A stretch of 64,000 nt of DNA. It comes from Psococerastis gibbosa (Eukaryota; Arthropoda; Insecta; Psocodea; Psocidae). The number at the start of each line of letters is the position of its first letter. Position 1 is the first letter of the stretch. The position numbers and the translations under genes are program-made. The DNA lies in NCBI GenBank assembly GCA_963971405.1, contig OZ020484.1:19840001-19904000 (forward strand), given 5' to 3'. Under the pieces are notes generated by a model, which did not search any database, had not been told where the DNA came from, and saw only the letters and a list, made by a program, of their open reading frames with translations. This document shows, one piece after another, positions 1 through 64,000 of the stretch.

Positions 1-2373
1 TTGACCTTGAACACGCCTACCCACGGCCTAATCAGACCAACACGAGCGGTATACGGAGCCGCTAATATTCCTGCTATTTGGCAGAGGCGGATGGAAACCG
101 TCCTTCATGGAATTCCCAATGTTCTGAATTTCTTTGATGATATCCTGGTCCATGCCGAAAATTTCGATGAGATGATTACTACTCTCAATACAACGTTAGA
201 AAGACTGCAATCAAGTGGCCTCCGTTTAAACAAAGCAAAGTGTGTTTTTGCCTCACCATCTGTAGAGTTCCTGGGCCACAGGATTGACAAGAATGGTATC
301 CACAAATCCGATAAACATATTCAAGCTATCCGAGACGCCGCGACACCTAATACACCCGAAGAACTTCAACTATTTCTTGGCAAAGCGACCTACTACACCG
401 CGTTCATACCAAACCTAGCCACTATCGACCGGCCCTTACGGGATATGTTAAAAGAAGCGACATTTCAATGGACTAAAGAGGCTCTCCAGGCCTATAGGCA
501 GATTAAGGATATTCTTGTATCACCCCAAGTGTTAATACCGTATGACACTGAGCTACCCCTTCTGTTGGCGACTGACGCAAGTAAGACTGGACTTGGTGCA
601 GTACTTTCCCATCGACTCAGCAACGGATTAGAGCGGCCGATTGCATATGCGAGCCGTACTCTGTCTCCCACGGAAATTAAATACCTACAGATGGACAAGG
701 AGGCCTTGGCAATCGTGTGGGCAGTCCAGAAATTTTTCTTATATCTTTACGCTCGTCACTGGACTTTAATTACGGACCATAAACCTCTTTCACAAATATT
801 ACATCCTGATAAATCGTTGCCTGTTTTGTGCATTAGCCGAATGGCAAATTACGCTGAACTCTTAGGAAATTTCGACTATGATGTAATTTTCAAAACTACG
901 AAAAACAACGCCAATGCTGATTTTGGCTCGCGTGTGCGCGGTAATAATGATACAGTTCAAAATCATAATGATTATGATTCGTTTGACAACTTTATGGTGC
1001 ATCAGATTACTCAATTACCAGTCCGAGCTCAACGAATCGCACTAGAAACGAGAAGGGATCCGGTCTTGGGTAAAATACTGCAGCTCCTAGAACACGGCCG
1101 AAGCCTACAACACGCGGGATACACGACGCCAGAGCTCCACTACAGTTTGTCTGCTGACTGCCTTATTTTCGAACACAGAGTTGTAATTCCCAGCAGCTTG
1201 CGCAATTTTATTCTTAACGATTTACATACTGGCCATATAGGAATTGTAAAGATGAAGGAGCTGGCCCGATCCTTCGTTTATTGGCCTGGCATCGACGCAG
1301 ACATTGAAAGAACGGCAAAAGCGTGCAACGAATGTGCCAGACATGCGCATGCGCCTCCTCAGTTCAGACAGCACCATTGGGAGTATCCGGGAGCCCCATG
1401 GGAACGTGTACATATTGACTACGCCGGACCTTTTGAGGGTGTCATGTTATTAATTATTACAGACGCATTCAGTAAGTGGTTAGAAGTGAAAGTGACAAAT
1501 ATTGCTACTACCAGTGCTACTATAGCAATTCTTGATGAAATATTTGCAGCATACGGCGCACCTGTTACTATTGTCTCTGACAACGGGTCGAACTTTACGT
1601 CTAATGAATTCAGTGAGTATTTAAAATTGGTGGGTGTGAAATACCACAAGAGAACGGCGCCGTATCATCCAGCAACCAACGGGCAGGCTGAACGATGTGT
1701 ACAAACTGTAAAGGATGCGCTGAAGGCTATGGGCACCACCAAGAATACAATACAAAAGAACCTGAACGAGTTTCTGCGACAATACAGGAAAGCCCCACAC
1801 GCTGCTACGGGTAAGTCACCTAGCCAATTGTTCCTAGGCAGATCTATTCGTACTCGACTGGATCTCGTGCTGCCTGAGGACCTGACCAGCCAAATGACAA
1901 ACAAGCAAATGGGTGCGCTTACTTACAGAGAGTTTCACCCTCAAACTTCAGTATACTTCTTGTCAGGAAACCAGCGAGTAGACAAGTGGCTACCGGGCAC
2001 CATTGTAGAACGGCTCGGTGACCTTCATTACTACATTATGGATGCTCAAGGAAAACAAGTGAAGCGACATATTGATCAGATCCGCGGAAGATCATCTGAA
2101 AGCGAACATAAGAACGACGGGAATTCTACAGCTTCCACCAAACCAACTGGGTACTCATCAATGGCATTCCGATTTGAGTCTTCCGGTGAACAGGGGCAGC
2201 AGTCTCCAACGGGTCAGGAGAAGAATGGTTGGCCAACTACCGCAGATGATACTGCCTCCGAAACTCATCTTCGTACGACGCCGAATCTTCATCCACCAAC
2301 TGTAGTGACAACGCCGGCAGGCCTGCGGCGATCGACGAGAGTAATGAAGCCGAGGCAGCCATATTCTCCTTAG
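1..2373 (+). CDS. Ty3/gypsy retrotransposon pol, 5'-truncated by window edge (RT end, RNase H, integrase)
   Basis: An open frame of about 790 codons enters from the left edge and ends at a TAG, so the true start lies outside. In order it holds the end of reverse transcriptase with the catalytic FFDD box (about residues 44-47), RNase H (TDASKTGLGAVL, then the MDKEALAIVWAV helix and TDHKPL), the integrase HHCC zinc finger (HTGHIG..., CNECARH) and the DDE core with HIDYAGPF, VSDNGSNFT and the YHPATNGQAER stretch. The C-terminus is Arg/Pro-rich (RRSTRVMKPRQPYSP), as in many Ty3/gypsy elements. In a complete element pol copies the RNA and integrates the cDNA. The frame has no internal stop or shift over 2.37 kb, so this copy is young compared with the decayed repeats around it. 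Clade within Ty3/gypsy is not resolved. Confidence 0.95.
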   Translation: MTLNTPTHGLIRPTRAVYGAANIPAIWQRRMETVLHGIPNVLNFFDDILVHAENFDEMITTLNTTLERLQSSGLRLNKAKCVFASPSVEFLGHRIDKNGIHKSDKHIQAIRDAATPNTPEELQLFLGKATYYTAFIPNLATIDRPLRDMLKEATFQWTKEALQAYRQIKDILVSPQVLIPYDTELPLLLATDASKTGLGAVLSHRLSNGLERPIAYASRTLSPTEIKYLQMDKEALAIVWAVQKFFLYLYARHWTLITDHKPLSQILHPDKSLPVLCISRMANYAELLGNFDYDVIFKTTKNNANADFGSRVRGNNDTVQNHNDYDSFDNFMVHQITQLPVRAQRIALETRRDPVLGKILQLLEHGRSLQHAGYTTPELHYSLSADCLIFEHRVVIPSSLRNFILNDLHTGHIGIVKMKELARSFVYWPGIDADIERTAKACNECARHAHAPPQFRQHHWEYPGAPWERVHIDYAGPFEGVMLLIITDAFSKWLEVKVTNIATTSATIAILDEIFAAYGAPVTIVSDNGSNFTSNEFSEYLKLVGVKYHKRTAPYHPATNGQAERCVQTVKDALKAMGTTKNTIQKNLNEFLRQYRKAPHAATGKSPSQLFLGRSIRTRLDLVLPEDLTSQMTNKQMGALTYREFHPQTSVYFLSGNQRVDKWLPGTIVERLGDLHYYIMDAQGKQVKRHIDQIRGRSSESEHKNDGNSTASTKPTGYSSMAFRFESSGEQGQQSPTGQEKNGWPTTADDTASETHLRTTPNLHPPTVVTTPAGLRRSTRVMKPRQPYSP

Positions 2374-2388
2374 GAGCCAGGGAAGAAA

Positions 2389-2510
2389 TGTTATATTTTG
2401 AATGTCGCGCCATTTCACCATGTGCTTGTTCTGGTTACACGATGTTCTGGTTACACGATGTTTTTACTAATAAAAATGAATAAAATGAAAAATAGGAATT
2501 ATGAATTGCA
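2389..2510 (+). mobile_element. probable start of the 3' LTR of the Ty3/gypsy element
   Basis: Sixteen bases after the pol stop there is a purine-rich tract (AGGGAAGAAA) that could be the polypurine primer, followed at once by TGTTATATTTTG, a plausible LTR start. The stretch carries two tandem copies of TTCTGGTTACACGATG (about 2429-2460) and AATAAA-like signals near 2467-2485. The LTR end is not fixed because the 5' LTR is outside the window. Confidence 0.45.
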
Positions 2511-3692
2511 TATTCAACACTATAGTAAATGATTCTCAATCCTTTCCTCTGGCAAATCTGTAAACTAGTTGAGTACTAAGGTATGTTGGTGTCACTTTTA
2601 GTAGCAAATCATGCCAAAAACAAAACGAAACTGCATGCTGTCGCCTCCTAATTATACAGTCAATCAATTCTATTGGCTTCATGTCAGTCAGTACAAGAAG
2701 TAGATATGTATAGGCCTATGCAGCTGAATTGTAAATAAGTACATTATAAAACTTTTTTTTTTTTTTAAATCATATAAAACAGACTTATTATTATAGTACA
2801 GTATACAGAAGACGGGATAAAGGTAGTTTAATTCATTTTGAAGCCCACCGTGTGGGCAGAGATGAAAACGTGGAAAAATTGCTAGATTAAAAGGAGCAAA
2901 ATGGTGGGAAAGTTTAACAACTTACGTGATTTTTGGAACTCGCTATCGTCGAAGCCAACCAGGAGGGTGGCGGACGCCAGAAAGAATCCAAGGCGAAGCG
3001 TGTCCAAACTCCCGCTCATTTTTCAAATTTTACTTCTTTTCCTGGCTCTTTCCTGTTTAAATGCATCACATAAGTTCATCCTTTTCCCACACATGTGACA
3101 CATTTCTTGCTACACGTGCCCCCACTAACCAGCAGTTTGCTTCCTTCCCCGGCTTTTAAATAGTTCGAAGAAAGTTCAACACCACGTAACTGATAATAAG
3201 TTCACCACCACAAGACACAAGAGAAGGCAGTGCAACAAAGTAATTTATGTACAGTACCTGAAATTTAGGTATACCTGTAATTAAGATAGAAGGTTCAATT
3301 AGGTTTTTGTAAACATCAAAATGTGGGTAGTTGTTGATAAGTTGGTTAACAAACCCACGTACGGTAACAGAAATGTACACAGGCTACTATTGCCCGCGGA
3401 AATAATTAAACAACTGAGTTTAAGGGATAGACCCCTTGTCACATCTGTTTCTAGATGTTATTACCTACCAGATAATGTATTGTTTTAAGGAAGAGAGCAG
3501 TGTGTTACTGGATGAATAAAAGTGTGCAGCCCATAATTACACCTACAGTACATAAATACAGTATGACGTTCTGTCGTCTATTATTTTTATTTTTAAACAT
3601 TTACACATTTTAAAAGGCTCATCATGAATGTCGCCGATAAATTTACCTACATCTTGTTTCATTTGCATTGAGAAAAAATACTCTATGCCGCT
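2511..3692. other. AT-rich non-coding stretch, nothing recognised
   Basis: Only short ORFs without family resemblance occur here (for example the 65-codon frame at 2901-3098). There is a poly-T run near 2752-2766. I see no repeat family shared with the rest of the window. Confidence 0.4.
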
Positions 3693-3830
3693 ATGCGTAA
3701 GGATGGATCTTTTGAGCATTGGACATCCTCTACTTTTTCTGTTAAAGACATTTTAACTAACGATATGGATATATCTTTAGATGATCAACAACAAGAATTG
3801 ATGCTAAGTCCCAACCCGGTTAATTTGTAA
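3693..3830 (+). CDS. short ORF with an eh1/TN-like FSVKDIL motif; candidate first exon
   Basis: An ATG with G at -3 (GCCGCTATGC) opens a 45-codon frame ending at TAA. Residues 14-20 read FSVKDIL, which matches the Groucho-binding eh1 motif and especially the N-terminal TN (tinman) domain of NK2-type homeobox proteins, which is followed in some members by an acidic or Gln-rich stretch as here (LDDQQQEL). No homeodomain is visible in the window, and the only possible donors before the stop are weak (GTTAAT, GTAATT). It may be a real first exon with the rest elsewhere, a relic, or a chance match. An exact seven-residue match is unlikely by chance but not decisive. Confidence 0.3.
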   Translation: MRKDGSFEHWTSSTFSVKDILTNDMDISLDDQQQELMLSPNPVNL

Positions 3831-4653
3831 TTATACAATATTGCGGTATTTTTGCGAAATCACGTTAATTGTTAATTGTTTCTTAACACTTCAACTGAAT
3901 GATCTACTGAGGAGCTTTCCTCTTCCGAACAGTCATGTCCTAGTTCAGATACGACTTCCATATTTTGCATTTAATATTGGTGAATACCCTACATTGAATG
4001 TTTGCCCACTTCACACTTGCTTTTAATAAATTGGGGCACACATGCGTAAATCATACCTACAAACCACACACATCGCATATAACCTCACTTTTTGACAATC
4101 GCCGCCATGGCACCGTATAGGTTTGTACCCTTGTCGTTGGACCTGTGCGCACCGTAATTCACGAAGGTCATCATAGAGACCTGAACACAATGCCTGCAAT
4201 CAGTATGTGGTTGTCAGAGGTTAAGGGACCATACAGTCATTAACATATAGATGGGACCGGAGTGTCTTGTGCCAGGGGGTGGGCCGTGTCGTTAGCGCCT
4301 CCCACTCCCTGTACACTTAAGGGTCGTTCATCACCTTCAGGTGTAGACCTGTTTGTACTACAGGGGGTGCAATCTGACTGTGGGCAGGTAGGCGTACGAG
4401 GTTCCATGTTCACACGCACCCGCGTGAAGATTGTTCAATGAATTAAAACCATCAAGGCTCACCCATTCAACTGAGTTTCTGACATTTTCCATTATTCCCT
4501 TGAGGTTAAGCAGCTCAGGCCTGCCCTTGTTTTGGGGTTAAATATTAATTTTGCGGTAATCGCATAATGTATATTATACACGCACGCGGATGTTTCCTAA
4601 TTACTACCGCATAGATTCAGGGCAGCTCCTCAGTCAGTGTATCGTATCGCAGG
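3831..4653. other. no gene recognised
   Basis: It contains a 16-codon ORF at 4107-4157 whose ATG sits in a perfect Kozak context (GCCGCCATGG), but nothing links it to an exon. The rest is anonymous sequence up to the target site of the hAT element. Confidence 0.35.
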
Positions 4654-5520
4654 CAGTGCCGGGATTGGCTATGGGGCCACCGGGACCATGGCCCCAGGGC
4701 CCCCACAAAAGAGGGGCCCCCACAAAAAGCCACAAAATACAAAATTTACAGTAGATATAGATTAGAATACTAAAACAAACCAATAAGACAAACACATCTT
4801 CCCATTATTGACCAGTTTATGCTGTTGAAAGTTGAGAATTAAATAAATTTAGTACGGTAACATGAATATGTCTTCCTCAGTAAATTGTACAAACTTTACT
4901 GCTGGTAAAACCGTAAACTCCACTATTTTGGGCCTATTTTATTAGTATTTTTTGAAAAAATTTCCTCCGGGGAGTCCCCCGGGCCCCCCTGTTTGCAGCA
5001 ATATGAATTTCTTTCTAAGCTTTCCTGCTTTAAAATCAAAATGGTTTTCACTTACATTTTCAAATTTTCCCCCCGGTGGGGACCCCCGGGCCCCCTCTTC
5101 GGCTTAGATGCAATATTATTTCTATACATTCTCAACCGTCGTAATCTTATCATTATGATTTAGTCCGCATGTCCGAAAAATGTAAGCCTGTGTTCGCACC
5201 GCAGCTAAATCGGCCAATAAATTGACGTTTGATGTGTCCATGCTATCATATACTCATATACGAGTAACCCCATAACCTCTAAAGAATACACTAGATACAA
5301 TTGAATTATCAAGAAGAAAATGTACACTAGATAGGATTACAATCGCCACAGCCACCCCCGAAAAATAATCCTGGCTACGGACTTGTCAGGCATCCTGATT
5401 CCTCTGTCTCCATTTTATATTAAATTGATAGTGGAATATTCGTTTAAGGGTAAAAGGCTCTTCACACCGAGAAAGGGCCCCCACACAATTCAGGCCCCCA
5501 CAAGGCCAAACCCGCCACTG
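4654..5520. mobile_element. non-autonomous hAT element, 867 bp, with 8-bp target duplication
   Basis: The ends are inverted: CAGTGCCGGGATTGGC on the left and the complement of CAGTGGCGGGTTTGGC on the right. Exactly ATCGCAGG flanks both sides (4646-4653 and 5521-5528), an 8-bp duplication typical of hAT transposition. The interior has several GGGGCCCCC-type blocks (about 4690-4720, 4975-4990, 5075-5095) and no transposase frame. A fragment near 5368-5385 resembles the end of another hAT (complement of GGCTACG...). Confidence 0.85.
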
Positions 5521-6061
5521 ATCGCAGGTACGGTACATTGTTGATGTTTTTTTTCTTTTTGAGAACAGACACAGTGACAATGTCCTAGCTTTGGTCTCCA
5601 ATCGGAGCATTGAATTTCACCAGGGTATTTAATGCTATTGGGCATAGACGTAGTTTATGAACCAGGCTTATACTAGTAGGCTTGTACGAGTATCTGGAAT
5701 ACATACCATGAAAATAATTTTCTATTAACCTAGGCCTACTTATATATTTGCCCACGGGACAGACCGGTTGTCGAAAGAAAAAGGATAGTAGCAAGCACAG
5801 CAAGAGGACCAGCACATTTCGGCTTTAAAATAGTAAACAAGCTCCCTGTAGAAGCAAGCCTATCTCATAAGGCATCCAAATTTAAACTCAAAAAAAATGT
5901 TCATCTCAGTCTGTTCCTATTCCTTCAAAAAGTTCATGGAGACTGACAAAGGTTTTTAAGCTCTCATTGACTAATTTATGTATTTATTATTTATTATATA
6001 TTGTGAAAACAGTTTATTAATTTATTTTGCATGACAACTGCTAGTTTGTGTGACAACTAGT
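5521..6061. other. no gene recognised
   Basis: Only short ORFs without similarity (for example 5585-5815 minus). AT-rich, no shared repeat seen. Confidence 0.35.
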
Positions 6062-6650
6062 CCCTTACCCAATGCCAATGTCCCCATGGATTTTTCGGAC
6101 ATTACTTATATTGTTTCCGAATGCATTTTTGGTCATTGACAAACTGGAACACATCCTCGGTGTCAGGGCCAAGCCAGGGTCTAGGTTTGAGGTGGAGGCT
6201 TGTAATAATGTAAGGCTAACTAAATAATAATAATAAAATAAATATAAAATAATAAAATTAAATTGCCAATAATGTTTTCTTATTGTTCTCTTAATGCTGT
6301 CAATAAATTTACTAAAGTCTGAACAGTTAATGTCTGATTTACTGTTCAGCTTTATTTTCTCCATTTGGGACTACCAAGTTTCAGTGCATGGAAAACTTGT
6401 TTAAACAATACAAGTAAGCCGGTTTCAGTTACTTAATGGTAGACTCATACCCGAACTTGCTGAAGTCATGCTTACGCCTGTTACATTGAGTCAATGGTAA
6501 GCTTGTTTTAGCTTGTTCATTATAGCTTGCAGGCGGTGTAGGTTGACATCGAGGTGTGCGTGTACTAGTTTGTCAATGGCCAAAAAATCATGCGGAAACA
6601 ATACCAATAATGTCCGAAAATCCATGGCAATGGGCTAGGTTCAATATTAG
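6062..6650. repeat. inverted pair of dispersed repeat family Z
   Basis: The arm at about 6062-6175 (CCATGGATTTTTCGGACATT... TTGACAAACTGG...) reappears as its reverse complement at about 6535-6645. The right-hand unit extends leftward to about 6440 and matches a single copy at 19395-19620 in the opposite orientation over roughly 200 bp. I found no coding frame conserved among the copies. Both a foldback element and two independent head-to-head insertions would fit. Confidence 0.6.
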
Positions 6651-7113
6651 TAGGCCTACGTTAAAAAATCCCTTTAACTATGTTACGTTACACTTACTGG
6701 TAAATAATGAAATTCGACAGTTTTGGCCAAGAGACCTGAAAATAGGTGTGTGTAAGTGGTGGCAAGCCTTCCTCTATATAATTTTAGTGAGACACATCAA
6801 ATTTTAAACCCACGGACTGACTGTCATAGACACTGAAGTACGCGACAAAGCCGTAGGACCCCCACACACTAGCACTACACGAGGTGATGTCGGGCACTGC
6901 GCCACAATATGTTTGGGGCCCACTCTGCTTGGGGCTGTGCCCCCTCCTCAGCATATCGCACTGTGACCCTACTTACATGCTCGGTCGCTCGGGGCTATGC
7001 CCCAGTTGAATGCATCTCAAATATAACGAATTTTCTTCTTCTGTTGTAGGCCCCTGGCTGGTCATTCTGCCCCATTGAACTATATATGCAATATACAGTA
7101 CAATGTAGGACAT
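6651..7113. other. no gene recognised
   Basis: Anonymous sequence with two short blocks of similar wording (TTGGGGCTGTGCCCC near 6928 and TCGGGGCTATGCCCC near 6989), hinting at a local repeat. Confidence 0.3.
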
Positions 7114-7285
7114 GTAGCGTAGTTGTACGGACTCTGACTTTCACCCGAAAGATTGTTGGTTCGAGTCCCACCCTGGCTACATTTTCTGGCCATGCTTCGG
7201 AGGGCCTTCCTAGTTGAGTGTAAGAGATGGCTTTATAGCCCTAACTCAGCTAGGTAGGCTTAGTAATAGAAACAGTAAAAAGTCT

Positions 7286-7320
<35 letters not shown>
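7114..7320 (+). mobile_element. tRNA-derived SINE, copy 1
   Basis: The head contains a pol III B box, GGTTCGAGTCC (7158-7168), preceded by ACTCTGACTTTCACCCGAAAG, which resembles a tRNA anticodon arm. A body follows (CTGGCCATGCTTCGGAGGG, then AGGCTTAGTAATAGAAACA), ending in a (TTTA)n tail of about nine units (7285-7320). The same head-body order recurs at 8741, 25280 (minus) and 33938, which defines the family. It is a retroposed repeat, not a functional tRNA gene. Confidence 0.8.
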
Positions 7321-8740
7321 CAATATACTCTAAGCGCGCTTTTCTCAGTTTTCTGTGTTAGCAGTATTAAAAATAATAAGTATCTATAATTGTAGAGCAA
7401 TATCTTTATTTTCGGTTGAGTTACTAATTGAAAATTTACCTAATTACAATACGCGTATAGACTAAAAATAACTTTTCAGGATTGAACGTACTAATATTGA
7501 TTATGTTCTAGTTGAGTCTCTTTTGTCTGATAGACATTTTCAATTTAATACCTTTGTTTTCCTTATTACTAGCCTAGCAAGGAGATTTTAATGGTCATTA
7601 AGTAAGCAATGTAGAAGGGGTTGGTTCCTCATTTTTTTAATCCATCAAATTTTCTAGGTACCGCTGCAGTAATGAAGGCAGCTATGTACATTATTTACTT
7701 AACCAACGAGTCGGGCTCTTATTTGTTTGGCTCTAAAATAGTTAATAAGGTAAAACGCTGTCTACTATTTATATTTCATGCTCAAATTAGAAAATTTAAA
7801 TAGTCTGTAACGCAACTAAAATCACGAAAAATTCTGTTTTCATGTTTTATTTAAAATAAACCATAAACTTCCAAATTAGCTTCTCCGTTAATTTATTGTA
7901 CGAAAAGGTTGCGTCGCCCTATTTGGGTAATTAATCGATTTCTGAAAATTAAGCCAGATATCTATCCATTCGGAAAATGTCACGTCGTCGGTGAAAACAT
8001 AGTAATTAAGTTCGTTTGTATAAATGCATTTCTTTTGGGACAGTGGCAGCCCCGATGGGAACATAAGAACACAATAGGGGTCTTCACAGTGTTCGTGCTA
8101 TCGAGTTATACCTAGTTAAGTGTGTTATATCAAGTTAAGTTAACACACCGATAACCAAGCTAACCAGCGTGCTATACTAAACGCACTTCCAAGTTGGTTA
8201 AGTGTGCTATTTAACTTGCGCTTCGATCGATAGCTCAGGTTAGACCGCCGCCATCTTTGTTTTTGTTGATTGATTTGAAACACGCGTTTAAATTTTGTAG
8301 TATTTACATTTATTTGTATAATCTATTATCACAAGCAATTACAGTAAATACTTAAAATTATAATAACCAAAATGAACAAAAAATATAAACAAATGTGGCA
8401 CTAGAATAGAGTTCTGTCACTTTCTTTAAAACCGTGCCACGAACGTCTGACTACTACCACGTTGTTTACCCTTTTAAATATAGCATGATGAATGTTAATA
8501 GACAAAGTGTCACTTGCACCCTGAAGAGCGGCGTTTGTGTTGAAATAGAACAATTTCAACGGGTTGATTTTTTGTCGTCACCCTCTGAGAAGTGAGACTG
8601 ATCCATGCATATGAATTTATCGGTGTGGGATCAGCGGCAGTTTTTGTCATGGCGCCATCTGTTCCTCCGACAAAACTGGTCCCAACTACATGGGAACCTT
8701 GTTACTACTTTACAAATGGCCAAAAATACTCACACTTTAT
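7321..8740. other. no gene recognised
   Basis: AT-rich with short ORFs only (7621-7803 and 7909-8115 plus show no family features). The stretch 8592-8720 has longer open frames in two registers but no recognisable motif. Confidence 0.35.
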
Positions 8741-8945
8741 GGACTCTGACTTTCACCCGAAAGGTTGTTGGTTCGAGTCCCACACTAGTTACACTTTTCT
8801 GGCCATGCTTCGGAGGGCATGTAAAGCAAGTGGTCCCAGACCTTCCTAGTTGTGTGTAAGAGGGCTTTATACCCATAATTCCGCTAGGTTGGCTTAGTAA
8901 TAGAAACAACAAAAAGTCCTTATTTATTTATTATTTATTTAATTT
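8741..8945 (+). mobile_element. tRNA-derived SINE, copy 2
   Basis: Same structure as the copy at 7114: ACTCTGACTTTCACCCGAAAGG, B box GGTTCGAGTCC at 8770-8780, the GGCCATGCTTCGGAGGG body, GTTGGCTTAGTAATAGAAAC and a TTATTTATT tail. This copy keeps the GGCATGTAAAGCAAGTGGTCC segment that is missing from copy 1, so copy 1 carries an internal deletion. Confidence 0.85.
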
Positions 8946-9885
8946 ATCCAAAAAGCATGTGGCTTTGCACTAATGGTTGGTCTGGACGCAGCTTTGAGCG
9001 AAATGTTCCTTTACGTTTGGATAGGCCTAAGTTACATAGTGCGCGAAAGTTGGTTGTCACTAGTGATTTATATTTCAAATAGCCAAGGGCTTGATGGAGC
9101 CCGATGGAGGCCAGATTGTTATCAATATAAGTTCGAAATTAATCTGGGATGAAATTAGACTAAAGTAAAGAATTTTGAACGGGTCCCGGGATCCCATAGA
9201 TGAAGAATTACATAGCGGAAGTAGGCTTACCGTACCTTCGATAATTAGTTGATGAGTCCAAGTTGCAATTATTATTAGTTAATTGCATTGGTATTGTATT
9301 AAATGGTATTTAATGGTCATTTATTAGTGTTCAGGGGCATTCCATAACATGTATGCTGATGCCTTGCGTATGTACCATACAAATAGTATACATAATATAC
9401 AATATTAGTTTCTATGAATACGCCTATTCTGCTCAGAGATGTGAGCACAGTCGCAAAGCTTGCAGCACAAAATATCAGATTGAAGCGTGGTCTGCCATCT
9501 AACGGTTAAACATTCAACGAGCAGTTTCCAACTAGTTTCCTTATTTCTCGTCTGATGGGGCAAGCTTTCAAAGTTTATAAACTGACACACTTTTGGCGGG
9601 ATGGTACAAACAATATTTTACGTGATTTAGGCTATGTGAGATTACAATAAGAATCAATAAATTGATCATGATTTCTTACTAGTTTTGTAATCTATACAGT
9701 AAGATAAGAAAAATATGTAAGATAATCGATGATACTGCGCGTAAGTATTTCATTATAGCCTAGAATATTTTCCGCTGACAGTGAGATTTCAACTATAATA
9801 AGTCATGCAACGAGTTATTCATTATTAAGTGTTTACATGTTTAGAACAAATGGGCGGCTTCTCAGGCACTTGATGTACAGATCTG

Positions 9886-9920
<35 letters not shown>

Positions 9921-11146
9921 TAGCAGCCAGAAACAGGGGAGGGTGAAAAATAATAGTTTTGTTCATTCTGGGCAAACACAATTGTTGTGGGTGCTCTAGC
10001 AGAAAATATAAAATTATAAATTTAAAATATATACATGATATATATAGTACAATAACAGCCTATAGGTTATTTTTTAGCTTTAAACATTTCCAAAGAATAA
10101 ATATATATTTATGTATAATAACAATAATATTAGATCTTAGCCTAATAAATATGTCTTTAAGAATGATTCTTAATGGGGGGGGGGGGGGGGGAATTGAAAC
10201 CCCTGACCTTTCGAGGAAAAGGCTGGATACGGCCTCGATTTACATACAGTAGCCTATGTACTGTAGAAATGTCAAGTAATTGTCTCATTTGGAAAGGGGC
10301 GCCATTTTCTAGTCTTCTCACCCTAAAAAGGCCACTGCCCTGATGTCAGGCCTAGAAAAATACCGCAATGTGCAATGTATCACCGCAGAATTTGCACAAA
10401 ACCATCCCTTGTGCATCGGACACCTGTTCTTATTTAGAAAGAATATAACAAAAGATAACCCGAAAAAACAGCCCTCCATTTTAAGTGGAAAAATGAACCC
10501 ACTCTCCTGTATTATACCGGTAACCAACAACCCCAGGTTGGTTGGGCGGGAGCAGTTGATAAAAACTCGTTGAATATCCCATCAATTCGAATTAATTTCA
10601 TATTTGTACGTTATTTACAATAGTTGACGCGTGCAATGGATGTTACACCATAATTACAGTCTTTTCAACCCTGCATGGTAGTTAATCCATAATCAATTAA
10701 TTAGTCCCGTGTGTTTTTAATTCTTTTGAGATCTTAATCCACGTTGATGGTACTCCGTCATCCGCCATTACTGTGCTGCCATCAAACCGGCTGAAATGAT
10801 TACCCATATGTCTTGTTGAAATACTCAGTTTTTACATGTTACAATGGATAATGCCAGAATACAATGATCCCATGATAATGTCAATTTTGTTTTTCATTCT
10901 GACGTTATTTTCCACGCGGCTCATACTATGCATACATTGGAAACACTTTGTTCCAATATTATATGTTAACATATAACAACAATTAGTCAGGTACCGGTAC
11001 GGAGAACCTATATTTAACTTTGTACAAAGTCTCTACAGGCAGGAGAATTAGATAATAATAAAACATGTTTCCGAAGGAAAGGTATACCCGTTTCCGTCAA
11101 TTTTTCTATGCCTTCCTATTTCTAAACATTTTGTTGTCAGCTTATA
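8946..11146. other. no gene recognised; contains a TA microsatellite and a long G run
   Basis: A (TA)n tract lies at about 9888-9917 and a run of 17 G at 10175-10191. ORFs here (9959-10252 plus, 10318-10530 minus) are short, and the first translates the G run. I see no shared repeat. Confidence 0.4.
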
Positions 11147-11430
11147 GGCCCAGTACACACGGGCGATTCAAACGCCGGCGACCCATTAAGACATTTATCA
11201 TGGGAGCAAATGGGTCCGTGCAAAAATCCAGAAGACCTTCAGAAGATTTTTAACACGGGCTTGATGACGCTGGCGTGACGCTTACCTCACGCAGGTGTAT
11301 GGTCTTCCCCACGACACGCCAGCTCATAGAAATCGTCTGAAGTAGACTCTGTGGTTTTCGACCTACCATTCACCAAGCTCATTTTGCAAAATTTCTGAGA
11401 CAATCTTCGGCGTTCGAATCGTCCGTAAAT
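11147..11430. mobile_element. MITE-like element, right end eroded
   Basis: The left end GGCCCAGTACACACGGGCGATT closely matches the left end of the intact element at 18167. Towards 11405-11428 a decayed complement is visible (TTCGAATCGTCCGT), but the terminal bases are lost. Confidence 0.5.
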
Positions 11431-11993
11431 AATTTCTGTAAATATAATATTTTTTTATGGAGGTTTACCCAAAAGGATCGTTATTCTTTTTTCCCAACCA
11501 TATTAAAAGATCAATTCAGTGTTTTGGGATAGATAATGTCGAGGCAACCGAAATTTAACCCTAGGAAAATTATTTATTTTGGAATTACGGTAGGTATACT
11601 AATTGACAAAAAGGAAAGCATGTTCGATTACCAGTTCTTTGACGTAAATGATTAATTTTTGCGTATTAAATGGTATGTATGGTATGGAAATGGTATATTG
11701 TTTTGGGAAATTTCCGCCACACAATTCCGTGTTCGTCAATATTCCCCATTGAAATACACAAACTACATAAGACAGAAATCCAATATTAATTAATTAAAAG
11801 TATAAATAGGTGCCTACATTATTAATTATAATAATGTAGGGTTTGTTTTACTTAGTAAATTAAGATTATTGAAGGAAGTCTCACCGGTGTCATTTATTAG
11901 CAGAAGGGAGAAACACATGTCAGTGGGGTTGGGCCGATCGGGGTTGGGGTGACAAGACAAATCGATGTCATTTCAGGGAGAAACTGCTGAAAA
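11431..11993. other. no gene recognised
   Basis: AT-rich; an inverted ATTAATTA-rich area near 11780-11840. No coding signal. Confidence 0.3.
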
Positions 11994-12048
11994 ATGTCTT
12001 CAGCGCAATTAAGTTTCAATTTTATCGCAACTCTCAACAATTTTAGAG
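11994..12048 (+). CDS. candidate first coding exon (18 codons plus one base)
   Basis: An ATG opens MSSAQLSFNFIATLNNFR and runs, still open, into AGAG|GTAGGTAC, a fair splice donor at 12049. Phase would be 1. I found no matching acceptor exon and do not recognise the sequence. With so short a frame chance is a serious alternative. Confidence 0.22.
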
Positions 12049-12946
12049 GTAGGTACTGGTTTTGGGTGATATTTTTTATCCTAGGTCCATGATAGTCTTT
12101 ACTGCAGCCTTTTCTTTATTGTAACCCGGTTTGACTGGTTCGTCTGGAGATGAGAGAGGCTTAATCTCCCTTCGAGCTGCAGCGTCAAAGAATCAGAAGA
12201 ACAATCTACTGACTAAATACTATAATAAAATATCGTGCGCCATTTACTGACATTACTTACGACATATTTTCGACCTCTGTGAATCGATGTAAAAATTTAA
12301 GAGCGTGAGCATTGTCAGAGGGAAGTTCGGCGGCCATTCTTGAAGTTTCTACCTGAGTTAGTCACAGTCAGAAAATTTCCAGGCGCCAATGTAACGAAAA
12401 CAAACTCATTGCTTATTTAATTGATTTATCAGATTTGGCTGAGAGAAATCGTATTCTTCGTGCTCCTCTCTCACCAGCATCAACTTTTAAGTTTTAAGTC
12501 GGATGAAACTTTTGCAAGTAGTATGGTTTCCTTTTTCTTTAATCTCATTGATGGAAACTTTAGGTGTACGGTGCCTAGACAATAAATTGACAACGCAATT
12601 GTTGGCGAACTTCAGACTTGAATGTTTCCATTGTTCATCTCTTATTTTGCAAGGCTACATAAAGTGTATATTAAGAGAATAATGAGAAATCAGTACAATG
12701 GCTAATTAGTTATAGTGTGGCACGACCCATGGTGCACTTGTGTGAGAGCTTAGTGCAAGTCAGCAGTCTGAGTGTGGAAAGAGGCTGTGCACCCCCCCCC
12801 CCCTGTAATTAGGGACCACATTGATCAGCGTGACCACACTGCCATCCCCAGATGACTCGGCGTTTCTCCCCTGCCTCTGGCGGTATGGAGGCCGGAGAGA
12901 CAGAAGGTCGTCTGCTATATTTTATACATAATGCATCAATAGCAAT
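12049..12946. other. no gene recognised
   Basis: Anonymous sequence with a C run near 12790-12803. The part 12720-12920 is more GC-rich, but I see no open frame with family features. Confidence 0.3.
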
Positions 12947-13638
12947 CAGTGGCGTAGCGAAGGGGAGGGGGGTCACCTTGGTCCGGACCCCCCCCCCCCA
13001 AATTTAGCAAAACAGTAAATTTTTCAGATATTTGTTTTTAAAAAATCCCCGAGGAGACCCCAGTCCCCCTCTTCCCGGTTTTTTTAATAAAGTTATCGTT
13101 TACAAAATCAAAATTTTTTGCCAACAAACTATTTCAGGCCTATCTTTTAAAAAACATTCCCCGGGGTAGCGCCCGGGCCCCCCTTGTTAGCTGTAAATTC
13201 CACTATTTTGGGCCTATTCTTTTTCAAAATACTTCCCCCGGGGGAGACCCCCGGGCCCCCCTTTCTTGCAATAGGTCTACTATTCTTCGGCTGTACAACC
13301 TAATCATTATTAGAATACGTTACAAGCCCATATACATCAAAATGTGTAAAACTCCACAATTTCAGGCCTATTTTTTTCTTTTTCAAAAACCTTCCCCGGG
13401 GGGGGGGAAGACCCCTTCGGCACCCCGGAACTTAAGATCATGCCCCTAATTAGAAAATGCGTACGTCCATGAAACGGCTTTCCTCTTTTTCTACTATTTT
13501 ACGAAAATACGGGGGAGGGGGAGCGCCAAATGAAACACCACCCCATTCTAGAACCTATCGTAAGCGGGCAAACCTTACGCATTGATGTTGCATGAAAACT
13601 GGACCCCCTCCCAAAAAACAATTCTGGCTACGCCGCTG
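12947..13638. mobile_element. non-autonomous hAT element, 692 bp, with 8-bp target duplication
   Basis: Left end CAGTGGCGTAGCGAAGG and right end complementary to CAGCGGCGTAGCCAG. ATAGCAAT flanks both sides exactly (12939-12946 and 13639-13646). Inside there are repeated blocks of CCCCGGG...CCCGGGCCCC type separated by AT-rich text, and long C runs. No transposase frame is present, so it would need a hAT transposase supplied in trans. Confidence 0.88.
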
Positions 13639-13763
13639 ATAGCAATAGCTAACAATGACCATGCATTGTACAAAGTGTACATTCTTTAATAGTCTCTACC
13701 AACACTATAAAATGCTTTTATTAACTAAAAAGGCTTACATGAAATAGCTAGGTTATTGTATCG

Positions 13764-13935
13764 GCTTCGATAGCAAGGTGGTAGCGTGCTTGTTCTTGTG
13801 CAAGGCATTACCCGCCATGCAATCGGAGACGTGTCGTAACTCAGCACAAGTATTAATTTACTCATTGAGGCGACTGAAGAGGTCAATCGGATAGCCTACA
13901 TTCATTAAATTGTTTGCATGCGATTAACCTTTAAA
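13764..13935 (+). repeat. dispersed repeat family Y, uninterrupted copy
   Basis: The segment from TCGATAGCAAGGTGGTAGCG through GAGGCGACTGAAGAGGTCAA to TTTGCATGCGATTAACC is shared with 46577-47665 (interrupted by a hAT), 26020-26560 (minus, interrupted by a MITE), 27405-27540 and, in part, 59590-59650 (minus). Its head has a tRNA-like look (GTGGTAGCGTGCTTG) but no clear B box, so SINE origin is only a guess. Confidence 0.65.
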
Positions 13936-14632
13936 AAACAAAAAACAAAATGATTTCGAAAGACCTTTTCCGTTATCATACCACATTACAAGTTTCTCCT
14001 TAGTCAGCAAACCACTGTCACCGCCACTCACCGGTTGATCAATCCATTGAATCAAGAAATTGAATTAGTGTGACCCATATTTGACTTTAAGGAGACGTAG
14101 GAACAGGTTGGTCCGTAAGTCCAAATGCAGGAAATACAGGGCTTAAGCTAAGATACGGGATACAATAAGTTCTGACATTTTTTGCCCCCCCCCCCCCAAT
14201 TGAAATCCTATTGTGGGGGGGGCCAAACTGTTTTTTTGCCCGAGGCCCACTAATACTCTCAATGGCCGTGTTGGCATTGCCAACGAAATATTTGTGTTTG
14301 CAGACCCCTATTTTGAACCGATATAAGTGAAGCTTAAAATCATTTACGGTGAGTAGCAGGTTATTTGCTGCGAAAATAGCGAAATAGCTATAAAGCGGAA
14401 TTAAACTGACTTGTGAAATACGGCTACACTTGCCGATGCGTGGGGAGGGGGGCGAGAGGCAAGATTTACGGTAATGTCGTCTGCATGAGTCGAGCAAAAT
14501 TTAGGGCTAACGACTGGATTCGACGCTATGAGCCACTCACGCCTGACTGTTAAAATAAGGTATACAACAGCTAAGAGCAAAAGTTACGATAAGACTAGTA
14601 TACACAATAAACTTAATAAGACTTAATAATAA

Positions 14633-14785
14633 TGGCTTTTTGTTACTATATTACTAAGCGCTACCCAGCTGAGTTAAGGCTATAAAGCCTTCTCTTATAC
14701 TCAACTAGGAAGGCCCGGGACCGCCTGCTTTATATGCCCTCCGAAGCATGGCCAGAAAATGTTGCCAGTGTGGGACCCGAAACAA
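14633..14785 (-). mobile_element. tRNA-derived SINE, truncated copy
   Basis: Read on the minus strand it has the GGCCATGCTTCGGAGGGC body, the AGGCGGTCC segment, the AGGCTTTATAGCC segment and the terminal TAGTAACAAAAAGCC stretch. The head with the B box is lost apart from a scrambled GGGTCCCACACTGG. Confidence 0.75.
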
Positions 14786-14844
14786 AAACCTAATAAAATA
14801 ATAATAAATAAAGGAATAATTAAAAATACTAAATTTTTTTCGGT

Positions 14845-15016
14845 GGCTATTCCACTTGTCAATATTCCGTCATTTGTGCATCAATAATTGATGAGATCTT
14901 TGTTTTAAGGAGACTATTATGTAAATACTTAACTTACCTATTATAAATTAAGTTATGATATGGTAGAGACTTATTATTGATGCATAAATGACGGAATATT
15001 GACGAGTGGAATCGCC
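14845..15016. mobile_element. MITE with long terminal inverted repeats, 172 bp
   Basis: GGCTATTCCACTTGTCAATATTCCGTCATTTgtgCATCAATAAT-type left arm pairs with the right arm TGATGCATAAATGACGGAAT...GTGGAATCGCC over about 45 bp. The AAGGAGACTATTATGT stretch at 14909-14924 is also the terminal motif of the foldback element at 16764. A longer relative lies at about 42930-43337. Confidence 0.75.
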
Positions 15017-16583
15017 GCCTTCGCAAAGCATAGCAATAATTTAAAAACAAAAACACTTTAACGCGAAAATTTGACAATTTTAATGTATTACGTTGGCAAT
15101 TTCTGTGTCTTGGATTGTTCTTTTGTCAATGTTCATGTTTGAATCAGCACGGCAATCATGGATATTTATATCTTAACGTTTTTGGGGTTCTACGCCTCCA
15201 CAACCCCCCCCCCCCCTTGAATTCGGTAATTTACGCCAATGTTCTTCCTGTATAGTGTTGGAACATGAGGCAGCCGCACGAAGTTTTGAACATATTGAAT
15301 AACTCTACAACGGCTTAGTGAAGTGATGAGAACAATATGAAAGTTGCTACAAGGATGGGGTTACGACAAAGTTGCCAATCAAGATTTCCGTAGTAAAATA
15401 TAATCTACTACAGTAGATTATCCCCAAAGAGGATGAGACACAAGAACAAAGTTTGATTGGTCTCAGACACAGAGTTCTTCTTCTTACAGGAGAAAGGTTT
15501 CATCTAATTTTCTACAAAGCCTAAGTTTTATCAACTATCGTGCAAAACTCTTAAAAGGCAAACTCCACAAGATTATATTGTATGTAAACTATACTTTGTA
15601 CTCATTAGCTGACCAAAAGGGTGTTAGGGAGAAATTGAAAATATTCAAATAATGTCAAAGTTGGAGAGCAAATTGTCCATTGGCAAGAGTGTGTTTTAGT
15701 GTGTTGCGGTCATTGAGTTAAACTACTATATAGCGCCGTATATTGTTCCTTCAATGAATCCAGGCCTTGAGTTCTATATACAAGTTCAAAATATATTTTT
15801 GGCGGGCTCGAATGTCTTATATATATACTAAATGGAACTCTATCCAGACCAATATCTCTTCAGGAAAGCTTTTTATACAGTCAATGAGATCCTAACACAA
15901 TGACATCATTAATTAATCCTGACTATATGGCGATTTTGCTTTATACTTTAAAGGTACGAGTATTACATCAATTTTTAATCATTAGGCACCTGTAGGTGCG
16001 TGTATATTGTATGTATATGCTACGTAACATAATTGACTGCACTGGACCTAAAAATGAGTGAATATTGCGTTAAAAAAGTACTAGTAGCTTACCCGTTTTC
16101 ATTAAGTTTTCTGATTATCTTTAAGAAAATTTAACTTTAGTTGTAGACCTACCTAGTTACTGTAGGTTACGAATTAAAGTAAAACGCATTTTAAAATCCA
16201 ACTTGCCTTTTTATTTATTTCTTTACAACTCGTTTATTTGGCACTCCAAGCCATTAACAACTTACGAGGAAGAATTCACAATTGGAATCTAATTATTTAT
16301 TGAAAAGGTGAGGAAAAAATTCACAACTCCTCTCCATTGGACCTGAATTCACCCCCCCCCCCCCCCCCCCCGTCCCATAACAGTTCTTTCTCTGGTACAG
16401 AACTCATTTCCTTCAGGGATTATTTACCATTGGCTTTTAACTAGGTATGTACTACTATTGTACTGCTGTATGGTTTTCAGTGCCCATAACAGTTTCTGGA
16501 CAAAATAGGCTACATAAACCAGTAACCTATGCACTGAATAAGGTACAACAGTTTAAAAAATAATAATATTAATAAAGAATTTT
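15017..16583. other. no gene recognised; C-run rich
   Basis: C runs lie near 15204-15218 and at 16352-16371 (20 C). No open frame of interest and no shared repeat recognised. Confidence 0.35.
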
Positions 16584-16660
16584 TGTTCTATTACTATGCC
16601 AACCTAGCAGAGTTAGGACTATAAAGCCCTCTCTCACACACATTTCAAGTAGGCTTTCTT
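16584..16660 (-). mobile_element. tRNA-derived SINE, 3' fragment
   Basis: On the minus strand: GAGAGAGGGCTTTATAGTCC, CTCTGCTAGGTTGGCATAGTAATAGAACAAAAA. This matches only the 3' half of the SINE body. Confidence 0.65.
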
Positions 16661-16763
16661 GAGTATGTTTATTGATGTAGAAGCACGCATTTCAGTGGGC
16701 ATTGAGTTGAGTTCTGGTTGACACTACGGGTTATCAATATGAAAACACGTATGTACGCTAATA

Positions 16764-16983
16764 CTTATTGTTAAAATTAACTTTGTATAGTTTTACGAAT
16801 AAAATTAAATTAAAAATTCACAACCGGTTTCAGCTCAAGCCATCGTCATCGTCACTTGACGATGGCGTGAGCCGAAACCGGTTGTGAATTTTTAATTTAA
16901 TTTTATTTGTAAAACTATACAAAGTTAATTTTAACAATGAGTGACAGCAAGTTTTACAAAGTTACTAAGGAGACTATTATGTT
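16764..16983. mobile_element. foldback element with 12-bp target duplication, copy 1 (220 bp)
   Basis: Nearly the whole element pairs with itself: the arm TAAAATTAACTTTGTATAG...CACAACCGGTTTC and its complement surround a short GATGGC/GCCATC loop near 16840-16870. TGTACGCTAATA is found on both sides exactly (16752-16763 and 16984-16995). An asymmetric tail (GTGACAGCAAGTTTTACAAAG, then GGAGACTATTATGT) follows the right arm. The second copy at 24763 has the same tail and a different 12-bp duplication. Confidence 0.85.
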
Positions 16984-17340
16984 TGTACGCTAATAGCCCG
17001 TGCGCTACTCGCACTCTACTCTACCCACCACCCCTGCACTAGTAAGAGGGAGTGAAATTACCCCTTTTACCGTTCCATAAGACCACTAAATACCCTTACA
17101 ATAACCCCGAATGACAAACGACCAAAACTAACATAAAACTATCATAATTGTCGGAAATTTGTTATGATGAATATTTCACATAGTTCCGGCCCTCATTTCG
17201 AAATTGTTTAATGAAAGTTACGGAGGGGGAGAAGGGAGGGGGGGAGGGAAAGTTGGCTAATGATATCCCCAGGTCAATCCCTAGGGACTCTGTAGGGGTT
17301 GACGATTTAAAATTGATGTCTTTTAAAATATACCTTCTCC

Positions 17341-17600
17341 TGTATGCCTATAATGTACAGCGTATTGTAGGAATGTACATGTAGTTCCACAAACAAATTC
17401 GGAAATGTTAGAGAAGAAACTCGAACAATGATTTTTTTTCATTTTTGAATCATTGATCATTGATTGGTATCTGTATACCTATAATGTAAAGCGTATTGTA
17501 GGTGTGTACAATATGTAGCTCCACAAACAAATTCGGAAATGTTAAAGAAGAAAGCGAACAATGGTGGATTTTTGCACTTTTGAAAGATTGATTGATTGGT
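17341..17600. repeat. tandem duplication, about 131-bp unit, two copies
   Basis: TGTATGCCTATAATGTACAGCG... CCACAAACAAATTCGGAAATG ... GATTGGTAT (17341-17471) is repeated with mismatches from 17472. The 92-codon minus-strand ORF over it shows no family features. Confidence 0.8.
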
Positions 17601-18166
17601 ATTTGTATATATTGTATGAAACGAAGTCTAGTTAGTATTGACCACCAAATGACAGACAGTAGAGTACAGTACAGACACTCTGGTGGCCGAAGACGAGTTG
17701 GCTGAAGCAACGGCTGCAAGAAGGGCACACAGAGTAGCCCTTCGGCGCTAAAGCTCGCCTAATGTAATATATAAAGACACTTACTTGTACAACACTGGGC
17801 ACCGTATCAAATAATAATAATAATTCTAGTATCTTCTTTTTTTAAATTAAATTTAGGCGCGGGACCCTTTCGAGTATTTGCGCCCATCGGTGTGTGTGTG
17901 TGCGGAGGTGTTAACTTATTTGGTTATTTCTCAATTGTTTTTTACATTTGTGAGACTAAAGATGAAGTGCCCCCTCATGCCAAGGTAGCACTCAACAATA
18001 TTATACATTATATTCAATGCCAATGTAGTCCATACATGTGTAGTATGTTGTGGGACAAAACAAACGGGAGCGGGTAAATTGAAATTAATATTTTTTTTAT
18101 TCGTTTTAATAATGTTATTAAATTCCAAAATTAAGTTTAGCTAAAAGTATCGCGACTTGACTGTTA

Positions 18167-18427
18167 GGCCCGGTACACACGGATGATTGATTCCGAATTA
18201 ACGAGTTGCTGGCGCATTTCTTTCATTGTAGCAGAAGATATCCGGTCAACTACTTGACGATTTCGGAAGCTCGCGTGAAGCCGACCCGACCTCACGAAAT
18301 GTCACGGTTTTCTCCTACACAGATCATAGAAATCCTTTTCTGAAGCAGACTCTGTCTGCACCAAATATTCACCCCTACATTGGAAAAGACAATATCTCGT
18401 GCTACAATCGCCCGTGTGTAGCGGGTC
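18167..18427. mobile_element. MITE, 261 bp, TTA target duplication
   Basis: Left end GGCCCGGTACACACGGATGATT; right end complementary to GACCCGCTACACACGGGCGATT. TTA flanks both sides (18164-18166 and 18428-18430). A 3-bp TWA duplication with GG-starting inverted repeats fits PIF/Harbinger-type MITEs. Confidence 0.75.
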
Positions 18428-18489
18428 TTAGGCGTGCGAAGTTCGCCGGACCCTCTAGTACTGATATACAGTATATCATATACTGTGAA

Positions 18490-18792
18490 GTACAAAACCC
18501 TTACTTACTTACTTACTAGCCAACGCCCACCCTTGGCATGTCGGCCGTTAGGTGACGCGCTGACCAGTAGCGACGTGCGATCTTTTCGAACTCGTCTTCA
18601 TTTGTCGGCGTGTGGTCGATCGCCGGGCATGACGCGAGGTGTTCAGCGTCCATCCGGGGGTGTCCACATAGGTCGCATGCGCAGGAATCGCGGACTCCAA
18701 TGCGGTTGAGGTGTGCAGCGAGGTAGTCGTGGCCCGTCGTAGTCCTGAACGCCGCAACACTGATGGCCCTGGGTAGACTGTGTGGGATTGGA
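18490..18792 (-). pseudogene. LINE (non-LTR retrotransposon) ORF2 C-terminus with (GTAA)n tail
   Basis: On the minus strand an open frame runs from about 18792 to a TAG at 18516-18518. It holds the typical LINE C-terminal pattern: PRAISVAAFRTTTGHDYLAAHL, then a CACDLCGHP zinc knuckle with DAEHLASCPAI. Everything upstream is missing, as expected of 5'-truncated insertion. Immediately after the stop comes (GTAA)4, so this family has essentially no 3' UTR. A 5'-truncated stub with the same end lies at 41263. Confidence 0.85.
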
Positions 18793-19390
18793 TTTTAAAT
18801 TAGCTTCTACCAGGGCTTTCCTGCACTGGCTTCAGTGTTTTGCCTCTGGATCCATGCTTTTATATTCTGCCTGTTGGCGGATTTAGCAGAGGAGTAGGAT
18901 TGAGCGCAGGATGGTTGCTGGAGGGTTGTGCCGTTTTTTGCCAGTACAAAATACAAAGTACATAACCCACCTCTCCTACACAATATTACTGGGTTTCATT
19001 TTGTAGAGCAGCAGTAAAGTGAAATGAGGAATAAAGTCATGAATTTTATAATAAGCTCATCATGACACTGTAAAGTTTAGTGATGGAATTGTGACAGTTC
19101 CCTCATCAGCATAAAACTGAAATGCATTATTATTTTGACATTTGCGTTGCTGATTTGCACCTATTTAAACCAATGATGTAATGGAAGATATGACAACACG
19201 ACTGACTCTAAATTATCCAACACTGACATTATTAATAAGTCCAGTGCTGTTTAGGAGGCCTTACCGTACTTTACGTCATTATGTGCATCAATTAAACAAA
19301 GAAAATTTTATTTCAGTAGTCGTAGATTCATAATCGTTTTGTGGCGACTTTCCAACCACTGTATGATTATTACAATTGTATTTTTTTTTT
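18793..19390. other. no gene recognised
   Basis: No ORF or repeat that I can support. A poly-T run sits at about 19380-19392 beside the family Z copy. Confidence 0.3.
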
Positions 19391-19394
19391 TTTA

Positions 19395-19620
19395 GGTATT
19401 TTTATGGCCCTAATCCCATAATGACGACGACCCCATGGATTTCGGACGGTGTTTGTATTGTTCCCATATGAATGTTTGGCCATTGGCAAACTGGTATACG
19501 TTCTTGATGTCAACCTACACCGGCTAAAGAGATAATGGACAAGCTGAGACAAGCTTACCATTGACGCAAAGAAACAGGCGAAAGTATGACTTAACCAAGT
19601 TCCTACAGATATGAAAAACA
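19395..19620 (-). repeat. dispersed repeat family Z, single copy
   Basis: The reverse complement matches 6440-6650 over some 200 bp, including TCAATGGTAAGCTTGT, CCGGTGTAGGTTGACATC and CCAATGGCCAAA. The 83-codon minus-strand frame is not preserved in the 6.5 kb copy, so I do not call it a gene. Confidence 0.65.
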
Positions 19621-19782
19621 TATTAATTACATTGCTGTTTGGGACATCATACCGTACTTTACGTCATTACGTGCTTCAATTAAACAAAGAAAACATTTAC
19701 TTGCAAAACATGCATACAGTACGTACACATGTATTAGTGAACGACTGGGAGAAGTGACCGAAACCATTTTGTTTAGCTTGTC

Positions 19783-19784
<2 letters not shown>

Positions 19785-19814
<30 letters not shown>
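19785..19814. repeat. poly-T tract of about 30 bases
   Basis: Uninterrupted T run. It could be a retroposon tail on the minus strand, but no body is recognised next to it. Confidence 0.7.
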
Positions 19815-19817
<3 letters not shown>

Positions 19818-20189
19818 GAGCAAGCGACTGTCTCAAAGGAAATACTGACAGATAAGGAAGAGCGGAAGAAGGGTCACTTTTTTGGACGACAATGGGGGCC
19901 GCAGCGATTGTATTGGACAGGTGTCGGAAAGGGAAATACTCCCCCCCCCCCCCCCAGCTGATAAGCCGCAGCTCACATCATCGCTGACTTGCTCTCCCTT
20001 CACTCGTAACTGCCCTAAAAATCGGAAAAAAATGGATAGAAATTTTATGCCATACGTGATCAAGATTTTAATATTATTTAATTACTTATTCCTTTTTTTT
20101 ATACAAAAATTTAAGCTTGAAAATTCCAACAAATATGAAAATCCACAAATTACGGGGCAGAACCAAAACTTTGCTTGGGAACATCTGAA

Positions 20190-20580
20190 CATCTGAACCA
20201 TACCTGAAGTTGGAAAGCATCGATAGAAAGATTCCACAGAAAAATTATTTTCTTCGTAATTTTAATTTTAAAGTTTTTTTTGTCACCAGAACGAAACTAT
20301 CAAGGGGTATGTGTATTTGAAGAAAATCGGTGGAGCGATTTTTGAGAAAACATTTTTTAGCCGGATTTTTTTTGAAAGAACATATGGTCCCGAGATATGA
20401 TTTTTGTAAACTTGCGTGCAAAATTTCATCAAAATCCACTGAGAAGTCTGGCAACAAATCGATGAACAGACAGGCAGACAGAGATACCGTAAAACCGGTT
20501 GGGTTCCTGGAACCTCAAAACGTGTAAATCCGTTGAAATTTCGGAATTGAACATTTCGACCACCACAAAGCGTAAGCGTT
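20190..20580 (+). repeat. dispersed repeat family X, copy 1
   Basis: Landmarks in order: GAAAGCATCGATAGAAAGATTCC, ACTATCAAGGGGTA, GGAGCGATTTTTGAGAAA, GGTCCCGAGATATGATTTTTGTAAAC, AAATTTCATCAAAAT, an AGACAGGCAGACAGA stretch, then CGTGTAAATCCGTTGAAAT and TTTCGACCACCACAAAGC. The same order is found at 27815-28300, and on the minus strand at 45430-46330 and 47733-47930. Frames across it are short and not conserved. Confidence 0.8.
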
Positions 20581-21196
20581 CCTTAAATACTAGTTAACGT
20601 ACAAATAGGAAAGTAATAATATCCTAATTTTTGTGTTGGAGGGTTAAGATTGCCCGAAGCCCACTAATTCTCTAATTCTGCAGTACGTATACCAAGCTTA
20701 TTCCTTTCTGAATTGCGGAAAGTTGGAAGAAAATCAAGAGTTGAATAGCCAGTGTGGATTAACAATTCCGGTTGCTTTGCCGCGCGGGCCGGAATAACAA
20801 TGTCGTGTTGTCCGGATATGCAGCAGGCTTTGCATGCCGTCCACATCCGTTTACCTTTTCTTCACAGTCATCAACATGGAATACGAGAGGGTTCACTTGC
20901 TCTGTATATATCTATTGACCACTGTCATGTGCAAATGTGCTTTCCAATCCTCACCAAGTGGAAAAGTTATAGTAGGAGTTTGAGTAGTTAGGTATAACCT
21001 ATTGTTTGATCCTTAAGCCTGGATTCATATATGTAAAGCATAAGGAAAAGCATAAAAACAAATAAATACATTCTAATATGGTTGAGGAAGATCGATGGTA
21101 TTTCTAAAACCAGTCCAAATGCTTTCTTCTATTGCTTGCTATCAAAGACCACTTTTCACAACGGCCGAATTGACACTTACTTTCTACCTTCAGACA
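20581..21196. other. no gene recognised
   Basis: ORFs 20664-20846 (minus) and 20752-20991 (plus) overlap in opposite directions and show no family features. Confidence 0.3.
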
Positions 21197-22306
21197 TGAA
21201 TGAATGAATGAATGAATTTATTAAATATAGAACAATTTAAATACAATAATTGTAAAGCCCCACATGAAGACCTGTAACAATTTACCCTACTCTAAAACTA
21301 AAGAAAAAAGAAAAAAAATCAATTAGACTTAATTTAACTTATTAAACTACACTTACATATTAATAACAGATCTCTCGTAAACACATAACAGTCTAGTCCA
21401 CTATTTCAAATAAAGATTCCACCTCTTCCCGTCTCATCAGCCATTCCCGGACGAATTTGGAAAATTTATTTATTGACAGCGACCCAGGACAAATATTAAG
21501 TAAGTTAAATAATTTTGGTGCTATATATTGGTAGGATTTGGTAAAATTTGCTATGTATGCCCTTGGTACTACAAGGTGCTCAATTCTTCTAGTATTTGCT
21601 GGTCTGGGTCTCTGTACCATGTCCCCACTGATAGAGTAAAAAATTCGCAATGTCTTGTATAAGAACAAGTGCCGCAGCGGGAATAAACCGAGAGACGCAA
21701 AGAGAGGGAATGATGGCCAAGTTCTAGGTTTTTTGACTATTGTTCTAATAAGGTATTTTTGGGTAACTACAAGTGAATTTAAATTTGTAACAAAGGTCCC
21801 ACCCCACACTTGGATACCATACGCTAACCGAGATTCACAAAGTGAGTGGTATAGTTGGATTAAAATTTTTTGAGGGCAGACCGTGCGGAGGTAAAAAAGT
21901 TGTCTTAAAAAATTTCGACATTTTCCGTTTATCGATTTTAAGTGGCTGCTCCATTTCATATCACTGTCGAAGTGGACGCCGAGTCGCAATTATACGCATG
22001 GCATCTCACTTCGAGGGGCTCATCTATACTTCCTGTTCTTAGATTGTATGGCAGAAAACAGGTTTTACTAACATTAATTGTAAGGCCATGGATTTGGAAC
22101 CAAGTGTTAAGATGTTGTAAATCCTCAGTCATAAACTTTTGTATCTCATTCCAGTCACTTGCAGAGTAGCAGAGTGCCGTGTCATCAGCGAAGCTAGTCA
22201 AAGTACATAAGTCAAATCCTAAAGATGTGATTAGATGCTCCGTGCAAAGCCAAAAACGTAAGATATTTTGATTTCGAAAAATGTCAGTAGGTAAGTCTAA
22301 ATACAA
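21197..22306 (-). pseudogene. LINE reverse transcriptase, 5'-truncated and frameshifted, with (ATTC)n tail
   Basis: Two overlapping minus-strand frames make up the end of a jockey/CR1-like ORF2. The upstream one (22306-21956) carries the catalytic FADDT box with the LTSFADDTALCYSA context. The downstream one (21989-21393) begins at LGVHFDSDMKWSSHL and has the thumb and C-terminal region (SRLAYGIQVWGG, QKYLIRTI, RHLFLYKTLRIFY). The frame changes near 21956-21990. After the stop about 170 bp of 3' UTR lead to (ATTC)5 at about 21197-21220, a typical microsatellite tail. The copy is dead: no endonuclease domain, no N-terminal RT motifs. Confidence 0.9.
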
Positions 22307-22825
22307 AACATAAATTAATCAGCCGTGTGTGATTTTTTTTTTTTAGTTTTTGAGGTAAAATAAAACATAAAAATTCTATTGTAATTGAGTAGGCCTATTG
22401 CCTTGTAAATATTAAAGTACAAACGTTTTGCAACAAATTCATGCATTAGATTAAATAAGAAGCGTTGTGAATTTCATATCATTAATTAATTAAAAAAGAT
22501 TTCAAATTTTGCGCCCGATCGCTAGGTAGTCTTCAGTTTTTTCGACATTACTATGAGGCTGACCTTGAAGACACCAAACCCTCTCTTAATATTGAAACAG
22601 TCGTTTTCTGGTTGGACTAACCGGTTAAATTGCACTTTCCAATATTTCTCAGTATCACCTTACTCGTAGTCACAGGGAGCAATCATAATTTTTCTACCGA
22701 AATGACAAGAAAATCAAGGTGGAAACGAGACGTTCCCCTAAATTAAAAGGCCCGACAAATAAAAGAGAACACAATGAACAAAAAATAAAAAGAATAGTCT
22801 CATCTTCATCTCAAGAATCTCAAAT
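22307..22825. other. upstream flank of the membrane-protein gene
   Basis: No ORF of note. It may hold the promoter of the gene at 22937 but I cannot point to a core promoter element. Confidence 0.3.
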
Positions 22826-22849
22826 GATTAGCCAACGCGTTGGCTAATC
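22826..22849. promoter_or_regulatory. perfect 24-bp palindrome upstream of the membrane-protein gene
   Basis: GATTAGCCAACG followed without spacer by its exact complement CGTTGGCTAATC, centred about 100 bp before the ATG at 22937. It could be a dimeric factor site (each half contains a reverse CCAAT-like TTGGCT) or a hairpin in the 5' UTR. Confidence 0.45.
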
Positions 22850-22936
22850 TCATGACTTCGATGACACATCACCGCAGTGATAACGTCGTGTACCCCGATA
22901 ACACTCTCACGACTTAGTCTTAACGTGGAAGTGGCC

Positions 22937-25434
22937 ATGTCAGGAGTTGAAGACGTGATTGTAGATGGGGAAGCTCCCACCACCCCCGAGGGTTGGGGAA
23001 TGGATGGCAAGGGAAAGATGCCAACTGTGGAAGAGATCATGGCATTCATTGACCAAGCTGCGGGGATTTCGGACGAGGAGAAAGCGCAAATCAAGGAGGA
23101 CGTCATCAAGTCTCACAACGATAGGTTAGAGATGTTGGACGGGGCGCAATTTGGGGAGGGGGCAGCTGCCGCAGCCGCCGCCGGGGGCTTATTCGCACCC
23201 AACACTCTACTTTTTGTAGGCCTGCTACTTCTCATTGCTCTCATTCTTGGTGAGTGAAAACTGTTGGTAACTAAATGTAAATATTAGCACATCTGTGTCG
23301 TACCTTGACTTGCTCAGTTACGTGTTAAAGAATAAGGAACGCGTCATGAATTACCAAATTAAGAGGACACGTGTCATACTGTAATACGTTTGCCTGTAGA
23401 TGTGTCAGTGTGATTTTGTTATACGTTGGCGTTTAACCTAGTCTTCAAATGATGCACTGATTTTTGAATGCTACAATAATAGGCATTAATGGTACTGTGT
23501 AGTAAATATTATAATATAGGCTACGTTTTATAATATTAATAAATAACAGTAGCTGAACAATACAAAATAGACAAAAGACGACTTTGTTGAGTACCTATTT
23601 TGTGATATCATGTAGGCCGACAAGTTATACTGTTATTGCACCTCCACGTGTGCAAAAAAAATATATAATTCCTCGATTAGGAAGTATTGTAGGTAGGTAA
23701 TGTAAATTGAGATTAATTAGACTGTTTTTTTTTTTTCATTATGTGTGTTGTCTGCTTAGAATAAGGTGACCATGTATCCCTTTTTCAAAATTTATTTCGA
23801 TTCCATGCAAGTAAAGTAGGAGCAAAATGGCCAATTGGATTTGTGTTTTCGGGGGGGGGGGGCGAAAAATTTATACCAACTTCCTGTACACATATAGGGA
23901 AGGGCAAGAGGGTGGCTTCGAAGAGGTAAAGACCCCAAAACAATATTTATAACTTGTAGCTTAACAATTTCCATCCCGTATTTCATCCCTGATTCTATCT
24001 GTTTTCCAACCAAGAGGGGAAGTTAATGTGCTTCATAAGCTAAAGTGCCAAATTTTGAGGGGATGGGAGAGGTTTTTGAAAAATATGATTTGAGACATTT
24101 CTAGTTACAGAATATCTTCGAGGGCATGTAAAGTAGACGGTCCCTATATGAGAAAACACAAAGTTGGCTTAGAAATAGAACATATCTTTTTTTGCATTTA
24201 TTTAAGGTAGACAAGATAAACATTTAGTAGGGTAGATTTTTGTATTGTTGGAAGTCATCAATTCTTAGCCGATATCAATTTGAAACTGGCCATAAGACCA
24301 TCGTAATAGTTGGAGACTTTTAGTTTAGTAGATATAGTAACTGTTCATTAACCAATTTTGGATTAATGACTTCAATATATTGTATCATTAAGCTTGACAC
24401 GAAAATCTGATAAGATGATTATAACGATAGGCACGATAGCATTATGCTTTGAGAGTTCAATAAACATACAGTATACGTATACCTATTGTTATCTATTGCA
24501 TGTTTGCATTCAGCAAATACAGTTATTTTTTGCCGCATGGCCACGCCAAAAGATAGGCCATAGAATTATCTTGAATCACTATTGAGCCTACAACTTGATA
24601 ACTGAGTTCAAACCCCTAGATAAGACGCTGCTCAAGGGTCACCACCACAACGTCCCTCACTTCTCATAAACGCTTGAAAAATCTTTGGTAAGGTAAGGAA
24701 TACTGGACGGCATCGCCATCTACCAATACATGGTGAAACCGTGTAGAATTTCTTACCGAGACTAAACATAATAGTCTCCATAGTAACTTTGTAAAACTTG
24801 CTGTCACTCATTGTTAAAATTAATAACAGTTTTACGAAATAAAATTAAATTAAATTAAAACATACACAACCGGTTTCGGCTCACGTCATCGTCCTTTTTT
24901 TATATTTTATTACGTAAAACTATACAAAGTTATTAATTTTAACAATGAGTGTCTTACCGAGACGTTTCAAAGCAATGACGGAAAGTGGGAACCCCCCTAA
25001 GTGAGCCACAATACCTAGAAAGTATAAACTTATAAAGGCACCAATTTCCTAAACAAATAAATAATAAATAAACATTAGCTTTTTTTTCTATCACTAAACC
25101 AACCTTGCGGAGTTAGGGCTATAAAACCCTCTCTTACACTTCACTAGAAAAGCCCGGGACCACCTGCTTTACTTACCCTCCGAAGCATGGCCCGAAAACA
25201 TAGCAAGTACGGGACTAGCACCAACAACCTTTCGCGTGAAAGTCGGAGTCCGTACCACTACTCTACATGTCCTGACTGTTTCTGACATGTTTCTTCTGTC
25301 TAAGGTTGTACAATTTATTTTCAGGTTTATTTGTATACAAGATTATTAAAGTGGAAAAGGACAAGGAAAATGCAAAGCTCCTCAAGAAGAAATCGAGGGA
25401 TGAAAGGAGAAAGAATAAGACGAAAAGAAGTTAA
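22937..25434 (+). CDS. small single-pass membrane protein, 140 aa, two coding exons (22937-23249 joined to 25325-25434)
   Basis: The ATG at 22937 has G at -3 (GTGGCCATGT). Exon 1 codes 104 residues plus one base and ends at CTTG|GTGAGT. The next exon follows TTATTTTCAG at 25325 and completes the split Gly codon, then runs to TAA at 25432. Residues 1-75 are acidic and soluble, with a helix-prone stretch (VEEIMAFIDQAAGISDEEKAQI, about 31-52). An Ala/Gly run (76-84) precedes a single strongly hydrophobic segment (about 91-112). The tail (113-140) is very basic (KLLKKKSRDERRKNK). The exact phase match, the hydrophobic segment continuing smoothly across the junction and the poly(A) signal 40 bp after the stop make this a real gene. 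I do not recognise a named family; no signal peptide is seen. The intron is 2075 bp and holds two mobile elements. Confidence 0.85.
23252..24114. other. 5' part of intron 1
   Basis: AT-rich intron sequence with a G run (about 23851-23861). No exon-like frame seen. A worn plus-strand SINE-like piece (GGCATGTAAAGTAGACGGTCC ... GTTGGCTTAGAAATAGAA) follows at about 24120-24200. Confidence 0.5.
24763..24951. mobile_element. foldback element with 12-bp target duplication, copy 2 (189 bp), in the intron
   Basis: The reverse complement of the element at 16764, including the asymmetric tail (here at the left: AATAGTCTCC, CTTTGTAAAACTTGCTGTCAC) and the AACCGGTTTCGGCTCAC core. The second core arm has been deleted and replaced by a T run. 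TCTTACCGAGAC flanks both sides exactly (24751-24762 and 24952-24963). Confidence 0.85.
25078..25280 (-). mobile_element. tRNA-derived SINE, full-length copy in the intron
   Basis: Minus-strand copy ending 45 bp before the exon 2 acceptor. It shows GGACTCCGACTTTCACGCGAAAGG, a decayed B box (GGTTGTTGGTGCTAGTCCC), the GGCCATGCTTCGGAGGG body, the AAGCAGGTGGTCC segment and the TTTAGTGATAGAAAAAAAAGC tail. Confidence 0.8.
25325..25434 (+). CDS. exon 2 of the 140-aa membrane-protein gene
   Basis: Begins after a T-rich acceptor (CAATTTATTTTCAG). It codes the last third of the membrane segment (LFVYKII) and the basic cytosolic-type tail, too short to be seen as an ORF on its own. It is reported here because the gene cannot be understood without it. 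Confidence 0.85.
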
Positions 25435-25472
25435 TGAGAACTAACTTGAATAAGGCTGTGATGTTCATGTAA

Positions 25473-25478
25473 AATAAA
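25473..25478 (+). promoter_or_regulatory. poly(A) signal of the membrane-protein gene
   Basis: AATAAA 39 bases after the stop codon at 25434, followed by a T-rich stretch. Confidence 0.65.
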
Positions 25479-25593
25479 ATGTAAATTTTCATAAATTATC
25501 AATCGTGATACTCTTTCTAGGCTTATTATTTGTAATTCTGTGTTGCATAAATCAACACAGGCAAAGGTTAATGCAAAGAGCCATAAAGAAAGC

Positions 25594-25702
25594 GCTTGTT
25601 GAAAGGGCTTGTTGAAAGGGCTTGTTGAAAGGGCTTGTTGAAAGGGCTTGTTGAAAGGGCTTGTTGAAATGGCTTGTTGAAAGGGCTTGTTGAAAGGGCT
25701 TA
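25594..25702. repeat. 13-bp minisatellite, about 8.4 copies
   Basis: Unit GCTTGTTGAAAGG repeated head to tail with one base change (GAAATGG) in the sixth unit. It starts about 115 bp beyond the poly(A) signal of the membrane-protein gene. Because 13 is not a multiple of 3, the minus-strand ORF across it repeats with a 39-base period and is not a gene. Confidence 0.92.
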
Positions 25703-26019
25703 TTTTCCAGTGGTGCCTCGGATAGGGGTTCGGATACAGCCATGTCCAGATTTTTATAAATCCCCTAATTTCGGTTATGACGAGGAGGGGCCTCTTTTAC
25801 CCTCCAACCTAAGTTAGTTTAATGTCAGTATTATATACCATATAATGCTGCAATATATTTGATGATATGGTCAGCAACATGCCCGGTAGCCGAGTTTTTC
25901 CCTACCGGCGAAGGTGAGGTGCCCGGCGATAATGTTCTCCTTTTACGTCGAGTCTCGGACCTCGAATTTCTGTTTTATAGCCCTGTTCTCTACCAACTTT
26001 AAAAAAAAAAAAAACTTTT
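25703..26019. other. no gene recognised
   Basis: Anonymous sequence; GGTAGCCGAGTTTTTCCCTAC and its surroundings suggest a worn repeat, and a similar phrase (GGGTTTTTCCATACGGGTGAAGGTAAGG) occurs near 62863. Confidence 0.3.
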
Positions 26020-26560
26020 CGCATACAAACAATTCAATGAATGTATCGGAATAACCTCTTAGGTGCCCATTCCATTGACCGGCTAGGGCTATTTCCAACA
26101 ACGGTAACGTGGTAGCAGACATTCAAGACTTAGGTGGCGTTTCCACCGACCTCGCATTGCAGAATTGACGGAAATGTTTATTTTCCTCTATGCAATAGTT
26201 AAAATTGATCAATGATCATACAGTAAAATCACAAACAAACAAAACTAAAATTAAAAAATGGCGTCATGGGATGTGTTAAGTACAAACATTTTAATAGATT
26301 TCTATAAAAAGAAAAATTCTAATTTCCGTCAATGTCATTTGCATTCTGCAATGCGAGATCGGTGGAAACGCCACCTAAGTCTTGAATGTCTGCTACCACG
26401 TCACCGTTGTTGGAAATAGCCCTAGCCGGTCAATGGAATGGGCGCCTTATATTAAGACGCCTCTGTAGGTAATACCTGTGTTGAGTTACGAGTACGACAG
26501 GTCACCGATCGCATGATGTGTAGAGGCTCGCACAAGTGCGATGAAGCTACCACTAAACCT
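26020..26560 (-). repeat. dispersed repeat family Y, copy interrupted by a MITE
   Basis: Both flanks of the MITE at 26062-26446 belong to one family Y copy on the minus strand: ATACAAACAATTCAATGAATG at the left and TCTGTAGGTAATACCTGTG ... GTGTAGAGGCTCGCACAAG at the right. The two halves meet at the place where the intact copy reads GAGGCGACTGAAGAGG. Confidence 0.7.
26062..26446. mobile_element. composite nested MITE, copy 1 (385 bp)
   Basis: Outer ends GGTGCCCATTCCATTGACCG and complement, with TTA on both sides. The outer arms run inward to GGTAGCAGACATTCAAGAC, then a second pair of inverted ends begins (GGTGGCGTTTCCACCGACC ... complement) around a core with TTGATCAATGATCA. The whole is therefore an inner palindromic element sitting at the centre of an outer palindromic element. 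Copies at 55498 and 59763 have the same order. Confidence 0.8.
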
Positions 26561-27404
26561 TTACGGTATTTAAAAAAAAATGGCATTCCTATTTAAAACA
26601 ATGAACTTATTGATCGGTTCCTAAATGGTCCTACAGTATTTAAAGACTTAACCTAATAATTTTGCTACTGTAAACAGCATAATTATAAATGGCATTACGT
26701 TATGCCCTAATTAGCGTTATCCTTGTAAATTACGTGGCGCCCTAAAACTCTCTCCCCCCTCCATAGGTTAATAAATATAAACATGATCCGAACCGGTAGC
26801 GTGACTAAAGGCTTTTCCTTTACAACTGCTATCGATACACATTACGAAAATAAGGGGGTCACTTTCTGTTTACAAATCGTCCAGAAATGGCTCCCGGACA
26901 TGCCTTAGGACATCAGTTCGTAATGTCCTCTTCAATTCTTCAATGAAACGATTCCACGATATCGTCTACGAAACTTTCACATATATGCTCCCATTTACTC
27001 GTATACAGTATTAATTTTCTTAATGTGTATGAAAACTCAAGGCGGATATTGGCGACTGATCAGCTCGGAAAGCGATTGCTAATGACAGGGGCAATCCAGA
27101 ATCCAGCCCTAGATTGCATCTGTATCTAACCAGTGGACTATTTAAATAGACTTTTAATAGTAAAACATACAACGTACAAGGCTCAAGCTGAGTACATTTT
27201 TTTTCATACTTTCGGCTTCAGCAACTTCCCCATAATAAATGTTTAACGAAAACTATCCCTTTCCGTAAAATAAATATAATGTAAATATATCCTGTTTATA
27301 ATAGCCAAGTAATAGCTAATAATAAGGGCTAGCCTTTATCGCTGAATCAACCGAAAATTGACTGTATCAACCAAGTTTATGGTTATTATTAGCTCACGAG
27401 TCTT
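26561..27404. other. no gene recognised
   Basis: AT-rich; no ORF above about 60 codons and no shared repeat identified. Confidence 0.35.
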
Positions 27405-27540
27405 TACACACCATGCAATCGGAGACCTGTTGTAACTGAACACGGGCACTACCTACAGAGGATGCATTCATTACATTGGTTGAATGCAATTTTAAAGAAC
27501 CGGTCCGAGTTTACTCGAACATGCTTTCCAATTTATCAAT
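27405..27540 (+). repeat. dispersed repeat family Y, partial copy
   Basis: GAGTCTTTACACACCATGCAATCGGAGACCTG, ACAGAGGATGCATTCATTAC and GGTTGAATGCAATTTTAAAG match the middle and end of the copy at 13764, with the GACTGAAGAGGTCAATCG part deleted. A similar short stretch (GTCTCTACACACCATGTGATCGGAGA) is at 38961-38986. Confidence 0.55.
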
Positions 27541-27814
27541 TAGCAGGGAGAGAAAATGAATAATTTCATGGTAAATAATTTTCCTACGGTTAAATTTCGG
27601 ATATCTCGGGGGGGGGGGGGGGGTCCACCTGACGTCACTGGAGGTGAGGTAACCTCAATATATTTAAAACACATTACAACACAGTAATAATGGCAGGGCA
27701 GGCAATGCATTTCAGCGTGAAGTTTCTATCATTTTAAAAAAAAAAAATTTGCGCAAAAGCAAATAGGTTTTTGGGAAAGCCAACTATCCGGTTTCGTTAC
27801 TCAACTTAACACCT
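27541..27814. other. spacer with a G run
   Basis: A run of about 17 G at 27607-27623, then GTCCACCTGACGTCACTGGAGG. Otherwise featureless. Confidence 0.4.
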
Positions 27815-28300
27815 AAAACATGCCTGAAGGTAGAAATCATCGATAGAAAAGTTCCGCAGAAATATTATTTTTTAGTCATTTTTCATTATTTTTAATTAAT
27901 TAAGTTAATTTTATTTCTTTACCCCCAGAAGCAAACTATCAAGGGGTAAGTGACCCCCCGCATTTTATCAACATTAAAAACGACTAGAATATATGTGAAT
28001 TTAAAAGAAACCGTTGGAGCCGTTTTTGAGAAATAATTTTTTTTTTACGTTTTTTTGGAGTTTTTTGAGAATGAACCCCCCCCCTAATTGAGTTAGCCCC
28101 AAATAAAAAAAATGGTCCCGAGGTATGATTTTTGTAAACCTACATGCCAAATTTCATCAAAATTGACCGAGTAGTTTGCCCGGAAATCGATGCACAGACA
28201 GACAGTTCGATAAAACCACTTTTTTGGGTTCCTGGGACCTGAAAACGTGTAAATCCGTTGAAATCTCGGAATCGAAAATTTCGACCATCACAAAGCTTTC
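27815..28300 (+). repeat. dispersed repeat family X, copy 2
   Basis: Same order of landmarks as at 20190: CATCGATAGAAAAGTTCC, ACTATCAAGGGGTAAG, GTTGGAGCCGTTTTTGAGAAA, GGTCCCGAGGTATGATTTTTG, AAATTTCATCAAAATTGACC, CAGACAGACAG, CGTGTAAATCCGTTG, TTTCGACCATCACAAAGC. It is longer than copy 1 because of an extra C-rich segment (about 27945-27965) and a second one near 28075. Confidence 0.8.
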
Positions 28301-29968
28301 CTTATACTACGTATAAATTGGAAAGCAAAAATCAAGTATCTATAGGTACTATAGTAGTAAAGTAAATCCTGTAAGTAAATAATTATGTGTTTGTGTATGT
28401 GTAAGTTCTGGTGTTTATTATTCGAAGCATAGTGGCGGATATAAGTAAAATATAAGACGAAATTAAATAATGGAAGTTGAAATGCATAACTTGCCAGATT
28501 TAATAGATGTTTCGGTGAACAGTGAGCGATAAGCTTTTTACACAAGTGGGGGTGTCTGATTTTTCTCTATTGTGTGTCGGCCAGAAGATGGGATATCTAA
28601 TTTGTGATTTTCTGAGAAAAATACGTTTCCAAACATTGAAAATAAAATCGAGTCACCAATGACATTGTCATAACGTAGAGTGGGGAGGGGGAGATAGCGC
28701 TCCCCATTCCCACCCTCTCAATGCAGCGAGAAACGCACCCTCTCCCAGTGGTTGATGTCGTTGGCAGTCAGATCACGTGACTGCTTTGTTTGTGGATTAG
28801 CATTAGAGAGAAGGGAAATCGCGACGTGCTGGCCAAATCAATTCAAAACAAATCTGATACCGCATTCGATACATTAGCGGTTTCCTCTCCATGTCTACAA
28901 GAGTTCGGATTGACTGCTGACTAGCGCAGAGACAGCGTGTGTTCCCATAATCAGATAGAAATGATGCAACCGTGTCTCCAAACGTGTCTGCTGGTGCGCG
29001 CTCAGGGATTTAGACTTTAAAGATGAAAAACATTAAATCTGTGCGGTTTTTTGTTAGAATTTTTAAATTAATTACTAAAAGTACTGGTTGTAGAGGGAGT
29101 AGAGATATCTATCAAAGCTAGAATCAGATGGATTCTTGTTGTAGGCCAGAAGCTTTATTTATTTATTTATTTTTTTGCTGCAGCCCTATAATGGCGATTT
29201 GGCATTAACATAACACAGGGGTTTATTCAATTGTTTTAATGAAATGAAAGCAGAATGCGAGGGAAATTCAAATTGATAAATTAATTCTTGGCTCTATTTT
29301 TGGTGAGCTTTCAATTTTTTTCTCCCTTAGATCTAGACACATTAATAAAAATTCTTATTATATTTCAAAACTCTGCCTCTAAATTTTAATGTTGAATGTA
29401 TTCCCTTCAATTATAAAACAACGGAACCATTCTCTTGTAGTCTTGTATATTCCAATAATTTATTAATTTGAATTTCCCGCGTATATTTTAACACAGTCAC
29501 ATGACAACTTACTAATGCGGTATTAAAAAATTAACCCCGGTACTATATGAACCCCTGTATTACATTTATCCCGAATCGCCGTATTAGGGCTGCAGGTCTT
29601 TAAAAATTTGGAAATCTCTGCCATACATTTTTGGACCCGGACAGTATCTCATTCGTCTAAACATAGGATACTTGTGGTGGCGGGCTAGCTGGACAAGCTA
29701 TGTATTTATAGAGTTTAAAAATTAAAAAGTCATTTGTAATAGAACTTCTGACCATGCAAAATGGTGGTGAATGGAGGTTTTTGAGCGCAATCTGCAGTGA
29801 ATTATTTAATAAAGAGCAGATTGTGCAACATGCATCAGCGACTATAGACAGCAACTTGTTGATTATACCCTCAATTTCCATTTTGTGGGGCATACACAAC
29901 GTATCAAGTCAATTCAATTCAAGTGGACCGTGAACCTCATTCTAGGTCCCTGCGAGGTTTATTTAAAT
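28301..29968. other. no gene recognised; one GC-richer stretch
   Basis: The part 28675-28990 is more GC-rich than its surroundings and holds a GCAGTCA...TGACTGC inverted repeat around CACGTG (28764-28784). No exon structure found. ORFs 28288-28545 and 29657-29899 (both minus) show no family features. Confidence 0.35.
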
Positions 29969-30010
29969 CAGGGGTTCCCAAACAGTGGTCAACAGGCACA
30001 TATCAGGGTC
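29969..30010 (+). mobile_element. solitary hAT terminal fragment
   Basis: CAGGGGTTCCCAAACAGTGG is a typical terminal inverted repeat of hAT/Charlie-like MITEs. No matching right end with an 8-bp duplication was found; the one at 36931 has different flanks. Confidence 0.5.
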
Positions 30011-30762
30011 CTTCAATTCCTGCTACTTTAAGGGTGGCTGTCAGGATGTTATGATCGAAACCTTTAACAAAGTCATTAGACACAACATCCACTTGATTAT
30101 TGCAATCTAGATAGTTAGCAAGATCGTGTTCAAAATCAAGTAAATTAGTTAAAGTTGTTCTGCAAGTAGTGAGGTAAAACCTAAAGGGGAGAGTGCTACC
30201 CTCTCATGAATGGAGGAATACAGGAATAACTTTTATTAATAGATAGCAGGTCTATTTCCATTCTATCAGAATTCGTAAACAATATACTGTACGTTAGTAC
30301 GTATATGCTCATGGTTTGACTCTGTATGACCTTTACATCTAGGTTTCCAACAGATCATATTTTTTCCACAATTACTTAAAGAAAGGGGCCATGGATGGTA
30401 TATGGTGATTCATATTTTAATCACCCACTGCAACTACTGTTAACCTTTAACAAAAAGATCAAATTCCAAGCAGGGTGCATTATTAAAAAGTGTCACTGCC
30501 TTGCGTGCTATGTTAATAAACATAAAAGGAAATTAAAATAGGCAGGTAGGTAGTCAGATAATTGCTCAATGGTCTTGGAAACTAAAACTCACATCTCTAT
30601 AATTTTCCAACCAACCTTGGTCATTTTAATTTTCCGAACCCGTGAAAGTAAATGGCTAATGATAGCCAAAGCCGGAAAACAAGTGAAAGATGGAAAGAAT
30701 AGAAAGTTATTATAGTTTTTCAGTCTTTGGTACTGCCCTTTCTATTTTAATGGCTCCTGAGC
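30011..30762. other. no gene recognised
   Basis: Anonymous AT-rich sequence without shared repeat. Confidence 0.3.
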
Positions 30763-31035
30763 ATGAGGGACGTATTTTGTAACATGCCACCAAGTTCGAA
30801 CCCTCGTGCATCGGTCATTATGGACCGGGGGTGCACACGCACGCCACGACGTACAATGTTATTACGGAGGGGCCACCCATTCGTCACCCCGCAAATGGAA
30901 ATAAACAGGGGGCTACACTTTTTGGTTGATAACATCTTAATGCCGCAGCTCGACACGTGCCGTCGCCACTTTCGCCCAACACGTGTGCTTTATCCAAAAT
31001 TTACCGCCGCCGCAAACAAGTGGCTTCTAATATAG
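30763..31035 (+). other. GC-rich open frame of 90 codons, unrecognised
   Basis: An ATG-started frame with several His, Arg and Pro residues lies in an island of higher GC content than either flank. The minus strand is open over most of the same stretch (30747-30956), so strand is uncertain. I see no motif, no signal peptide, no membrane segment and no clear splice site. It may be a fragment of a transposon gene, or chance openness of GC-rich DNA. Confidence 0.25.
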
Positions 31036-32283
31036 TTTTGCTATTCCCCGTTCGACTTTTCAATGGAATTATTAGGGACACTCATGATATGTAAGTTAAA
31101 CCATGGAAATGTAGTGTTTCGGAATTGAATGTGGAATGTTTTAAGTGAAATCTAAAAATTTAATTTAATACTGAAAATTGGAGACAAATTACATTCCTTA
31201 CCCATGAGGTTTGCTAGCTGGTCAATTTTTTACTCCTTTTCATTTCAAATTTACCAACAAAATATGCAAACAACTTTAGCAATAAAATAGGCCACTTTTT
31301 CAGAGAGTTTTTCATCTATAGTGTAGAAACGTGCGATACGGTACTCTATTAGCAGTGGGTCTACTAACGATTATTTTTAATCTTAACCGGGGAATTAAAA
31401 TTTAAACAAGATAATTTTACAATGGATGGTGCTATTCCAAATTGTTTTGTTCACATTTTTAACCCCAGGAGTATGTAAATACTAAACGGCATAGTATACC
31501 CGCAGTAAGAAATAATGCGTCGAAATGTCACTGCCTTTCACTATGGTATCGTACGGTACCTATCTACATTTTTTCTTTATTTTCTAGTTGAAAACCAGAT
31601 ATTCCCGAACCAAAGCTTCATATCTTGCACATCTCACAACTAAACTAGGCAAGACGAGCTTGAATCGAAAATTCCCCAAAAAAGAGAGGGGGAATTTTAT
31701 TTAGAGGTATTTACTATATCGAAATGGGTACACGTATCTCTGAGATATCTAGAGGCAAGTTTCCTCCGATTTTTCCGAAAGCCTTTTATTTTGATTGGAG
31801 AGATCATATAGTTGTACTTTTGAGAGACGTGTTTCAGCTTCAATTTTGGACGCCTTATTTGTTGACTGAAGAAATTATATAATACCTACGTGTATGAATC
31901 GGAAAAATGTGAATACAGTATGCTCACGGGTTAAAACGTATTTTCCTAACGATTTTCCCGTACACGGTATATTTGAGAAATGAAGCAAACACCGCTTAGG
32001 TATTGCCTACTGAGAAAAACAAGCATGCAGGCATATTATTTACTTTTTATTTCGTTTGAGAATACCTACATTGAAAATGAAATGAAGTGAAAAAAGGCTT
32101 ACTTCCCTTTTCCCTATCCCATTTTGCACGATTACTTCTACAGTCTATTTAGAATTAACTTAAAATTAATCGTAAATTAAGACAGATTGATTTGTCAATG
32201 ATCATTATCATTAATATCACTAAGAAAAAACGTGGCTTACCACAAGGCATTCGGTGTCGTCCGAAATGGCAAGCAATTTTTTT
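31036..32283. other. no gene; includes a small repeat shared with 45588-45680
   Basis: The segment 31405-31500 (ACAATGGATGGTGCTATTCC ... CTAAACGGCATAGTA) is the reverse complement, with mismatches, of 45588-45680 inside family X. Nothing else recognised. Confidence 0.5.
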
Positions 32284-32493
32284 CTTATTTCAAGAACATG
32301 AAGTCGATTTCAAAGAAGTGTCTTAGGATAAGATTTTAATATCAATTCTTGCCGCAAGCCATCTTACCGATTTTTGGCTAAATTTAGGCTTATTTCAAGA
32401 ACGGTTAACTGATTTTATAGAAATGTCTTAGGATAAGACTTTAATAGCAATTCTTTTCGCAATACATCTTACCGATTTTTGGCTTATTAATAA
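32284..32493. repeat. tandem duplication, 105-bp unit, two copies
   Basis: CTTATTTCAAGAAC ... GTCTTAGGATAAGA ... CATCTTACCGATTTTTGGC (32284-32388) is repeated from 32389 with some 15-20 % mismatches. Confidence 0.85.
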
Positions 32494-33715
32494 GTATAGT
32501 ATTATTAAGTGGTTATTCACATTAATTTGGGAAAAATTAGTTTTGGAGATTGTAGCCTATGTTCTTTTTTTTTAATTTATTTATTATACGATGGAGAAAA
32601 ATACAATTGCTAAAGTTCAAAACTGGGAAGTTTGTCTTAACACGTGGTCATCACTCACGAAAAATTAAGACTAACTAATATTACTATTTAACTCAAAAAA
32701 AAATACATAAAATATGTATATATATATAAATATAATATAATATTATATATCAATATAATAATACGTTTCTTGAATAAAAATCCCTTTCGGCTCTGGCCGA
32801 TCAGGTGTAGGGAGATTCCAGACCCCGCTTTTCCTCTATGCTAGTCTACGATATGTATATGTATGTAATAAAAAATAAAAAAATAAAAAATAATTAATTC
32901 ATTTTCTGGCCACAACATCAATACACAAAACACGCTTGTGCTCCCAAATTCGAACCACAATGACGACTATGAACTTTTACTTAAAGTATCACATTATTTT
33001 CCCTTTGACTGGACGCCATCTTAAAATCCATTTTTAAAAGTGTTGATTACCATTATCGTCGATAATAATACGGGCTTTCAGTCAGATTGTATTTCATTTC
33101 TCTGCGACCAATATTAACTGAGATATGAATTATTTAAGGCTTTCATCGGCCGCCATCATGGATCACGCTGTTTAAGACATTTGTATGATCAATTTTTGTA
33201 CCAAGTTTCATTAAAATCAGATAACATATTTTACGGAGTGTGTCCTAAAATCAATATACATAACATACATACAGTACATACATACTTTATATATACATAC
33301 GAGTATATATATATATAATTTAGAACGGGGGGTGGTTTCAGATTCAGGGGGTCATGAAATGGAAAGTTGCGAAGAAATTTTCCGGAAGCAAACATTGGTC
33401 GCCGTCTCAATAGGTAGATGAATCTCCCTAAAAAAATTATGTGATATCTTTTTGAAACAGGGTGGGGTAAAAGCGCAACCCTCTTGCATCGTAGTTAACA
33501 ACCCTTACGTTAGGGGTAGTAGTTTCGCGTGTTGTGTGACCATAATATCCCGAGAGTGCCATCCGGAAATGATATGGGAAACTCGGAGCAGTTTCCCTTG
33601 TACGGGCATTACTTACATTTCCGTTTCACCTCCAATCGGCCTGCCCAGATTGAGGCGTTCAAAGAGAATGAATGAGTTTGCTGTCGTGCGGGCAATAAAA
33701 AGTTATAGAGGCACT
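32494..33715. other. no gene recognised; TA-rich microsatellite
   Basis: A TA/TAA-rich tract spans about 32710-32762. The stretch 33180-33310 (AAGTTTCATTAAAATCAGAT, then ACATACATACAGTACATACATAC) looks like a worn retroposon end with a tetranucleotide tail. Confidence 0.4.
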
Positions 33716-34045
33716 GTCTGTTTTCATATGGCTTTGTGGTCGGTGGGACAAGCTTAAGTCGAAACAACAAGGTATATATCCCAAATTGGTAGTGTATTAG
33801 ACTCACCCGAAAGGTTGCCGGTTCGAGTCCCACACTAGCTCAATTATCTGGCCACGCTTTTGAAAGCATATAAGTTAGATGTCTGTTTTCATATGGCTTT
33901 GTGATCGATGGGACAAACTTAAGTCGAAACAACAAGGTGATTTCATATCTCACAATTGGTAGAGTATTAGACTCACCCGAAAGGTTGTCGGTTCGAGTCC
34001 CACACTAGCTCAATTATCTGGCCACACTTCAGAGAGCATGTAAAT
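33716..34045 (+). repeat. 165-bp tandem duplication covering a SINE head
   Basis: GTCTGTTTTCATATGGCTTTGTG...AAGTCGAAACAACAAGGT and the SINE head with B box GGTTCGAGTCC (33820-33830) are repeated from 33881 (second B box 33990-34000). The break points fall inside the SINE body, so only the second unit continues into a complete SINE. Confidence 0.85.
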
Positions 34046-34143
34046 CAGATGGTCCCGAGTCGTCGTAGTTGAGTGTACATGAGAGGGCTTTATAGCCCTA
34101 TCTCCACTAGGTTGACTTAGTAAAACAACAAAAAGCCTTAAGT
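33938..34143 (+). mobile_element. tRNA-derived SINE, best preserved head
   Basis: Starts near TCACAATTGGTAGAGTATTAGACTCACCCG, where the TGGTAGAGTATTAGACT part reads like the D arm and A box of a tRNA and GGTTCGAGTCCCAC like its T arm. The body (GGCCACACTTCAGAGAGC, GGTCCCGAGTCG, GAGGGCTTTATAGCCC) and the TTGACTTAGTAAAACAACAAAAAGCC end follow. Confidence 0.85.
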
Positions 34144-34210
34144 TATTGTAACTGCTGTGACTGAAAAATACACCTTCAGTTTGTTGAGAAGGTAGAGTAG
34201 GCCTGCTATA

Positions 34211-34352
34211 GGCGCTTATTCCACATACGTCAATAGTCAATTGTAAATGTGGTTTTGACGGGGTAGCAGACATTTTTAGTATGTCTCTAATGTCTGCTAC
34301 CACGTCAAAACCACATTTACTATTGACTATTGACGAATGTGGAATAAGCGCC
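34211..34352. mobile_element. MITE, 142 bp, almost complete palindrome
   Basis: GGCGCTTATTCCACATACGTC and its complement enclose GACGGGGTAGCAGACATT..AATGTCTGCTACCACGTC. The GACGTGGTAGCAGACATT core is shared with the elements at 26062, 42668, 55498 and 59763 although the outer arms differ. TA is found on both sides. Confidence 0.8.
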
Positions 34353-35115
34353 TAAGCATAGTTCAAGCTATGCTAAACTGTCAATCAGATGATAGATGCT
34401 CTAAAACATTCAATAGGCTACAACTATAGGTCAAAATGTCGATCATCTTCTAAATCATCCACCAAGTCTAAAGAATATCAAAATCCAATATCTAAAAGCA
34501 GCTAAAAACAAACAAAAAATGAGAGAGAAAATATGCCTGCTAGCCGTCAATGTTTAAGGCATGATGAATTCCTTCAAAAGTTACGAAATGTTTCAAAATA
34601 AAAATACATCATTTCCTTCATGATGGAAACAGGCGAATGTGAAATTTGACACCTTCCATTAAAATAAACTTTTCCAGTGAAATCTGTCGGTACCGTAGGT
34701 AGGAATAGCCTACAGGTGAATATTCCGTTAGAACGCTATTCAATTTATTACTTGCGTTGAAAACTAACTGGCTTTTTGTGTTTTACTGCTACGTATATTT
34801 TTGCACAATGTGCTTAGTGCAAACACTCAACTGAGTCCCATGTCTTAATATTTAAAGAAAAAAAACTCTGCAGGGGCATATACAATATCATACAACAATA
34901 CAATTGCTATAAACTTCTGCAAATTCAAAAACCTCATTTCATTGGACATAAAATATGCATCGCTCTATACGACCTATGGATCTTGTTCGAAATCGAAACT
35001 CCGTCAAAGATGGTAGAGTGTACTGCGTTTCATTTACGTATTTTCGTTTGGAATAGTATGTGTATGTCGGGAACAATAGAACAGTTTGACGCTCATATAA
35101 AATAATAACCCAAGT
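34353..35115. other. no gene recognised
   Basis: Anonymous AT-rich sequence, no shared repeat seen. Confidence 0.3.
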
Positions 35116-35277
35116 CTAAAGACTACTTAGACTGCGTTCGATCTGTGTCTTCCCATACCTTACTGACTTGCACTTCGGCCCTTGTAGAGCCTTAGCATCT
35201 TCCAAAAACCTCCCCCATCCGTCCCTGTCGTGTAACCTATCTACATCAACTTCAACACCATCTACTATCTAGATCAA
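35116..35277 (-). pseudogene. LINE ORF C-terminal fragment
   Basis: A minus-strand frame reads LHDRDGWGRFLEDAKALQGP before a TAG at 35116-35118. The D-R-x-x-W-x-x-F-[LV]-x-x-A pattern close to the stop is common at the very end of non-LTR retrotransposon polyproteins. Only about 50 codons remain, so the clade cannot be named. Confidence 0.5.
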
Positions 35278-35617
35278 CATTAGTCGAAATCCATTTATTA
35301 TTACGGGAGCTACCACCAAACCGTGGATGACGGTGGTGTGCAGACAATCATGTCTTCAGCGGAGAAATTTCCTATGCCACTCATATTTACGCCTGATCAC
35401 ACTTCATTTTTGTGCAATCTAGGTTCCACAAAAAATGTATGGTCTTCTTACAGTTCGTAAAACAGAAAATGCATCCCCCGCAAACTGGGTTATTTATTTT
35501 ATTGCTACCAAACTGGTAAGTAAATTAAGAAAGAAAATTGTCTTTATTTTCCATGTGGGCGAATTTTGGGCCTTTCGGCCCACTCCTACAATTAACCCGT
35601 GACTGGTGGACAAACAA

Positions 35618-35971
35618 TCTTCTTAGTGTACCGTGATGATAAAGCAGTTATTTGCTTCTTATTAAGAAACTCTGATCACTTTACGGGTCCAGCGTTAAGA
35701 GGGATCAAGCCCGCAAACCCTAAAAGCCGTGATCTGCGTTGCACTTCATTCCATAGCCATAGCTTTAGCAGACAATGTACCCTCCTTTCATACAAGCAGT
35801 TCTGTTACCTCAAATGTTTCAATGCAGGGCGCAATTTTATGATATATCCTCCGGGTTGTTTTCTATATATCGTGAATAGGGGCCCTGAGGATTTATTCTT
35901 TATTCTTTATTCTTTATTCTTTATTCTTTATTCTTTATTCTTTATTCTTTATTCTTTATTCTTTATTCTTT
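35618..35971 (+). repeat. repeat unit with (TTTATTC)n array, short allele
   Basis: A 274-bp unique part (35618-35891) is followed by about 11 copies of TTTATTC (35892-35971). The unique part is identical to 36290-36563 wherever I compared it. The flanks on both sides differ from those of the second copy. The 134-codon ORF over it is a translation of repeat sequence. Confidence 0.92.
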
Positions 35972-36289
35972 CTGCAGTTCAGACCATATATTGTAACATA
36001 TAACTTTCTTCAAGCCCACCGTGAATGCTCTCCTATGTTTTTTTTTTTTTAGGAGAGCTTTGACCACCTCAGATGCCCATTCTTGTTAAGATCAAGTTGA
36101 AACTTGTATCTACTACTTATAATGTTCTATCTACTGACAGTTTCACTAGAAAATGTTAGTAAAACCTTAAAAACAATGGTATAAGAGTATAGGCGGATCG
36201 AGAATTTTTTTGGGCCAAGTTTATAAAACGGAACTTGTAATGTATTTCATTTATTAGATATATTTTTTGTCAAAAAAAATCTGATTCTG

Positions 36290-36811
36290 TCTTCTTAGTG
36301 TACCGTGATGATAAAGCAGTTATTTGCTTCTTATTAAGAAACTCTGATCACTTTACGGGTCCAGCGTTAAGAGGGATCAAGCCCGCAAACCCTAAAAGCC
36401 GTGATCTGCGTTGCACTTCATTCCATAGCCATAGCTTTAGCAGACAATGTACCCTCCTTTCATACAAGCAGTTCTGTTACCTCAAATGTTTCAATGCAGG
36501 GCGCAATTTTATGATATATCCTCCGGGTTGTTTTCTATATATCGTGAATAGGGGCCCTGAGGATTTATTCTTTATTCTTTATTCTTTATTCTTTATTCTT
36601 TATTCTTTATTCTTTATTCTTTATTCTTTATTCTTTATTCTTTATTCTTTATTCTTTATTCTTTATTCTTTATTCTTTATTCTTTATTCTTTATTCTTTA
36701 TTCTTTATTCTTTATTCTTTATTCTTTATTCTTTATTCTTTATTCTTTATTCTTTATTCTTTATTCTTTATTCTTTATTCTTTATTCTTTATTCTTTATT
36801 CTTTATTCTTT
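36290..36811 (+). repeat. repeat unit with (TTTATTC)n array, long allele
   Basis: The same 274-bp unit followed by 248 bp of uninterrupted TTTATTC, about 35 copies (36564-36811). Seven being no multiple of three, the array stays open in every frame and gives the FILYSLF-repeat ORF, which is not a gene. The structure resembles a 5'-truncated retroposon with a microsatellite tail, or a locally duplicated block. Confidence 0.92.
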
Positions 36812-36840
36812 AAAACACAAAAACACAAATCATCCTAGAA

Positions 36841-36931
36841 TTTGACGATTTTCCTGTCGCAGCTATGGTGGTCCACGGAAAATCATAAAATAATCTAGTG
36901 GTCCACGGACAAAAAAGGTTGGGAACCCCTG
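36841..36931 (-). mobile_element. hAT terminal fragment
   Basis: Ends in the complement of CAGGGGTTCCCAACCTTTTT followed by two GTGGTCCACGGA blocks (36869 and 36897), a subterminal arrangement well known from Charlie-type hAT elements. The left end is missing: the (TTTATTC)n array lies where it should be. Confidence 0.65.
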
Positions 36932-37099
36932 ATCAGGGGCGTTTAACTTCAATTGAGGTTTTCGTTATACGCGGGAACTGTTCTGATTGGCCCTGACCCA
37001 AACCCACGATAGCCAACCGTGAAATTGTATTTTTTTTTTAATTTGATGTTGGTAAAACCTGTTTGTGATTTACTACAAACATCCCGTGGCTGCAGATCC

Positions 37100-37404
37100 T
37101 TGTCAACATGGCGGCTAGTGTAGCCTCTATAAGCTAAGTACAGGGTTGAGACTGAGTCAGATATCCGTTCTGCAATGTGTAAGACTTCGACATATTTAAC
37201 GTTGATACTTATCTCTGATATTTGGCTTATGGTTAAGGGGTGCCCCGTAAGGGTTACTATGCCTCCCGCCGTTCTAGTTAATATAGTTCTATGAAAACAA
37301 CGGACATTCCGACATTGGACAACACACAGCGGCCTTTAATAATATTATATATTTTTAATAAGTTTTGTGAGCCAATATAAATTTGAACTACGACGGGAAG
37401 TGAG
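37100..37404 (+). promoter_or_regulatory. candidate transcription start region and 5' UTR exon
   Basis: Contains CAACATGGCGGC near 37107, a form common around start sites of broadly expressed genes, and ends with AGTGAG|GTGAGT, a good donor at 37405. The ATG there opens only nine codons. It would fit as the first exon of the transcript whose next exon is proposed at 37972. Confidence 0.3.
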
Positions 37405-37971
37405 GTGAGTAAACATATTTCATGTGCCTGTTTTTTTAAACATTTTCAGTTGTATACCATCCAACACCTTACATATATTACATGGTTTTAATTTTCAAAA
37501 TGGAAAATCGTTAGCATGTGCAACTCATTTGTGTAGCAAAACAACTAAAATTTGTTTAATTCATCATTCATTCCTTGTTTGTGAAGTGTTCAAGTGAGAA
37601 GGAAAAATAGTAAAAGGTACATTTGGTAAATTACAATTTTTTAAATAAAATTTTTTAAAACCTACGCACTCACTTTGTTAGATCTCTTGTCAGTGCTATG
37701 AGATATGCCCGTAAGATGTTAGCACAACCATATATGCCTAGTTAACAAAAAAATGTGAAATGTGTGACCTACAATAATTTAATCACGTTAAGTTGGACAC
37801 TTACGAGTCAGTTTTGACCATGTGTAAGAGGTTATTTGAACCCACAACGTGGAAGTAACTGTTTGAAAAAGGAAAATTACGTTACAATTGCATTTTAATC
37901 TACACAATAACTTGATACACAAATTGCACCTTAATGTAGCTGGCATATACAACCTAACTTGTGTGTTGACA

Positions 37972-38243
37972 GTGACCTTATTCCACTAACATTTTAACTG
38001 TGGAATGGATGAAGAAACTCTTGAGCATATTCTCCTGCAATGGTCCATTCCAAGCAGGGAGAAGGACTTACTCGTGACGGCAGTGGGAGGAGGAGGAATA
38101 GAAAAAATTCTGGGACGGAAGAATCTTTGGGCACTGGTGAATGAATCATCTGGCCATCGGCATCACCTGAAGCTGGAACCCAGTAGTAAGAAGTAAGAAA
38201 ATGGCAGTCGTCGGTGCTGACAAGTTGAACTCCATAGTGCAAA
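37972..38243 (+). CDS. candidate coding exon with two possible readings
   Basis: A T-rich stretch ending TGTGTTGACAG would be the acceptor. Reading one: ATG at 38005 (GGAATGG) gives a 63-codon frame (MDEETLEHILLQWSIPS...) to TAA at 38194, which a donor at 38193 (AA|GTAAGA) would avoid. Reading two: ATG at 38201 (AAAATGG, strong) opens MAVVGADKLNSIVQ and leads one base past codon 14 to AAA|GTAAGTATT, a very strong donor at 38244. In the second case the first ORF is an upstream ORF. I did not find the next exon and do not recognise either peptide. Confidence 0.35.
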
Positions 38244-38287
38244 GTAAGTATTTTCTAGCAATCTCAGATAGGGGTGACGATAGTATA

Positions 38288-38591
38288 TTAAGGGTGTACA
38301 GCCCGTAGGAAATTGGCAGCCCGAAATAATTAACTAATCATGTTATTTAACATTTGTCTCATTAAAGTTGTAAAAGACTACTTCATGCATCCTATGATAA
38401 GATATAGTATTTCTAATATTTTAAATTGTAGCTTTTTCATCGACATGATAATATTTTGTAAACAATAACCTTATTATATGATGCATAAAGTAGACTTCTA
38501 CAACTGAAATGAGCCAAATCTTTAATAACTTGCTTAGTTAATTAAATAAAGTTTTAAATTTCGGGCTGACAATTTCCTATGGGCTCTTTAA
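38288..38591. mobile_element. TTAA-flanked MITE, copy 1 (304 bp)
   Basis: TTAA at both ends, then inverted arms with AGCCCGTAGGAAATTGGCAG / complement of AGCCCATAGGAAATTGTCAG, further in AATTAACTAA..., GTTGTAAAAGACTACTTCATGCATC and complement. The inner half matches the element at 56597, the outer arm does not. TTAA duplications suggest a piggyBac-type mobiliser. Confidence 0.72.
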
Positions 38592-39086
38592 ATAATCTGC
38601 TATTTTTCCTCTCCTATGTGTAGACCTACGCTATTATAACGAAAGCATTGGCATTTCGAGTACCTATTCTACAGATTTACATGCTGCTTTTACGGTTCCA
38701 GAAACAGGAAAAGTGACACTATCTATGTTGTTAGATTTGTGGAAATATCCTTGTGTAACGGACTGGTGCGAGTTTACCCAAATATGCTTTCATTTTTATT
38801 AATTAGTGTAGGTAATGTCAAATTTCCATGGTCAGTAATTGTACCATGGCTGCCTACTCATGTTCCGATCAATTAGAAACCTATAATGGAAATTAATATA
38901 TAAATGATCAATTACGGTACCTACAGTATATGAAGTGGCAAGGTATTAAGATGCGCAGGTCTCTACACACCATGTGATCGGAGAAAGGAGAAGCATCGTT
39001 ACTTTTTCTTCTTCATATTTGTGCGGGTAGTTTGGCTTATCATATCATTTGAACTTTCAGGAGATGTCATGTCAGCGATTTATTAA
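38592..39086. other. no gene recognised
   Basis: AT-rich. A short family Y fragment at 38961-38986. Confidence 0.3.
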
Positions 39087-39398
39087 GAGAATCTAGTTCG
39101 GGATGATCATGCATGCCGCCTTGATAAGGAGGAGAAAGATAGACGTGATGCTGGAAGAAGAAGACATTGTTCGCTATGCAAAAGCCTGAAGGATTCGGTT
39201 TATTGGCGGCGAATGGCTCATCACCGAGCAAGGGAAGGCTCGCAACCGATGAAGAGTATAGGTGGAACCTGCACAAGATGTCAGTCTCGACTTTCCAGAA
39301 GAAGAGCAAGGACGAGAATGTATTCCTATTTCCACATAACAATCTATTTCGACGTGTTGATACATTACATTTCGAGCTATTCACGTTATCACAAATAA
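39087..39398 (+). other. open frame of about 103 codons with basic, Cys-containing sequence, unrecognised
   Basis: Open from after a TAA at 39084 to a TAA at 39396, with no start required. The composition is richer in GC and charged residues (RRR clusters, CSLCKS, CTRCQS) than expected from the flanks. Two overlapping frames on the same strand and two on the other are also fairly open. It could be a transposon relic or an exon; an acceptor-like TTTGAACTTTCAG precedes it at 39049-39061. Confidence 0.25.
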
Positions 39399-41262
39399 TT
39401 TGTAGATGGATTTTGTATGGACTGAGTTCAATTTAGTAATAAAAAGAAATGTATATTTCTTAATAAGTATAATGTGCGTTGGTCATTGAGTATTTCTTAA
39501 TTTTGTATTTAATATGTTAGGTACGGCTTAGTGTGGAACTATGAAAAAAAAATAGTTTGTTTAAAATAAGGTGAATACTAACAACGTTGTCAGAGTACAT
39601 ACCAGAGTAGTCATTAAAAATCAATTATATAATACAAAATAGGTCAATATAATATTAAATAGGAAGGGAGCGCGAGCCGGGCCGGCCGGGGCCCCGGCCA
39701 CACAAAATTTGAAAAAAGGAGCGAATGATTCAGACGCGGGAGGGCCAACGTTATTATTTTTTTTTTTTGCAGTTGGCAGTCTTTCCCTAACAAAATATTA
39801 ACATTGAGTTAACGTTCTTATATATTATGTTGTTCTGTGCCCCTGATCTAGAGCATCTTGTGCCCCGGAGCGCCATGGGCTACTAGTTATCACCACCGCT
39901 GGCAGGAGTGCTCAATAGAGCTATTCAAATTTAAGCAACACAAATGGAAACAAATGTCTTTCCATTGCAAAAATCAAAATTTGAAATCCATCGAAGGTGC
40001 CAGCTTAATATTTAATGGGGGAGGGGGGGTTCAGAAGTGGTAATAACAATCAGAATTCCTTATTTATGATTTGCAGACTTCCTTTTAGTCGTATTGATTT
40101 GGTATGCAATCACGACCAGGCACTTAGTGACTTTTTTCTCATGAATCATTGAGTAGAAAGAGCGCGTTGGAGAAGGGAAGGGGGCGCCTCGTCAGGGGAG
40201 GGGGCGGCGCGCAGCGCCGGGGGAATCAGAGCTTCTCTTACACGCTCCCTAATGGAGAACACTCCGTATACTTGCTATAAGCTCAAGATTACCACAAAAC
40301 ACTTTTCCTCGTGTGTTCCACCCTCTTGTCTTTGTGCACAAACATGGAAGATCATATGCAACAAGTGCACCTACGTGAACTATTCAAGAATTGTTTGTTA
40401 CTTCCAATCAGTTTGTATTCTTGCCAAACCACTGCCCCAGGTTTTTCAACCAGAATATTCTTAGGGAAGGACTTAATTTATCTGTGATCACACCGTAAAA
40501 TTTTGAATCTAATTTCTCTAGAGTCTTGGGTGCCCTCAGTTCTTAAACATGATGCAGGTTTGAAATCATGAGTCTAATAAGAGTCCAATTCAAAAATAAT
40601 GAAATAGAATAGATAGCGCCAAACCATAAGCTAAGTAACGATGATAGTGGTGAAACATTGTCCGTATGATGCATGATATGTATACGGATATTTATACTAC
40701 GGCAAGTATGTTCCATGTACCCAGCATCTTCCCTTATAATTGAAGAGAACGAAAAATTCTTAAAAGTGGAAGAGCAATACTCTCTTTGTAAGTAATTGTA
40801 TTTCCATTTTACTATTTGAAAACAGCAATACGGTATCTAAGTTTTATTGTATTGTATACTCTTATTACCATAAAATCTGCTACAACACTTTTTAACGAGA
40901 AAAAGAATGAGATGGTAAAATTATGGGAGTGAAATGGGATTCGGAAGGTGTACAGGATCTCTCTCTGACAGAACACCCCCTATTGTTTACTGCAAATTAG
41001 TTTCAATGCCCTTTTCTATCTTAAAACCTTTCCATAAACTAATTTTAACTAATGGAATGGCAAAATACTCACACGATGGCAACATAATTTTACACAAAAC
41101 TTATGGAAGAACAGAAAATCATATTTTAGGAAGAAAGGAAAGTGTTTTGCATTATACTCTTATATTGTATTTTTAGGCCAGACTTCGTTCGCCTAACATT
41201 TTTCATTGGGTATGCAATACTTACCCGTTCCCCGTTGCCACAACTTTTTCCATTGGGTATAC
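39399..41262. other. no gene recognised; two GC-rich patches
   Basis: GC-rich patches at 39664-39705 (GCCGGGCCGGCCGGGGCCCC) and 40145-40225 (GGGGCGGCGCGCAGCGCCGGGGG). ORFs in between are short and without features. Confidence 0.35.
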
Positions 41263-41325
41263 AATAACTTACTTACTTACTAGCCAACGCCCACCCTTGG
41301 CAGGTTAGCCAATTTGGTATGTTTC
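41263..41325 (-). mobile_element. LINE 3' stub with (GTAA)n tail
   Basis: ACTTACTTACTTACTAGCCAACGCCCACCCTTGGCA is the same end, in the same orientation, as the LINE at 18516: tail, TAG stop, then the last dozen codons (..PRVGVG). Only about 45 bp of LINE remain, an extreme 5' truncation. Confidence 0.7.
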
Positions 41326-42667
41326 CTCCACTCCCTCCTGTCTCTCTACTTCTCCATCTCTCTCCCATGTCTCTTTTCGCGCAAATACTTATTAATTACA
41401 ACCGCACAAAACAAACAATGCTAAATAAAACTAATTAAAGAAGGGTGGTACGGCTAAAAGGTAGAAGATTGGTACGGCGGAGAAAAACGTCGTCAGAACA
41501 CCCTGCCAAAGTTTCATTACAATCTAATCAACTGTTTTTGAACGCATAAGGACATTGTGATGTGATTTTTGCATAAGTATATAGTGTACTACATGGTAGA
41601 TTTAAATGAGATTCCCTATTAAACTGCCTAGGTATAATAAAGTGGTAGTAACTTTGGAACTTAGAAATCTTTCCAGTGTGAAATGTTATGCTGTGTAGAA
41701 GGCTCGTAATGGCCTACTTGTGATACTGGTGAGCCTATAATGATACTAAAGTGTTGCGAAGGAAAGAATAACCCAGCACCCCTGCGGATTATGGTCTCAT
41801 ATTCCTTGGTAACTTATTGCCTTGTTCATTAACAAAATTTATAACCCGATTAGAACATGGACAAAGAGGATGTTGACAGGATCCCATCGAGATAGGAGCG
41901 GCAAGTTAAATTTTGAAGAGGGTCTATTGGCTTTTCGACAAGTATGTTCAGGTAGCTTATATCTGAGTTTCAGATCAATGAGAGGTCTACCTACTAGACC
42001 GTACAGTAAAGTTCGAGTTTTATTTATATTTGGTTTTAGAAAGAACTGCCCCTGAGAGCAGCAGTCATTAGTAATTTTTAAGAGAGTAGTAATTAGATAT
42101 ATTATGTAAGGGTTATTGCTTTTGAGTACCTATTCCCGCGAAGCACGACCCGTAATATTTTTCAATTACAGCGAAAAAGGCTATGTGAGGCGAAAGACCG
42201 TAAATTTATCAGTGAACAATACAGCTGTTAAACAGATCTTTAATATTCACCTGTATTCTGTAATTAAGCCCTCCCTTTGGCAGCTCGGAACTTTACGAGA
42301 ACTAAAGAACAAATCCCAAAGAGTAAAAAAGGGAATAAACGGGATTATGCAAATGGGCTCTGGATAAAAAAAGGGTTGTCAGAACCGTAGCGAATGAGAT
42401 GAAATAGCGCCCACACACTTTGTACTGTAATTCGGCATTTCACAAATGAATAGTTGTACTGTACAATACGTTTGATATACTGAATTGTAGGTCTATTACC
42501 ACTGGAGAATTCAGTTACACTAGACATGATATTTGCGGTTTATGTGTAATTAGATGTTTTAGAAATATTTAGGACACGCCTTCGACTCTGCGATAGATCA
42601 CCAATGGAATGGAACCAGTCAGTTACTATAGGGGAAGCTAATATCCTGAAAAATAAGCATGTGCTAA
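41326..42667. other. no gene recognised
   Basis: ORFs at 41822-42055 and 42116-42367 (plus) show no motifs, membrane segments or splice context that I can support. Confidence 0.3.
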
Positions 42668-42807
42668 GGCAGGGTTTCCACCGACCTCTCATTGCAGAAT
42701 GCAAATGACATTGACGTGGTAGGAGATATCATTAATAAGTCTTGAATGTCTGCTACCACGTCAATGGCATTTGCATTCTGCAATGAGAGGTTGGTGGAAA
42801 CCCCGCC
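42668..42807. mobile_element. MITE, 140 bp, TAA target duplication, related to the inner arms of the composite
   Basis: GGCAGGGTTTCCACCGACCTC ... ATTGCAGAATGCAAATGACATTGACG and complement enclose GTGGTAGGAGATATCATTAATAAG / TCTTGAATGTCTGCTACCAC. TAA flanks both sides (42665-42667 and 42808-42810). Here the GTAGCAGACATTCAAGAC block is inside the GGGTTTCCACCGAC arms; in the 385-bp composites it is outside. Confidence 0.8.
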
Positions 42808-42929
42808 TAAAGTAACTGACAGACAAGTTGGAGCCTTTCAGTTATTGGTAATTATATTCGGAAAGGAATTGCCTAGGCTAATGGACCAAATTTTAATGTG
42901 CCATACATATACTATGCAGTACATAAGAC

Positions 42930-43337
42930 TATAATTCCACTTGTCAACGACAGAAATATCATTTATATTTTTTCATCACATTCCACTTGTCTTCAATAAT
43001 TGACCATTTTTGTTTTCAATTTTTTCCAATTTTGTAAGTTTGCCCGCCGTCTTTCTTTTAATTTTATAATCTACAAGAAATTTTATGATTTAAATTACGA
43101 AATAATTCGTTCGCTCTCAAGAAATTAATTTAAATTATTTATCATCTACAGTAGACGCCGTTGTTTAATTTTAGTTTGTTATTGTTTGCAAAGCGTGATT
43201 TTATTCTATGATTATTGGTCATTTTTAACATGCGGAAGATAAAATGGACAATGACATAGAGTAAAACAAAGAGTAAAACATAGAGTAAAACAAAAATCTC
43301 ATCAATTATTGACGGAATATTGACAAGTGGAATAGCC
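42930..43337. mobile_element. MITE related to the 14845 element, about 408 bp
   Basis: Left end ATTCCACTTGTCAACGACAG, repeated imperfectly at 42978 (CATTCCACTTGTCTTCAATAATTGA). Right end AATTATTGACGGAATATTGACAAGTGGAATAGCC. The right end is close to the 14845 element, the middle is unrelated and AT-rich. Confidence 0.65.
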
Positions 43338-44010
43338 GGCTAAGAAAAATCCAGAGCTTTTATTAAACTTATAATTGCCCCAATAGAGTAGTAAAAAACA
43401 GACATTTTTCAACATCACTTAAATTGTATTTACAAGGTGGCTCTCTATTATATTAAAGTAGGTACTGTAACGATGAATATCTTCCGTCTTCTGTGGCCCT
43501 TAATTTTCTTTGGTCCCATAAATTGAATGAGACAACGTTGCAAGAAGGAGCCTCCACGACACATCTCTGATTCAGTCGCGCTAAGTAATGAACTGAGGCT
43601 GAGGCTTGATGTTAATTCTTTAGTTAGATTAAAAGAAGGGATAACAGTGAGGGGACAAGGGCAACCCTGGAAGGAAAGGGAGGGGGGAGGGGGAGGAGGC
43701 AGTTGTCTAATTAACACAAAACAAACGTCGTGTCTAATTTTCTGTACTTTGGCAGTGTGGCGGATGAGCTTGGGTAACTTTGTTTGACGCCAGTAAAAGG
43801 TAAATGGAAACCTAGAGAAGTACCTGTGTGATCTTGGGACCTTTGTGCGTAGTGACAGTGGTGTATTATATTATAATAAATTGGGGTTTTCACCAGTTAA
43901 TTATTGTATTTTCATTGTTCCTGGAATTTTCGAGTAAATGATATCAAATGTTTGATAAACTATACAATATGAGCTCTAAAAGGGCGACTTGATATGGTTA
44001 ATCCTTGGAA
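43338..44010. other. no gene recognised
   Basis: ORFs 43448-43717 (minus) and 43527-43787 (plus) face each other across a G-rich stretch (about 43675-43700) and look like chance openness. Confidence 0.3.
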
Positions 44011-44327
44011 CATAAAGCTGGCCATTCACGTGGGCTCCAAACGGACTCGCGCCAAGCCAAATGGCGCGCCCTGTTCCATTTGGCGTTAGCGCCATTTAGA
44101 GGGGTCATCACGACTACGCTGAACCAGTCGCTTCAAATCTTTCAAATTGTACAGTGTGACGATATGGAAGAAGTACTTTTACACTGTAAAATTTGAAAGA
44201 TTTGGAGCGACTGGTTCAGCGTAGTCGCGATGACCGCTCTAAATGGCGCTAACGCCAAATGGAATAGGCCGCGCCATTTGGCTTGGCGCGAGTCCGTTTG
44301 GAGCCCTCGTGAAAGGCCAGCTTTATG
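44011..44327. mobile_element. MITE with about 130-bp terminal inverted repeats, 317 bp
   Basis: CATAAAGCTGGCCATTCACG...GGGCTCCAAACGGACTCGCGCC..., AAATGGCGCTAACGCC-type arms pair almost base for base up to a short centre near 44150-44180. It is markedly GC-richer than the flanks. No clear target duplication beyond the arms was found, so the superfamily stays open. Confidence 0.8.
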
Positions 44328-45429
44328 GGCTCAATTAATTTAACAGGGAGCCATCCCAATATGTACCTATATGATGGAACCCCGAGTTTCCTCAATGCGG
44401 GTCACCTACAGTAAATATACGTAGGCCTACTCATTTGAGATAATGCTGATGGCTGAAACTTTTTTAGGGTAACCTCCGTTTTCTGTTTTATTCCAGACAC
44501 CACTATTAATGTGTTGTTTTGTTGAAGATCTGTCGTGTTGCCTCCATCACGGGTGGATCAGGGATTCGACTTTTTACTATTACAGCCAGTTAGCGGAGTT
44601 AGCCGATCAAAAATCATAACATTCCACAAGAGTGACATTAAAGTTGCCCACTCTTAATTTCTCAAAATTGGTCCACTCATTTTAAATCAAGAAGTATTAA
44701 GCTTGGTGCATACATAATCATTTCCGCATTAATTAATTTCTAATATAACACATAGTAGGTAGTAACAGTATTAAGCATGTAAATGAATATACAGTAGCTG
44801 CTTCATTGTGAACCTATTAATTTGGGATGGAAGGGTGAAAGACAGGAGAGTCTGCTGGGGGATTTATAATCCTTTTCATAAATTTAATCTCATCATGGAA
44901 GTCTACAAGTTTCACGTCAAATGAAAAGTTTTTTAAGTCCCTCATAAAGGCTCTCGCAGCAAATCAGTTCTTTTGGATTAGTATTTCCTTTATAATACAT
45001 TGTCAAAAAATATGCCTAATTAATTAGGTCACGTTAATTTGATTAGAAGTAAGTAGGTACCCACAAAACCTTTTCTCAAATGTTTTGTTATGACAAGGTA
45101 CCTTCTTAATGCCAAGTTATGCGATACTTAAATGAAGTTTAATTTGTATACCGGTAGTTAAATATTCGGTAGAAGTTACGTAATGAGATCAATTCAAACC
45201 CGCATCATCAAAAGTTCTAAAGCCCCAGCTGAAGGCGTACCGCGTACCAACAGGCCTAGCATGAGCAAATCAAAATAACTTAACATAGGGTTTAGTGTTA
45301 AATAACGCTAAATTACCACTAATTACGGAAAATGTACACGCCGGGGAAGAGAGGCTTCACGTTTCCATTGTTCTGCTCTCAGTCAACAGAGCTGATTGTT
45401 CATTGTTGCTTTCTTATTTATGCGTATAG
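44328..45429. other. no gene recognised
   Basis: Anonymous AT-rich sequence. Confidence 0.3.
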
Positions 45430-46330
45430 TATAAAGAGAGCTTTGTGATGGTGGGTGTTCGAAATTTTCGATTTCGAGATTTCAACGGATTTAAACGTTT
45501 TATGGTGACAGGAACCCACTTTTTTTCGAAATGTTTTGTCAGTCTGGCAAGTAGGTTTACAAAAATATCGTCCAGCGCCCTACTATGCCGTTTAGTATTA
45601 ACTTATTCCTGAGGTTAAAAATGTAAACAAAATAATTTTGAATAGCACTCTCCATTGAAAAATTATTTTTAAATTTTTAACCCCAGGCTAAGCCTGAGTG
45701 TTCAAAATGTTTTATAAACAAGAAATTATCGTAATTTTTGGACGAAATTAATTAATTGCTCGTTCCACAACCACAAAGATATAAAAGGGAACAGATGAAA
45801 AAATCTTAAAAAATACGAGTCTTCTGTGAAAGCTGTCTATTTCCCCTACAGATTTACAATTGTTCTACAAAATGGGTTTAAGGCTCTTTGTCCCATTTTT
45901 CTAAGGTAATAATATTTCAGTTCAGAAAATATATACTTCCTGCGATAACTTGTATTTTGTATACGTTTTTTATCTGTTCACTTTGTTATCTTTGTATCTG
46001 TGGAACGACCAATAAATTAGTTTTGTTATAAAATCAGCAAAATTTCTTGTTTACAAAAATTTTTGAACACTCAGCCGTAAGATTAAAAATAATCGCCATA
46101 GTAGGTGCATTTTTCACTTTTTGGATAAAAACCCCTAAAACGGAAATTTTTCTCATCGATTTCATTAATTTTAAACCCACATATATTATAGGTCTAATAA
46201 TACACAACCCACTAGGTCACATTCCTCTTGATAGTTTGGTTCAGGTGGTAAATAATAAAATGTAAAGTTTTCATTAAAAATGACAAAAATATAATTTTTC
46301 TGAGTAACTTTATTATCGATCTCACGAACG
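45430..46330 (-). repeat. dispersed repeat family X, copy 3, interrupted by a MITE
   Basis: Minus-strand landmarks GCTTTGTGATGGTGGGTGTTCGAAATTTTCG, CAACGGATTTAAACG, GGTTTACAAAAAT lie left of the element at 45692-46076; CATATATTATAGGTCTAATA, CTCTTGATAGTTTGGTTC and TATTATCGATCTC lie to its right. Confidence 0.65.
45692..46076. mobile_element. MITE with about 115-bp terminal inverted repeats, 385 bp, inside family X
   Basis: GCCTGAGTGTTCAAAATGTTTTATAAACAAGAAATT at the left pairs with AATTTCTTGTTTACAAAAATTTTTGAACACTCAGCC at the right; the arms continue inward through TTGCTCGTTCCACA / TGTGGAACGACCAA and AAAGATAT..GAACAGAT. Confidence 0.78.
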
Positions 46331-46680
46331 TTTTAGACGCTAATTAGATTAATAGAACCAAATAGGTTGCTTACCCAAGCAAGTTTTTGCTTTTGATAAA
46401 AAATTATGGTTTGAGGGAATTATGAATAATCCATAATGCATTGCCATTACTATTGTGTAGTATAATATTGCCCCCCCCCCCCCCAGTCTAGGTTACACAA
46501 TTGTCTCATCGATCAGTCTTGAGTTAAATAATAAAAAATATTTAATAATTAAAAATAGTTTAAACCTAAAACTAACCATCGACTTCGGTGGCGTTCTTGT
46601 ACTTGTGCGAGTCTCTACACGCCATGCGATTGGAGACGTGACACGGGTATACAGAGGCGACTGAAGAGGTCAATCGGATA

Positions 46681-47620
46681 CAGGGCCGGCCACAGCTCTA
46701 CCGGGCCCTAGGACTGGAAATGTCCGCGGGCCCCTAGGCAGAAATTTGGTTTTGGTTTGCCCCTCCAAACAGTCAAACACACAACCACTTAAGTTCAAAG
46801 GACAAGTTTGAGCGTCTGGGCTAGGCTTTATTACCAAACTTAAAACAAAAACACATATATCTCAATAAGTTCAATAATGAATTGAAAACCTGAAAATATC
46901 GTTAGAAATGTAAAATAAGGACTTACAATATGACAAGAAAGTCATAACTTGACTCGTCTGGCCTTTCTCGATGCAAAATCCTGCAAAATTTCATCCAAGT
47001 TGGCGGTCCTAGCCAGATCCCCTTCAACTGCCAAAACTCCTAAGCTGGAAAGTCGGTTTTGGGCCATAGTGGACCGAAGAACATTTTTGAATGATTTTAA
47101 CACCGAAAACGATCTTTCGGCACTTGCTACGGTGGATGGTATTGTTGCAAAAATTCTCAGAGCAATGCAAACATTAGGAAATAGCGAATCAACCGACCGG
47201 ACCGAAGGCTATAAGCAAAGCAACTGAACTGAACAATGATGAGTGTAAACAAAATGAATGTGTTTGAATGTGAATGAATGAAAATGTTTTGCTCCTTCAA
47301 AATGCTGACATGACTTGGTGACACTTCTAGGAATATAGCCTAGTTGAAGCGAACGAATTCCACAATGGTATTAAATGTCAATTTCAAACTCATCACATAC
47401 TCGTACCTACCTATACTATCTGTCTATACTATCGGTCACCCACCTCACCTTCGCTCTGCTTTAAAACAATCACTTGCTATGTTAGAAGATTACTGTTGTG
47501 CTGTCGCTTCTCTTTGAGTTTTTAGTAGTATGGATGGATAAAAACAGAGCCCGATAATCAGCGGGCCCGGGCCCGGGGGCTTTAGACACCCCTGCCCCCC
47601 CCCCCCTGAGGCCGGCCCTG
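46681..47620 (-). mobile_element. hAT element, 940 bp, with transposase remnant and 8-bp target duplication
   Basis: Perfect 11-bp inverted ends CAGGGCCGGCC / GGCCGGCCCTG. ATCGGATA on both sides exactly (46673-46680 and 47621-47628). C/G-rich subterminal blocks (GGGCCCGGGCCCGGGGG near 47562, a C run at 47595-47606). The transposase C-terminus is retained on the minus strand (see 46942-47208); the rest of the gene is gone. Confidence 0.92.
46942..47208 (-). pseudogene. hAT transposase C-terminal dimerisation domain, remnant
   Basis: The minus-strand frame ends at TGA (46942-46944) and is open up to a TAG at 47209-47211. It contains the hAT dimerisation signature TVASAERSFSVLK followed by LRSTMAQNRLSSLGVLAVE. 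The upstream RNase H-like catalytic core with the DDE residues and the BED zinc finger are missing, so the copy cannot act on its own. The plus-strand ORF 46949-47227 is its shadow. Confidence 0.92.
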
Positions 47621-47732
47621 ATCGGATACATTCATTAAAAATTGTTCGCATGGGATTAACCTTTTTTAAAAACATATAATATAAAATATAACTCTAAAAC
47701 CATGGTTGCTTTCCCATTTAAATACGTGGTTA

Positions 47733-47930
47733 TAAGGAAAATTTATGATGGTAGAAATTTTAGAATTCGATATTTCAACGGATTTACATGTTTCGAGGTC
47801 CCAGGAACCCAAAAACTTTTATTTTGCGAAATTTCTGTCTGTCGATTTTTTGACAAACTACTAGATGGATGTTGATGAAATTCGGCTTTCGGTAGGTATC
47901 TACAGTATATTATGAGATAAATAGGAGAGC
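47733..47930 (-). repeat. dispersed repeat family X, partial copy
   Basis: Minus-strand landmarks TTTATGATGGTAGAAATTTTAG, CAACGGATTTACATG, GGTCCCAGGAACCC, CTGTCTGTCGATTT and GATGAAATTCGGC match the 3' third of the family. Confidence 0.65.
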
Positions 47931-49131
47931 ATGTACGGGTTCACTGAGTGAACTTCACACGAAACGGCTCTGCTTTGCTCGGCCCTGCAAAGCCATAGTG
48001 GGAGACTATGAAAATCAGAGACAGAGGCTTAAATTCTGCTCTTATCCGTTTTTTCTATTTCTATGTTAGGCATACCCTGTTAAACATACTTAACTTACCT
48101 AATTAATTATAGTTTCACTGGAAACAGTGAAGGCAGCACCGGTAAGTATCTGCATGCATCACGCCACCTTTTGTATGAGCAAAAGTAAAATTTGTCCTCT
48201 CACGTCATCTTCAATCAGCCGTACATGAATTGAAGAGCCTACTGTAGCGAGTGCATGCAATATATCGCATAAACTGCTGTTGACAATTGTTGCGAGCAAC
48301 ACGTTCACGTGTCACAATTAAACAGCCCTATCCAGTTCCACCTGAGCGGGCGACCACAATGCTCCTTGATCTCCGCGGAGGGGACTCAGTCTCAGCCCCT
48401 GCAGCACCCCGCTGACAGTGGAGTGGCTTGGGGCTATTACTTCCACCAAGGGCCATTTTGCTGTTGGTTCGGTGACTTAACAAGTTAACATGGGGATTTA
48501 TTGCAGCTCTTACTTCGACTATAAGTGCTATACTTAAGTTAAGAGTCATCATTACGGCCCAATCCAAAACTTGTTGCGACAAATTTTGATTTGCCGATAT
48601 GTTGAAAGCATACAGCAAATTATTATTTTGCCATATTTTTTAGATGATCTTGAGGATAGTGAGATTAGGTAAACACTACAATGTTTTATCATTAGAAGTA
48701 CCTTAGGCATGTTTCATTTTAAATCCCTGATATAGTGTAAGCTAGACTTGAAATTTAGGCACCTAGCCACCCGCAGGTGGACTAACTGGGTAAGTTAAAA
48801 AAAATGCAGTGCTTGTGAGCGAAGGTCCCAGGAACATGAACATGACAGTGTAGTACATATTTAAGCTAATTTACAGTCGTATAATATCTTATCTTAGCCA
48901 CGATGTGGCGGTATGCAACTTACCAGTACCTATATGGAATTTGGGCTGAGTTGCCCAGATTCTAATGCCTCAACATATTAAGTTTATATGAGTTTTTGTA
49001 ATTGTAATTGTTGGCATTTGGCACGAGACCAATGGGCCGTCACTATAAGTAGACCTTCAGGCAGGACATGATTATTAACGTGCGCGGAAGCGCACGAGCC
49101 AAGTTCCAACACCCGCCCTATTATTACTTAC
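47931..49131. other. no gene recognised
   Basis: A strong donor (GGTAAGTATC) at 48141 follows a T-rich AATTATAG, leaving room for a micro-exon of about 30 bases (48112-48140), unsupported otherwise. The 96-codon minus ORF 48328-48618 has no features that I recognise. Confidence 0.3.
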
Positions 49132-49299
49132 TTAGCGTGTCCACGTCACGCTAATTTGTATAGTCCAGTATGAAGCGACCCGGACGGCTCTATCGTGGAC
49201 TTCAAATAGGTTAGCAGCTGTATACATAGCAGTCACATTGAGACAAACTAGTCGAGCACGACACAAATCCTGTTCCTTTGGCAGGACGAGATCGGACAT
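49132..49299 (-). other. 55-codon ORF followed by TAAG repeats, possible LINE end
   Basis: The frame starts at ATG 49299, reads MSDLVLPKEQDLCRARL..., and ends in TAA directly followed by GTAAGTAA, the same stop-then-microsatellite layout as the LINE at 18516. The protein itself is not recognised. Confidence 0.3.
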
Positions 49300-49339
49300 G
49301 GAATTAGTAAGTATGTAAGTAGATAATGAATTACAATTT

Positions 49340-49830
49340 ACATATTTTAAATAAATAAATAAAATAAATAAATAAATAAGCGTTTATTTGCAAACAGACA
49401 AAGTCCAATAATATGCAAATTAACTTAACTTACTTAACTATGCTTATCATAATTTACATGTGTGATACATAACTATTGTACAATTATAATTATAAGCGGT
49501 ATATCGTACATCTATTTAACATTGTGAAGATTAAAGAGATAAGTTGTATACAAGTTTTCTAGTTGGTAAGTTATGATAAAAATAAAAAGTAATACCATAA
49601 AGTAATACTATCTGCCAATACATACCATTCTTATATATCGTAACTAAGTCTTTGTTATTTAAAAATGGTAATCTTATAAAAGGTGGATTCATTGGATTCA
49701 TTATAGCTAATGTTTTAATAAATTTACGTTTGTCATCGATAATGTCTAAATGCGTAGCATTAAGATTAAATATTTTAGTTAGCTTGTAAATGAGAGTATT
49801 CGCACATATATATGGCAACTCCAGCATTAA
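49340..49830 (-). mobile_element. probable retroposon 3' end with (TTTA)n tail
   Basis: On the minus strand a 98-codon frame (49827-49531) is followed by about 140 bp and then GCAAATAAACGCTTATTTATTTATTT, a common layout of arthropod LINE 3' ends. The protein (ending ...FYFYHNLPTRKLVYNLSL) shows no domain that I can name, so the class is inferred from the tail only. Confidence 0.4.
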
Positions 49831-51931
49831 GTACTCAATATAGAGAATTGTGTCACTGTGGTAAAGTATAGTAGATAGTATTATATAGTACTATCGTGAC
49901 AACTTGATTACAATTCCTGCAGTTTTCTAATTATGCAATTATGTTCCGTTACTTATATACTTTACTGTAGTTCTTCCCTAGTATTTCCCCATGTGATTTA
50001 TTCATTTGAAAACACCTTTGTGTGCGACAATGTTCTCATGAGTCATTACATACAGTTGTACATATTTACCTGTAATTCTATGTGTTCCATATCATTCTCT
50101 ATGGTGTGGACGTTGACACAAGCTATGGAGATTAGAGCGTTGCTGCTGTTAAGAAATAAAAACTGTCTTACTTCAGCAATTCAAAGAGGAACGAAAAATA
50201 TATCACCTTCTGCATGTTAAAATCTAAGGGAAGATTGAAGGACTGAAGAACATTCTGGTTGAAAACCCTGAGGCAGTGGTTAGGCTGAGCACGATTTCTC
50301 TTTCCAAATCAGTAGTCTCCAAGATACCAATTGCCATGATGGTCGCCAATCTTCAATAGAAAAAGCATTTATATAAGAACTTTTTGTGCATCACCCATTG
50401 TATACTCATACTATGCCACAACAGCAAGATTACAGAAAAACAGTTGTTTTTTAGAAGTTACAGAATTATTTCCAACCTCAATTTTGAAGCTGTCCCACTA
50501 TTTTATCTGATTTTCCTGGAGCATCAAAAGAAGCGAACACAGACTTTCAGGCACGAACTTTAACAAAATTGAAGGAAAATTTCTGATTTTCTATGCGAGT
50601 GTTCCACAAACTTTTTGCGCAGAAAAATAGGGGAGGGAGAATAAGTTAGTGCAGGACTACGTCTAGATGGAACATTTCGTCGCTTTTTCGGAACCAAATC
50701 TTACTAGCACAATGTTTTCAGCTACAAATTTCCACAGCCACTCTCAATTTTGGATAGATCTGTATTTTTAGTATAACCATTAATACCAAACCCCTGGTGT
50801 ATAAACCAGAACTCTTTTGATATGAATATTATGACAGGGACTGTATATATTCTACCTACTCTTACCCTTTATATCATATAACTATAATCATCATACTTAT
50901 GCACTTACTACATGGCTATTGGGTACTATTCAGCCGTCCGTAGGAATCAAAAGGTTTTATGTGATTTTGCAGTTTTGGCCGTTTACATATAACCATTACA
51001 CGAGAAATCTATTTTTCTTGGCCCAAATAATCGTATTCTATACTCCCAATGGGTCAAAAACAAAAATTTAGTTTAGTGTTTAGAACTCCCTTATTTATTT
51101 TTTTTTTTTTTTTGCGAAATCAGCAAAAAAAAACAGTACCTCTGTTTCCAAATCTAAATTGCCGTAACTCCGAGTATTAAAAACACACTTAAAATTACTT
51201 ATATATAGCCTTCAACCCCAAGAGCAGTTGAAGTAAAGGGATGCGCCTTTGAAATTCACAAAATTCACTGTCCTTTACCAAAATCGCCAAAAATGGACTT
51301 ATTCTTTTTAATGGCCTAGGACGGAAATACAGTATATACAGGATGTTCAGCATTAATCAGTCTAACAGTAGTGTTATGTATGACAAGTAAAGATCAAGGT
51401 CTGAGTGACTAAGTCTGATATTCTAATTTTCTCAAGGCTTGTCGGCAGCGGCGGAGCCAGCTAATGTGTGGGGTCAGTTTATGGGGCGAAAAAAACCCTC
51501 TAGGCCCTTGGGCGACAGACAGGAACAATATATAAACAATATCCAACTAGTTTACATAAAAATATAAATATTTCCCAACAATTTCCCCGAGGGAGTACAC
51601 CCCCTACGGCAATTTGTACAGGTCATAAGTGTTTCTATTTTGCCACGACACTCCAAACGAAAAAAAAACATGTGCTAGTAGAATTTGAAAGTTCAACGGC
51701 TTTAAAGTGATGTAGCGTAATTTTAGTTTTAGGCACGGTGCCTACATTATATTTCATGACACGATAGCAGACAGTGGCAGACACTTTTCGCACCTGCATT
51801 TTCACAATACCCCCCCCCCCCCCAAGAGATGTCACAGTTCTTAATTTACAGAACTACAGATGCCCAACTTGTGTCCCCGTAATACTATAGTAGGCATCGA
51901 TCCGCCCCTGAAAGCATTGGTGGCATTGGGG
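49831..51931. other. no gene recognised
   Basis: AT-rich. A hAT-like end motif (CAGCGGCGGAGCCAGC at 51448) lacks a partner. A C run is at 51811-51824. No exon structure seen. Confidence 0.35.
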
Positions 51932-52114
51932 CAGGCCCGTACCCAGGATTTAATTTGGGGGGGGGAAGAACAATTTTTTTTTATAAATGATAGGTACACA
52001 TCCGTAGTGATTTTAGTAGTTTTAGCTAAAACTGTTACATTATTCATTACTTTTTGTCAAATTTAGAGGGTCCATGGCCCCCTTGCCCCCCCCCCCCCCT
52101 TGGGTACGGGCCTG
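51932..52114. mobile_element. hAT MITE, 183 bp, with G and C runs next to both ends
   Basis: CAGGCCCGTACCCAGG at the left and its complement CTTGGGTACGGGCCTG at the right. Flanks CATTGGGG (51924-51931) and CATTGGTG (52115-52122) agree in 7 of 8 positions. A G run (51957-51966) and a C run (52086-52099) lie about 20 bp inside the ends. Confidence 0.85.
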
Positions 52115-52771
52115 CATTGGTGTGCATACTGTATATTTGAAATAGAATTCTCTGGGTTGGTATAGATATTGTAGCCAATGAGAATGAATCACTTGCACCG
52201 GGGCCTGTAATGGGTGTCGACGGTCCTGGGCAGAACACCTGTCCGTATATGCTTAGGCCTACGTGTTAAGTAATGTACACAGTATGACGTACCGTAAGTA
52301 CAGTATCAGTTTCAATCGTTCAAAGAAACAAAGTATCCGTACCTATACCTATATATGAAATGAGCAATCCTGAACCGTAGGTACTAGACTACAGATAATA
52401 ACATAAGGCCCAATCGGAGTCCACCTCCCTCTCGCGGGACACTAACGCCATTTGCGGAGTGCCAAATGTTAAACCTCCCCTCATTAACATATCGTTGGGT
52501 ACGCCACTTGTTACCGTTAAGCCGGGTTTAAACGCTACGATACATTGTAGCAATTTGTCGTCATGATCGAATTGTTACGATGTATGTACAGGTCATTGTA
52601 GCGATTAATTAGATTGGATGATTGATGCCGGCGAGCATCAATTTCAGCAAATCGTAAAGACAAGTTGGAACCAGTTGGCTAAGTTGGTACGTGTAAACAT
52701 GTAGCAACCATTTATCGTTACAATTTGATTTAGTTTGCATTGACTGGTTGGCATTGGTTGTGTGTAGTTCC

Positions 52772-52999
52772 CTAGTTCGTTGTTTCGTTGACAATTTTTT
52801 GACGTTGACAACCGATTCTTAAATAATTCCACCAGTCATTGGGTTCATTTCGTAATTCTCGCAATAAGTTTATTTGTAAAAATTCCCTTTTTCTGCAGCA
52901 ACCATTTCCGCTCCACTTTGTTCTTGGTCTTCGCGACTTCTTCGCTTTTTCCGCTAAAAAAAAAAAACGATATATAACGACCCCAAAAGTACTTCCTCC
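52772..52999 (-). pseudogene. N-terminal remnant of a PIF/Harbinger (HARBI1-like) transposase
   Basis: The minus strand reads KKSRRPRTKWS..., then LLRELRNEPNDWWNYLRI. The Arg-rich start followed by L-x-x-E-L-R-x-[DE]-P-x-x-[FW]-[FW]-N-Y-[FL]-R-[MI] is the N-terminal pattern of Harbinger nucleases. After about 13 more residues the frame stops, and upstream it is cut by the insertion at 53002. The catalytic DDE part is missing. Confidence 0.6.
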
Positions 53000-53001
53000 A
53001 T

Positions 53002-53444
53002 AAGGCTGCCAACTTTTTTTCCACAAAATAAAGTACATCTGACTTTTGAGAAGGAAAATAAAGAGTACAGTATTTAAAAAAGAGTACTTAGTATATTTAC
53101 TGTTAAATGAGTCAAAATTACGAAGAAAATACACTTTAACATCGTATTGTAAATCAGGGGAGTTCGAATTACGAGCTATTTACTATTCAAAACAACATTT
53201 TTTTGAGGTTTTCGCAGAATTCTTATTTTTTTGAAAGCTACTAAATGCTCTTCTCACTGCATATCAAAATTTATGTAAATAAATAGCTCATTTTTAATTA
53301 AATATATAAAAATCATAAAAAAATTTTTCTTCTTGCATGTTTCAAGAAAAGAGTATTTTTGCGTACTCCAAGTGACCTTCACTTTGTAGAGTACACATGC
53401 ATGAAAAAGAGTACAATTTTCTGAAATAGAGTATGTTGGCAACC
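53002..53444. mobile_element. innermost MITE, 443 bp, CTCCAT duplication
   Basis: AAGGCTGCCAAC at the left and the complement of GGTTGCCAACATACTC at the right. CTCCAT borders both sides exactly (52996-53001 and 53445-53450). The arms are rich in AGAGTAC/GTACTC motifs (53064, 53079, 53361, 53388, 53411), giving many short internal repeats. It splits the transposase remnant. Confidence 0.65.
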
Positions 53445-54359
53445 CTCCATGCCGAAACCTGATGGCCTAGTGTAGTGAAGACGTAGAATATTGGACAAGA
53501 ATTCGTAGCATGTAAACAGTATCCACTCTTTCGATAAATTTGAACAGGGGGGGGGGGCACGGTCCAACTTGCCCCCAGCTCCCTTTGGGGGGGGGGGGGT
53601 CTGTGCCCCCCAGCCTCGAGTAAAGTAAGACGTGGTTCATGTCTCCTCGGACCCCTTTGCAGCAATATGAATATAGGCACTCCTTTGTTAGCTTCTACAA
53701 CTATACTTTACTACTATTAAAATGCGTAAAACCCTACTATTTTACACTTATATCTTCAATTTTTTCCTTATCCTGCCCGATGACCTCATATGGTATAATT
53801 AGTTTTGCCCCCGCCATCATTCTAAGACTTTACGCCTCTGAATTGGAACAATAAAAGCGACGATAAATTGTCATTCACGTCGTTACGATTTATCGTAGCG
53901 TGTAAACCCGGCATTAGTAACTCCGATTGGCCACTGTCATCAGCTGAATTGATATGTACTAATGTACCTACCAAAATGGCGTCCCTTAACAACTGTTTTT
54001 GGTACAAATAAATTTTGACGATTGTAGCCATTCGGCAGCCACAAGGGCTATACCTATCAAAATGTCGAGAAATACTTCTTCTAAAACCTAAAATCTTTTT
54101 TCTAGCTCTCCAAATTGGTATTAACTCAGAAATTTAGCTTTAACAAAAAAACAAGTGGCATTGGCGCCTCATTGAATGTGGGGGGAGGGGACTCCGATTG
54201 GGCCTTAATAAATAATAACTAAGAAAAACAAGAAAGTAGAAACTTTGCATTTTGTCGGAAAATTGCAACGATACAGTTCGCAACAAAACGAAAGCCAGTT
54301 CATCATAATAAGAAGGGAACCTGAATTGTGATCTGAGGCCAGGATTCAATCTTCTTACA

Positions 54360-54718
54360 AAACACCCGGAAATAGACGATGGTGTCCGAAGTGGCGGCAA
54401 CCGGATTGACAGTTGCTTCGCGGCCGCTGCTGGGAAGGGTGTTGTTTACTTCCGTTCCGAGTACCGAAACACCTTCGAATTCTTATTGTATTTGTATTCA
54501 AACAATTCGAATTAATGTTTTAGTTTGGTTAACAAGTATTTATATTCAAGTGTTGCAGTGTCTATAATCATTCAAATTCAATGGTGAAGTGATTCAGTGT
54601 AAAACGTGTCACCTGTGGATTTGATCTAATAAAGGTGAAAATGATCATAACCTAACCATGTACAGTGTCATTTGTTATTCTTAGTTTTACTGGTGTTTTT
54701 TTGTGCACATTCCAAACA
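54360..54718 (+). promoter_or_regulatory. CpG-rich 5' region and leader of the small secreted-peptide gene
   Basis: About a dozen CpG dinucleotides fall within 54366-54482 (GAAGTGGCGGCAACCGG, TTCGCGGCCGCTG, TTCCGTTCCGAG) in an otherwise AT-rich neighbourhood. An upstream ORF of 62 codons starts at ATG 54379 and ends at 54567. TTCAGT at 54592 resembles an arthropod initiator. The 359 bp up to the ATG at 54719 carry no mobile element that I can see, in contrast to both sides. Confidence 0.5.
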
Positions 54719-57700
54719 ATGGAGGTTCATAAATGTCTGCTAATTCTCACCTGTGTGGCTTTTATTGCCTCCGTAGCATCTCACAGTTATAAAGGTAAGT
54801 AACGTAGATTTCAAGACTAGTTGGCAGATTCCAAGGTCATTTGCTAGAAGCCAACATTTTTGTAACGGCCATTCGTATACATACATATTACTTCATTGCT
54901 GGGTTTGGAGGGTTTGGTTTGAAATTTTTTTATAATCTACCACTACCGAATAGCTTAATTACAATGCTATTTGTAAGAAGTAGCTTTGATGTGAGAACTA
55001 CCTTTCGTACCGGAATCCCCGGAGAGTAGCCTACGTGACCGTGGTTATTTTTGCTTCCACTACACTGGCCAACCTAACTTAATAAATTAAAAATCCAGCG
55101 TAATGCATATCTAATTGGAGGACATACACTTCATATGTTTAATGTTAAGAACTTATGTGCAGCTGTTGGTATAAAAGCGCCAACTTATATTTTAGGTTCA
55201 GCCCATTTCTTAGCGGTGTTTCTAACACATCCTTTGATTACACTAACAAGTCACACTACAAGCTAGGGACGCATTACTGATTCATACAATGGAATTATGG
55301 CACCTTTATTTTAAGTTTGAAGTATGGAAATCACAGTTTAACTTTAGTCTATGCACTAACGAAGTATTTCGCACAGGGCCAAACGAAAGGCTCCTATCGA
55401 ATCCAATTTCTTAATAGCACCGTCTAATCTGTTATAATCCAAAAGTCCTTTCTGAAGGAACGAATTTCTTCCTGTCTCCAGGGTCTTATATTGTAAAGGC
55501 GGGGTTTCCACCGACGGGCTAGGGCTAAATACAAATACGGTGGCGTGGTAACAGACATACAAGACTTAGGCGGGTGTTCACCGACCTCGCATTGCAGAAT
55601 GCAAATGACATTGACGGAAATGTTTGTTTTTCTTTTTATAGAAATCTATTAAAATGTTTGTTATTAACATATCCCATGATGCAATTTTTTAATTTTAGTT
55701 TGTGATTTTACTCTATGATCATTGATCAATTTTAACTATGCATAGGGTAAAACAAACATTTCCGTCAATTTCATTTGCATTCTGCAATGCGAGGTCGGTG
55801 GAAACCCCACCTAAGTCTTGAATGTCTGTTACCACGTCACCGTATTTGTATTTAGCCCTAGCCGGTCGGTGGACACCGCGCCAAAGTGAAGTCGTTCCTT
55901 CCTCTGGTGTTGTACCCATGATTGTCCGACAATCGTTGTAGTTTTAGGTAACTTTTTTGATTTTATGTCCCGAACAGTTATTGACTTTATTAATTTTACG
56001 TTACTTATTTAGAGATTTTTTCATTTTAAAGTTCCACTACCTATTCCCAATGCATAGTAAACCATGTAAACAATGCTATCCATCTTGAATTGCCTTTGTC
56101 TTTTTTCTGGCTGTAATAAGGCCAAACCATTGACTAACATTGTTTACATGCCTGCATTTCAGAGTCTGTACTTAGCAAATGGTGCCATTTATTATTAATA
56201 ATGAAAAATCTCAGTAAATAACTGATAGCGACCAACAATTTCAACTGATTTAGTCTAGTCTTTGTCGTAAAAGTTGAGTAAAGATCAATGATTTGTGACT
56301 AAACTACTAGTATGGTAGTTTTACTGAAGTCCGAAATAAAATATTATATTTTAATACAATAGAGCGACTGACTGGCCTTGGGCCATTCCGAATTTACATG
56401 AACAGACGCAACACGCTTAGTGACAAACTGCAGATGGTGGGATGATAAAGCGGAACACATACTTTGTGAATGTCCCTCATTCACAAAGCAGAGGTATAAG
56501 CTCCTTGAATGATTCACTTCCTCTAATCCTGACTCATTTAAGAAAGTGCCTCTGCTTCGCGAGATCACTTCTTTGTACCGAGGCGGAATGTTCCAGTTAA
56601 GAGGACATGCTACGTAAAAAATGAGCACCCCAAAATATGTTGTTTTTATTGACATTTTATTTTTTATTTAATTAACAAAGCAAGTCATTAAAAATTTGGC
56701 TCATGGAAGTTGTAGAAGACTGCTTCATGCATCATGTAATAAGAAATATTAAATTTTTGGTACCTTAGTTCTTTCATTAACACCAGAACAGACTAAAATT
56801 ATGCGTATTCTGGGATTTTTGGAAGAACTACAAAACCGAAAAGTAAAAATACCCGATTATATGATGCACGAAGTAGTCTTCTACAACTTCCATGAGCCAA
56901 ACCTTTAATTACTTGCTTTGTTAATTAAATAAAAAATAAAAAGTCCGTAAAAACAACAAATTTTGGGGTGCTCATTTTTTACGTAGTATGTCCTCTTAAT
57001 TTATAAATGTTATGTGTGAAAGGACGAGTACACTATGTACTCAAGGGTACTTTTTTGAGCTGTTCAGTGAGCTAAGGGTCGGTTTATAGAAGCCGGTTGG
57101 GCGAGCGGTCTGACGCATAACAGATTAACGGAACGAAAGAAAAGCTTGCTGTTAATTTACATATAACGTAGTATCTTTTCAACACTTGGCCGAATATTAA
57201 ACACGAAATGACATGCTTATCGTTTGTTTATTTCACGCCAGCTGCCTGACCCGCTCCCGCAACCGCCTGCTATAAGCGGGCCCATAAGAAAAGCTTGTAG
57301 TTTGTTTACTTATATAGAACGTAGTCTCTTTTTAAGATAAGGTTTACAAGAAGGAAACCCTTTGCCCAATGTAAACGCGGAATGACAAGCTTATCCTATA
57401 TTTATTTTACGCCAGACCCGTTCCCCCACCCGCCTGCTATGAACGGGCCCTAAGGCTTACGCCAGTGAACTAAAAATAATATAATAGAAAGAGCGTGTAA
57501 ATATTTGTGGCAAATAATGGCAAAAATTAAATACAGGATCTAACTTGGAACCAAATAAAAATGGAACTATAGGTTTATAGCTCATAAGGGCGCACTAGTT
57601 ACTGAACAAGTAAATTAGACGTAAAATCATGTTCTATTTACATGCAAAAATGCGCAAAAAACGATTAAGTGGCAGGTCGGACGATGGTTGCAACCGTGTT

Positions 57701-58444
57701 AATTTTGTTCAGACTGCAGTATAGCCGAGCTGGGTGACCATAAAGTAAGGGATTTGTAATATTTTGTTGATACAATAGTGATCCATACTTAGTGTCATTT
57801 TCAAATAGATGCCAGTCTATTTGGATTTTATGATATGATATGATGTTACCATACCTTTTTTTTAGATTAATTCAGGGTTGAAAATGTTGAATTCAATTTT
57901 TACTTCCAGCATGTCGGAGATCAATTTGTGTACTCTTATGTATTTAACCAATGTGTCAACAGTGTGTATCAGTTATTGACTTAATAGCGTCATTAGGCGT
58001 AGGTGCGTTCCAAATAGCTGTCTTGGGTTTATCATCACTTCATCATTGGGAAGGGCCTATCTGGCAGGTGACGACTTCAGCTTGTCCCAACCTAGCAGAT
58101 ATTATTGACATATTTTTACATTGAACATGTCGACCACCGCCAATCATCAGTTGTATATACAGTATGCATGCTGCTGTATTGATCTCGAATGGAAATATTC
58201 ATTCTCCAGGCGGAGAAAATGTGAACTCAATGGAGCTTCAACTAGATAAAATTCGATGTTATTTATGTATAGCATAATTTCATCAGTTAATATAGTATAC
58301 TTCAAGATAAGCAGAAGATCCACATAGGGAATAGCGTAAATTTGCATTATTTAAAATTTAAATATTACTTTAAATCCAGGATGCAAATCTACATGTAATG
58401 GGGGAGGTGTAGCCTGTTGCGGATGCAACTATCAAAATCTGTGA
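54719..58444 (+). CDS. small secreted cysteine-rich peptide precursor, 46 aa, two coding exons (54719-54794 joined to 58380-58444)
   Basis: The ATG has an excellent context (AAACAATGG). Exon 1 codes MEVHKC followed by a hydrophobic core (LLILTCVAFIASVA) and is a textbook signal peptide of about 20-21 residues; it stops one base into codon 26 at AAAG|GTAAGT. Exon 2 follows AAATCCAG at 58380, completes the Gly codon and adds 20 more residues before TGA at 58442. The mature part is about 25 residues with five cysteines spaced C-x3-C-x6-C-C-x-C, a Gly triplet between the second and third, and a YQNL end. No dibasic cleavage site is seen within it. An odd Cys number implies a dimer, a free thiol or an undetected further exon. 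I do not recognise the family: neuropeptide, antimicrobial, or other secreted ligand are all possible. The 3.6 kb intron holds four mobile elements. Confidence 0.7.
55498..55882. mobile_element. composite nested MITE, copy 2 (385 bp), in the intron
   Basis: Outer ends GGCGGGGTTTCCACCGACGG and the complement of GGCGCGGTGTCCACCGACCG, AAA on both sides. The inner order is the same as in copy 1. The left outer end has acquired the GGCGGGGTTTCCACCGAC wording that otherwise belongs to the inner element. Confidence 0.8.
56361..56596 (+). pseudogene. LINE ORF2 C-terminal fragment with frameshift
   Basis: Plus-strand pieces read TGLGPFRIYMNRR, then in another frame CRWWDDKAEHILCECPSF, then after an in-frame stop ...PLLREITSLYRGG. 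This is the usual end of R1/jockey-like LINE proteins (zinc knuckle C-x2-C..H-x4-C with one Cys replaced by Trp, followed by an I-x-x-[FL] segment). The 3' end is interrupted by the TTAA element. The minus-strand ORF 56344-56655 is its shadow. Confidence 0.75.
56597..56999. mobile_element. TTAA-flanked MITE, copy 2 (403 bp), inserted at the LINE fragment
   Basis: TTAA at both ends (56597-56600 and 56996-56999). Arms GAGGACATGCTACGTAAAAA...TGAGCACCCC and complement are near perfect over about 45 bp; a second paired block (GTTGTAGAAGACTGCTTCATGCATCAT and complement) is shared with the element at 38288. Confidence 0.8.
57076..57450. mobile_element. MITE with a duplicated right arm, 375 bp, TAA duplication
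   Basis: Left GGGTCGGTTTATAGAAGCCGG, right complement of GGGCCCGTTCATAGCAGGCGGG, TAA at both sides (57073-57075 and 57451-57453). An almost full extra copy of the right arm (CCCGCAACCGCCTGCTATAAGCGGGCCC) lies at 57261-57288, followed by AAGAAAAGCTTGTAGTTTG similar to 57137-57158. Confidence 0.72.
58380..58444 (+). CDS. exon 2 of the small secreted-peptide gene (cysteine-rich part)
   Basis: Sixty-five bases including the stop, far too short to show as an ORF. Four Cys codons lie in the last 17 codons before the stop and five in all. The acceptor AG is preceded by a T/A-rich stretch with a modest polypyrimidine tract (TATTACTTTAAATCCAG). A frame-consistent donor is absent before the stop. Confidence 0.65.
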
Positions 58445-58536
58445 AGCGTGACTGCTAGGGAAAAGGGGGAAATGTAGCCACTGTTATGCGACTTTGCTTT
58501 GCGCTATCTAGAAGGACCAAACAATTCAGCATATAA

Positions 58537-58895
58537 TTATTGCTCAAACCTACCTTCACACTGCGTAGCTAGCCACTTTATATTCTTCATCTTCTTCCTC
58601 GACTTGTGTAGGCGACACCTAGGCATATCAAACCCTTTTGCCGATCGTGTATTATAGGAGTGCACTGTACTCATCTTCACGGCCATTAGACAATTAAAGA
58701 CATACTGGCCATGAACAGTGAGGACTCTAGCGGCTTTAAAAAGGGGTCTGCAGTGAGCAAGATACGAACTTTTTGTGACAATGCGGATAGCTAGTTTTTG
58801 TAGTAAGAGTACCTTGCTTACTCCTGCAGAGTGCCCCCATGCCAGTATACCATAATTTATGATGGTTTTAAAATTAAGTAGAAGTCTGAGGGATC
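58537..58895 (-). pseudogene. LINE reverse transcriptase C-terminus (jockey/CR1-like)
   Basis: A minus-strand frame of about 119 codons runs to TAA at 58537-58539. It reads NYGILAWGHSAGVSKVLLLQ, then KLAIRIVTKSSYLAHCRPLF and further on VHSYNTRSAKGF, a very typical order for the thumb and C-terminal region of LINE ORF2. It begins 93 bp past the end of the secreted-peptide gene and faces it. Upstream RT motifs are missing; no tail is evident on its 3' side. Confidence 0.85.
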
Positions 58896-59589
58896 TTGTT
58901 CAATCATTGCACCAAACTTATTTCCTACGTTGTAAAGAAGTCAATACTTAATCCGAAGGTTGTCGAAGTGACCTAGTGAGATCCTCACTATAAACGAATA
59001 TAGGACAGTCGCTTGTGACAGGACAAAGAATATGAGGTTATCTTTCATAGAGTTAAGTCATAATTTCTTTTGTTCGCTTTTAAAGGGAATATTCCTCTGA
59101 ATCAATTCAATAGCCAAAGTTTAGTCAGCAAAAAACTAAGTTATTGTCGAGCAAAACTATCGCCTCTATTCAGATTTTCTTATCAATTTTTCTTTCCCTA
59201 TATTTCCGCTTAATCCCTACTGCAGACGTATAATTTTCCAGTAAAAATAACACTTAACTTTTTTGATCAAATTAAAATAGGGACTTACTAATAATTTATT
59301 TTGCTTTGTTGATGATCATCAGGAAACTTCCCTGTAGCGTACGCTGATGAGTTTTATTAATTTTGGATGTGCTTCATGCGTTTCATTAGTTTTTTTTGCT
59401 ACAAACATTATTTTTAAAGCTTTTAATCTAAATTGATTAATAAATAAGTTTTTTGTTCTTCTGTTGTTACTGTTCTCAATATGATCTTAATCTCATTGGA
59501 CATATTTTTCTGATTTTATTTAATAATTTTTTGTTTTTTCATTCGAAATTCGAAGTAGTATATATATTTTCTTTCTTTAATCTTTAATC
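58896..59589. other. no gene recognised
   Basis: AT-rich and without shared repeat that I can identify. Confidence 0.3.
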
Positions 59590-59650
59590 AATCGCTGTTG
59601 TACGAACAATTTAATGAATATATCCGATTGACCTATTCAGTCGCCTTATA
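59590..59650 (-). repeat. dispersed repeat family Y, short copy
   Basis: On the minus strand AAGGCGACTGAATAGGTCAATCGGATATATTCATTAAATTGTTCG matches the 3' part of the family. An (AAT)n-rich stretch follows (59660-59705). Confidence 0.6.
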
Positions 59651-59762
59651 ACCTGATAATAATAGTAATAAATATAATAAATCAATAATAATAATAATAA
59701 TAAATTCATCATATTATGTGATGTTTTATTCTATAATTGACTACTACTATTCATTATTCTTA

Positions 59763-60143
59763 GGCGCCCATTCCACCGACCGGCTAGGGCTATTTACAAA
59801 AACGGTGACGTGGTAGCAGACATTCAAGACTTAGGCGGGGTTTCCATCGATCTCGCATTGCAGAATGCAAATGAAATGTTTGTTTTCCTCTATGCCATAG
59901 TTAAAATTGATCAATGATCATAGACTAAAATCACAAACAAACTAAAATTAAAAAATGGCTTCATGGGATATGGTAATTACAAACATTTTAATAGATTTCT
60001 TTAAAAAGAAAAATAAACATTTCCGTCAATGTCATTTGCATTCTGCAATGCGAGATCGATGGAAACCCCGCCTAAGTCTTGAATGTCTGCTACCACGTCA
60101 CCGTTTTTGTAAATAACCTTAGCCGGTCGGTGGAATGGGCACC
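59763..60143. mobile_element. composite nested MITE, copy 3 (381 bp)
   Basis: Ends GGCGCCCATTCCACCGACCGG and complement, TTA on both sides (59760-59762 and 60144-60146). Inner ends GGCGGGGTTTCCATCGATC and complement; core with TTGATCAATGATCATAGA. Confidence 0.85.
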
Positions 60144-60146
60144 TTA

Positions 60147-63100
60147 AGTCGAAAACGGTCGGGTATTTGGTAACCCCTATTGTAGCCCCTGGCTTATTGT
60201 TATAATATGACTCGGTTCGTCTCCTATTTTAACCTGAGACTTCGCATTGTGTCCCCCTTTCCATAGTCTCAGGTACCTGTGTCAGCCCCTGAACTAGCCG
60301 CAATTATTCTGCGCATTCCGATAGGTTTTTTCGTAGTCTCTATCTATGTGTCTCTATCATGTACACGGTCATTGAGACCATTGAAATAGCAGCAGAAGGA
60401 TGCACAGTTTTTAGATTGTTCGCTTTGACAAGTTACTGTAAGTCAGAGAGTCCATGATGAAGCGCTGGTTGCAACAGTTTTAATTCTACAATACCACTGA
60501 GACTACTTTTCGTGTCGTCCTGCCACCGAAAGCATAAATTTCTGGCGACAGAGTCTGTAAATTTCGATAGCGTCTGTCAGTTTGGGCGCCCTCGTATTAT
60601 TAATCGTCGGGTGGTGGGCACGTCGTCTGGTTTCCCCTGCTCGCGAACCCACACCTGGTTTACAGTGAATTAAATGATGTTGTCATTTGTCAAGTTGTTT
60701 TTATGAGCTGGTTACACATAAAATGTAAAATCTCACCTGGGTCCCTCTTGCACCATCGTTGGCAAAGCTACGGAAAATTCAATCCAAAGGAAGCCGCCTT
60801 TTTTTCTACGCAATGCATAGCATCTTTCTGATTCCACTTTTAACCAATGATCTGATGGCCGGATGTCATCCTACAGTATATGTATGTACTGTACATGTTA
60901 TATGGTTATGTTTGGTGTCAATACAGGCATTCCATATTGTAGCTTCTCCCTTTTCAGGTAGGCATGATATTTGGAAAACAGACACCGCAAGCATATAGCA
61001 GGAAAAGAAATGAGTGAACAAAGCATTTTATAAGCCGAGGGCAAGAAGATACATATTAAAATGAGAACGTTATAAAATTCATTCGTGGCCCATTTTCAAT
61101 GCATAAAAGAAGAAAAAGATGTAGGAAACGCTGATGCGGACTTTTTTTCGAAAGTGCTGATTGCGAGCCTGTGTAACTTGTTTCAATATCGCAGAATACA
61201 TAACTTACCCCCCACTATCCTTCCTTGCGGATAGTTGACCAAAGTTTTTAACTTGTCGCTATGGCTATAAATTGTGTGGGAATCAACCGCGGGGAGGGGG
61301 GGGGGGGGGTAAGTCCTTAACATTTAAGAGCCCAAGTTGCCGTAGAGAAGAAATTTCCGAAGCTCACTATTACGTGTTTAACGCGCGATATCATTACTAC
61401 CGTACCTAGTTAACTATCTACCTAGTATAGGGATCATTGAAATTTAGCCCGTTTGTAATTCTTCCAAGTAATGTTGGAGTGACTGTAAGAGGCATAGCAA
61501 AGAATTCTTTCAAGTCAAGTGCGGGACAGCTTGCAGGACTGACGCCACTGTGAAAACGTGCGAAAAACTATAGTGCAGAAGAAAGACAGGCCGCCAAAGA
61601 ACCTACTCAGATACCAATCAGTGGCAGAATTTGGGTTAACAACGGGTCACGACTGTCTTTAAAAACACCTTCACCGTATAGGTGTAGCAGCGGAATCTTT
61701 CTGCCCTCTGTGCGACACCCGGAAAGAAATGGACAGAAAACACCTTAATAAGACGTGCCCTGCTCTCGTCAATAGCTGAGGTTCACCAGATTACGTGTTG
61801 TATTGGGCTGCAAAAAGCTAATGGCGGAAATCCATCGGTCCCCCCCCCCCCCCCGAAATTAATTGTTGTATGTAAACCTGTATTATTTGAAGAATTTATT
61901 TATCCATTAATAAATTACGTTTTAAAAAAATTGGACCCCCCCCCCCGAAATCAAAACCTGGGCACGGCCTTGATTCAGATAGTCTTCAAAGAGTGATTTT
62001 GTCAATATAGGGATCATGGAACTATGAACAATCTCTCACGCCATGTTGTTTTCCAAAACTTTGGATAAATTCCCTTAAAGGCGGCGCTGGAACGGCCTGT
62101 ATTAGATTGGGGGTCTAATAATTACGAGAGTTTCCAGCTTAAAGACACCGACAAAATCTTGATCTAACGGCCAGAAATGAGAGTGCTGCTGCATTGAGAC
62201 CCGGAGAAATATTTCTACATAAAAGTCGAGTCTTTTGACTAAAAGTTTAGCGGAAACTTTGAATGACTGCTGACTGTGTCCCTTTGAGATGGCCGCAAGC
62301 TTTGTGAGGCTGTTTTGCCTTCGCTGTGCCTGATAATGGATTGTTTTGTTTAGTTGCCTGTTTATGCATTGAAAGCTGTAAAGTTCCGGAAAGTTTGTTT
62401 TCCTTCATAAAGGCTTAAATCTCCTCTGACTTCATGCCAATTGTGGCTTCCTGCATTCATAACTTCATTGTTTCCTATGTGTATAAAAGCTCTAGAGCAG
62501 GTTTGATGTATTTCTATGAGCTGGACGTAATTGCACTTCAACTGTTATACCGAACAATGGCCGCATGCATGTCTATTCAATATAATCATTCTTTGACTGC
62601 GTTCCATGATACGGGTGGCTGCATACTATACAATAATATAGTATTTTAAACGAAAAGAGCCACGGATTATTTTTTGAACGTCCTTGTGAAAAGGTGAAAG
62701 GTACTTTATGTTATATTCTGGATATTTTGGACTGGAGGAGAGCCAATCAGATAAGTGCAGCAAGGCGCTCGTGATTGCTACACCGCCAGCACAGGTACCA
62801 ATACAAAAGACGATGTTCTTTGTGGACCTACTCTATTAGGGATGTTGTGGTCAACGTCAGACGGGGTTTTTCCATACGGGTGAAGGTAAGGTAGTCAGTC
62901 CATTAGGGCTGATTCCTTCCATGTCGACTCTCGCATTTAGGTTCCCTACTGCGCGATGATAATACAGTAGTTGTTTTTTTAAAAAAAGATTGCTTGACGA
63001 TGAGGGATGACTGAGCCATTAAGAAAAATGCCAGATGCCAGGTAAACAAGCGAATTGTATTTGCTTGTCTTGGAACATTCATTTTTCCTATTATTTGTTG

Positions 63101-64000
63101 TAAAGAAGCGAAGCAAATATTCCTCCCATTGTGCGCTTTGGGCTTGAGCTTTTGTGTCGAAGCTCGCAATGTCGCTACACATTTCGTTGCTCTTGAACAC
63201 CTGTGAGAGTTTTTCCTTTACATAGAAGATGGTGTTTTGACAGCTGAGACTTTATGAAAATGTTTTTAGTCTATTTCCCGTTTACCAGCATTCTTGATTG
63301 AAATCCCAACGTTGCGGATATAATAGGCAGAAGGGGGTGGCGGATCGTCAAGTGTTGGGAATGATGCTTTTCAGTCTTTAGGGACTTCTGAGTACTCTTA
63401 TAATGTGTTTTTCTCTTCACTTGAATGTTTGTTTTAAAAAGAGACTCAAAGCTTGCGAGGTTTCATGGAAATAAATAGTTTTCCTCGTTGTTTTCTTAGT
63501 TCTATTGATTTTTTTATGACAGGGAGGGGAGGGTGGATGACTAATGCATTACATTACCCAGAATATGCTTATGCACTGATATGCTTATGCACTGATGAAT
63601 TATAAGCAAGTTAATTGTTGAAGATTGCTTTTCGAACTGTGATGATTATAATGGAATGTTGCAGAAAGGTGTTATTGGAACAATCTGAGAGACTGGTTGA
63701 TTGCTGATATCTTATTTCTTGAGAAGGCCAGCAACTGCTATTGCAAATTGAAAGCTTCGGCGATAGTAATCCCTTTGAAGAGAAACGACGGAAATTAGTC
63801 ATCTGTTGCCAAGTTTACTACAACCCATTTCAAACTGATTATTCATTTAGTGTGCGTTCCTGTGGAAGTCTAATCAAACTTTTATTGCGTCTTTATAGCC
63901 TGCCATAGTAGGTGTTAGTAGGAAAGTTAAATTCGTCTGACTAATGTGTCTGCTGTCAAGTGTTACCCTATCCCAAAGCAGAATAATTCATCGGCTGCGG
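60147..64000. other. long stretch without a supported gene
   Basis: A G run lies at 61296-61308. C runs at 61840-61854 and 61936-61946 precede a lone hAT-like right end (complement of CAAGGCCGTGCCCAGG, about 61954-61969). ORFs 60759-60998, 62434-62649 (plus), 62903-63169 and 63611-63802 (minus) show no motif or splice context. The last 2 kb are somewhat less repetitive and could be intron or flank of a gene beyond the window. Confidence 0.4.

Follow-up and report, generated by a model that had tools for sequence, protein, structure and literature searches.

Known cysteine-rich peptides and the locus

The described systems closest to the present locus are trissin, the inhibitor cystine knot, the Somatomedin-B domain and the small secreted defence or exocrine peptides of insects. 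Trissin has six cysteines, spaced C-x2-C-x3-C-x3-C-x7-CC, a pattern also seen in the trissin stretch of the genome studied here. The inhibitor cystine knot is a six-cysteine framework, and the small peptides that insects secrete for defence or from exocrine glands are made as precursors of about 45 residues, with a signal peptide and a small mature part. As to gene structure, one published account describes several insect peptide genes in which the first coding exon carries the signal peptide, in some cases with only a few further residues (PMC6585902).

The candidate gene considered here lies in Psococerastis gibbosa, the genome of which (409 Mb, 68 contigs) was searched throughout. The window, i.e. 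the whole stretch of 64,000 nucleotides that was analysed, begins at base 19,840,001 of contig 1. Overall, the locus is a candidate orphan secreted peptide gene of a familiar kind, with two putative coding exons (Table 1) and a predicted peptide with five cysteines, spaced C-x3-C-x6-C-C-x-C.

Table 1. Features of the candidate peptide gene and its immediate flanks, in window coordinates.
Feature	Coordinates	Strand	Content and basis
Putative promoter and 5' leader	54300..54718	+	Composition, TCAGT, short upstream frames
Exon 1	54719..54794	+	Start codon, signal peptide, first mature residues; MEVHKCLLILTCVAFIASVASHSYK + G; phase-1 end; read directly
Putative intron	54795..58379	+	3585 bases, GTAAGT...CCAG, phase 1; contains foldback repeats
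Putative terminal coding exon (exon 2)	58380..58444	+	Completes Gly, then CKSTCNGGGVACCGCNYQNL, TGA; read directly
Reverse transcriptase-like repeat fragment	58597..58873	-	About 150 bases past the exon 2 stop; alignment to copies

Like trissin, the predicted insect peptide would be small, secreted and rich in cysteine, with C-x3-C followed by CC and, a few residues later, NY, and trissin was considered as its identity on account of the CC and the NY near the end. However, it has neither the first C-x2-C nor the dibasic end, and its five cysteines do not follow the six-cysteine pattern. The identity was rejected because the genome's own trissin was found elsewhere, at C1:22533224-22533310 (LSCDSCGNECATACGTRNFRTCCFNYLKKR), 2.6 Mb from the gene in the window; this coding stretch is 76% identical to the Drosophila peptide used as the query (E 7.4e-11). 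With the inhibitor cystine knot, the predicted peptide shares the C-C-CC-C order of the first five cysteines, but it has no sixth cysteine to complete the knot order, only one residue separates its last two cysteines, and neither Pfam (no match) nor the PDB (none significant) links it to the knot. Its C-K-x-x-C followed by C-x-C, on a phase-1 exon after a signal peptide, resembles the Somatomedin-B pattern, but the further cysteines of that domain are missing, and the 25-residue part did not match the Somatomedin-B Pfam profile at E up to 10, a search in which the HMMER filters drop most very weak matches. As regards classical insect neuropeptide precursors, a signal peptide is present by a simple rule, but the 46-residue translation contains no dibasic site and no C-terminal amidation glycine. 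The likeness of the predicted precursor to insect defence or exocrine precursors of about 45 residues is one of layout, with a short precursor in which a small mature part follows the signal peptide.

Pfam gave no match to the 46-residue precursor at E up to 1, and no family at E up to 10 for the mature 25-residue part and three alternative joins, the latter again with HMMER filters that discard most very weak matches. NCBIfam gave one match at 0.64, far below the cut-off, and the PDB one match at 1.7 for the precursor, which lies over the signal peptide, and none for the mature part. A search of paper texts for four pieces of the peptide found none of them. Back-translated exon 2 patterns had no exact match in the viral and prokaryote collections, as expected for an insect gene, and Rfam at gathering scores found no match in the window. 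The preliminary description called the gene undescribed and its cysteine pattern unlike any nameable family, and within Pfam, NCBIfam, the PDB and the paper texts (four pieces) this holds, in that no match was convincing.

No significant paralogue of the peptide was found in the 409 Mb genome. A protein search of the whole genome, at E up to 10, matched at exon 1 and exon 2 only. The sole non-self match of the exon 2 peptide, on the minus strand at C13:5852641-5852703 (E 0.96), is an ungapped frame that has in common GGG..C.GC.YQ and the stop that follows. Given its E value, its two of the five cysteines and its position in G-rich DNA beside repeats, it is probably a chance match and was not taken as a paralogue. 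Since the same type of search found trissin at 7.4e-11 from a fly peptide of 30 residues, a well-conserved paralogue would probably have been detectable.

The first exon and its surroundings

The open frame starting with the ATG at 54719 (context CAAACAATGG) runs into the consensus donor AAG/GTAAGT at 54794/54795, so that the start codon in good context and the GTAAGT donor claimed previously both read as they had been described. The signal peptide claimed with them also looks genuine: judged by a simple rule for hydrophobicity and cleavage (not SignalP), it has a hydrophobic core and small residues at the cleavage site. If the donor is unused, the frame stops after ...SYKGK, 27 residues from the ATG; the intron must therefore be removed for any longer product. 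The phase-1 junction just past the cleavage region supports the exon 1/2 model, as proteins with a signal peptide have an excess of phase-1 introns near the cleavage site (PMC1626468).

The rarity of such an exon was assessed by counting objects in which an ATG is followed by a signal-peptide-like stretch and then by a MAG/GTRAGT donor. In the real sequence (264 kb, both strands, being the window and 100 kb on each side) there is one such object, namely exon 1, and there is none on one strand of 10,000 kb of order-2 Markov sequence. Looser donors give nine candidates in the same 264 kb, with AAG/GTAAGT in exon 1 alone. In the 409 Mb genome, exon 1 DNA matched only itself, with no second copy. 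Exon 1 is thus beyond chance, and very probably it is a real first coding exon.

Upstream of the ATG, positions 54300-54500 have a GC content of 0.47 and a CpG observed/expected ratio of 1.12, and TCAGT is found at 54594, all within the putative promoter and leader. Four short upstream ATG frames (2-8 codons) lie in 54500-54718, all stopping before 54719. The genome search found no second copy of the putative promoter and leader. The putative intron contains foldback repeats at 55498-55882 and 56597-56999, with arms of 82 and 192 nt. By eye, 59759-60130 resembles another copy of the foldback at 55498-55882.

The window is rich in repeats, and several of its 14 stop-to-stop frames of at least 120 residues resemble mobile elements or simple repeats by eye. 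A long open frame at 1-2370, which starts 1838 bases upstream, looks like a retroelement polyprotein, and another on the plus strand at L008:4282-5331 looks like a mariner-type transposase, both by eye. The near-identical frames at 35596-36000 and 36241-36810 enter TTTATTC heptamer arrays of 11.4 and 35.6 copies and form a duplicated segment. The plus-strand open frame at 22937-23254 (MSGVEDVIVDGEAPTTPEGW...) has a hydrophobic C-terminal end, resembles a tail-anchored protein and has no Pfam match at E up to 1. On the minus strand at L024:6123-7606, which lies about 148 kb upstream of exon 1, two frames suggest by eye a cell-adhesion protein, with resemblance to the tail of a membrane protein and to a fibronectin-like domain.

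The putative second exon and other possible partners

The acceptor ...TTTAAATCCAG ends at 58379, and exon 2 then restores the split glycine codon (GGA) and places five cysteines within 15 residues before the TGA, exactly as the preliminary description had reported. Splice sites were scored using matrices of approximate insect values taken from general knowledge rather than trained on the Psococerastis gibbosa genome, and on this scale the exon 2 acceptor ranks 14th of the 503 AGs between exon 1 and the end of the window.

The question is how often an exon of this appearance would be met by chance. Among acceptors of any quality, 23 combinations of acceptor and phase, many of them overlapping, open into a frame no longer than 60 residues with five cysteines in 15 (264 kb, both strands). 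A looser rule, which asks for phase 1, a YAG and 8 or more pyrimidines in 15, passes 4 of the 23, these being exon 2 and three others; the three others correspond to 0.05 per 9.2 kb, and ten order-1 simulated sequences of 264 kb gave 10 matches, or 0.035 per 9.2 kb. A strict rule (acceptor score of at least 7.7, phase 1, at least five cysteines in 15) gave 2 matches in 4,000 kb of order-2 simulation, or 0.0046 per 9.2 kb, rising to 5 in 4,000 kb (0.0115 per 9.2 kb) for scores of at least 5. With the score at 7.7 or above, and taking three phases and both strands, the real 264 kb holds 2 matches, exon 2 among them. Look-alikes of exon 2 are therefore as many in real sequence as in simulation, or more. 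A phase-1 cysteine-rich exon arises by chance at 0.005-0.05 per 9.2 kb, a figure still to be discounted because both the striking pattern and the acceptor, among 503 AGs, were freely chosen. The evidence that exon 2 is the real partner of exon 1 is suggestive and short of proof.

Base composition and polyadenylation signals count against the two-exon model, as do the four upstream ATGs of the leader. The GC content of exon 2 is unremarkable, 28% of sequence windows being equally GC-rich. No AATAAA follows soon after its stop, the first being at 59439, and the first ATTAAA, at 58693, is inside the reverse transcriptase-like repeat fragment. The alignment of this fragment comprises 19 other copies and the window's own, from 150 scored matches among 1813 candidates. 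A transposon origin of exon 2 was considered and rejected, since the reverse transcriptase-like similarity starts at 58597 or later and misses the exon. The 351 bases around exon 2 (58250-58600) have no second match in the genome by a search that skips simple repeats and very common words.

Other partners for exon 1 were sought among the plus-strand open frames between 54 kb and window coordinate 94 kb, 134 in all, of at least 45 residues inside the window and at least 50 beyond it. Pfam matched 10 families, each by a single frame. ATP-synt_A had an E value of 9.7e-8 and Spore_permease one of 0.0025, the remaining eight being at 0.016-0.078, and no evident extracellular domain by which exon 1 might be extended was among them. 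The match to ATP-synt_A would be consistent with mitochondrial DNA copied into the nucleus. Read with the invertebrate mitochondrial code, contig 68 has frames taken to be ND2, COX1 and COX2, and 42 of the 43 COX1 matches are outside this contig, some under the family cut-off, which suggests that nuclear copies of mitochondrial DNA are frequent in the genome. Neuropeptide motifs, looked for on the plus strand over the downstream part of the 264 kb, matched only a few strings, all judged to be chance. A cysteine-rich candidate exon at 65701 (C-x3-C-x5-CC) was rejected because it lies within a repeat with at least 40 matches.

It is quite possible, at rather less than even odds, that exon 1 is real but that its true partner is elsewhere downstream, or that there are more exons, with 58380 being a chance acceptor in front of a fortuitous run of Cys codons. 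The odd number of cysteines and the 503 AGs available in the window alone both weaken the claim of a join, cysteine-rich phase-1 frames do arise by chance in real sequence, and the rejected frame at 65701 illustrates where such patterns can come from. Introns longer than 9 kb are possible, and a strong internal-exon candidate in the right phase (106917-107056, score 19.6) is found 52 kb downstream. However, the window itself has two internal-exon candidates, and the 52 candidates over about 108 kb downstream are within the 26-61 seen in ten simulations, so that no excess of real exons is seen; nor did any of the 134 frames show an evident extracellular Pfam domain. In the sequence covered, no better partner for exon 1 than exon 2 was found, although a distant or short exon could escape.

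It is very unlikely that neither exon is real: an arrangement by chance in gene-poor DNA would suit the repeat-rich region and the partial scans, which recognised no conserved host gene in the window, but exon 1 is without equal in 10 Mb of simulated sequence. Scarcely probable is a further small exon that adds the missing cysteine to two correct ones, such as the 21-base phase-1 microexon at 57713-57733 (CSIAEL), which would make the cysteine count even, at six, and is the sole phase-1 to phase-1 internal exon passing both thresholds between the exons, but has a donor score of 4.4 and a length that easily arises by chance, a 3' extension of exon 2 being unlikely as well, with the donor-like GTGAAG at its end scoring -0.5.

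The two-exon model is favoured by the frames, the consensus splice sites, their rarity and the absence of a second copy. We give a probability of roughly 0.45 to the reading in which 54794 is joined to 58380, the gene being small, present in one copy in this insect and coding for a secreted peptide rich in cysteine. The two-exon gene put forward originally is supported in part: the signal-peptide exon with its consensus donor and the phase-1 junction hold, no second genomic copy was found, and the join to 58380 is putative.

The predicted precursor and its significance

Translation of the two exons gives 46 residues, the length previously attributed to the precursor. We infer the splice, secretion, disulfides, dimer and role of the peptide as follows. 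The intron would be removed in phase 1, joining exon 1 to exon 2. By reading, the signal peptide would most likely be cut at VAS/HSYK, after 21 residues; the simple script rule gives an earlier possible cut, at IAS/VASHSYK. Exon 2 would complete the mature peptide, HSYKGCKSTCNGGGVACCGCNYQNL, of about 25 residues, which is predicted to be rich in Gly and positively charged, with His, two Lys and no acidic residues. Given that there is no dibasic or amidation site, the mature peptide would be set free by cleavage of the signal peptide only, without a convertase.

Two intrachain disulfides may form, with the fifth cysteine pairing between two chains in a homodimer or remaining free. Of the internal arguments against the two-exon model as drawn, the odd cysteine count weighs most; it may reflect dimerisation, an exon missing from the model or a join that is due to chance. 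The fullest version of the model, in which a lineage-restricted single-copy gene encodes a secreted 25-residue peptide with a new five-cysteine framework as a disulfide-linked homodimer, is unlikely to be right in all its parts. With neither dibasic sites nor an amidation signal, the peptide is less likely to be a neuropeptide hormone of the classical type, and its most probable role, going by the sequence, would be that of an extracellular exocrine or defence effector.

In plants, peptide genes of one or two exons tend to be overlooked by gene prediction (PMC3924332). If the join is true, the locus would add an orphan secreted peptide of a size that easily escapes such prediction, with a five-cysteine spacing that has no match in the families searched (Pfam, NCBIfam and PDB), and would serve to test how far tiny peptide genes of two exons can be recognised in sequence alone.
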